DNA from: Desulfuromonadales bacterium | GTDB taxonomy: Bacteria > Desulfobacterota > Desulfuromonadia > Desulfuromonadales > UBA2197 | Assembly (NCBI GenBank): GCA_014859605.1 | Contig: JACUTW010000020.1 | Location: forward strand, 1-35,569 | DNA length: 35,569 nucleotides | Direction of reading: 5' to 3' | In this document: positions 1-35,569 of the stretch, one piece after another | Layout of the letters: the number at the start of each line of letters is the position of its first letter | Position numbering within the stretch: the first letter of the stretch is position 1 | The notes under the pieces: generated by a model | The model's input: the letters and a program-made list of their open reading frames with translations, nothing else | Databases searched by the model: none | Told to the model about the DNA's origin: nothing | Position numbers and translations under genes: made by a program

Positions 1-14
1 GCTTGCCGCGCCCG
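1..14 (-). repeat. REP-like repeat, partial copy at window edge
   Basis: The first 14 bases match the inner part of the repeat at 30-55 in the same orientation. The copy is cut by the window edge, so its full length is unknown. Confidence 0.55.
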
Positions 15-29
15 ATTTAAATTCCCCAA

Positions 30-55
30 CGTAGGGGCGCTGCTTGCCGCGCCCG
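30..55 (-). repeat. REP-like GC-rich repeat, copy 2
   Basis: On the minus strand this reads as the repeat core cgcggcaagcagcgcccc followed by tacg. It is the inverse orientation of the copies at 202, 347 and 422. Short, GC-rich, partly palindromic and confined to non-coding DNA, it behaves like a REP element. Confidence 0.7.
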
Positions 56-201
56 CCTTTGATCCACAGGGGGGTACTCACCCCTGGAAATGAAGAATTG
101 CGGTGGAAACACCCCCATGGGCATGGGGAAGATAGCGCCCAATAAGCAGCGCCTCCCCGGTTGCTTGACTAACACCGGCGTGGCCACCCCAAAGCCATAA
201 T

Positions 202-228
202 CGGGCGCAGCAAGCGGCGCCCCTACGA
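202..228 (+). repeat. REP-like GC-rich repeat, copy 3
   Basis: This copy has the core cgcagcaagcggcgcccc followed by tacga. It is identical to copy 4 over at least 25 bases and is in inverted orientation to copy 2, so copies 2 and 3 could form a BIME-like pair. Confidence 0.75.
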
Positions 229-251
229 AATGATCTTGACTTTATCCTTCA

Positions 252-380
252 TCAATCCACCCGCTCCGCCTTCCCCCAATACCGCCCATATCCCGCTTTT
301 AAATTCTCCATAACGACCTCAATCCGGGCGGCCACGTGGGACGAATAGGGCGCAGCAAGCGGCGCCCCTACGAAAAACAT
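252..380 (-). other. Short ORF between REP copies, possible gene remnant
   Basis: A 42-codon minus-strand ORF starts with an ATG at 380, runs through REP copy 4 and ends at a TGA at 252-254. Its last 29 codons, outside the repeat, read like ordinary protein (ending KAERVD), whereas the first part is translated repeat. There is no convincing Shine-Dalgarno spacing and an in-frame stop lies just upstream. I do not recognise the sequence. It may be the 3' tail of a gene destroyed by repeat insertion, or chance. The rest of 1-600 shows no other credible gene. Confidence 0.2.
347..373 (+). repeat. REP-like GC-rich repeat, copy 4
   Basis: Same core and same orientation as copy 3, starting 145 bases further on. 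The near identity of the two copies suggests recent duplication or ongoing homogenisation. Confidence 0.75.
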
Positions 381-421
381 CCCGCCCTACCCTTCATGCC
401 CGCCTTTCTCCCTCAAAAAAA

Positions 422-445
422 ACGCGGCAAACGGCGCCCCTACGA
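422..445 (+). repeat. REP-like GC-rich repeat, diverged copy 5
   Basis: This copy reads acgcggcaaacggcgcccc followed by tacga. It has a shortened left end and one changed base in the centre, so it is a diverged member of the same family. Confidence 0.65.
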
Positions 446-593
446 TGTCGCGCCGGTCTGGAAGTGCGTAAAACGTTGTGCAGGTGGAATGGAGAGAGAA
501 ACAGGGGGGAAGCAAAACATCCCCTCCGGGAGATGAGCCGTTAAGGAGATTAACAAATTTTATCGTGGCAAGAAAGAAAAGATTACAAGGGTA

Positions 594-646
594 CAGGCAA
601 AACAAGATGGGCACGGAAAACTTTTCATTTCCGTGCCCATCTTGTT
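594..646 (-). terminator. Intrinsic terminator at the end of the prfB-lpxA operon
   Basis: Positions 601-619 pair perfectly with 628-646 (19-bp stem, 8-base loop). On the minus strand the stem is followed by a short, interrupted T-rich run (TTGTTTTG). It lies 27 bases after the lpxA stop codon, which marks the end of the operon. Confidence 0.75.
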
Positions 647-672
647 CAACTATCAACGAAACTGATTGGTTT

Positions 673-1443
673 TTAGCGGGCGATGCCGCGCTGCGTGCCG
701 CGGATAAAGTCGACGAAGACTTTCACTTCCGGGTAGGCGGTTGCGTCGGCTTCCATCTTTTCCAACGCCTCTTCCTGCTTGAGTCCGGCACGGAAGAAGG
801 TTTTATAAGCATTTTTCAGGGCGCGCAGGGCTTCATCCGAGAAACCGCGGCGCTTTAAGCCGATGAGATTAATTCCGACCGGTTCAGCACGATCCCCCTG
901 GGCGATGGTGTATGGGGTTATATCCTGATTGACCATGGAGCCGCCGCTGATCATGGCGTGGCTGCCGATACGGGTGAACTGGTGGATGGCCGAGAGGCCA
1001 CCGAGGATGGCGTGATCGCCGACTTCCACATGCCCGGCCAGAGTGGCTGCATTGGCCAGGACAATCTGGTTACCGACCCGGCAATCGTGAGCAACGTGGA
1101 CATAAGCCATGAGGAGATTATCATTGCCGATGATCGTCGTCCCGCCGCCATCGGCAGTGCCGAGATGAACCGTGACGAATTCGCGGAAGGTGTTGCCGTC
1201 GCCGATGGTCAGAGTCGTCTCTTCGCCGTGGTATTTCAAATCCTGGGGGATGGCGCCGATCGAGGTAAACTGGAAGATACGATTGTTTTGGCCGATCGTG
1301 GTCCGGCCTTCGACCACCGCATGCGGCCCGACCCAGCAACCTTCGCCGAGGGTGACGTGCTCACCGATAACCGCATAAGGGCCGATTTCGACACTCGCCG
1401 CAATTTGGGCACCGGGATGAATGATCGCTGTCGGATGTATCAT
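673..1443 (-). CDS. lpxA: Acyl-ACP--UDP-N-acetylglucosamine O-acyltransferase LpxA
   Basis: LpxA catalyses the first step of lipid A synthesis in the cytoplasm, transferring a 3-hydroxyacyl chain from acyl carrier protein to the 3-OH of UDP-GlcNAc. The 256-residue product is of normal family length. It has the left-handed beta-helix hexapeptide repeats from the first residues (MIHPTAIIHPGAQI) and the conserved HVAHDC segment, which contains the catalytic histidine of this family. The C-terminal part is the usual helical domain (RRGFSDEALRALKNAYKTFF). It is the last gene of the operon, separated from fabZ by an unusual 180-base gap holding a long inverted repeat. The genes that commonly follow lpxA elsewhere (lpxI or lpxB) are absent; a terminator and REP elements come next. 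Confidence 0.97.
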   Translation of the reverse strand: MIHPTAIIHPGAQIAASVEIGPYAVIGEHVTLGEGCWVGPHAVVEGRTTIGQNNRIFQFTSIGAIPQDLKYHGEETTLTIGDGNTFREFVTVHLGTADGGGTTIIGNDNLLMAYVHVAHDCRVGNQIVLANAATLAGHVEVGDHAILGGLSAIHQFTRIGSHAMISGGSMVNQDITPYTIAQGDRAEPVGINLIGLKRRGFSDEALRALKNAYKTFFRAGLKQEEALEKMEADATAYPEVKVFVDFIRGTQRGIAR

Positions 1444-1475
1444 GATCCGTATCCTTTTAATAATCGAATTAGAAT

Positions 1476-1591
1476 GTTAACAGGGATGAAGGGGATCCAG
1501 GGGATCAATCTTGAGTTTAGGGCATATTACTTGTGTTCGAGTAAAAAACACTTGTTGCCCTTATCCCTTACATCCCCTTTATCCCTGTAAA
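1476..1591. repeat. Long imperfect inverted repeat between fabZ and lpxA
   Basis: The left arm (about 1477-1505, containing acagggatgaaggggat) is an imperfect reverse complement of the right arm (about 1563-1590, containing atcccctttatccctgt). Inside, 1518-1523 and flanking bases can pair with the bases before 1563, extending the hairpin. The whole unit is about 115 bases and sits inside an operon. It resembles a MITE-like or REP-like element, or an intercistronic mRNA structure. No ORF is present. Confidence 0.65.
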
Positions 1592-1623
1592 TTTGATTGG
1601 TTTTGCTGAAAGCTGAGTCGTTG

Positions 1624-2070
1624 CTAAATGTTTTTGTCGGCAAAGGTCGCTTTGAGATCGGCCTCGGCGACCAGGGTCGATTCGACAAAAGCTTTACCGT
1701 TAAAGCAGTAAAGACCGCGCCGGCAATTGGTCAAGGTTAGCTCAAAACGCAAAACATCACCGGGAACGACCGGCTTGCGGAAACGGGCATTATCGATGCC
1801 GGCAAAATAGGTGACCTTGTCATCACCGATATTGTCAGTAATCATGGCGAAGATGCCACCGACCTGGGCCATGGCTTCGATGATCAGGACGCCGGGCATG
1901 ACCGGATGACCGGGGAAGTGTCCCTGAAAAAAGGGCTCGTTGACCGTGACATTTTTAATGCCGACAATCTTCTTGCCTGCCTCGATTTCTATGATGCGAT
2001 CGATAAGCAGAAAAGGATAACGATGCGGCAGATACTTCATAATATCGGTACTGTACATGGGCATTTTCAT
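1624..2070 (-). CDS. fabZ: 3-hydroxyacyl-[ACP] dehydratase FabZ
   Basis: FabZ removes water from 3-hydroxyacyl-ACP in type II fatty acid synthesis. It therefore competes with LpxA and LpxD for the same 3-hydroxyacyl-ACP pool, which explains its place between their genes. The 148-residue product has the hot-dog fold signature: [13 protein letters not shown] near the N terminus, then [20 protein letters not shown], which carries the catalytic histidine and glutamate. The ATG at 2070 overlaps the lpxD stop in an ATGA arrangement, with an AGGAG about ten bases upstream, so translation is probably coupled. A start two codons downstream (MPMYST) is also possible and would not change the domain. Confidence 0.97.
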
Positions 2071-3113
2071 GAATTTGATTCTCCTTTATCGATAATATTC
2101 TTCAAACGATGAATCTCCTGCTGCATCCTCAGTACCTCTTTACGCAAGGTCGGCAGCTTGGAGAAGATCATCGATGCCTTCAACCACTCGCGATGGGCAA
2201 AAGCCGGGGCGCCAGCGACAATCTGGTCGCCAGCGGTGTTGCCGGCGAGAGCGCCGCGGCCGGCAACAGTGAGATTGTCACCGGTTTTGATGTGACCGGC
2301 CGCAGATGACTGCCCACCAAAGGTGCAGTGACGACCGATTTTGCTGCTTCCGGCAATCCCGGTCTGCGCCGCCATCACCGTGTGAGCGCCGATGGTGACG
2401 TTATGGGCAATTTGTACCATGTTATCGAGCTTGACACCTTGACCAAGACGGGTGACCCCTAACGCAGCGCGATCGATACAACTACCGGCACCGACCTCGA
2501 CATCATCTTCGATCACAACAATGCCGATCTGGGGAATTTTATAATAGCTCTCCCCATCCGGCGCAAAACCGAAACCGTCCGAGCCGATGACAGCCGAAGG
2601 TTGAACAATGACGCGATGGCCGATGCGGCACCCTTCGCGGATGACCACCCCGGCATGGATTGTACAGCCCTCACCGAGGGTGACATCCTCATAAAGGACG
2701 ACATTCGGATACAAAATGGTCTGGGTGCCGATCTTAACCCGCGCCCCGACCACGCAACCGGGGTGAATCGTCACTCCCTCGGCAATTTCAGCACTGGGGT
2801 CAACGAAGGCCCGGGGGGAGACTCCCTGGGCTTCGGGCCGCGGCACATGCAAAAAAGTAAGGATCTTGGCAAAAGCCAGATAAGGGTTGTCGCACTGCAA
2901 GAGATTAAGTTCGGCCGGAGCCTCGACCCCCATCCCGATAATCACCGCACTCGCTTGTGTCGCAGCTAAGAGGGGTAGATATTTCGGATTGGCCAAAAAG
3001 GTGATATCCCCTGATTGGGCCTGATCGATAGTCGCCATCCGGAGAATTTCCGTCTCGGGATCACCAACGACGCAGCCATTGACCAATGCAGCAAGTTCGC
3101 GAAGTTTAGCCAC
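2067..3113 (-). CDS. lpxD: UDP-3-O-acylglucosamine N-acyltransferase LpxD
   Basis: LpxD adds the second 3-hydroxyacyl chain, at the 2-amino group of UDP-3-O-acyl-glucosamine, during lipid A synthesis. The 348-residue product shows the family layout: an N-terminal uridine-binding domain (about residues 1-100), a hexapeptide-repeat left-handed helix (about 105-300), and a C-terminal helix ([14 protein letters not shown]). The segment QIAHNVTIG contains the histidine that serves as catalytic base in studied LpxD enzymes. It lies 25 bases after skp and overlaps fabZ by four bases. The order bamA-skp-lpxD-fabZ-lpxA matches that of many proteobacteria. Confidence 0.97.
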
Positions 3114-3138
3114 TAAACACCCCTTTCCTGATTCCTGC

Positions 3139-3654
3139 TTACTTCTTCAGTGAGGCGTCGTAAGCTTTAATCGCTTTATCGGTCAAATCAGCTTTCTGAT
3201 CAGCGTAAAGGAGAGCACTTTCGGTCTTCTCGAAGATCGCCGTATAGCCTTCTTTGGCTCCGAGATCATTGATGATTTTTGAGAAATCCGTAATGATCTG
3301 CCGGGTGTATTCAGCATCCTGCTGCTGCAGTTCTTCCTGAATATCTTTAGTGAAGCGCTCAAGATCTTTGAGCTTCTGATCAAAATCACGCTTTTTTGCT
3401 GCGCGTTTGTCGTCGGAAAGGATCAGGCCCTGCTTGTCAAGGTCATCTTTGAGCTTCTTCAGATCTTTCTGCTTCTGCTCGATCTGGGTCTCATACTCTT
3501 TGACCTTTACAGAGATCTTTTCTTTGGCGACTTTGCCGGCTTCACAATTATTCAAAGCTTTCTGCAGATCAACATAACCGATCTTGGTATCAGCAGCCGA
3601 GACAGTGGCAGCAGCAAAGAACGTCAGGAGCAGGAGGATTAAAAGCTTCTTCAT
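3139..3654 (-). CDS. skp: Periplasmic chaperone Skp/OmpH
   Basis: Skp holds unfolded outer-membrane proteins in the periplasm on their way to the BAM complex. The 171-residue product begins with a clear Sec signal peptide (MKKLLILLLLTFFAAATVSAAD; the likely cleavage site follows the SAA). A short domain (IGYVDLQKALNNCEAGK) comes next, then a long lysine/glutamate-rich coiled coil (about residues 45-125), as in the trimeric, tentacle-shaped Skp. The length is normal. It sits 29 bases downstream of bamA, whose clients it delivers. A single cysteine near residue 38 is the only unusual residue I noticed. Confidence 0.93.
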   Translation of the reverse strand: MKKLLILLLLTFFAAATVSAADTKIGYVDLQKALNNCEAGKVAKEKISVKVKEYETQIEQKQKDLKKLKDDLDKQGLILSDDKRAAKKRDFDQKLKDLERFTKDIQEELQQQDAEYTRQIITDFSKIINDLGAKEGYTAIFEKTESALLYADQKADLTDKAIKAYDASLKK

Positions 3655-3683
3655 CGAGATAAATCTCCTTTACGGGGTTGGCA

Positions 3684-5966
3684 TCAGAACATGGTTCCGA
3701 TGGAAAATTGCAGATCGGAGGAATCTTCACCTTCACGAGGGTCAAGATTTTTTCCCCATTCCAGACGCAACGGTCCGAGGGGGCTCATCCAGCGCAGACC
3801 GAAACCGGCACTGTGCCGGATATCACTGAAATAATCCTGATCTTCGGCCCAGGCATTGCCGGCATCATAAAAGAATACACCCTTAAATCCGGATTCCTCC
3901 ACCAGGGGGAAAGTAATCTCGAGGTTACCAAAGCCGGATTTAGTCCCGCCTTTAAATTCGTAAGTACTGGAAAGGACATTACCGTTACTATCAGTGGAAA
4001 CGATTTTGGTTCGAGGACCGACTTCCCGCGGCTGGAAACCCCGCAGACTGCTGAGACCGCCTAGGTAGTAACGCTCATCGATCGGGATCGGTTCGTTGCT
4101 GATCTCTTGCACATAGCCGAGGCGGCCGTGGGCAGAAAAGACAAATTTCCAGAACAAGGGATAGAAATAACGATGATCGAGCTCATATTTAATGAACTTC
4201 TCGGTTCCGCCCAGACCGGCAAATTCGATGGAGGCCGATGACAGGGTGCCGGTCGTGGGGTCCATGCGAAAATCGGTCGTATTGCGGCTTAAAGACGCAT
4301 AGATGGATGAAAGGGTAGAAAAACCTTCCTGATCACGGATACTCGCCGAAGCGAAGGGATCGACATCATAGATCTCTTTCTCTTCAAAACGATAAACAAA
4401 GAATGATTTCACATTATAGGAGATGGGGATGCCGAGCTTCAGATTGCCCCCAATCGCTTGCTTCGAAAAGTCAGTATATTCGCGGTCTGTTTTGTAAAGA
4501 TCAAAACCGAGAGTGAGATTACTGTCAAGGAAGTGGGGATCGAGAAGACCGAACTGATAAGTGGTGCTCTTGCTGCCGACCGCAGCGGAGAGATTGCCCT
4601 TATAGCCCCGGCCAAGGAGGTTATCCTGGGTGATCGAGGTCTGACCGATAAAGCCGTCGATGGAGGAATAACCGAAACCGAGACTGAAGGTGCCGGTCGG
4701 CTTCTCCTTCACCTCGACAAGCAGATCCATCAAACCCGGAGAATCCGTCTTCTCTGTGGCGATCTTAACCTCTTCAAAGAAGCCGAGATTCTGGATACGC
4801 CGCCGACTCTCCTTGATTTTGGTGGCACTAAAATTGTCCCCTTCGTTCAGCATCATCTCGCGGCGGATTACTTTATCGATGGTCTTGCTGTTGCCGGCAA
4901 CTTGAATCTTGCGGGTGACAACAAGAAAACTCTTTTCGATTTCAATGGTCAGATCGACAGTCCGCGCTTCCGGGTTGACTTTGGAGAGAGGGGCGACATT
5001 GACATAGGCATAGCCTTCATCGGCATAAAGATCATTGATCCGCATCATCCCTTGCCGCAACTTTTTGCGGCTGAAGAGCTCACCGGCCGGCAGTCCGAGG
5101 AGTGAGATCAAATCTTCACGGCTCCGCAGCAGATCGCCGCTCACCTCGACAGCGCCGATGCGGAACTGCTCGCCCTCTTCAATCTCCAACAGGATATCGA
5201 GATAACGGTTCTCTTTAATCATCGTCACCTGCGGCTGATGCACTTTCACCTGAATGTAGCCCTGATCAAAATAGCGATCGGTCAGCAGCGCCAGATCATT
5301 ATTGAGGACTTCTTCCTGATAAGCACCGCGACCGGTCATCCAGGACAGCCACCAGCGTTCGCGGGTCTCCATCCCCTTTTTAAGCTCTTTGGCCGTGAAG
5401 GCCTTATTTCCTTCAAAGCGGATAGAGTCGATGAGGATTTCGTCCCCTTCGATACAATGCAGGGTGATATTGGCTTCATTGAGATCCGTCACTTCAACCT
5501 GCGGCTCTACTTTGGCCGCATAATATCCCGCCTCTTTATATGCCTTCAAAATCGCTTCAACATTCTTAGCAAGGACAGTGGCATCATAAAGGTCGGGAGT
5601 TTTAATCGTGATCAGGGCCCGCAGTTTCTCTTCAGAAAGCTCCTTGTTACCGGAGAACTTAACCGTACGCACCAGCGGTCGCTCGACCACAGTGAAGATC
5701 AAAACATTTTTGCCTTCCCGCTCTTCAAGAGTGACGCGCACGTCACTGAAGCGGGCCATCTGAAAGACCGCCTTGGTACTGCGATCGATATCGTCAGCAG
5801 AGATTGCCGGTCCGGGATTAATCGCCACAGCAGCACGAATCGCCCCCGGATCGACGCGACGCGTCCCGGCAATAACGATCTCATCAACTTGATAATCCTG
5901 AGCCCAGAGCAGTCCGGTCAGAGAGAGGAGTCCGAGCAGAGCCAAAAGAGCGGTGCGTATAACCAT
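3684..5966 (-). CDS. bamA: Outer membrane protein assembly factor BamA
   Basis: BamA is the Omp85 core of the machine that inserts beta-barrels into the outer membrane. I place the start at the ATG at 5966, which gives 760 residues and an immediate signal peptide (MVIRTALLALLGLL...LLWAQ). A longer version would need a TTG at 6008 and would add 14 residues ahead of the signal peptide. After the signal come five POTRA domains (about 25-410), then the 16-stranded barrel. The barrel contains the conserved loop motif LGGLSSLRGF and ends in a C-terminal phenylalanine (IGTMF), the usual beta-signal. It lies about 100 bases after lolD in the same operon. Confidence 0.96.
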   Translation of the reverse strand: MVIRTALLALLGLLSLTGLLWAQDYQVDEIVIAGTRRVDPGAIRAAVAINPGPAISADDIDRSTKAVFQMARFSDVRVTLEEREGKNVLIFTVVERPLVRTVKFSGNKELSEEKLRALITIKTPDLYDATVLAKNVEAILKAYKEAGYYAAKVEPQVEVTDLNEANITLHCIEGDEILIDSIRFEGNKAFTAKELKKGMETRERWWLSWMTGRGAYQEEVLNNDLALLTDRYFDQGYIQVKVHQPQVTMIKENRYLDILLEIEEGEQFRIGAVEVSGDLLRSREDLISLLGLPAGELFSRKKLRQGMMRINDLYADEGYAYVNVAPLSKVNPEARTVDLTIEIEKSFLVVTRKIQVAGNSKTIDKVIRREMMLNEGDNFSATKIKESRRRIQNLGFFEEVKIATEKTDSPGLMDLLVEVKEKPTGTFSLGFGYSSIDGFIGQTSITQDNLLGRGYKGNLSAAVGSKSTTYQFGLLDPHFLDSNLTLGFDLYKTDREYTDFSKQAIGGNLKLGIPISYNVKSFFVYRFEEKEIYDVDPFASASIRDQEGFSTLSSIYASLSRNTTDFRMDPTTGTLSSASIEFAGLGGTEKFIKYELDHRYFYPLFWKFVFSAHGRLGYVQEISNEPIPIDERYYLGGLSSLRGFQPREVGPRTKIVSTDSNGNVLSSTYEFKGGTKSGFGNLEITFPLVEESGFKGVFFYDAGNAWAEDQDYFSDIRHSAGFGLRWMSPLGPLRLEWGKNLDPREGEDSSDLQFSIGTMF

Positions 5967-6069
5967 ATCAGTAGGTAATCCCGAACCTGTTGCCAGGCAG
6001 CAATTCAACAGCGCTATAGACTATAAGAAAAGAACAAGAACGAGCAAATAAAAAGTAATGCTGCAGCGA

Positions 6070-6759
6070 TTAAACCGCTGCAATCCGGCCATCGATCACC
6101 CGGACAATGCGATCGAGACGGTTCGCCAGGGTGTCACTATGGGTCACAATCACCATCGTCAGTTTCCGCGCCTGATGCAGTCCGTCAAGGAGGGCGAGAA
6201 TTTCCCCGGAAGTGACACTGTCGAGATTACCCGACGGTTCATCAGCCAAAAGCAGCGGCGGATTCATGATCAGCGCCCGGGCAATGGCGGTCCGCTGCTG
6301 TTCACCGCCGGAAAGTTCGCCGGGTTTGTGACGGAGACGATGGCTGAGTCCGACTTCACCTAAAAGAGCCGTGGCCCGCGCCAGCGCCTCTTCTTTCGGA
6401 AGCCTTGCGATCAAAGCCGGCATCATCACATTCTCCAGCGCCGTGAATTCCGGCAGGAGTTGATTGAACTGAAAGACAAAACCGATAGTGCGGTTGCGAA
6501 ACTCATCGAGCATCTGTCCCTTGAAAGAGAAGATCTCCTTTCCGGAAAAGTGCACGGTCCCGGTGCTCGGGCGATCGAGGCCGCCGAGAATATGCATCAA
6601 GGTCGTCTTGCCGGCACCGGAGGGACCGACGATCGCTACCCGTTCGCCGCGGCTGATGTCGAGGTTGATATCATGCAGGACATCAACACGGCCCGGGCCG
6701 CTGATAAAACTTTTATTGACTCCGGCGATGCGGATCAATGGCCCTGATCCATCAGTCAT
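6070..6759 (-). CDS. lolD: Lipoprotein-releasing ABC transporter ATPase LolD
   Basis: LolD powers the release of outer-membrane lipoproteins from the inner membrane to the periplasmic carrier LolA. The 229-residue protein is a complete ABC ATPase: Walker [10 protein letters not shown], a Q-loop in [12 protein letters not shown], the signature [15 protein letters not shown] and Walker [13 protein letters not shown], followed by a switch histidine (VTHSD). The serine-for-threonine and GNLD form is typical of the LolD/MacB/FtsE group. Its start overlaps the end of the permease gene by eight bases, so the two are almost certainly co-translated and form one complex. Confidence 0.95.
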
Positions 6760-8005
6760 ATCGTAACGCCTCCGCCGGATCCATGCGGGCGGCCCGCCAG
6801 GCCGGATAGATCGTCGCCAGCAGACAGATGATCATCGCTGTCACCGCGACCACAATGGCATCGGAAGGATAAACGACCGAAGGAAATCGCTCCATGCCGT
6901 AAACCGCTTGATCGAAGATGCGCACGCCGCTTATACGCTCAATCCCTTTGATGATCGGATCGGCATTCTTGGCAATCAGCAGCCCAAGGAGAGTGCCGCT
7001 CCCGGTGCCGATGGTGCCGATGATCAATCCTTCAAAGACAAAGATCTTCATGATGCTTTGCGAAGTCGCCCCCATAGTCCGCAGGATGGCAATATCCTTG
7101 TGCTTCTCCATGACGACCATAATCAGAGTCGTGGCAATATTAAAAGCCGCGACCAGAATGATAATACCGAGGACAATGAAGAGTCCGAGCTTTTCCAGTT
7201 TGATCGCTGAAAGGAAGGAGCCGAAGAGATCTTCCCAGGAACGGACGACATAGGGATAGGAAAAGGCCGAGCGCAGCTCCTGACTCACCACTGCCGCCGA
7301 AGAGAAGGAGTCGGTCTCGATCTCGATACCGCTGACGGTGTCGCCGATTTCCAGCAATCTTTGCGCCTGCCGCAGATCGACGTAGGCAAAGTAGGTGTCC
7401 ATGAAACCGCCGCGCTGGAGAAAGATGCCGACAACGCGAAAGCTCTTCATCTTCGGCATCATCCCGAAGGGGGAGATCGAAAAGATCGGCGGAATAACAT
7501 TAATTGTTTCGCCGACCGAGATCCCCAGGGTTGAGGCAGTGTCGATGCCGATGATGATCCCCGGCAACGTCGTCTCATCCATAAAGACCATGGTCTTGGC
7601 ATCACCACCGACCGCAGACTGAATATTCTGTTTGAAGATCTTATTGCCGGCCTCAACCCCCTTGACGGTCACCGCGGCGACATTTCCCCGTGACACCAGC
7701 ATCGCTTCTTTAGAGACAAAGGGCTGCGCCGAAATGATCTTTTTCGAGACCGCTTTGGCCTCGGCAATGACCTGTGGTGCATCCTTGAGCTCTTCACCGT
7801 AACGCTGGATGAGGACATGCGGGATCGAGCCGAGAATCTGCTGCCGCACTGCGTCGTGAAAACCGGTCATGACCGCCAGGACAACGATCAACGCCGCCAC
7901 TCCGAGCATAACTCCGGCGATAGAGAGGAAGGAGATGACCGAAATAAAGGTCTGTTTGCGCTTGGCCCGCAGGTAGCGCAGACTGACGAACCATTCGTAG
8001 TTCAT
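6752..8005 (-). CDS. lolC: Lipoprotein-releasing permease LolC/LolE (LolF-like)
   Basis: This is the membrane subunit of the lipoprotein-releasing ABC transporter. The 417-residue product has the MacB/LolC topology: one N-terminal membrane helix (about 20-47), a large periplasmic domain (about 48-265), and three C-terminal helices (about 270-300, 318-345, 376-400). It ends in the typical [18 protein letters not shown]. Its ATG follows the lysS TAG with no gap, and its end overlaps lolD. Only one permease gene is present, whereas enterobacteria have LolC and LolE. The complex is therefore probably a LolD2 homodimeric-permease type (LolF-like), unless a second gene lies elsewhere. Confidence 0.93.
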   Translation of the reverse strand: MNYEWFVSLRYLRAKRKQTFISVISFLSIAGVMLGVAALIVVLAVMTGFHDAVRQQILGSIPHVLIQRYGEELKDAPQVIAEAKAVSKKIISAQPFVSKEAMLVSRGNVAAVTVKGVEAGNKIFKQNIQSAVGGDAKTMVFMDETTLPGIIIGIDTASTLGISVGETINVIPPIFSISPFGMMPKMKSFRVVGIFLQRGGFMDTYFAYVDLRQAQRLLEIGDTVSGIEIETDSFSSAAVVSQELRSAFSYPYVVRSWEDLFGSFLSAIKLEKLGLFIVLGIIILVAAFNIATTLIMVVMEKHKDIAILRTMGATSQSIMKIFVFEGLIIGTIGTGSGTLLGLLIAKNADPIIKGIERISGVRIFDQAVYGMERFPSVVYPSDAIVVAVTAMIICLLATIYPAWRAARMDPAEALRYD

Positions 8006-9490
8006 CTATTTCGACTCGGGACGCATGTGCGGAAAGAGGATAACATCGCGGATCGAGGGCGCATCGGTAAGGAGCATGACCAGGCGATCGATACCGATCC
8101 CCTCCCCGGCGGTCGGCGGCAAGCCGTATTCGAGAGCACGGATGTAGTCTTCATCCATGGAATGAGCTTCGTCGTCACCGGCATCCTTATCGACCATCTG
8201 CTTGACGAAACGCTCTTTCTGATCGATGGGATCGTTGAGCTCGGAAAAGGCGTTGGCGAGCTCACGACCGACGACAAAGAGTTCAAAGCGATCAACAATC
8301 TCGGGATTTTCATCATTCTTACGCGATAACGGCGAAACTTCCGTCGGATAAGCGGTGATGAAGGTCGGGTTCCAGAGATGCGGTTCGGCAACGGTTTCGA
8401 AAATCTCGGTGAGGAGTTTGCCGTGACCGGTGGCAAGATCGACATCAAGGCCAAGCCCTTTGCCGATTTCAACCATCGCCGCGTGATCTTCGAGGAGGGT
8501 CGGGTCGACATGGCCGTACTTGACGATCGCTTCGCGGACGGTGAGACGCGCCCAGGGGGCGCGCAGATCGACCTCGCGGCCGCCGTAGCTGATCTCCAAA
8601 GTCCCCAGGACTGACTGCGCGACATGGCCGATGAGCTGCTCGGTGAGATTCATCAAGTCTTCATAGGTGGCGTAAGCCTGATAAAACTCCATCATGGTGA
8701 ATTCGGGGTTATGGCGAATCGAGATCCCCTCATTGCGGAAGTTGCGGTTGATCTCGAAGACCCGGTCAAAACCGCCGACGACCAAACGCTTCAGATAAAG
8801 TTCCGGCGCAATGCGCAGAAAAAGATCCATATCAAGAGCATTATGATGGGTGGCAAAGGGGCGCGCCGTGGCGCCGCCGGCAATCGGGTGCATCATCGGC
8901 GTTTCGACTTCGTGGAAATCGTGCTGCACCATGAAGTCGCGAATGGCGCTGACGATGCGGCTGCGTTTTTTGAAGACTTCGCGCACCTCGGGATTCACGA
9001 TCAGATCGAGATAGCGCTGGCGATAGCGAGTCTCGACATCGGTCAGACCGTGCCACTTTTCCGGCAGCGGCAGCAATGACTTGGTGAGAAGACGCAGAGT
9101 TGTCGCCCGCAAGGAGAGTTCACCGGTCTTGGTGCGAAAAGGGGTGCCAATACAACCGACGATATCGCCGATATCGATGCGCTTAAAGAGATCAAAGGCC
9201 TCTTCACCAATATTATCGCGACCGACATAGACCTGGGTGCGGCCGCTGCGATCCTGCAGCTGAATGAAGGCAGCCTTGCCAAAGTCACGCCGAGCCATGA
9301 TCCGGCCGGCGACAGCATAGGGAGTATTGCACCCTTCCAGAGCCGCAACATCGTCGTCAACATGAGCAGCAAGAAATTGTTCAGTCGTATGGGTCACCGA
9401 AAAATCGTTGGCAAAGGGATTGATCCCTTGTTCGCGAAATTCCGTCAACTTGGCGCGGCGTTGCAGCAAAAGATCGTTTAACTCTTCCAT
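8006..9490 (-). CDS. lysS: Lysyl-tRNA synthetase, class II
   Basis: LysRS charges tRNA-Lys with lysine. The 494-residue product has the class II layout: an N-terminal OB-fold anticodon-binding domain (about 55-165, with [20 protein letters not shown]), then the catalytic core with motif 2 ([19 protein letters not shown]) and motif 3 near the C terminus ([20 protein letters not shown]). The length is typical. It lies downstream of prfB, as in many proteobacteria, but a small lipoprotein gene is inserted between them. The stop codon TAG abuts the ATG of lolC. Confidence 0.97.
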
Positions 9491-9533
9491 ATTTTTGTCT
9501 CTATCTTTCTATTCAGCGATTGAATCCCTGGCA

Positions 9534-9899
9534 TCACTCAGGGTCATATATTAAATTCAGAACTAACTGATTGAAATTGCCGCGCTTGTCGCTGGCGGTA
9601 AAACTGACGCTATTCAATCCTGCCACCAACGGGGCAAATTCAAAGCTCCAGCTGCCGTTACTACTGTCGACGCCAACGGAACGCTCGCCGGTTGCCGCAC
9701 TATTGGCCACAATGGTCGCGCTAAAATCATCGATATTGCCGGTAATAGTGACACTCGAATCCGTGTAAGGAATCGACGAAACATCCGCTCCATTGATCTG
9801 GATATTGCTGAAGACCGGCGGGATGGTCTCGTCCTCTGTTCCGCAGGCCGTCAGAGCCAGAAGGCAGAGAAGGGAAAGAAATAAACAAAATAGACGCAT
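9534..9899 (-). CDS. Small lipoprotein with an Ig-like domain
   Basis: The 121-residue product begins with a lipoprotein signal peptide (MRLFCLFLSLLCLL) ending in the lipobox LTAC, so it should be acylated on the cysteine and held in a membrane. The rest is one beta-rich domain with the pattern of bacterial Ig-like or Glucodextranase-B-type repeats (for example VTITGNIDDFSATI and LNSVSFTASDKRGNFNQ). No enzymatic motif is visible, so a structural or adhesive role is only a guess. It sits 17 bases after prfB and 43 before lysS, on the same strand, so it is transcribed with them. Its presence in the prfB-lysS gap is unusual. Confidence 0.75.
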   Translation of the reverse strand: MRLFCLFLSLLCLLALTACGTEDETIPPVFSNIQINGADVSSIPYTDSSVTITGNIDDFSATIVANSAATGERSVGVDSSNGSWSFEFAPLVAGLNSVSFTASDKRGNFNQLVLNLIYDPE

Positions 9900-9916
9900 G
9901 GACAGTTCTCCGATAA

Positions 9917-11018
9917 CTACGACGACGATTTGCTGAGCAGGTACGCTTCAATGAACGGGCCGATGTCGCCGTCGAGGACAGCCTCGGTATTCGAGGTTTC
10001 AAAGTTGGTGCGGTGATCTTTGACCATCCGGTAGGGATGCAGCACGTAAGAACGGATCTGACTCCCCCAGCCGATCTCCTTTTTATCACCAGCAATGGCC
10101 GTGGCTTCAGCTTCCTTCTTTTGAACTTCCAGCGCATACAAGCGTGCCCTGAGTTGATTCATGGCAATGGCGCGGTTTTTGTGTTGCGAGCGTTCCATCT
10201 GGCAGGCGACGACCACACCGGAGGGCATATGGGTAATGCGAATCGCTGATTCGGTCTTGTTGACATGCTGCCCCCCGGCCCCGCTCGATCGATAGGTATC
10301 GACCTTGAGATCTTTTTCGTCAATTTCGATCTCGACATCATCGGGAAGATCGGGAAAGACAAAGACCGAAGCAAAGGAGGTATGGCGCCGGGCATTGGAA
10401 TCATAAGGGGAGATGCGCACCAAACGATGAATCCCCATCTCGGCGCGCAGCCAACCGTAAGCATATTCACCTTCGGCAGTAAAGGTCGCCCCCTTGACGC
10501 CGGCTTCATCCCCCGGCTGAAAATCGGTCATCTCGGTCTTGTAGCCGCGTTTCTCGCAGTAACGGAGGAACATCCGCAGGAGCATGTCAGCCCAATCCTG
10601 GGCTTCGGTGCCGCCAGCGCCGGCATTTATACTGACAATAGCGGAACGGGCGTCGTGCTCGCCCGAAAGCATGCGAGCAAACTCCATCCGCGCGACCGTC
10701 GCTTCCAGAGTCGGGATAATGGCGCGAATCTCTTCACGCGTCCCTTCGTCTCCCCCTTCTTCGCCCAGTTCACACAACAGCAGGAGGTCATCGGTCTCGG
10801 ACCAGGTCCCCTCACAGCCTTCTACGATCTTTTGCAGAGAGGTGCGCTCACGCAGCAGTTCTTGCGCCTGATCACCCCGATCCCAAAAACCGGGTTTGGC
10901 AATCTCGGCATCAAGCTCGGCGATGCGCTCCTTCTTCCCCTCTATGTCAAAGAAACCTCCTCAGCTCGGCGAGCTTGCTGCGCAGAATATTGAGGGCTTC
11001 TTTCTCTTCTCTAAACAT
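9917..11018 (-). CDS. prfB: Peptide chain release factor 2, with programmed +1 frameshift
   Basis: RF2 ends translation at UGA and UAA. The gene starts with ATG at 11018 and reads 23 codons (MFREEKEALNILRSKLAELR...) to an in-frame TGA at 10947-10949. Skipping one base (T at 10949) restores the frame at GAC (10946-10948), and reading continues to 9917, giving 366 residues, close to the 365 of E. coli RF2. The GGQ peptidyl-hydrolysis motif is present (SSGAGGQHVNKTES). The stop-recognition tripeptide, normally SPF in RF2, reads SPY here (RISPYDSNARRHTSF). It is the first gene of the long operon, with its own promoter at 11050-11078. An ORF taken only from 10777 would lack the N-terminal domain. 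Confidence 0.96.
10946..10961 (-). promoter_or_regulatory. RF2 programmed frameshift site
   Basis: On the minus strand the codons read AGG AGG TTT CTT TGA C. This is a Shine-Dalgarno-like AGGAGG three bases before the slippery CTT codon, followed by the poorly terminating TGA C. The arrangement is the same as the E. coli prfB site, where low RF2 lets the ribosome slip +1. RF2 therefore controls its own synthesis. Confidence 0.95.
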
Positions 11019-11049
11019 AAGTTTCCTTTCGAGCTTAATAAAGCTTGGC

Positions 11050-11078
11050 ATTATAACGAGTCAGGAGATGATGAGCAA
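11050..11078 (-). promoter_or_regulatory. Sigma-70-type promoter for prfB operon
   Basis: The minus strand carries TTGCTC (11073-11078), a 17-base spacer and a perfect TATAAT (11050-11055), 32 bases before the prfB ATG. It should drive the whole prfB to lpxA unit. Confidence 0.8.
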
Positions 11079-11142
11079 GAAAACAGTTGCCAATTTCGCA
11101 GGTAAATAAATGTGCGATATGGCGTTCTGTCTTCCTTCCCCT

Positions 11143-11178
11143 CACAAAACAAAAGGGACCAGCCAAAGCCAATCCCTT
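11143..11178 (-). terminator. Intrinsic terminator after tRNA-Arg
   Basis: Bases 11153-11178 form an 11-bp stem on the minus strand (AAGGGA pairs with TCCCTT, extended by wobble pairs) with a TTTG loop. The stem is followed by TTGTTTTG. It lies nine bases after the tRNA-Arg CCA end and closes the surE-rpoS-apt-tRNA unit. Confidence 0.8.
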
Positions 11179-11186
11179 GTTTAAAA

Positions 11187-11263
11187 TGGTGTCCCCGGCG
11201 CGATTCGAACGCACGGCCTCTTCCTTAGGAGGGAAGCGCTCTATCCTGCTGAGCTACGGAGAC
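11187..11263 (-). tRNA. tRNA-Arg (anticodon CCT)
   Basis: A complete 77-base cloverleaf: acceptor GTCTCCG/CGGGGAC, D arm GCTC/GAGC, anticodon stem CTTCC/GGAAG with loop CTCCTAA (anticodon CCT, reading AGG), T arm GTGCG/CGCGC with loop TTCGAAT, and an encoded CCA end. It lies 30 bases downstream of apt and is probably co-transcribed with it. Confidence 0.95.
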
Positions 11264-11293
11264 TTAACTGTTAACTGTTCTGTTCGATTTATT

Positions 11294-11809
11294 TTAGAAT
11301 TGCATAAGGCTGAAAGTTTTACCGGCGGGGAGACGTTTGCGACCATCAAGGAATTCGAGTTCGGCCATAAAGGCACACTCGACGACTTCAGCACCGAGAC
11401 CGGTGACCAGGTCATAGACGGCGGCAACCGTACCGCCGGTAGCAAGAAGATCGTCAGCGATGAGGACGCGGTCACCAGGTTTGAAGGCATCTTGATGAAT
11501 TTCGAGAGTATCGGTCCCATATTCAAGGTCATAAGTCTTGCTGACAGTTGTAAAGGGAAGTTTCCCCGGTTTACGAACCAGGGTGATGCCGGTGCCGAGT
11601 TTGTAGGCAAGAGCTGCCCCGAGGATAAAACCACGGGCTTCGACGCCGACGACCTGCTGAATGTTCATGCCGATGTAGCGGTGCGCAATCAGATCGATCA
11701 TGCGGTGAAAAGCACGTGGGTCGGCAAGGAGGGTGGTGATGTCTTTGAAGACGATCCCCTTTTTCGGGAAATCGACAATATCACGGATCGAGTCTTTCAA
11801 TTCCTGCAT
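11294..11809 (-). CDS. apt: Adenine phosphoribosyltransferase
   Basis: Apt salvages adenine by joining it to PRPP to form AMP. The product is 171 residues when started at the ATG at 11809 ([19 protein letters not shown]), which has a GGAG about ten bases upstream and leaves a gap after rpoS. The open frame continues upstream into rpoS, but that extension is just a shadow. The type I PRTase PRPP-binding loop is seen as [13 protein letters not shown], and the substrate loop as [15 protein letters not shown]. It lies between rpoS and tRNA-Arg, in the usual rpoS-neighbour position. Confidence 0.96.
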
Positions 11810-11849
11810 AATCACATCTCCACGGGCGATAATAATTGGGATAAAAAGG

Positions 11850-12863
11850 TTAACTCTTCTTGCGACGGATAACATGAGAAGATGAATCGAGATCGAGATC
11901 GAGATCCACAGCCATGCGCCGCAATTTTTCAAGACTCTTGACTTCAATCTGGCGGATGCGCTCACGGGTCACCCCGAGTTCCTGTCCGATCGTCTCCAGG
12001 GTTTGCGGCTCTTTGTCATTCAGACCGAAACGCAGGATGAGAATTTTCTTCTCCGTCGGGGTTAACGAAGCAAAAAAACGGCCAATATGGCTCATCGTAT
12101 CTTTGTTTTCAGCATGGGTCGAGGAGACTACAGTGCTGGTATCTTCAATCGTGTCGATCAGACTGTAGTCACCATTCTCCCCCATCGGATGTTCGATCGA
12201 GTAAGTCTTGCGGATCAAGCTCATCAAGCGGCGGACATGGTTAATATTCGTCCCCATCGCTTCGGCAACTTCATGCGGATCAGCTTCACCGTGCGACTGG
12301 CTGGAAAGCTCCCGGGAAGTTTTGACCATCCGGTTGATATCGTCCGACACATGCACCGGCAGTCGGATGGTCCGACTCTGGTTGATCAGGGCGCGCTCGA
12401 TCGATTGTCGAATCCACCAGGTGGCATAGGTCGAAAAACGACACTCTTTTGAGACTTTAAAGCGCTCAACCGCCTTGATCAGACCGATATTCCCTTCTTC
12501 GATGAGGTCGAGAAAGGGGAGTCCGCGGTTCATGTAGCGCTTGGAAATCTTGACCACCAGTCGGAGGTTGGCCTCGATCATCTGAGTGCGTGCCTGCGCA
12601 TCCCCCTGTTCAATCCGCAGTGCGAGTTCGCGCTCTTCTTCAGCATTCAAGAGTTTGCTGCGTTTGATCTCGCGCAGATAACATTGAATTGCATCCTCAC
12701 TCGGACCGTCACGCTCTTCAGCGTCAACGTCAGCGCTGACATCATCACCATCGCCAATCTCGTCCTCGGCAACAAAGTCCTCAGCCGTCACGAAATCGTC
12801 ATCAATGACTTCCTGGTCCTCCCGGTCTTCCTTGTCTTCGTACTCATCGAGAAGAATGCTCAT
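11850..12863 (-). CDS. rpoS: RNA polymerase sigma factor RpoS
   Basis: RpoS is the stationary-phase/stress sigma factor. The 337-residue product has a short acidic N terminus (residues 1-50, rich in D and E), then sigma regions 1.2 ([16 protein letters not shown]), 2 ([37 protein letters not shown]), 3 and 4 ([20 protein letters not shown]). It lacks the long non-conserved insert of RpoD. I chose RpoS over another sigma-70 family member because of the length and the surE-pcm-nlpD-rpoS gene order. Near the C terminus a short hexanucleotide repeat encodes an LDLDLD tract before RRKKS, where slippage could easily change the length. Confidence 0.93.
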
Positions 12864-12936
12864 CGGTGGTCATCTCCACTGACTAACGGAAAAAGCAAGG
12901 TCATGCGAATTGCCGAAGTCTAAGGAAACAGGATGG

Positions 12937-13710
12937 TTATGGCAAGTAAAAAGTGGGGTCAACCGGTTCCTTATGATGCCGCAGCTCAAAGTAAAGGCGG
13001 GGACTACGTCCTTGCGGCGGCACACCGGACAGGGCGATGCGCTCTTTCTGCCGGACTGTACTGCCGATCTGGGCAAAAATTTTCTGGGCAAAAGCATAGA
13101 CCGTATAAAAATCCCCTTCGTGCTGCAGGATGATCATATTGCCAAAGCTGCTGATCCCGTCACCGCTATAGATAACGCGTCCGTCAGCGGCAGCCAAAAC
13201 CGGGGTGCCGGGCGGGGCGGCAATCTCTACCCCCTTGCACGGAAAGGGGATTTGATCGCCGAAACGGCGCAATAAGGCGCCTTGTAACGGCCAGGCAAAT
13301 CGCCCCTGAACAACTTTCGGGGGCGATTTCACTTTTTGCTCCCCGGATTTCTGACTGAGGACAGGAGCGGTCTTCTTCTGCGGCTTTTTTGTTGAGACAG
13401 GCAAAGGGGCTGACTTGCTCGCCACTTGTTTTGGCGCCGAAGCGGACGGCTGCGCAACCGGTGAGGTTGAAGTTGTCCGGCGCACAGAAGTTGCTCCGGG
13501 GATAAAGAGGCGTTTCCCCTTTGGCAGTGCTTGCGGCGAGGAGATACCGTTAACCCGGGCCAGTTGCGTTTCACTCCGCCCGTAAGCACGGGCGATTTGT
13601 CCGAGAGTCTCGCCGGATTGCACCGGGTGATAAATCCCCGATGTGGAACATCCTGCCAGGAGCAGGCTCAGAAAGAAAAGAAGAAAAAAGGGGGAAATAC
13701 GCTTCAACAT
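12937..13710 (-). CDS. nlpD: NlpD-like lipoprotein, LysM plus degenerate LytM/M23 domain
   Basis: NlpD-type proteins activate cell-wall amidases during division. Starting at the ATG at 13710 gives 257 residues with a lipoprotein signal (MLKRISPFFLLFF...) and lipobox LLAGC. A LysM peptidoglycan-binding domain follows (VQSGETLGQIARAYGRSETQ), then a proline/lysine-rich linker, then an M23/LytM fold (about 140-257). The metal ligands of active M23 peptidases are replaced: the usual HKGxD reads CKGVE, the YAH reads YAF, and the HLHFE reads RLYFE. It is therefore very probably catalytically dead, like E. coli NlpD and EnvC. The longer frame upstream overlaps pcm and lacks a signal peptide at its start. 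Confidence 0.9.
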   Translation of the reverse strand: MLKRISPFFLLFFLSLLLAGCSTSGIYHPVQSGETLGQIARAYGRSETQLARVNGISSPQALPKGKRLFIPGATSVRRTTSTSPVAQPSASAPKQVASKSAPLPVSTKKPQKKTAPVLSQKSGEQKVKSPPKVVQGRFAWPLQGALLRRFGDQIPFPCKGVEIAAPPGTPVLAAADGRVIYSGDGISSFGNMIILQHEGDFYTVYAFAQKIFAQIGSTVRQKERIALSGVPPQGRSPRLYFELRHHKEPVDPTFYLP

Positions 13711-13718
13711 AATCAGTT

Positions 13719-14375
13719 TCACGACGGAGATTCGGGCCAGCCACCGCGACCGATCAGCGGAACAAAACGACAGTCGGCGAGATCTTCTTCGTGGAATTGA
13801 TCGGCACTGATCCTGGTGACACGCCGCAGTTGCTGCCCCCCTGCCCCCCCCACCGGAATGATCAGCCTCCCGCCCGGAGCAAGCTGGCGACAATAGACAT
13901 CGACCATGTCCGGAGCCCCGGCCGTGACGATAATCGCATCGAACGGGGCTTCTTCCGGCCAGCCGAGAGTGCCGTCGCCGACCCGAATCTGGACATGAGC
14001 ACAGCTGATACTGTCGAGAATTTTCCGGGCTCGCCGCGCCAATTGCGGCAAGCGTTCGATACTGAAGATGCGATTGACCATCTGCGCCAGGACTGCGGTT
14101 TGATAACCGGAACCGGTACCGATTTCAAGGACACGATCCCCCTTCTTTAACTGCAGCGCCGCCGTCATCAGAGCGACAATATAAGGCTGGGAAATCGTCT
14201 GTTTATCGCCAATCGGCAGAGCATAATCACCATAGGCCTGTCCGCGCAAGGCATCTTCGACAAAGAGATGGCGGGGAACCTTGAGGATTGCGGCCAATAC
14301 CTGCGGATCATCGATACCGCGGGGTTTGATATGGCGATCGACCATGGTCTGACGCGCCCGGGTAAAGTCGGTCAT
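13719..14375 (-). CDS. pcm: Protein-L-isoaspartate O-methyltransferase
   Basis: Pcm methylates isoaspartyl residues in aged proteins so that they can revert to aspartate. The product is 218 residues from the ATG at 14375 (MTDFTRARQTMVDRHIKPRG). A GTG at 14387 in the same frame would overlap the surE end and add four residues. The SAM-binding glycine motif is VLEIGTGSGYQTAVLAQ, preceded by the family motif GDKQTISQPYIVALM. It lies between surE and nlpD, the standard stationary-phase survival arrangement, and ends eight bases before the nlpD start. Confidence 0.95.
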   Translation of the reverse strand: MTDFTRARQTMVDRHIKPRGIDDPQVLAAILKVPRHLFVEDALRGQAYGDYALPIGDKQTISQPYIVALMTAALQLKKGDRVLEIGTGSGYQTAVLAQMVNRIFSIERLPQLARRARKILDSISCAHVQIRVGDGTLGWPEEAPFDAIIVTAGAPDMVDVYCRQLAPGGRLIIPVGGAGGQQLRRVTRISADQFHEEDLADCRFVPLIGRGGWPESPS

Positions 14376-14377
14376 AG

Positions 14378-15148
14378 TTATGAACACCGGCGTGCGGCCT
14401 GGTCGCTGCCCGGGAATCCCCAGGTGGAGAGTTCAGCAAAAGAATGGTAATTGGTCAGATCAAGATGCAAAGGGGTAATCGAAACGTAGCCCTGACTCAC
14501 CGCGTGGAAATCGGTCCCTTCGGCATTCTCAAAACTGACCTGACCGGCCCCGAGCCAGTAATAATGGCGGCCGCGGGGGTCGGATTTTTTTTCAATCTGA
14601 TCACTGAAACGACGCTTCCCCTGTCGGGTCAGACGCATGCCGACAGGAAATCCCCCCGGCACATTGATATTCAGGAACGTTTCCGCCGGGAGTCGGGTTG
14701 CAAGGACCCGCCCGGCAAGATCGACGGCAACGGTCGCGGCGACGGCGAAGTCTTCAGCAAGAAAACGCTCTGCTTCGAGGGAGAACGCCAGGGCCGGAAC
14801 CCCCATCAGGGTTGCCTCCATGGCTGCTGCGACAGTCCCGGAATAAGTCAGATCGTCGCCCATGTTGCCACCGCGATTAATCCCGGAGACGACGAGATCG
14901 GGCTTGCGGCCAAGCAGGCCGTGAATAGCAAGATTGACACAATCCGTCGGGGTGCCGTCGACGGCAAAGACGCCAGGACGCAATTCATCCGCCCGCAAGG
15001 GGGAATGAAGGGTGAGAGCATGGCTGACCGCGCTGCGCTCGCGATCCGGGGCCACGACGACGACCTCGCCAAGAGTCGCGAGTTGCTCGGCAAGGACCTG
15101 AATTCCGGGAGAATGAACCCCATCATCGTTCGTGACCAAAATCAGCAC
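14378..15148 (-). CDS. surE: 5'/3'-nucleotidase SurE
   Basis: SurE is a divalent-metal-dependent phosphatase acting on nucleoside monophosphates, linked to survival in stationary phase. The 256-residue product begins with the diagnostic metal-binding segment MLILVTNDDGVHSPG and continues with the family motifs VVAPDRERSAVSHALTLH, GTPTDCVNLA and VSGINRGGNMGDDLTYSGTV. The length is normal. It leads the surE-pcm-nlpD-rpoS-apt series; the MerR gene ends 36 bases upstream on the same strand. Confidence 0.96.
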   Translation of the reverse strand: MLILVTNDDGVHSPGIQVLAEQLATLGEVVVVAPDRERSAVSHALTLHSPLRADELRPGVFAVDGTPTDCVNLAIHGLLGRKPDLVVSGINRGGNMGDDLTYSGTVAAAMEATLMGVPALAFSLEAERFLAEDFAVAATVAVDLAGRVLATRLPAETFLNINVPGGFPVGMRLTRQGKRRFSDQIEKKSDPRGRHYYWLGAGQVSFENAEGTDFHAVSQGYVSITPLHLDLTNYHSFAELSTWGFPGSDQAARRCS

Positions 15149-15184
15149 AAAAACCTCACAATGTTTTGGAACAAAGCAACAATA

Positions 15185-15547
15185 TCAGGGGGGCATTTCG
15201 AGACGGGCACGCAGAGAGCGAAGATCATTTTCGACTTCCCTGAGGAGCAATTGCGCCGGCGAGAAGATCGTCTCGGGAGGATCGGGGGGGAGGAGGACAC
15301 CGGCAACGATACGCTTGCGAACACCGGCAATCGTAAAGCCACGCTCGTAAAGCAATTCTTTCAAGGCAAGAAGAAAATCGATCTCTTTACGCCGATAAAG
15401 ACGTTGTTGCGACCGGCTTTTGACCGGTCGCAACGAAGGAAACTCTTCTTCCCAATAGCGCAGGACATGGGATTTAACACCGACAATCGCTGCAACTTCG
15501 CCGATTCTGAAATAGAGCTTATCCGGAATCTGCTGCGTCGGCTTCAT
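15185..15547 (-). CDS. MerR-family transcriptional regulator
   Basis: The 120-residue product has a MerR winged helix-turn-helix at its N terminus (YFRIGEVAAIVGVKSHVLRYWEEEFPSL), continuing with SQQRLYRRKEIDFLLALKELLYERGFTIAGVRKRI. There is no recognisable effector-binding domain, only a short C-terminal tail with a predicted helix (LLLREVENDLRSLRARLE). A small MerR protein next to ihfA is common, for instance in deltaproteobacteria, but its target is unknown to me. The gene follows ihfA by 14 bases and is probably read with it. Confidence 0.9.
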   Translation of the reverse strand: MKPTQQIPDKLYFRIGEVAAIVGVKSHVLRYWEEEFPSLRPVKSRSQQRLYRRKEIDFLLALKELLYERGFTIAGVRKRIVAGVLLPPDPPETIFSPAQLLLREVENDLRSLRARLEMPP

Positions 15548-15561
15548 CGGCTTTTCAAAAC

Positions 15562-15849
15562 TTATTCAACATCTTCATGGTTGATAGATGCCTTCAAGAC
15601 CTGACTCGGCTTAAAGGTTAAAATCCGTCGTGACGAAATCTTGATCTCTTCACCAGTCTGCGGATTACGCCCACGCCGGGTCGACTTATCTTTGACCACA
15701 AAATTGCCAAAGCCGGCAATCTTGATCTTCTCGCCGTTCTCCAGGGTCTCCTTGATCAGATCAAAGACCATTTCCACAATGTCAGCCGATTCCTTTTTAG
15801 AAAATCCGGTCTTGACATAAACATTTTCCACCAAATCCGCTTTAGTCAT
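15562..15849 (-). CDS. ihfA: Integration host factor subunit alpha
   Basis: IHF-alpha pairs with IHF-beta to bend DNA at specific sites, notably at sigma-54 promoters. The 95-residue product shows the full HU/IHF fold: MTKADLVENVYVKTGFSKKE, then KIKIAGFGNFVVKDKSTRRGRN and the DNA-contacting arm ending in ISSRRILTFKPSQVLK. The choice of alpha over beta or HU rests on the pheT-ihfA order and sequence feel. A very strong ribosome-binding site (GAGGAGG) precedes it, and it has its own likely promoter at 15899-15927. Confidence 0.92.
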   Translation of the reverse strand: MTKADLVENVYVKTGFSKKESADIVEMVFDLIKETLENGEKIKIAGFGNFVVKDKSTRRGRNPQTGEEIKISSRRILTFKPSQVLKASINHEDVE

Positions 15850-15898
15850 TTAAGCCACCTCCTCGAGCAGAGAGCAATTAGTACTTAATTTTCAGGTA

Positions 15899-15927
15899 GC
15901 TATAACACAGGGTCATTGCCGGTTCAA
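15899..15927 (-). promoter_or_regulatory. Possible promoter for ihfA-merR
   Basis: The minus strand reads TTGAAC (15922-15927), 17 bases, then TATAGC (15899-15904), about 50 bases before the ihfA ATG. It would allow ihfA to be expressed independently of pheST. No transcript data support it. Confidence 0.55.
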
Positions 15928-15935
15928 CCGTTTTT

Positions 15936-18356
15936 TTAACGAATTTTAGCGTCAAGCTCCTTGCAGAGCATTTCAACCAGTTTGCCATGCGCTTTATTGA
16001 CTTCTTCATCTGTCAGCGTCCGTTCCGGACTGCGGTAGCGCACCCGAATCGCCAGACTCTTCTGCCCAGGTTCAATCCCCTTGCCGCGATAAAGATCAAA
16101 GAGGATCAACTCTTCTGCGTCCTTGCTCTTCACCTTATCAAAGAGTTCGAAAAGACGGGCTGCACTGACTTCTTCGGCAACCAGCAGAGCGCTGTCACGG
16201 GTCAAATCGGGGAAACGGCTTAACGGCTTGATCCCGGAAAAATGACCGGCGACTTTGAGCAGCGCTTCAAGATCAAACTCGGCCACATACAATGGCGACT
16301 CGATGGCAAAGGCCGCCAGGGTTTGCGGATGCACTTCGCCAAGGACGCCGAGTCGCTGTTTACGGCTGTAAACCACCGCCGATTTGCCGGGATGGAGGTA
16401 AGGCTCACCAGCATCCATCTGCCAGCGCAACTGCGGGACCCGCAAGACCTCGGCAATCTCTTCAAAAATCCCCTTGAGATCGAAGAAGTCAACCTGTTCA
16501 GCCCCCTGTGCCCAGCCATCCGGATCACGCCGGCCGCAAAGGAGAAGAGCCAGACGGAGCGGTTCATCGGGAAGGTCTTCACCGGGACGGGGAATAAAGA
16601 CCGGACGGAGTTCAAAGAGCCGCAAATCGCGACTGCGGTAAGACAGATTACGGGCCGCGGTCTCGATCAGACTCGGCAACAGCGAGGTACGCATCACCGA
16701 TTGATCTTCAGTGAGCGGATTATTCACCTGAACGGTATTGCGACGATAATCATCCGCCGCCAGACCGAGCTTGTCCCAGACATTGGGATTAATAAAAGCG
16801 TAGTTAATCGTCTCGGCACTGCCGTTGGCGACCATGAGGTCGCGAACTTTTTCCGCCAACTGATAACGCTTAGACGGCCGCTGGTTCACCAGGCGACTGA
16901 CCGGCATCGTTTCGGGGATGGCGTCATAGCCGTTAAGCCTGGCGACCTCTTCGATCAGATCAATTTCCCGCTCCAGGTCGGGACGAAAGGTCGGAATCAG
17001 CACCTGCAGGATGCCGTTGTGCTCCATCTCGATGGCCGGCGGCAGGACGGTGAGGCCGATACTGGTCAGAATCTGCTCGATCCGCTCCAGACCGAGATCA
17101 ATGCCGAGGATCTGCCGGGTGCGGCGGTCAGAGATGGTGATGCAGCGTTGTTCGATCGGTTGCGGATAGGCATCGATCATCCCGGCCAGCACTGCCCCAC
17201 CGGCGACTTCAACGATCAGCGCTGCAGCACGGTCGAGTGCGAGGGGGACCATATCGATATCAGCCCCGCGCTCAAAACGATGCGAAGCTTCAGTATGCAT
17301 GCCGAGGCGCTTGCTGGTACGACGGATCGCCGACGGATTAAAGTAGGCGCTTTCGAGCAGGATATCGGTTGTTTGGGGCTGAATCTCGGAATTCTCACCT
17401 CCCATGATTCCGGCCAGAGCGACCGGACCGACCGCATCACAGATCATCAGGTCACTACTTTTAAGGCTCCGCACCTGGCTGTCGAGAGTCGTGAAGGATT
17501 CCCCCTCTGCCGCCGGACGGACGATGATCCTGCCGCCACGCAGCAGAGTAAAATCGAAGGCGTGCAGCGGATGACCGAGCTCCATCAGGACATAATTGGT
17601 GACATCGACAACATTATTGATCGAGCGCTGTCCGACCGACTCGAGGCGGCGCACCAGCCACTGCGGTGAAGGCCCGATCTTGACGCCGCGAATCAAACGG
17701 GCGGCATAACGGGGACAGAATTCAGCGTTCTCGATCGTCACCGAAGTCATGGTCGTGCTGGCCGTGGCACTTTCACTGAGGACCGGGGTCGGCAGACGCA
17801 AACTTTGACCGGCCATCGCCGCAACTTCACGGGCAACGCCGACAACGCTCAGACAATCCGGACGGTTCGGGGTAAGGCCGAGTTCAAAGCGGGCATCCTT
17901 CAAACCGAGGGCGGCAAAGACCGAAGTCCCCAGGCTTAGACCGGCAGGGAGAATGAGAATCCCTTCCGATTCAAGGGCCAGCCCGAGCTCCTTTTCGGAG
18001 CAGAGCATCCCTTGCGATTCCACGCCGCGAATCTTCGATTTTTTGATCTTGAAATCACCGGGCAGAACTGTACCGATCTGTGCCACCGCGACAAAATCGC
18101 CAAGGCGATGGTTGCTGGCGCCACAAACGATCTGTAACACTTCGCTGCCGACATCGACTTTGCACAGGGTCAAGCGGTCCGCCTCAGGATGCGGATCGAC
18201 CGCCAGCAGGTGGCCGACAACAACGCTGTCGAGTCCTTCGCCGATCTTTTCCAGAAAATCGACCTCGAGACCGGCCATGGTCAAACGGTGCGAGAGTTCT
18301 TCAACCGTGAAATTGAAATCGACAAATTCTTTAAGCCAGTTATAAGTAACGATCAT
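15936..18356 (-). CDS. pheT: Phenylalanyl-tRNA synthetase beta subunit
   Basis: PheT forms the alpha2-beta2 enzyme that charges tRNA-Phe, and carries the editing site against tyrosine. The 806-residue product has the normal bacterial domain series: an N-terminal part with the EMAP-II-like OB fold (about 40-150, [24 protein letters not shown] in the sequence), the B3/B4 editing domain (about 210-385), B5 (about 405-470), a catalytic-like core (about 480-690), and a C-terminal ferredoxin-fold anticodon-binding domain (about 710-806, [12 protein letters not shown]). It lies 59 bases after pheS. Confidence 0.97.
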
Positions 18357-18415
18357 GACGGGAGCTCCAACGCTTTGTTATGCAATATACCGACACCAAG
18401 AAGGGGGACGTGCCA

Positions 18416-19456
18416 TCAAAATTGTCGTAAAAACCGCTGATCGTTCTCAAAGAAGAGACGCAGATCACTCACGCCGTACTTGAGCATCGCCACCCGTTCC
18501 AGTCCCATGCCGAAAGCAAAACCGCTGTAGACTTCCGGATCATAATTGACGGACTTAAAGACTTCCGGATCGATCATGCCGCTGCCGAGGATTTCCAGCC
18601 AACCGGAATTCTTGCAAACCCGGCAGCCCTTGCCGCCGCAGATGACACAAGCGATATCGACTTCCGCCGAAGGTTCGGTAAAGGGAAAGAAGGACGGACG
18701 AAAGCGGACATTCACCCCCTTACCAAAGAATTGAGCGATAAAGCTGTGAAGAATCCCCTTGAGATCGCCAAAGGTGACATGCTGATCAACCAGGAACCCT
18801 TCAATCTGGTGAAACATCGGACTGTGGGTGATATCCGAATCGCGGCGATAGACAGTGCCGGGCGCGATGATCCGGACCGGCGGCTTCTCTTTAAGCATCG
18901 TCCGGATCTGCACTGGCGAGGTATGGGTGCGCAGCACGACTTCATCGGAGATATAAAAGGTATCCTGCATGTCGCGGGCAGGGTGATCTTTGGGCATGTT
19001 GAGTGCCTCAAAATTATAAAAATCTTTCTCGATCTCCGGCCCTTCGGCTATGCCGAAACCGAGGGAGGTGAAGATTTCGCAAATCTCCTCACTCACCAAG
19101 GTTATCGGATGTTTGCTGCCGATAAAGCCGCGCCGACCGGGGAGGGTGACATCGATCCGCTCGGAGGCCAGTTTATGACTGATCTCCGCTGTATTGAGTT
19201 CGCTCTGCCGCTGTGCCCGGAATTCTTCGCAGCGCGTCTTGGCGACATTGATCGCCGCACCGAAACGGGGACGTTCGTCGACCGGCAAGGTCCCGGTCAA
19301 TTTCACCAGTGCGGTAAAATCCCCCCCTTTACCGAGAAAGGCAGCAAATGCGAGTTGCAGCTCATGCTGATTTTTCGCTGCAGCCAGGGCGGCAAGAGTT
19401 GCCGCGGCAAGTTGCTCAAGCGAGCTTAAAAGTGCATCGATGTTTTTTTCATTCAT
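18416..19456 (-). CDS. pheS: Phenylalanyl-tRNA synthetase alpha subunit
   Basis: PheS is the catalytic subunit that forms phenylalanyl-adenylate. The 346-residue product has an N-terminal coiled-coil arm (about 1-85) and the class II core. Motif 1 begins near [14 protein letters not shown], motif 2 is seen as [20 protein letters not shown], and motif 3 as [19 protein letters not shown]. The start at 19456 has only a weak ribosome-binding site. It lies 127 bases after rplT, with a strong terminator-like hairpin in the gap. Transcription therefore either restarts there or reads through under control. Confidence 0.96.
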
Positions 19457-19525
19457 GGCATGGACACCATTTCTTCAAGGAATTCAGAGGATTAAGAAGA
19501 GATCCCGAAGTGAAGAGCGTTAATC

Positions 19526-19566
19526 AAAAAAAAAGAGATGAGGGGGAAGAAACCCTCATCTCTTTT
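19526..19566 (-). terminator. Terminator or attenuator between rplT and pheS
   Basis: Bases 19531-19544 pair perfectly with 19553-19566 (14 bp, 8-base loop). On the minus strand the stem runs into nine T residues. It would end the infC-rpmI-rplT message or attenuate pheST. I see no good promoter between it and pheS, nor an obvious Phe-rich leader peptide. Confidence 0.85.
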
Positions 19567-19583
19567 GTCCTTGACGGAGCAAA

Positions 19584-19940
19584 TTACTGCAGCTTGGCTT
19601 TGGCTTTGGCAACGACCGTGCTGAAAGCTGACGGGTCGACAACAGCCAGTTGAGCAAGGATCTTACGGTCAAGAGCAATTTCCGCCTGCTTGAGGCCGAA
19701 GATCAAACGACTATAGGACAGACCATTGTCGCGGGCAGCGGCGTTAATCCGTGCAATCCAAAGAGCCCGGAAATCGCGTTTCTTAACTTTACGATCGCGA
19801 AACGCATAATTGAGGGCGCGATCGACTGCCTCTGTGGCACTGCGGAAAAGTTTACTGCGGGCACCGCGGAAACCTTTTGCCAATTTGAGGACTTTGTTGC
19901 GGCGTTGCCGCGTCTTAAAACCACCTTTTGCTCTCGGCAT
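19584..19940 (-). CDS. rplT: 50S ribosomal protein L20
   Basis: L20 binds 23S rRNA early in large-subunit assembly and, in studied bacteria, represses its own operon. The 118-residue product has the typical basic N terminus ([26 protein letters not shown]) and the conserved [23 protein letters not shown] segment. The length is normal. It follows rpmI by 101 bases of structured RNA, an unusually long gap for this pair. Confidence 0.98.
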
Positions 19941-19943
19941 CTC

Positions 19944-20041
19944 TTTCTCCTTAGGTTAAATTTGTCAACGGCCAAAAGCCGTCGCCGGATCTGGAGGGGG
20001 AGCCGTATCCCCCCAGTTCACGGGGTGTGAAACAGCTGAGC
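19944..20041 (-). promoter_or_regulatory. Structured rpmI-rplT intercistronic RNA
   Basis: On the minus strand this gap can form a G/C-rich hairpin (CTGGGGGG near 20014 with CCCCCTCCAG near 19992) and a smaller one (ACGGC TTTTG GCCGT near 19972). It ends in an AAGGAG ribosome-binding site for rplT. It could be an L20 autoregulatory site, but that is inferred only from position and folding. Confidence 0.35.
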
Positions 20042-20239
20042 TTACAGGTAGGGGATGAGCTCTCTGATGTTGCGCTCATCGGCTTTGGAGACGACGGTCG
20101 ACTGGCGCAGATCACGTTTACGCTTGGTCGATTTCGAAGTCAAAATGTGGCTGGTGAAAGCCTTGTTGCGGCGAATCTTGCCGGTGCCGGTTTTACGGAA
20201 ACGTTTGGCGGCGCCGCGGTTGGTCTTGATCTTGGGCAT
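20042..20239 (-). CDS. rpmI: 50S ribosomal protein L35
   Basis: L35 is a small, strongly basic ribosomal protein. Starting at the ATG at 20239 gives the usual 65 residues, beginning [20 protein letters not shown] and ending with LIPYL. The open frame extends 11 codons further upstream, but the conserved start at MPKIKT is clear. It lies between infC and rplT, the near-universal bacterial order. Confidence 0.98.
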
Positions 20240-20316
20240 GACCCGTCTCTCTTTCTCTCTATTTAAGTGCACGCCTGTTGAAAGGACAGCGCATCACTTT
20301 CTGGACTAACTCAATA

Positions 20317-20838
20317 TCAGGCTTTCTTGGTCGGTCCCATGACCATGGTCATGAAACGCCCTGACATGCTGATATGCGATTCAATCACGGCGATATCTTT
20401 AAGATCTTCTATCGCCTGTTCCAACTGCCGACGACCGAACTCGGGATGAGTCACTTCGCGGCCGCGGAACATAATGGTAAATTTGACCTTGTTTCCATCT
20501 TCGAGGAAACGCCGGGCATTTTTGACCTTGAAATGATAGTCATGCTCTTCGGTCTTCGGCCGCATCTTGACTTCTTTCAGCTCGACCTTGACCGACTTCT
20601 TCTTTGCTTCACCGGCTTTTTTGCTCTGCTCGTATTTGAACTTGCCGTAATCCATGATTTTGCAAACCGGCGGCACGGCCGTCGGAGAGACTTCAACCAG
20701 GTCAAGACCACGGGCTTCAGCAGCAGCCATCGCCTCGGCCAGACTCAAGATCCCGAGCAAGGTTCCTTCGTCATCAGTGACGCGAACTTCACGAGCGCGA
20801 ATAGCGCGATTAATATTAACTTCTTGCTTGGCAGCGAT
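20317..20838 (-). CDS. infC: Translation initiation factor IF-3, AUC start codon
   Basis: IF3 binds the 30S subunit and rejects non-standard start codons. The best start is an ATC at 20836-20838: a perfect AGGAGG (20846-20851) lies seven bases upstream, overlapping the thrS stop codon, and the protein then reads (M)AAKQEVNINRAIRAREVRV, 173 residues, like other IF3 proteins. The only upstream ATG (20868) lies inside thrS with no suitable ribosome-binding site and would add ten odd residues. A non-AUG start is the known basis of IF3 autoregulation, as with AUU in E. coli. The two domains are complete (KIMDYGKFKYEQSKK; VKFTIMFRGREVTHPE). Confidence 0.95.
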   Translation of the reverse strand: MAAKQEVNINRAIRAREVRVTDDEGTLLGILSLAEAMAAAEARGLDLVEVSPTAVPPVCKIMDYGKFKYEQSKKAGEAKKKSVKVELKEVKMRPKTEEHDYHFKVKNARRFLEDGNKVKFTIMFRGREVTHPEFGRRQLEQAIEDLKDIAVIESHISMSGRFMTMVMGPTKKA

Positions 20839-20851
20839 GGTGGCACCTCCT
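20836..20851 (-). promoter_or_regulatory. infC ribosome-binding site with AUC start codon
   Basis: On the minus strand AGGAGG (20846-20851), seven bases, then ATC (20836-20838). The ideal spacing picks the AUC over the upstream ATG and makes infC expression sensitive to IF3 itself. Confidence 0.88.
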
Positions 20852-22763
20852 AGCGGTATTCCCTGCATTCGTTTGCAACGAAATTTGCAAAAGCGGCAGG
20901 CGTCATCGAATCAAGATTAGCTCCGGAGCGATGACGAGGGGCGACGGTATTGTCAGCCATCTCCTTGTCGCCAACCACGAGCATGTAAGGGATCTTCTCA
21001 ACCTGAGCTTCACGGATTTTAAATCCGAGTTTTTCGTTCCGCAGATCGATCTGCACACGAACACCCGCTTCACGCAGGTATTGAAAGACTTCCTGGGCAT
21101 AAGCAGATTGATTATCGGTGACGTTAACAATGATCGCCTGTACCGGAGAGATCCAGAGGGGGAAGCTTCCGGCATAATGCTCAATGAGAACACCAATGAA
21201 GCGTTCGATCGCACCAAGGATGACCCGATGCACCATGACCGGACGATGTTTCTCGCCGTCACTGCCGATATAATTGAGATCAAAGCGTTCCGGCAGGGTA
21301 AAATCGCACTGGATAGTAGCACATTGCCATTTCCTGTCAAGAGCGTCCTTGAGCTTGATATCAATCTTCGGGCCATAAAATGCGCCGTCGCCTTCATTGA
21401 TCTCAAAATCACGTCCCGAGTCCTTGAGAGCGGAATGAAGAGCATTGGTTGCCAGCTCCCAAGCGTGATCGCTGCCGATCGACTTTTCCGGTCGCGTCGA
21501 AAGCTCCATCTCATATTCGAAACCGAAAATCCCCATGACTTCCTGAACAAATTTGAGCACGCCCTTGATCTCGGCGTCCAACTGTTCCGGCATACAGAGG
21601 ATATGCGCATCGTCCTGGGTAAAGCCGCGCACCCGCAGCAGTCCATGCAGAACGCCGGACTTCTCATGACGATGCACGGTCCCGAGCTCAAAATAGCGCA
21701 GGGGCAAATCGCGATAAGAACGCATCTTCGATTTGTAGATGAGCATATGGGCGAGACAGTTCATCGGCTTGACACCGTAGCTCTGCTCATCCACTTCAGT
21801 GAAGTACATATTCTCGCGATAATTGTCGAAATGACCTGAGGTCTTCCACAATTCAGTACGGAGAATCTGTGGCCCCACAACAATATCGTAACCCCGCCGC
21901 AGATGCTCGCGGCGTTCAAAATCCTCGATGACAGTGCGCAGCATCGCCCCTTTGGGGTGCCAGATCACCAGCCCCGCCCCGGCCTCATCACTAAAGGAGA
22001 AGAGATCGAGCTCGCGGCCGAGCTTGCGGTGATCGCGACGCTTGGCTTCTTCGATCCTCTCCAGATAAAGCTTCAACTCTTTCTTGTCGGTAAAAGCCGT
22101 GGCATAAAGGCGCTGCAACATGGCATTCTTGTCGTCGCCTCGCCAGTAAGCACCGGCAACACTCAACAACTTGAAGACTTTGAGCAGACCGGTTGTCGGG
22201 AGATGCGGACCGCGACAGAGATCGACAAAATCTCCCTGCCGATAAAGGGAAACCTTCTCGTTGGGGAGATCACGGATCAGTTGCACCTTGTACTCTTCGC
22301 CCATGGCAGCAAAGAGTGCAATCGCTTCATCCCGATCCATCTCCGAACGGATAATCGGCAGATTGGCCGCAGCCAATTCCGCCATCTTCCCTTCGATCAG
22401 CTCGAACTCTTCAGTCGAAAAGGTGTGATTCGGGCTGTAAAAATCGTAATAGAAGCCATTAGCGATGGCCGGACCGATAGTTACCTGCACCTCGGAACCG
22501 AACAGGGACTTGACCGCATGCGCCATCAGATGCGAAGCGCTGTGACGATAAATCTCCAGCCCTTCGGGGGATTGCAGAGTGACCAAAACCAGGTGAGCGT
22601 CATGCGTAATCGGTGTCGTCAAATCGACAAGCTGACCGTCGATCTTTGCGGCCACTGCCTGGCGTGCCAAACCTTCACTGATAGAACGCGCCAGATCGAG
22701 AGCATTACTGCCAACTGCCACTTCTCGTACCGAACCATCCGGCAATGTTACGCGCACCTGCAT
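20850..22763 (-). CDS. thrS: Threonyl-tRNA synthetase
   Basis: ThrRS charges tRNA-Thr and edits misacylated serine. The product is 637 residues from the ATG at 22763 ([20 protein letters not shown]); a TTG at 22784 would add seven. The domain order is complete: TGS (1-62), the N2 editing domain with [16 protein letters not shown], a zinc-containing class II core (motif 2 around [19 protein letters not shown]; the catalytic-site cysteine in [10 protein letters not shown]), and a C-terminal anticodon-binding domain. It leads the translation-gene operon, immediately after tRNA-Val, with a terminator hairpin between them. Confidence 0.96.
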
Positions 22764-22783
22764 AATCTCCACCACTCTCCACA

Positions 22784-22812
22784 AAGTAAAAGAGGCATCC
22801 TAAGATGCCTCT
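22784..22812 (-). terminator. Hairpin between tRNA-Val and thrS
   Basis: AGAGGCATC (22804-22812) and GATGCCTCT (22791-22799) form a perfect 9-bp stem with a 4-base loop on the minus strand. The stem is followed by TTTACTTT. It would end the tRNA transcript with partial read-through into thrS, or act as a processing site. Confidence 0.7.
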
Positions 22813-22827
22813 GATTCCGGTCAAAGT

Positions 22828-22902
22828 TGGTAGGCACGGGCGGGATTGAACCGTCGACCCCTACCGTGTCAGGGTAGTGCTCTCCCACTGAGCTACGTGC
22901 CT
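22828..22902 (-). tRNA. tRNA-Val (anticodon GAC)
   Basis: A 75-base cloverleaf: acceptor AGGCACG/CGTGCCT, D arm GCTC/GAGC, anticodon stem CTACC/GGTAG with loop CTGACAC (anticodon GAC), T arm GACGG/CCGCC with loop TTCAATC, and an encoded CCA. Two details are atypical: an A-U first acceptor pair, and an A-C mismatch in the second position of the T stem. All other elements are intact. Confidence 0.92.
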
Positions 22903-22921
22903 ACGTCCGAAATGCTTGGTA

Positions 22922-22950
22922 CTTTTAACAGAGGGTCCCGGTGGTGTCAA
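22922..22950 (-). promoter_or_regulatory. Promoter for tRNA-Val and the thrS operon
   Basis: The minus strand carries a perfect TTGACA (22945-22950), a 17-base spacer and TAAAAG (22922-22927), about 20 bases before the tRNA 5' end. Confidence 0.8.
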
Positions 22951-23049
22951 GCCCGATTTTTCTTAATCCGCATTTTTTTGTTCTTTTCCCGGCAGAAGGA
23001 CAAATCGCCTTTTATTGCCGGGGATCCCGGTCGTTTCCTGGCCGCTTCC

Positions 23050-23078
23050 TTGACCGCTTCTACAATTCAATGTAAAGT
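23050..23078 (+). promoter_or_regulatory. Possible promoter for the oppD-oppF pair
   Basis: TTGACC (23050-23055), 17 bases, TAAAGT (23073-23078), 27 bases before the oppD ATG. It diverges from the tRNA-Val promoter. Confidence 0.5.
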
Positions 23079-23105
23079 CCTGCCATTCTTATCCAGGATC
23101 GATCG

Positions 23106-24071
23106 ATGACCTCCCCGCTTCTGACAGTCAGCTCCCTTAAAACCTACTTTTTTACCCCCCGCGGCCTGATCAAGGCGATTGGCGGCATCGATTTTTCGAT
23201 TGCAGCCGGCCGGACCCTGGCACTGGTCGGAGAGTCGGGCTGCGGCAAATCGATGACCGCTCTGTCGATATTGCGCCTGGTGCCGGAACCGGGAAGGATT
23301 GTCGACGGGAAGATCGTTTTTTCCGGAGAAGACCTTCTGCGCTTGCCAACCACAGAAATGCGCCGGATTCGCGGCAACCAGATCGGCATGATCTTTCAGG
23401 AACCGATGACGTCACTGAATCCGGTCTTTACTGTCAAGCGCCAGATCGGGGAGGTCCTCGAACTCCATCGCGGCCTGCACGGTCCGGAGCAGGAAGAGGA
23501 AGCTGCGGCGCTGTTGCATCAGGTCGGCATCCCCGATCCCCGCAATCGCCTGGCATCCTACCCGCATCAACTCTCCGGCGGAATGCGGCAAAGGGTCATG
23601 ATCGCCATGGCCCTGGCCGGCCATCCGCAACTGCTGATCGCCGACGAACCAACAACCGCCCTCGACGTCACCATCCAGGCCCAGATCCTCGAACTTCTCA
23701 GCGAACTGCGGCGCAGTCGCGGCATGGCCATGCTCCTCATTTCGCACGACCTCGGCGTGGTTGCCGAGACGGCTGACGCCGTGGCGATCATGTATGCTGG
23801 ACTGATTATGGAAGCAGCCGACGTCGAGATCCTTTTTAATGACCCGCGCCATCCTTATACCCGCGGCCTCCTTGCCTGTATCCCCCGCCTCGGAGAAGCG
23901 CGCCAACGCCTGGTGCCGATCCCCGGACAAGTGACCGACAGCAGGGAGAACAGCGACGGCTGTCCCTTTGCTCCGCGTTGCAACGAAGTGATGGAGCAGT
24001 GCCGTCATCACCTGCCGCCCTTGCGGGAGGTGGCGCCGCAGCATCAGGTGCGCTGCTGGAAGGCTTTATGA
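23106..24071 (+). CDS. Oligo/dipeptide ABC transporter ATPase, OppD/DppD type
   Basis: One of two ATPases that would power import of peptides (or, in relatives, nickel). The 321-residue product has Walker [11 protein letters not shown], signature [17 protein letters not shown], Walker [13 protein letters not shown] and the switch histidine in LLISHDLGV. After the ATPase core comes the C-terminal oligopeptide-transporter domain with four cysteines (CPFAPRC, then EQC and VRCW), as often seen in this family. It overlaps the second ATPase gene in an ATGA arrangement. No permease or binding protein gene is adjacent, so its substrate cannot be assigned. Confidence 0.93.
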
Positions 24072-25054
24072 ATCCTTTGCTGTCAGTACAGAATCTGACC
24101 AAAACCTTTGCAGCCCCCCAGGGGCCTCTCGGCGGCAAAGAGCAACGCTTTCGTGCCGTCGACAATATCAGCTTCGATCTCGCTGCCGGTGAAACGCTCG
24201 GGCTGGTCGGCGAATCAGGATGCGGAAAATCGACGACCGGACGCTTGATTCTCCGCCTCCTCGACGCTGACAGCGGTGCCGTCTTCTTCCACGGCGAAGA
24301 TCTCGTCCCAATGGGAAAGAAGGCCCTGCGCCCGCGGCGCCGCCAGATGCAGATGATCTTTCAGGACCCCTTCTCATCACTCAACCCGCGCTGTAAAATT
24401 GGCGACATTGTTGCCGAACCGCTGCTGATTCACGGTCTGGCGACCCCGGCCACCGCCAGAGGGCTCGTCACTGAACTCTTGGCGACCGTCGGCCTCAACA
24501 GTGATATCCTTGATCGCTATCCTCACGAATTTTCGGGCGGACAACGGCAACGCATCGGCATCGCCCGCGCCCTGGCGGTGAAACCGGAATTGATCATCGC
24601 CGATGAACCGGTCTCCGCCCTCGATCTCTCAATCCAGGCCCAGGTCATTAACCTCCTCGATGATATCCAACAGCAGTTCGGTTTAACTTATCTCTTTATC
24701 TCCCACGATCTCTCCGTCGTTGAGCATTTGTGCACCCGCGTGGCGGTCATGTATCTCGGACGGATTGTCGAGATTGCTCCGGCGCTGGAACTTTACCGCG
24801 CCCCCTTCCATCCGTATACAGAAGCACTGCTGCAAGCCGTCCCCCGCCCCATCCCCGGCCGGCAGCATAAACGGATCCTTCTGCAAGGAGAAATCCCTTC
24901 CCCGTTAGCCCCCCCGTCCGGTTGTCACTTCCATCCCCGCTGTCTCTACGCCCGACCGATGTGCCGGGAACTCAGTCCTGCTCTGAGCGAACATGATCCG
25001 GGTCGTTTTGCCGCCTGCCACTTTGCCGGAGAATTCTCCCGCAACCGCGCCTAG
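24068..25054 (+). CDS. Oligo/dipeptide ABC transporter ATPase, OppF/DppF type
   Basis: Second ATPase of the pair, 328 residues from the ATG at 24068 ([14 protein letters not shown]), which overlaps the stop of the first gene. An upstream in-frame start inside the first gene gives only a translated shadow. It has Walker [12 protein letters not shown], signature FSGGQRQRIGIARAL, Walker B LIIADEPVSALD and SHDLSV. The C-terminal extension again carries four cysteines (GCHFHPRC...MC...AACHF). OppD and OppF types normally form a heterodimer under two permeases. Those must be encoded elsewhere, or the pair is used by a shared transporter. Confidence 0.93.
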   Translation: MNPLLSVQNLTKTFAAPQGPLGGKEQRFRAVDNISFDLAAGETLGLVGESGCGKSTTGRLILRLLDADSGAVFFHGEDLVPMGKKALRPRRRQMQMIFQDPFSSLNPRCKIGDIVAEPLLIHGLATPATARGLVTELLATVGLNSDILDRYPHEFSGGQRQRIGIARALAVKPELIIADEPVSALDLSIQAQVINLLDDIQQQFGLTYLFISHDLSVVEHLCTRVAVMYLGRIVEIAPALELYRAPFHPYTEALLQAVPRPIPGRQHKRILLQGEIPSPLAPPSGCHFHPRCLYARPMCRELSPALSEHDPGRFAACHFAGEFSRNRA

Positions 25055-25092
25055 CCCCCTTCACTCATTAGCAACCGACCTCTTTGACATTT

Positions 25093-25131
25093 TGTGCCAT
25101 TTATGACATTTTCCCTGTCAAAAAAGGCACA
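25093..25131 (+). promoter_or_regulatory. Two palindromic operator-like sites before the Fe-S/sigma-54 regulator
   Basis: Site D (25093-25110) is TGTGCCA-TTTA-TGACATT and site E (25114-25131) is CCTGTCA-AAAA-AGGCACA. Both fit the palindrome TGTGYCA-N4-TGACACA found three times downstream of the gene, less perfectly. Their centres are 21 bases apart, two helical turns, and they lie 19-57 bases before the regulator ATG. A TTGACA sits at 25084-25089, so binding here could shut off the gene's own promoter. Confidence 0.55.
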
Positions 25132-25149
25132 TCCGACAGGAGCTTATCG

Positions 25150-27468
25150 ATGGCAGGGCCGATTACCACACTGCAAGAACGTTGTCGCAAATGCTATTCC
25201 TGCGTCCGCAACTGTCCGGTGAAAGCAATCAAAGTTCATAAGGACCATGCAGAAATCATTGATAGCCGCTGTATCGGTTGCGGCATCTGTGTCCGGGCCT
25301 GCTCCCAGCAGGCCAAAGTCATTGCCGACAGCATTCAGACCGTGCAAAGGCTCATGCAAGGGAGTGACGCGATCGTTGCTATTCTTGGCTGTTCTTACCC
25401 GGCCTTCTTCAACGATATCCGTCCCGGACAACTCGCCGCCGGCATCAAGGCTCTGGGCTTTTCCGAAGTACACGAAGGCGCCAGCGGCGTCGAACTGATC
25501 CGGCAAGCCTACCGTTCCGAGATCGAGAATCAGGGAAAATGCGCTCCCCCTCTCTTTTCGAGTCACTGCCCGGCGATTGTCGATCTGATTGAACGCCACT
25601 ATCCGCAGCTTTTACGCAACCTGCTCAAGACGGTGTCACCGATGATTGCCGCCGGACGTTTCATCAAAGAGACCCTCGGCGCCCAAACCAAAGTCGTCTA
25701 TATCAGCTCCTGCATTGCCGGAAAGTTTGAAATTCAAGCCGAACAGGTCAGTGATGCCATCGATGTCGTTCTGACCTACAAAGAGTTGACGCAAATGCTC
25801 AAGAACCAAAAGATCGACTTGAGCCGCCTGCCCAGCCAGCCCTTCGCCGGCATCCCCCCCCATAATGAAAGCCGGCTCTTTTCTATCGCCGGGGGCCCCC
25901 ACAGCGCGTTTGGGGTCAAGAGCGACATGTTTCACCCGGAATTTCTCAGCTCCGAAGGTCCGGAAAATGCCCTGGAAATTATCCGCGACCTGGCAGCGGG
26001 AAGAATCACCCCCCGCTTCGTGGATATCCGCTTTTGCACCGGCGGCTGTATCGGCGGCTGTATCGGCGGGCCGGGCAAAAACAACCGCCTGACGACCTTC
26101 AGCAAGCGCAACCTCATCTACCAGCACGCACACAGCGAAGTCCCTTATCAGACCGCCAGTCATTACAATAGAGCAGAGCCAAAGATCGTTATCAATCGCA
26201 CCTTCAGAAACAAGCATAAACGCCTGGAACTGCCGAACGGTGACAGCGTGCGCAACATCCTGCAATCGATCAATAAATTTGTTGAAGGGGACGAATTGAA
26301 TTGCGGCGCCTGTGGTTACGCCACCTGCCGGGAATATGCCGTTGCGGTCTTTCAGGGATTGGCGGAACAGGAGATGTGCCTTCCCTATGCGGTTAAACGC
26401 TTGGAAGAGGATCACTCTACGTTAACGCAAAAATTTGAACTAGTCCAACGCGCCTTGGCGCAGGAAGTCGGATCATCGGCGATCGTCGGTGAAGATCCCC
26501 GCACCATCGATATTCTCGGACTTATTCATCAGGTCGCACCGACGCCGACGACCGTGCTGATTCGCGGCGAGAGCGGAACCGGCAAAGAGTTGACCGCACG
26601 AGCCATCCATGAAAAGAGCCTGCGCGCCGACAAACCCCTTGTCACCATCAACTGCACGACGATCACCGACAGCCTTTTGGAGAGCGAGCTCTTCGGTCAC
26701 AAAAAAGGGGCCTTTACCGGCGCCATTGGTGACAAAAAAGGGCTCTTCGAAGCCGCGAACGGCGGCACCATCTTTCTCGATGAAATCGGCGACATTACCC
26801 CAAAACTGCAAGCGGAACTTTTGCGCGTTCTCGACAACGGTGAAATTCGCCCGGTCGGGGGGAATGCCCCGATCAAAGTGGATGTCCGCCTGATTGCCGC
26901 GACCAATAAAGACCTGGAAACAGGCATCCGCGAAGGCTGGTTTCGCGAAGATCTCTTTTATCGCCTCAATGTCTTTACCATCTCCCAGCCACCGCTGCGC
27001 AGTCGTCTCGAATCCCTGCCGGCCCTGGTGGAGAATTTTCGGGCCCGGGCCAGTCGCCGTCTCAACAAACCGATCAAAGGGATCGATGAGCGAGCACTGC
27101 GGGCGTTGATGCGCTATCCCTGGCCGGGCAATATTCGCGAACTGCAAAACATCATTGAACGCGCCTCGGTCCTTGCCCAGGACAGCGTCATCCGCCTGGA
27201 GAATCTCCCGGTCGTCTTCACAGAACTCTCCATGAGCGAAGGGCGCACCGAGACCGATCAGACAACGCCGAGCTTTCGCTCACAACGTGACAAACATATT
27301 GGTCAAATGGAGAAGAATCTCCTCATCCATTTTCTCCGGGAAGCCGGAGGAAATGTATCGGCGGCGGCAATTCAGGCCGGAATCCCCCGCCGCACCTTTT
27401 ATCGCCTCCTCGATCGCAACGGTTTAAGTGGCAAGGAATTCAATAAAAACAGGGCGGAACAACTTTAG
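25150..27468 (+). CDS. Sigma-54 activator fused to ferredoxin and [FeFe]-hydrogenase-like sensor domains
   Basis: A 772-residue single-chain regulator, started at the ATG at 25150 behind CAGGAG. Domains: two [4Fe-4S] ferredoxin motifs (CRKCYSCVRNCP, 12-23; CIGCGICVRACS, 41-52); an [FeFe]-hydrogenase large-subunit-like domain (about 70-310); a CX2CX4CX16C Fe-S domain (C385, C388, C393, C410); a sigma-54 AAA+ domain (about 440-690; Walker A GESGTGKE at 473, GAFTGA at 520, Walker B TIFLDEIGD); and a Fis-type HTH (about 725-760). The four H-cluster ligand cysteines appear kept: C140 (SSHCP), C188 (SSCIAGK), C296 and C300 (FCTGGCIGG). The proton-relay cysteine of catalytic enzymes (TSCCP) is histidine 139. 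This pattern fits a sensory rather than catalytic hydrogenase. There is no PAS or receiver domain. The ligand (H2, redox state, CO or NO) is not known. Confidence 0.92.
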   Translation: MAGPITTLQERCRKCYSCVRNCPVKAIKVHKDHAEIIDSRCIGCGICVRACSQQAKVIADSIQTVQRLMQGSDAIVAILGCSYPAFFNDIRPGQLAAGIKALGFSEVHEGASGVELIRQAYRSEIENQGKCAPPLFSSHCPAIVDLIERHYPQLLRNLLKTVSPMIAAGRFIKETLGAQTKVVYISSCIAGKFEIQAEQVSDAIDVVLTYKELTQMLKNQKIDLSRLPSQPFAGIPPHNESRLFSIAGGPHSAFGVKSDMFHPEFLSSEGPENALEIIRDLAAGRITPRFVDIRFCTGGCIGGCIGGPGKNNRLTTFSKRNLIYQHAHSEVPYQTASHYNRAEPKIVINRTFRNKHKRLELPNGDSVRNILQSINKFVEGDELNCGACGYATCREYAVAVFQGLAEQEMCLPYAVKRLEEDHSTLTQKFELVQRALAQEVGSSAIVGEDPRTIDILGLIHQVAPTPTTVLIRGESGTGKELTARAIHEKSLRADKPLVTINCTTITDSLLESELFGHKKGAFTGAIGDKKGLFEAANGGTIFLDEIGDITPKLQAELLRVLDNGEIRPVGGNAPIKVDVRLIAATNKDLETGIREGWFREDLFYRLNVFTISQPPLRSRLESLPALVENFRARASRRLNKPIKGIDERALRALMRYPWPGNIRELQNIIERASVLAQDSVIRLENLPVVFTELSMSEGRTETDQTTPSFRSQRDKHIGQMEKNLLIHFLREAGGNVSAAAIQAGIPRRTFYRLLDRNGLSGKEFNKNRAEQL

Positions 27469-27484
27469 TGCCAAAATTGACACA
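27467..27484 (+). promoter_or_regulatory. Operator-like palindrome A
   Basis: AGTGCCA-AAAT-TGACACA, overlapping the regulator's stop codon. Its centre is 32 bases (about three turns) from site B and about 216 bases before the predicted sigma-54 start. Confidence 0.6.
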
Positions 27485-27498
27485 CATCATCGCGATAC

Positions 27499-27516
27499 TG
27501 TGTCAAAAGTGACACA
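27499..27516 (+). promoter_or_regulatory. Operator-like palindrome B (perfect)
   Basis: TGTGTCA-AAAG-TGACACA, a perfect palindrome that extends one further matched pair plus one on each side (27497-27518). It is the best copy and probably the core enhancer site for the upstream-encoded activator. Confidence 0.75.
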
Positions 27517-27565
27517 GTCATTAGGGCGCCAAAACTGAACTTTTGCGCATAATGTCACGCAATCA

Positions 27566-27583
27566 TGTGCCACAACTGACACA
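27566..27583 (+). promoter_or_regulatory. Operator-like palindrome C
   Basis: TGTGCCA-CAAC-TGACACA, one mismatch from the perfect palindrome, centred about 117 bases before the predicted sigma-54 start. This is the normal range for an enhancer-binding protein. A much weaker match (GGCGCCA-AAAC-TGAACTT) lies at 27525-27542. Confidence 0.7.
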
Positions 27584-27665
27584 ATTAACACATTCCACCT
27601 TCCCCTACAGAGTCAATCCACCTTCGCCACAAAAATAACGTCACAATAACAGCTACTTAAAAAAA

Positions 27666-27681
27666 TGGCACGGCCATTGCT
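27666..27681 (+). promoter_or_regulatory. Sigma-54 promoter (-24/-12)
   Basis: TGGCACG-GCCA-TTGCT matches the sigma-54 consensus TGGCACG-N4-TTGCW at every defined base, with GG at 27667-27668 and GC at 27679-27680. Transcription should begin near 27692. It follows an A-rich stretch and three enhancer-like palindromes. Confidence 0.9.
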
Positions 27682-27691
27682 ATAATGAAAA

Positions 27692-27787
27692 CTATGAACG
27701 GGGAAAAAGACTTGGTTTACCACCGACATCCACCCCCCTTTGCGCCGTCCGGTTCTCTCTCCCCGGACGGCGCTTTTTTTATTTTTT
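27692..27787 (+). ncRNA. Predicted sigma-54-dependent small RNA
   Basis: Between the sigma-54 promoter and a strong intrinsic terminator lies a unit of about 95 bases. The only ATG-led frames inside it run through the terminator without a stop and lack a ribosome-binding site, so coding is unlikely. The RNA would have an unpaired 5' half with a C-rich run (about 27730-27739, ccacccccctt) that could pair with G-rich ribosome-binding sites, followed by the terminator hairpin. No known RNA family was recognised, and its targets are unknown. It is placed directly after the gene of the Fe-S/sigma-54 regulator, its probable activator. Confidence 0.65.
27742..27787 (+). terminator. Strong intrinsic terminator before ptsP
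   Basis: GCGCCGTCCGG (27742-27752) pairs with CCGGACGGCGC (27763-27773), an 11-bp GC-rich stem with a 10-base loop, followed by TTTTTTTATTTTTT. It separates the sigma-54 transcript from ptsP. Confidence 0.93.
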
Positions 27788-27788
27788 C

Positions 27789-27818
27789 CTGTCATCCCTC
27801 TAAAGTTCACGATAAAAT
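27789..27818 (+). promoter_or_regulatory. Weak candidate promoter for ptsP
   Basis: CTGTCA (27789-27794), 18 bases, TAAAAT (27813-27818), 32 bases before the ptsP ATG. Because a strong terminator lies just upstream, ptsP needs its own promoter and this is the best match seen. Confidence 0.4.
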
Positions 27819-27850
27819 AAAGAACATTTCATAGACCGTCAGGATTGCAC

Positions 27851-30199
27851 ATGCCCATTAACAAAACTGAAAATTTCGGTATCAGTACCCTTGAGGATAT
27901 CAGCGCCCTGATTCTGCAATCCCACGATCTCGAAGAGACTCTGGGGAACATTGTCGCTCTCGTTGCCAAGCGCATGGGGACGGAGGTCTGCTCCATCTAC
28001 CTCTTTGACGACGACGGCGACACCTTACGGTTGCGGGCATCGAAAGGTCTTTCCCCCCGCTCGGTCGGCAAGGTCTCGATGAAACTCGGCGAGGGCTTAA
28101 CCGGTCTGGCCGTCGAAGAACGGCGGGTGGTCTCCATTCCGGAACCCCACAATCATCCGCGTTATCGCTACTTTAAAGAGACCGGGGAGGAGCGCTATCA
28201 CTCTTTTCTCGGCATCCCTCTCTTTGACCGGAAAAATCCCATCGGCGTCATCGTCATCCAGACAAAAGAACCCCGCACCTTTATCAACGAAGAGATCAGC
28301 GCCCTCTCCACCATTGCCTTTCAAATCGCTTCGATCGTTATCAATGCCCGACTCCTTGAATCGATCGGCCAGAAAGAGGAAGAGTCGCGCCATGTCGCCC
28401 TGGAGCTGGAGAAGGCGCGATCGACATTTCTCAACAACAAGAAGAAAAAAAAGGGGAAAGAGTCGCAGTCGATCCTGCGCGGGACAGTCGCTTACCCGGG
28501 ACTGGCGACGGGATCGGCACATGTTCTCGATGAACGCCTCGGATTTACCGATCTTCTCGATGATGAATGGACTGACCCGGATTTTGAACTCAAACGCCTG
28601 GAAAGTGCGCTCGAAAAGACCCGGATCGAGACCATCTATCTGGAAAAGCAGGTCGCCGAACGCCTCTCCGAAGATGATGCCGCAATCTTTCACACCCACC
28701 TGATGATCCTGGAGGATCGTGGTTTCATTGAAAAATTGCGCCGCGAAATTGAGCAGGGGTGCAGTGCCCAACATGCCTTAAAGACCGTTGCCGGAGAATA
28801 TATCGAAGCCTTTTCCCACATGGAGGACTCTTACCTGCGCGAGCGGGCCGTCGACATGGAAGATATCGCCCGTCGCCTCCATGCCAACATCCTCGGCAAC
28901 GAGCACCAACCCTTACAACTCAAGCATGCCGGCGTCCTGGTCGCCCGCAGCCTGCTCCCTTCTGACATGGCCACCCTCGACCACAGCAAGGTGCGCGGCA
29001 TTGTCACGGAAGTCGGCGAGATGAACTCGCATGCGGTTATCATGGCGAAATCCCTCGGCATTCCCGCCCTGGTCGGAGTCTTCGGCGTTGTGCAGGCGAT
29101 TCGTCCTGACGACCACCTCATCCTCGATGCCAATTCCGGATGCCTGTATATCAATCCGCCCCGCCACATCGTCACGGAATATCTGCGCATTGAACGGGAT
29201 CGGGACAAAGAGGAAGAATCTCTGGAAGGGTTCCGCGACCAACTGGCGGTAACCAGCGACGGCGAACGCGTCTGCCTGCGCGCCAACGTCGGTCTGGTCA
29301 GCGACATCGGTATAGCTGTGCGCAATGGCGCCGAAGGCATCGGCCTGTACCGCACAGAATTCCCTTACATGACCCGCAACTCTTTCCCGTCCCGACACGA
29401 TCAATACCTCCTTTACCGGCGCATGGTTGAAGGCTTTGCCGGCCAACCGGTGACGATCCGGACCCTCGATATCGGCGGCGACAAGGCTTTGCCCTACTTC
29501 CCCCTCCCCAAAGAGGATAACCCCTTTATGGGCTGGCGCTCGGTGCGCGTCTCCCTTGACTATCAAGATATTTTTCGCACCCAGATCGAAGCGATCTTGA
29601 TGGCGGCGGTGCATGGCAACGTCAAGCTCCTCTTTCCGATGATCAGCGGTGTCGAGGAGATCTTGTCCTGCCGGAAGATTGTCGAAGAAGCGGCCGAAAA
29701 TTTAAGGCGCGAGGGGATTCCTTTTTCCGAGACCGTCCCGGCTGGAATCATGATCGAAGTTCCGGCAGCGGTGCAATTAGTCGGCATGTTGGCAAAGCAT
29801 GTTGACTTTTTTGCCCTCGGCACTAACGATCTGGTGCAATACATGCTCGCCGCCGACCGCAACAATCCTTTGGTGAAAAACTATTATGATCCCTTTCACC
29901 CTGCCGTCCTGCACGCCCTGCGGCATGTGGCCGACGTCGCCCGCACTCATAACAAAGGGCTCTGTATCTGCGGTGAAATGGCGACCGACCCGCAAGCCCT
30001 GCTCTTTTTGATCGGCATCGGTGTCCGCGAAATGTCGATGGCAGCACCCTACATTCCCAAAGTCAAACAGATCCTGTCCACCCTCAACACCAGCGCGACC
30101 CGGAAGATCGCCAAAGAGATCTTGACCCTGGAAAACAGCAGTGAAATTCGTCAGCATCTCGGTGCCGCTCTCATGCGCAGCAAGAAGACCACGCGATAA
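27851..30199 (+). CDS. ptsP: Phosphoenolpyruvate--protein phosphotransferase PtsP (enzyme I-Ntr)
   Basis: PtsP takes phosphate from PEP and passes it to the NPr carrier of the nitrogen-related PTS, a regulatory chain. The product is 782 residues from the ATG at 27851 (AGGA six bases upstream). It has an N-terminal GAF sensor domain (about 15-165), a basic KKKKKGKE linker, an NPr-binding helical domain, then the phosphohistidine domain with MNSHAVIMAKSLGIPALVG (His394 is the expected phosphorylation site). The C-terminal PEP-binding TIM barrel follows (ICGEMATDP, SMAAPYIPKVKQ). It overlaps the Nudix gene start in TAATG. The NPr and EIIA-Ntr genes are not in this window. Confidence 0.95.
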   Translation: MPINKTENFGISTLEDISALILQSHDLEETLGNIVALVAKRMGTEVCSIYLFDDDGDTLRLRASKGLSPRSVGKVSMKLGEGLTGLAVEERRVVSIPEPHNHPRYRYFKETGEERYHSFLGIPLFDRKNPIGVIVIQTKEPRTFINEEISALSTIAFQIASIVINARLLESIGQKEEESRHVALELEKARSTFLNNKKKKKGKESQSILRGTVAYPGLATGSAHVLDERLGFTDLLDDEWTDPDFELKRLESALEKTRIETIYLEKQVAERLSEDDAAIFHTHLMILEDRGFIEKLRREIEQGCSAQHALKTVAGEYIEAFSHMEDSYLRERAVDMEDIARRLHANILGNEHQPLQLKHAGVLVARSLLPSDMATLDHSKVRGIVTEVGEMNSHAVIMAKSLGIPALVGVFGVVQAIRPDDHLILDANSGCLYINPPRHIVTEYLRIERDRDKEEESLEGFRDQLAVTSDGERVCLRANVGLVSDIGIAVRNGAEGIGLYRTEFPYMTRNSFPSRHDQYLLYRRMVEGFAGQPVTIRTLDIGGDKALPYFPLPKEDNPFMGWRSVRVSLDYQDIFRTQIEAILMAAVHGNVKLLFPMISGVEEILSCRKIVEEAAENLRREGIPFSETVPAGIMIEVPAAVQLVGMLAKHVDFFALGTNDLVQYMLAADRNNPLVKNYYDPFHPAVLHALRHVADVARTHNKGLCICGEMATDPQALLFLIGIGVREMSMAAPYIPKVKQILSTLNTSATRKIAKEILTLENSSEIRQHLGAALMRSKKTTR

Positions 30200-30825
30200 T
30201 GCAAAGAACGCCCGAATCCTTCTTCACACTTAAACACCTGCGTGCGGCCCTTGCCAGCTATCAACCCCGCCTGACTGATCGCAGCACCTGGCCCGGACAC
30301 ACGCACGCCTCCGTGGCCCTGCTCTTAAGAGAAGGCCGATGCGGAGTCGAGATCCTCTTTATTTTGCGGGCCGAGTTCCATGGTGATCCCTGGTCGGGAA
30401 ATATCGCCTTTCCCGGAGGGCACATCGAAGCTGACGACGAAACGGTGCGAGCCGCGGCCGAGCGGGAAACGCTCGAAGAGATCGGTATTGACCTGCAGCA
30501 GGAAGAGTTTCTCGGACGCCTTGATGATGTCGCCGGGGCCCATTTACCGGTGATCGTGTCCTGTTTTTCTTATCGCGTCGCCACATCCACCCCGCTCTTC
30601 CCCAACCGGGAGATCAACGAAACCTTCTGGGTGCCGCTAACGGACCTTGCCAACCCAAATCGCCAGCGTTTGCATTACGTCATGTTTCGCGGCGAGCAAC
30701 TCGAACGCCCTGCCATCGATCTCCTTGGCCCAGGTCGCACCGTCCTTTGGGGGATCACTTATCGTTTGGTGAGCCACTTCATGCAATTAACCGGTGCCCC
30801 CCTGCCGCCGACGCCGATCCCCTGA
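30199..30825 (+). CDS. Nudix hydrolase, CoA pyrophosphatase-like (NudL type)
   Basis: The 208-residue product carries a Nudix box (FPGGHIEADDETVRAAAERE followed by TLEEIGI), which binds the metal that cleaves nucleoside-diphosphate-linked substrates. The sequence before it (EILFILRAEFHGDPWSGNIA) resembles the extra motif of coenzyme A pyrophosphatases, so CoA or a CoA derivative is the most likely substrate; other Nudix substrates remain possible. Its start overlaps the ptsP stop (TAATG) and its stop overlaps the next start (TGATG), so all three genes are translationally coupled. Confidence 0.88.
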   Translation: MQRTPESFFTLKHLRAALASYQPRLTDRSTWPGHTHASVALLLREGRCGVEILFILRAEFHGDPWSGNIAFPGGHIEADDETVRAAAERETLEEIGIDLQQEEFLGRLDDVAGAHLPVIVSCFSYRVATSTPLFPNREINETFWVPLTDLANPNRQRLHYVMFRGEQLERPAIDLLGPGRTVLWGITYRLVSHFMQLTGAPLPPTPIP

Positions 30826-31751
30826 TGCGCCCTCTCCGCTCCTATCTGCAGGATATCGAATTTGTCGAGATCTCCTTCCACTACCAATTGGAGACTCCGC
30901 GAATTTTGCCACTATTCCCTGAATTGCTGCTGCGTTCGACGCTGCATCAGACCGGGTTGGAAGTGCTCGACCCGGAACCCTTTGAACGTCTCTTCACACC
31001 GCCCCTGCCGGACGATCCGACGGCACTGCGGCGCTACCAGCGCCCCGCCCCACCCTTTGCCTTTTGTCCTCAATCAGCCAACCCGACAATGACAGCAACG
31101 GATCGCGGGATCATCTCCTGCCACCTCTTTGGCGCCGGAATTGAACTCCTCGATCCATTGGTCAAGACCATGGCCGAAATACACCCCTTCCTACTTGCCA
31201 ACCGCCAACGCCAGGGCCAACTTATAACGGTTTCAGCGACTGACGCAGCTGGTAATGTTATCACTATCTGGCAAAAGGGGATGGGGAAATGCATCGAACC
31301 GCCGCGCATCACCGCCGCCTGGCGCTTCGATTCTTTGCCCGCATCGACCACCGAATGGTGTCTGGAATTCTTCACCCCGGCGCGGCTCCTGACGCAGAAG
31401 AAACCCCTTTTCCGCCCGGCCTTTCATCACATTCTCCCTTTTATTCTGCGCCGCGTTACGGCACTCTGTTATTTCTGTAATCACATTGAAATCACCGGAG
31501 CAACAGAGTTGCTGGAATTGAGCGCAGAGATCAAGGAAGAAGCGGGTGAGTGGCGCTGGCACGATTGGCGCAGCCATCCGGGCGGCGGGATTCTGAGCGA
31601 ACTCGGCGGGGTCTGTGGTCAATTGCGGCTTAAAGGGGAACTGCCCGATGACCTGATTGACCTGCTCCGCCTCGGGTCATTGATGAATATCGGTAAAGGG
31701 GCGGCTTACGGCGCCGGCGCTTACCGGTTGACTCCGCTGCCTCCCGCATAA
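30825..31751 (+). CDS. Orphan Cas6-like RAMP-family protein
   Basis: The 308-residue product, from the ATG at 30825, resembles the Cas6 family that cuts CRISPR precursor RNA. In its C-terminal half, FHHILPFILRRVTALCYF matches the family's LLRRL-x4-YF segment. Next come DWRSHPGGGILSELGGVCG and the glycine-rich RNA-binding loop LGSLMNIGKGAAYGAGAYRL (about 284-303). Both RAMP-like halves appear to be present. No CRISPR array and no other cas gene is seen in the window, and the gene is coupled to ptsP and a Nudix gene. It may serve a CRISPR array elsewhere, or have been recruited to another RNA-processing job. I cannot identify a catalytic histidine with confidence. A frame extending upstream inside the Nudix gene is a shadow. 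Confidence 0.82.
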   Translation: MRPLRSYLQDIEFVEISFHYQLETPRILPLFPELLLRSTLHQTGLEVLDPEPFERLFTPPLPDDPTALRRYQRPAPPFAFCPQSANPTMTATDRGIISCHLFGAGIELLDPLVKTMAEIHPFLLANRQRQGQLITVSATDAAGNVITIWQKGMGKCIEPPRITAAWRFDSLPASTTEWCLEFFTPARLLTQKKPLFRPAFHHILPFILRRVTALCYFCNHIEITGATELLELSAEIKEEAGEWRWHDWRSHPGGGILSELGGVCGQLRLKGELPDDLIDLLRLGSLMNIGKGAAYGAGAYRLTPLPPA

Positions 31752-31767
31752 AAAATCGGCTTCCCAT

Positions 31768-31808
31768 AAAAACGGTCGCGTCTCCCTGATGGAAACGCGA
31801 CCGTTTTT
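31768..31808. terminator. Bidirectional terminator between the Cas6-like gene and carB
   Basis: AAAAACGGTCGCGT (31768-31781) pairs perfectly with 31795-31808, a 14-bp stem flanked by A- and T-runs. It lies between two convergent genes and can serve both. Confidence 0.92.
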
Positions 31809-31830
31809 ATCTTTACTCTTCGAAAGAAGC

Positions 31831-34800
31831 TCAAAGGGTTGCGAGATAATCCTGCAACGGCTTGACCCGCAGTTCCTGCGTCTTCAAAGCGGCAATGGCG
31901 TCGGCAATCGCGCTGGCGCCGGAGATGGTAGTGTCGTAAGCAATCCCCTGCATCAAAGCTTCGCGGCGGATCGAGTAAGAATCGATCACCGCCTGCGCCC
32001 CGTGTGTGGTGTTGATCACCAACTGCACCTCACCATTTTTCAGAGCATCGACGATATGCGGGCGCCCCTGCAGAACCTTGTTGATGCGCTGGACATTCAG
32101 CCCCTTCTCGATCAAAAAAGCCGCCGTACCATCCGTAGCGATCAGCCCAAAACCACAGGCCTGTAACTTCTTTGCCGGCTCAAGGATGCACTTCTTATCG
32201 ATGTCGCGCACGCTGATAAAGACATTCCCCTTCACGGGGAGTTTGACATTAGCGCCGAGTTGCGCCTTGGCAAAGGCTTCGGCAAAGGTATCGCCGATCC
32301 CCATGACCTCTCCGGTCGATTTCATCTCCGGTCCGAGGATGGTATCGACACCGGGGAATTTGGCAAAGGGGAAGACCGCTTCCTTGACCGAATAGTAGGA
32401 CGGCACAATGTCGCCAAAGACTCCTAACTCCTTGAGACTCTTGCCGGCCATCACCCGCGCCGCGATCTTGGCAAGGGGGCGACCCGTGGCTTTGGAGACG
32501 AAAGGGGCGGTGCGGGAGGCACGAGGATTGACTTCGAGGATGTAGATTTTTCCGTCCTTGAGGGCATATTGCACGTTCATCAACCCTTTGACGTTCAGTT
32601 CCAACGCCATCATCACCGTTTGCCGGCGAATTTCCTCGATAACTTCCGGGGAGAGGGTATAAGGCGGGAGAGAACAGGCCGAATCACCGGAGTGAATCCC
32701 CGCTTCTTCGATATGCTCCATGATCCCGCCGATCACCACCTCGGTGCCGTCACAAAGGGCATCGACATCGATCTCGATCGCTTCATTGAGAAACTTGTCG
32801 ATGAGGATGGGGTGCTCCGGCGAGGCCAGTACCGCGGTCGTCATGTAGCGGCGCAGATTCTCGACGTCGTAGACGATCTCCATGGCGCGACCGCCGAGGA
32901 CGTAGGAAGGACGGACGACGACCGGGTAGCCGATGCGGTTGGCCACGACTTCCGCTTCTTCAAAAGAGCGGGCCGTGCCGTTCTCCGGCTGCAATAGCCC
33001 GAGTTTGTGCAACATCTCCTGGAAGCGCTCGCGGTCTTCCGCCCGGTCGATGGCGTCCGGCGAAGTGCCGATGATCGGCACCCCGGCCTGCTCCAGGGCG
33101 ACCGCCAGTTTGAGTGGCGTCTGACCGCCAAACTGGACGATCACCCCGATCGGCTTCTCGACGTGGACGATCTCCAACACATCTTCGAGGGTGAGCGGTT
33201 CGAAATAGAGACGATCCGAGGTGTCGTAGTCGGTGGAGACGGTTTCGGGGTTGCAGTTGACCATGATCGTCTCAAAACCATCCTCGGCGAGGGCAAAGAC
33301 CCCGTGCACGCAGCAGTAATCGAACTCAATCCCCTGGCCGATACGGTTCGGTCCGCCGCCGAGGATCATGATCTTCTTGCGGTCGGTCGGAGCGGCTTCA
33401 CACTCTTCTTCGTAGGTCGAGTAGAGGTAGGGCGTATAAGCGACAAACTCGGCGCCGCAGGTGTCGACCCGCTTGTAGACAGGACGGATCTTGAGGCCAT
33501 GGCGCAAAGCGCGGACTTCGTCTTCGCTTTTGCCCCACAACTTGCCGAGCATCTTGTCGGAGAAACCGTACTGTTTGGCTTCCAAAAGACTCTCGACGGA
33601 CATTCCCGCGCAGCCCGCTTCCTTGAGTTCTTCTTCCTTCTCAATAATCTGACGGATGTTATGCACAAACCAGGGATCGAAGGCAGTGATTTTGTGAATC
33701 TCGTCAACACTCATGCCGGTACGCAGGGCGTCGGCCAGATACCAGATGCGGTCGGCATTCGGCACCCGCAGCTTGTCGAGGAGGAGTTGCCGTTCGTTCT
33801 CGGAGAGGGCACGGCGGACATCGGCGCTAAGATCGAAGAATTTTGAGTCGAAACCGCAGACGCCGACTTCCAGGGCGCGCAACGACTTCTGCAACGACTC
33901 CTTGAAGGTGCGACCGATCGCCATAACCTCGCCGACCGACTTCATCTGCGTCGTTAGAGTGGCATCGGCGGCCGGAAACTTCTCAAAGGTAAAGCGCGGC
34001 ACCTTGGTGACGACATAGTCGATGGTCGGCTCGAAACAGGCCGGGGTCTCGCGGGTAATATCGTTACGGATCTCGTCGAGACGGTAGCCGACGGCAAGTT
34101 TGGCGGCAATCTTGGCGATGGGGAATCCGGTCGCCTTGGAGGCCAATGCCGAGGAGCGGGAGACGCGCGGGTTCATCTCGATAACGACGAGGCGGCCGTC
34201 GCGGGGATTGACCCCAAACTGGATATTGGAGCCGCCGGTATCGACGCCGATCTCGCGGATGATCTTGAGGGACGCATCGCGGAGGATCTGGTATTCCTTG
34301 TCGGTGAGGGTCTGCGCCGGGGCAACGGTGATCGAATCGCCGGTATGGACCCCCATCGGATCGAAGTTTTCGATCGAGCAGATGATGACGACGTTGTCGG
34401 CGGTGTCGCGCATGACTTCGAGCTCGTACTCTTTCCAACCGATGACCGACTCTTCAACGAGAATCTCGTCGGTCGGCGACGATTCGATGCCGAAGAGCGC
34501 CATGCGCTCGTACTCTTCCATGTTGTAGGCAATGCCGCCACCGGTGCCACCAAGGGTGAAGGAAGGACGAATGATCGCCGGGAAACCGATACTTTTGATC
34601 ACCTCCAGCGCCTCGACGCGGTTATGGGCGAGACCGGATTTCGGTACAGTCAGGCCGATCTTCTCCATGGCCTGCTTGAAGAGGGTGCGATCTTCCGCCT
34701 TCTTGATCGCCGGCAGCTTGGCGCCGATCAGTTCGACTCCGAACTTTTCGAGAATCCCGGCCTCAGCCACCGCCACCGCGGTGTTGAGGGCAGTCTGACC

Positions 34801-35073
34801 GCCGAGGGTCGGCAGAATGGCATCCGGACGTTCCTTCTCGATGATCTTGGCAAGGATCTCCGGCGTCACCGGCTCGATGTAGGTGCGGTCGGCAAAGTCC
34901 GGGTCAGTCATGATCGTCGCCGGGTTGCTGTTGAGGAGGATGACTTCAAAGCCCTCTTCCTTCAGCGCCTTGCACGCCTGGGTGCCGGAGTAATCGAATT
35001 CGCACGCCTGGCCGATAACGATGGGACCGGCGCCGATAATGAGAATTTTGTGAATGTCGGTTCTTTTGGGCAT
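31831..35073 (-). CDS. carB: Carbamoyl-phosphate synthase large subunit
   Basis: CarB makes carbamoyl phosphate for pyrimidines and arginine from bicarbonate, two ATP and ammonia supplied by CarA. The 1080-residue product is full length. It has two homologous ATP-grasp halves (first with [20 protein letters not shown], second with [20 protein letters not shown]), an oligomerisation domain between them, and a C-terminal MGS-like allosteric domain (about 940-1080, [18 protein letters not shown]). An AAGGAG precedes the ATG. carA is not the neighbour: the adjacent gene is a small membrane protein, and a REP-like element lies in the 87-base gap. Confidence 0.98.
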
Positions 35074-35117
35074 TACGTTGAACTCCTTGGTTTATGTCGA
35101 ACGTCTGTTGCGATTAT

Positions 35118-35142
35118 CGTAGGAGCGGGCTCCAGTCCGCGA
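35118..35142 (-). repeat. REP-like element upstream of carB
   Basis: The plus strand reads cgtaggagcgggctccagtc and then cgcga, with GCGGg and tCCGC able to form a small hairpin. Similar GTAGGAGCGGGCTC elements are scattered in many proteobacterial genomes. It belongs to a different family from the repeats at 1-445, sharing only the GTAGG(A/G)GCG edge. Confidence 0.6.
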
Positions 35143-35160
35143 AGTGTCTAAATTTGTTAG

Positions 35161-35526
35161 TTAGTCCATGCGAAGTCGACGTTGGAGAGGGGAAAAAACA
35201 ACATTCCTGAACCAAGTGCTGAAAAAGAATGCATATGTGAGGCAGATAAATGCGATGGTTATAAGTACGACCTTGTGGCCATCAAATCCAACAGCATTGT
35301 CTATTAAAACTAAATTTGAAACTATTGTGGCCGCATAAACCGTATATAACGCATTCATCGACTTATCACCGCGTCTTGTTTCTGCCAGCAATGGAGCTTT
35401 ACGGTTAAGCTTGCGAATGCGCAAGTCTTGGTACACTGCATAAAAAGCAAATAGCAATAATACTGCCTGCACTATGAAAATCATAACAATGTCAGAATTC
35501 AGGAGCATTGACTTACAAAAACACAT
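35161..35526 (-). CDS. Small membrane protein of unknown function
   Basis: From the ATG at 35526 (GAGG five to eight bases upstream) the product is 121 residues; a later ATG at 35508 and a TTG at 35547 are alternatives. It has three likely membrane helices (about 14-36, 58-80, 86-110 of the protein) separated by basic loops (YQDLRIRKLNRK) and a basic C terminus (LQRRLRMD). I do not recognise a family. The DNA is clearly richer in A+T than its neighbours, with different codon use, which suggests acquisition by transfer. It is on the same strand as carB, 87 bases upstream, and the window ends just before it. Confidence 0.6.
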   Translation of the reverse strand: MCFCKSMLLNSDIVMIFIVQAVLLLFAFYAVYQDLRIRKLNRKAPLLAETRRGDKSMNALYTVYAATIVSNLVLIDNAVGFDGHKVVLITIAFICLTYAFFFSTWFRNVVFSPLQRRLRMD

Positions 35527-35569
35527 AAATCCTCGTAGATTGAGCAAAATCCAACCATATCGCAGGCTG

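Follow-up and report, generated by a model that had tools for sequence, protein, structure and literature searches.

Small RNAs (sRNAs) made by sigma-54 RNA polymerase with the help of an enhancer-binding protein are known from Pseudomonas. NrsZ, located in the ntrC-PA5126 intergenic region, is a processed, RpoN-dependent RNA of ~226 nt whose activator gene is adjacent (PMC8395346), and CrcZ, which is activated by CbrB and RpoN and measures 407 nt in P. aeruginosa, titrates Hfq by means of A-rich stretches (PMC4063720). Pairing through C-rich sequence is known from other sRNAs: C-rich unpaired regions of the redox-linked RoxS/RsaE RNAs of Bacillus and Staphylococcus pair with Shine-Dalgarno (SD) sequences, the TCA cycle being among the targets (PMC4409812), and the iron-sparing sRNAs IsrR, FsrA, and RyhB act as repressors of Fe-S and TCA enzymes, aconitase among them, C-rich motifs being used by IsrR and FsrA (PMC9410917). 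In Helicobacter pylori RepG, for which no sigma-54 control is described in the work cited, the C/U-rich terminator loop is the pairing site, its partner being a G-repeat of the tlpB leader (PMC8295292).

The locus reported here belongs to a Desulfuromonadales bacterium. Its arrangement is not new, because NrsZ and CrcZ already provide examples of sigma-54 sRNAs under the control of an enhancer-binding protein; what is new is the RNA family, the type of sensor, and the target set. The window, that is, the whole stretch of 35,569 nt that was analysed, contains the following features:

25150-27468, plus strand: regulator gene; Fer4, [FeFe]-hydrogenase-like (Fe_hyd_lg_C), FeS, and sigma-54 AAA+ domains, the last with GAFTGA, and a Fis-type HTH (from Pfam, orthologues, and motifs).
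27468-27483, no strand: palindrome 1, GTGCCAAAATTGACAC, enhancer-like site overlapping the regulator stop codon, 0 mismatches to GTGYCA-N4-TGRCAC.
27500-27515, no strand: palindrome 2, GTGTCAAAAGTGACAC, enhancer-like site, 0 mismatches to the same pattern.
27567-27582, no strand: palindrome 3, GTGCCACAACTGACAC, enhancer-like site, likewise 0 mismatches.
27666-27681, plus strand: sigma-54 -24/-12 promoter, TGGCACGGCCATTGCT, the window's one perfect site and conserved in 39 related loci.
27692-27780, plus strand: small RNA of ~89 nt, counted from the putative +1 up to where the T tract ends (71.2 bits with covariance model R1; fold z -5.1).
27700-27738, plus strand: 5' domain, in which GGGG (27700-27703) closes with CCCC (27735-27738) (fold; pairing counted on alignments).
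27742-27780, plus strand: intrinsic terminator, an 11-bp stem (27742-27752/27763-27773) and T tract (fold; family conservation).
27753-27762, plus strand: terminator loop, UUCUCUCUCC, the proposed seed with core CUCUCUCC (core conservation; complement at ribosome-binding sites of TCA genes).
27852-30199, plus strand: ptsP (GAF and PTS enzyme I domains), the downstream neighbour, outside the unit (Pfam; not the neighbour in several relatives).

Elsewhere in the window, an L20-Deltaproteobacteria ribosomal protein leader RNA (Rfam RF03126) scores above its cut-off at 19947-20025 (minus strand), and an ORF with a Cas6 endoribonuclease domain (PF10040; 30747-31751, plus strand) follows a NUDIX gene, with no other cas gene among the genes examined.

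The promoter, TGGCACG-GCCA-TTGCT, is the one zero-mismatch sigma-54 site in the entire 35.6 kb, in which sites with up to two mismatches number 10 for 5.5 expected; its GG, C, and T-G-C positions are invariant across the 39 related loci. Transcription would start at about 27692, ~12 nt past the promoter GC, and stop at a T tract ending at about 27780, behind a G+C-rich stem with a 10-nt loop. The length of the unit varies from 87 to 122 nt among the 39 loci. The predicted fold of positions 27692-27784 has an energy of -34.4 kcal/mol (z = -5.1), equalled by none of 200 shuffles, and pairs most of the CCCC run of the RNA body with the 5' GGGG. Alignments give the helices modest support: on a structure-blind alignment 94% of the cells are paired, and the three pairs with changes on both sides are no more than column shuffles yield. 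Between the three palindromes and the -24 box downstream of them, the distances are 83, 150, and 182 nt. In the whole 2.76-Mb genome, an 18-bp form of the palindromes, TGTGNCAN4TGNCACA, is confined to two sites, both at the sRNA locus. Such palindromes precede the promoter in 37 of the 39 related loci, as compared with 0.003 per locus in shuffles, and those found away from the sRNA promoter are mostly immediately upstream of the regulator gene. In two related genomes (G042:C1:369871 and G051:C1:3869455), a further perfect palindrome follows the sRNA at a distance of ~3 kb.

When 58 genomes, almost all of them from Desulfuromonadales, were searched at the DNA level, 18 gave matches, mostly to the part made of the C-rich stretch and the terminator, and most of these have -24/-12 boxes ahead. 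We then used a covariance model built from the 24 better-aligned sequences, the L017/L018 type having had its 5' helix out of place in a first MAFFT alignment. With the best 15 candidates scored per genome, this model identified one copy per genome in at least 89 Desulfuromonadales genomes, including Malonomonas rubra as well as Desulfuromonas and Desulfuromonadales metagenome-assembled genomes; in the search of 277 genomes of the class, a single weak match came from outside the order. No Rfam family, RsaE/RoxS included, matched at its gathering score.

The common gene order is oppD-oppF-regulator-sRNA-ptsP. In all 38 close full-length orthologues of the regulator (at least ~60% identity), the promoter, RNA, and terminator follow directly downstream. 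Three diverged orthologues (L059-L061, 43-44% identity) have no GAFTGA, no RNA, and ptsP almost directly next. In each of the three, an enhancer-like palindrome is kept immediately before the regulator gene, which suggests that these regulators may have a role other than sigma-54 activation. Conversely, at seven loci (L098-L102, L106, and L032) no regulator gene stands between oppF and ptsP and the RNA is kept, so that another activator must exist in these genomes; the -24/-12 boxes are kept at six of the seven, the promoter being lost in G012 (L099).

These comparisons bear out part of what a sequence-only reading of the window had proposed, namely a perfect-consensus sigma-54 promoter, three enhancer-like sites, and a short terminated unit devoid of a credible ORF, combined into a sensor-operator-sRNA module. 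The comparison of the interval in related genomes by covariance analysis, which it had advised, revealed a real RNA family, and the module is supported by the linkage (38/38, vs. none of the three regulators without GAFTGA), by the near-unique enhancer sites, and by independence from ptsP. Comparing sequences thus establishes that there is an RNA gene with a promoter and enhancer-like sites, linked to an activation-competent regulator; the invariance of the loop and its complementarity to target leaders, described below, are established in the same way.

Could the unit be something other than a base-pairing sRNA? We give practically no credence to its encoding a small peptide. An ATG is present at 27694 inside the RNA, and Geobacterales have a ribbon-helix-helix (RHH) ORF at the same position relative to regulator and promoter. 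Against this, the frame opened by that ATG, the sole possible ORF of the unit, runs through the terminator and is not conserved, candidate frames in relatives also enter the terminator, and insertions and deletions in the alignment break the frame. A conserved peptide, the finding that the sequence-only reading had set against its own proposal, was looked for in the relatives and none was found, frame, start, and length differing among the sRNA homologues. It is also highly improbable that sigma-54 transcription serves a cis-acting leader or attenuator of ptsP, ending at the terminator or reading through. ptsP is indeed directly next in the window and in most relatives, but its position is inconsistent among them: the RNA stays beside the regulator with ptsP elsewhere in L036, L037, L051, L052, L055, and L056, and the regulators without GAFTGA have ptsP next and no such RNA. 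Because the RNA follows the regulator and not ptsP, we rejected this reading; moreover, the terminator is perfect in all members. Between terminator and ptsP there is a weak sigma-70-like promoter match, of a kind that is in itself no evidence of function. Hardly more credible is sequestration of a protein such as CsrA in place of base pairing. CsrA has been studied in Geobacter, and a conserved GGGGA near the 5' end holds a GGA motif, yet the predicted fold ties up most of the GGGG with CCCC, there is no conserved series of GGA hairpin loops, and the invariant element is C/U-rich.

That element is the core of the terminator loop. Its columns, C-U-C-U-C-U-C-C, are each 96-100% identical among 56 unique sequences, that is, above much of the stem. 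Terminator loops are ordinarily free to vary, so that this invariance points to a pairing site. The sequence-only reading had suggested that a C-rich stretch could be a seed against G-rich ribosome-binding sites: the C-rich pairing is upheld by complements at TCA genes, whereas the seed appears to be the loop CUCUCUCC and not the CCCCCC of the RNA body.

We searched for targets as exact loop complements, GGAGAGAG, followed by an ATG within 12 nt; this search started from the loop and was thus not blind to the hypothesis, but the functional coherence of the recurrent targets was not imposed. No genome has as many copies of the reversed pattern as of GGAGAGAG-type sites, an excess that is expected of an SD-like word, so that the counts alone mean little. 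Sites shared by two genomes of the window's genus include those of citrate synthase, aconitase B, class I fumarase, and NuoK, and the window's own genome has a further one at the NiFe hydrogenase small subunit. Clustering of sites from several genera showed that those of succinyl-CoA:acetate CoA-transferase recur in three genera and those of the NiFe hydrogenase large subunit in two; malate dehydrogenase, NuoL, and formate dehydrogenase sites were found in single genomes each. A pair of Hsp20 sites was discounted as a recurring group because the proteins are too distant (34% identity), and a cluster of five sites in G021 (L252, G021:C3:187746-194692) was set aside, its five genes belonging to an apparent prophage.

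Leaders of gltA (citrate synthase), acnB (aconitase B), and fum (class I fumarase) were then taken from 30 genomes, matches being counted in those bearing the sRNA. The ribosome-binding site of gltA contains the 8-nt GGAGAGAG in 14 of 15 genomes and 7 nt of it in the remaining one, with predicted loop-leader duplexes of -14.6 to -23.0 kcal/mol; that of acnB contains the 8 nt in 10/14, G018, G032, and G040 being without a match although the RNA is present; and that of fum contains 8 nt in 6/14 and 7 nt in 7 more. In control leaders of the same order (reg, ptsP, and oppD), matches of at least 7 nt were found in 0/65, most being of 2-4 nt, and the 8-mer precedes the start of none of the 426 long ORFs in the fetched loci. 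The target prediction that the sequence-only reading had called for yielded a coherent set of acetate-oxidation genes, comparable to the TCA targets of RoxS/RsaE, IsrR, and RyhB.

The most serious objection is that the RNA is real and sigma-54-driven, but that GGAGAGAG is simply the strong ribosome-binding site favoured by highly expressed genes, the loop acting as a generic anti-SD sequence or on other mRNAs. Indeed, GGAGAGAG is also good as an SD sequence, the 8-mer occurs before an ATG 20-54 times per genome, at many unrelated genes, and the gltA match is kept in four genomes in which no sRNA was detected among the best 15 candidates (G003, G029, G030, and G038), where a diverged copy or a recent loss is possible. 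On the other hand, the five genomes of the f3 lineage and G019 have neither a detected sRNA nor a gltA match. As the genomes without a detected sRNA are split in this respect, the contrast rests on few independent lineages. The control leaders, besides, are free of the match, the complement reaches beyond the SD core to include part of the spacer and is seen again in many families, with varying flanks, and the targets recurring between genera mostly belong to one pathway. We consider this objection unlikely to be right, though it deserves real weight. Our preferred explanation, which we regard as probable, is that the unit is a sigma-54-dependent trans-acting sRNA blocking translation of the mRNAs of the acetate-oxidising TCA cycle.

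The regulator has as its most likely start, here corrected, the ATG at 25150 (MAGPI, and MGPI in orthologues). Its GAFTGA loop is the sigma-54 contact. The hydrogenase-like domain retains, in SHCP, SSCIAGKFE, and CTGGC motifs, the four Cys for the [4Fe-4S] part of the H-cluster, and has a His in place of the proton-relay Cys in SHCP. The window's protein (25150-27468) reads CTGGCIGGCIGGPG where its relatives have CxGGCIGGPG, a four-residue CIGG duplication beside a cluster ligand. The maturation protein HydG was found above the cut-off in only 1 of 38 sRNA-bearing genomes, the window's genome not being that one (of HydE, HydF, and HydG, the search covered HydG), and is present in all three genomes with regulators lacking GAFTGA. 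Because of the His substitution and the absence of HydG in 37/38, this organism is unlikely to have a canonical H-cluster and so to sense H2, and the control by H2 that had been suggested from the sequence is not sustained. A sensor of Fe-S redox state, NO, or iron status appears more plausible.

The same regulator is present in the Geobacterales (Geomonas, Geotalea, Citrifermentans, and Geobacter; 54-68% identity), nearly always with GAFTGA, and the covariance model detected no sRNA there at E < 0.01. Instead, the regulator gene is followed by a palindrome, a -24/-12-like site, and a gene for an RHH protein of ~60 aa (MGRMRENPRYNV...) at L125, L128, L131, L135, L139, L145, and L146. One and the same sensor-promoter unit thus seems to end in an RNA in one order and in a protein in the neighbouring one. 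The Geobacterales RHH gene, which has GAGAGAGAA at its start, was also considered as an sRNA target and rejected, no sRNA being detected there and its Desulfuromonadales relatives having no match. Some Desulfuromonadales carry such a related RHH gene elsewhere, with its own -24/-12-like site; at L194, L196, and L197 (G016, G050, and G032), where the gene product begins MGKSVENPK..., this site reads TGGCAAC-N4-TTGCA and is preceded by GTGCCAN4TGGCAC-type palindromes, so that the RHH gene is there a possible second target of the regulator.

We propose the following scenario. Through its hydrogenase-like Fe-S domain, the regulator would probably sense not H2 but the redox state or the status of Fe-S clusters; it would bind the upstream palindromes and activate the -24/-12 promoter by its GAFTGA loop, so that sigma-54 RNA polymerase makes the ~90-nt trans-acting RNA on demand. 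The terminator hairpin would expose the invariant C/U-rich loop CUCUCUCC, which would pair with GGAGAGAG at the ribosome-binding sites of citrate synthase, aconitase B, and class I fumarase and block translation; succinyl-CoA:acetate CoA-transferase and malate dehydrogenase may be additional targets in some genera, as would, probably, the NiFe hydrogenase mRNA. The sign of regulation would be negative: the sensor probably turns down acetate oxidation post-transcriptionally. More tentatively, with the chances slightly against us, a hydrogenase-derived protein lacking H-cluster maturation may have become an Fe-S sensor that controls the Desulfuromonadales TCA cycle as a whole, by one sRNA acting at several ribosome-binding sites, the Geobacterales module having a small DNA-binding protein as output instead.

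Desulfuromonadales and their Geobacter relatives are acetate-oxidising metal and sulfur reducers, relevant to bioremediation and bioelectrochemistry. Our literature searches, which reached few subscription journals, found no paper on this sRNA family and no described central-metabolism sRNA in these groups. Because the sRNA is conserved and single-copy and comes with a named sensor, an operator, and targets that form a coherent set, the idea that acetate oxidation is controlled post-transcriptionally can be put to a direct test.

Within the same order, the Rfam 'atoC' RNA (RF01733) resembles the present RNA in having two hairpins, the second being terminator-like with a C/U-rich loop. It differs by its separate loci, its TATAAT-type promoter sequence, and its loop, CCCUCCU, and we rejected membership: the full-length match reaches 21.6 bits for a gathering cut-off of 50, and the matches above cut-off in relatives are at other loci. 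At L062-L067, this RNA, typed as cis-regulatory, looks like a two-hairpin RNA with a TATAAT promoter and an anti-SD terminator loop CCCUCCU, and may also be an sRNA. With RepG, our RNA shares a C/U-rich terminator loop as the pairing site, here a proposed one. Its proposed mode of action resembles that of RoxS/RsaE, IsrR, and FsrA. It has no sequence relation to RoxS/RsaE, which belong to another phylum and are under ResDE instead of sigma-54 control, and neither homology nor common gene order with IsrR, FsrA, and RyhB, which respond to iron under Fur control; its best-conserved target, citrate synthase, is not an Fe-S enzyme. The nearest parallels are in Pseudomonas. Like NrsZ, the locus combines a -24/-12 promoter, a terminated non-coding unit, an adjacent enhancer-binding protein with GAFTGA, and putative upstream activator sites; like CrcZ, it would produce an RpoN-dependent regulatory RNA driven by an enhancer-binding protein, here predicted from sequence, although its 87-122 nt in the 39 loci are far from the 407 nt of CrcZ, to which we therefore did not assign it. 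Unlike both, it pairs an RNA of only ~90 nt with a single sensor-activator fusion in place of a two-component system, and carries a C/U-rich loop seed directed, as we propose, at the TCA cycle.

Follow-up and report, generated by a model that had tools for sequence, protein, structure and literature searches.

An orphan Cas6 homologue inherited throughout the class Desulfuromonadia

The cas6L locus and its Cas6 homology

The window, by which we mean the whole 35,569-nucleotide stretch of Desulfuromonadales DNA analyzed here, encodes a Cas6-family protein that we call cas6L. The gene and its surroundings are as follows.

27845-30199, plus strand: ptsP (GAF plus PEP-protein phosphotransferase), linked to cas6L in the window's genus only
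30199-30825, plus strand: Nudix hydrolase (CoA pyrophosphatase-like), linked to cas6L in the window's genus only
30825-31751, plus strand: cas6L, an orphan Cas6-family protein of 308 amino acids, an open reading frame with PF10040 and PADLOC matches; conserved features are the two-arginine helix (R209, R210), W245, a GG pair at 261-262 and a glycine-rich loop at 290-298
31772-31804, no strand assigned: perfect 10-bp inverted repeat followed by a T run, read from the sequence
31831-35073, minus strand: carB, carbamoyl-phosphate synthase large subunit, convergent, named from reading its translation

The ATG of cas6L begins at 30825 on the last base of the Nudix stop codon (TGATG), bearing out the gene coordinates and the overlap given in a preliminary description of this DNA; the Nudix ATG at 30199 likewise starts on the final base of the ptsP stop codon. 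The inverted repeat is likely a terminator common to cas6L and the convergent carB, and a terminator scan, which did not score above shuffled sequences, places a terminator-like site at 31788-31811. Elsewhere in the window, an L20 ribosomal-protein leader RNA (RF03126) lies at 19947-20025, above its gathering score.

The preliminary description had recognized a glycine-rich C-terminal loop and an LLRRL-type helix, and both are present, as "IGKGAAYGAG" (290-298) and "ILRRV" (R209 and R210). The profile search that it proposed identifies a Cas6 homologue: PF10040 (CRISPR_Cas6) matches amino acids 180 to 300 with 46 bits against a cut-off of 25 (E 9e-12), placing cas6L in the Cas6 superfamily (PF10040/COG5551) with a score above the curated cut-off. 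The PADLOC Cas6 model PDLC01477 spans amino acids 10 to 303 (E 3e-44), and PADLOC Cas6 models match 69 of 69 orthologues from the window's order. A profile-profile comparison of cas6L with two type III-associated Cas6 proteins from its order gave an alignment of 287 columns (probability 99.7%, E 3e-26). The span of the PDLC01477 match together with this alignment indicates that cas6L is homologous to Cas6 along its entire length.

NCBIfam gave no real match to the window protein, and a search with the sequence pattern TGNCANNANNTGACACA gave none. The single protein found nothing significant among solved structures (best E 0.74). A profile of the 69 orthologues reached the MMB-1 Cas6 (6dd5, E 3.1e-6) and Cas6-RT-Cas1 (7kft, E 1.7e-4), both mainly over the C-terminal part. 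AlphaFold2, run on three sequences, produced a poor model of cas6L (pLDDT 45.5, pTM 0.38), so the fold is taken from sequence alone. In this low-confidence model, the order of helices and strands is compatible with two RRM-like domains, and the loop is conserved. Scanning genome contigs with cas6L returned two relatives, L032 and L033, the latter 86% identical; scans of viral contigs returned none.

Distribution, genomic place and CRISPR association

Of the order's 136 genomes, 112 have a cas6L homologue, nearly always as a single copy. The 24 genomes that lack it comprise all 14 of family f18 (G110-G123) and ten others (G010, G017, G023, G055, G062, G064, G079, G083, G085, and G098) that are at most 91% complete and in at least 180 contigs; G098 holds a type III Cas6 only. 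Across the class Desulfuromonadia (the Geobacter-Desulfuromonas group, in which families f22-f25 appear to be Geobacter-like), the profile matches 248 of 277 genomes, a figure that includes some CRISPR Cas6. Of 60 class loci that were fetched, 8 have the motifs of CRISPR Cas6 and the other 52 are orphans. A phylum sample gave matches in 159 of 395 genomes, 17 of these in the class. Among 21 of the best matches outside the class, 20 carry RYSxRQ or RWSxRQ, and the remaining one, L264, adjoins a gene read as a Cas10-like HD gene. Throughout, L143 (a fragment) was excluded from full-length counts and the tree, L032 (on the same contig as L066, from G099) from tallies, and L146 from the neighbor tally. 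The whole class inherits cas6L as an ordinary gene, mostly in genomes where no CRISPR genes were found.

The orphan status suggested in the preliminary description extends from the window to the genome. Searches of the window for regularly spaced exact 12-, 15-, or 20-mers, for tandem repeats, and for Rfam matches at gathering score detected no CRISPR array, in agreement with the reported absence of arrays and cas genes there. In the whole genome (2.76 Mb in 153 contigs, estimated to be 100% complete), searches for Cas1, RAMP, and Cas5 gave no match, nor did a type I-C-like repeat pattern, and PF10040 matches this gene alone, with no second Cas6. A functional CRISPR Cas6 is expected within or alongside a CRISPR-Cas locus, and by the marker, window-array, and I-C-like repeat searches cas6L has no such setting.

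The same holds across the order. Cas markers (the union of Cas1, RAMP, and Cas5) occur in 48 of 136 genomes, and their share is 35% with cas6L (39 of 112) versus 38% without it (9 of 24); 73 of the 112 cas6L genomes have none of the three. cas6L is therefore not associated with CRISPR-cas genes in the order. A simple spacing test found arrays in 8 of 10 fetched cas regions, and seven of these eight have repeats that look like those of type I-C. The two genuine type III Cas6 proteins of the order, L144 and L145, are encoded beside RAMP and Cas10-like genes (Cas10 being named by reading).

The order ptsP-Nudix-cas6L-carB was found by tblastn in 3 of 3 genomes of the window's genus and at none of the other loci of the order; one of these, L125, shows a weak ptsP-like match (30%, E 6e-7). 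The gene order that the preliminary description proposed to follow is thus confined to one genus, and the operon it took as a functional clue was not seen at the loci outside that genus, where cas6L instead adjoins tgt and frdCAB. We accordingly discarded ptsP-Nudix linkage as a guide to cas6L function. The older place of the gene begins with tgt (PF01702), divergent, followed by frdCAB, cas6L, a TFIIB-type zinc ribbon (PF13453), and an FtsH-like protease. At 83 of 111 order loci and for 28 of 52 class orphans, tgt is found no more than six genes from cas6L, and frd genes are near 37 of the 52 class orphans. At L047 (G103), the frd genes, cas6L, the zinc ribbon, FtsH, a wHTH gene, and eno are found all together.

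In family f18, tgt directly adjoins ftsH and cas6L is missing at all eight loci fetched (L266-L272 and L275), which is a clean loss of the gene. In the window's genus, tgt is retained elsewhere and cas6L has moved (L273, L274). cas6L is inherited, mostly vertically, at one chromosomal place, from which it has at times moved later. Being neighbors of cas6L does not by itself make tgt or frd its functional partners. Two side observations touch on this place. G000, G110-G123, G130, and G131 each have two TGT paralogues, with identities to the query of about 80% and 55%; one of the two sits at the ancestral cas6L place. Genes lost alongside cas6L in f18 could also point to a partner.

The region upstream of ptsP had been described as encoding a predicted small RNA that might be a substrate of the Cas6-like protein. 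A sigma-54-type promoter, TGGCACN5TTGC, is found at 27666-27681 (0.02 expected by chance), and the roughly 100 nt that follow (27682-27790) end in a strong GC hairpin and a T run; the fold z-score is -3.5 over the whole intergenic region. The segment looks like a sigma-54-dependent small RNA adjoining a sigma-54 activator gene. Rfam returned only CyaR and atoC for this region, below threshold, such that the predicted small RNA keeps its promoter and hairpin and gains no family assignment. The gene at 25084-27468, which adjoins the candidate promoter, encodes a sigma-54 activator fused to iron-only-hydrogenase-like large-subunit and Fe-S domains. The proposed role as substrate found no support. 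The hairpin region is conserved with ptsP in the window's genus, and elsewhere nothing links it to cas6L; since it is tied to ptsP and cas6L lies elsewhere in most genomes, it cannot be a conserved cas6L partner, and we rejected it as a conserved substrate. A structured RNA in the tgt-cas6L gap was likewise rejected: among 15 related genomes, the consensus fold reached only -2.4 kcal/mol, and the conserved parts look like promoter and ribosome-binding sequence.

Selection, conserved residues and phylogeny

cas6L is under purifying selection. Its dN/dS has a median of 0.16 and a maximum of 0.26 over 41 pairs (0.07 to 0.26 among the pairs listed). Between the window and L034, dN/dS is 0.156 for cas6L, 0.147 for Nudix, and 0.038 for PtsP, with amino acid identities of 86% for cas6L, 94% for PtsP, and 97% for CarB. 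P185, R187, R209, R210, W245, G261, and G262 are invariant in the 112 full-length homologues, of which L032 duplicates the L066 contig.

We compared 19 CRISPR-linked Cas6 sequences (omitting L264) with 111 order and 52 class orphans, using L145 numbering. In the CRISPR set, R27, G28, G31, C39, C46, C49, C55, R250, S252, R254, Q255, and H288 are each 100% conserved. The orphans replace G28 and G31 and lose R250, S252, R254, and Q255 in both groups. Among the 111 order orphans, G28 becomes Arg in 86% and the second and third cysteines are absent; class orphans retain the last three cysteines in 80 to 92%. H288 is Asn in 62%, Gly in 23%, and His in 6% of order orphans (Asn in the window protein), and His in 55% and Asn in 40% of class orphans. 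R209 and R210 are found in 100% of both orphan groups and K291 in 97 to 98%. Both groups thus lack RGxFG and RYSxRQ and retain the two-arginine helix and glycine-rich loop, and the residues invariant in CRISPR Cas6 (RGxFG, RYSxRQ, and the H of HxGK) are not preserved as a set in the orphans. By these alignments, the second domain retains its conserved core and the CRISPR-specific signature has disappeared. To describe the RYSxRQ segment as catalytic would be guesswork. No new conserved His or Tyr was found in the first domain among the 112 full-length homologues of the order.

A quick maximum-likelihood tree of 121 sequences (49 order orphans, 52 class orphans, and 20 CRISPR Cas6) places the order orphans, class orphans, and CRISPR Cas6 each on one side of a branch, with SH-aLRT values of 100, 99, and 98. 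L264 was included with the CRISPR group. Eleven of the 21 phylum loci (L246, L250, L253-L256, L258, L259, and L261-L263) were left out of the tree, with motifs read in all 21. The tree and the motif evidence are not fully independent, because the CRISPR labels in the tree were mostly set by motif. As the tree is unrooted, the orphan groups may be sisters or separately derived; their common place beside tgt favors one origin of both.

A probable domesticated Cas6 and its relation to known systems

Building on the homology, orphan status, class-wide presence, synteny, selection, and motif loss described above, we consider it probable that cas6L is a Cas6 domesticated early in Desulfuromonadia that binds RNA and probably does not cleave pre-crRNA. 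A type III-associated kind of Cas6 would have been captured at or before the origin of the class, at the chromosomal place beside tgt and frdCAB, and would have descended mostly vertically afterwards. It would have lost RGxFG in the first helix and the RYSxRQ segment, and in the window's order the four cysteines too, while retaining the two-arginine helix and glycine-rich loop of the second RRM-like domain. Most likely, the protein now binds a structured cellular RNA, with pre-crRNA processing lost. RNA binding is suggested by the family and the retained motifs, and loss of pre-crRNA cleavage by the motifs that are missing; with the CRISPR-linked residues gone, binding is likelier than pre-crRNA cleavage. 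Loss of a histidine is not in itself proof of lost cleavage, because the Cas6 of S. solfataricus that lacks it is described as still active (PMC3652601). The recruited function put forward in the preliminary description survives as a non-CRISPR role, supported by class-wide vertical inheritance, the lack of cas association, and purifying selection; for RNA cutting, the other half of that proposal, we found no evidence. We infer that cas6L has one dedicated RNA substrate. More tentatively, nearly all Desulfuromonadia might use it as a cellular RNA-binding factor with an endogenous RNA ligand of its own, outside RNA-guided systems.

Could cas6L still serve transient CRISPR loci in trans by processing their pre-crRNA? 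Type III loci often depend on a Cas6 from elsewhere (PMC12669027), and 39 of the 112 cas6L genomes have a cas marker. However, the other 73 have none of the three, markers are about as frequent where the gene is absent (9 of 24), and the order's two type III loci, L144 and L145, carry their own Cas6 with motifs intact. Seven of ten cas regions have arrays with an I-C-looking repeat, and the invariant residues of CRISPR-linked relatives are lost in the orphans. Type I-C systems use Cas5 in place of Cas6 (PMC3652601), and processing in trans is, on balance, improbable. It is likewise unlikely that cas6L has rebuilt its active site and cleaves a new cellular RNA as an active endoribonuclease, maturing for example mRNA or small RNA hairpins. 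Cas6 active sites do vary, low-rate catalysis without the histidine is known (PMC3652601), K291 persists in 97 to 98% of orphans, and H288 persists in 55% of class orphans, yet the order has gained no conserved His or Tyr in the first domain, and H288 is Asn or Gly in most of its members, Asn in the window protein.

Two further readings appear very unlikely. A slowly decaying, functionless relic, a reading already disfavored, would fit the loss of cas6L from the entire family f18 and its faster evolution than that of its neighbors (86% identity to L034, against 94% for PtsP and 97% for CarB), but not the open reading frames retained class-wide, the dN/dS of 0.07 to 0.26 among the pairs listed, or the several columns invariant in 112 sequences. 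A CRISPR-independent defense factor that binds, for example, phage or other foreign structured RNA would fit the defense ancestry and fast evolution of cas6L. Defense genes are usually patchy and mobile, whereas cas6L is near-universal, syntenic, and set beside metabolic and tRNA-modification genes.

The pattern suggests that a defense protein was taken over for another RNA-related job in the cell. If true, early domestication of cas6L would be a complete domestication of Cas6 outside any RNA-guided system, and its core-like inheritance in the Geobacter-Desulfuromonas group offers a genetically tractable route to the repurposing of a CRISPR RNA-binding protein. PADLOC labels all 69 tested order members plainly as Cas6, and in these genomes nothing about CRISPR can be read from such a label. 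Cas genes outside CRISPR loci are usually set aside; a 2025 classification treats Cas-profile matches outside CRISPR-cas islands as false positives for profile building (PMC12669027). CRISPR-Cas loci with E. coli-type Cascade genes are described in G. sulfurreducens and P. carbinolicus (PMC2923632), and the sections on Cas6 and exaptation in PMC3150331 and PMC8730458 do not mention the cas6L family. We found no report of the family in the open-access literature searched, which is not proof of absence.

Among known systems, solo-Cas4, from an unrelated nuclease family, is an earlier example of a cas gene found away from CRISPR loci (PMC5704561). SsoCas6 (Sso1437) resembles the orphans in lacking the usual catalytic histidine; unlike them, it is described as an active pre-crRNA nuclease from a CRISPR-bearing genome (PMC3652601). 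The orphan profile reached only two solved structures, MMB-1 Cas6 (6dd5) and Cas6-RT-Cas1 (7kft), both of them domains of a protein for CRISPR adaptation; they align mainly in the C-terminal domain, their N-terminal halves aligning weakly or not at all. Full-length homology with the orphans is found in the type III Cas6 of the same phylum (L145, L144; PDLC01477), which share TPxR, the RR helix, GG, and the GK...G.G loop. These CRISPR Cas6 proteins have RGxFG, four cysteines, WxDWxRYSxRQ, and HxGK, whereas the orphans, encoded outside cas operons, lack RGxFG and RYSxRQ and, in the window's order, the cysteines as well.
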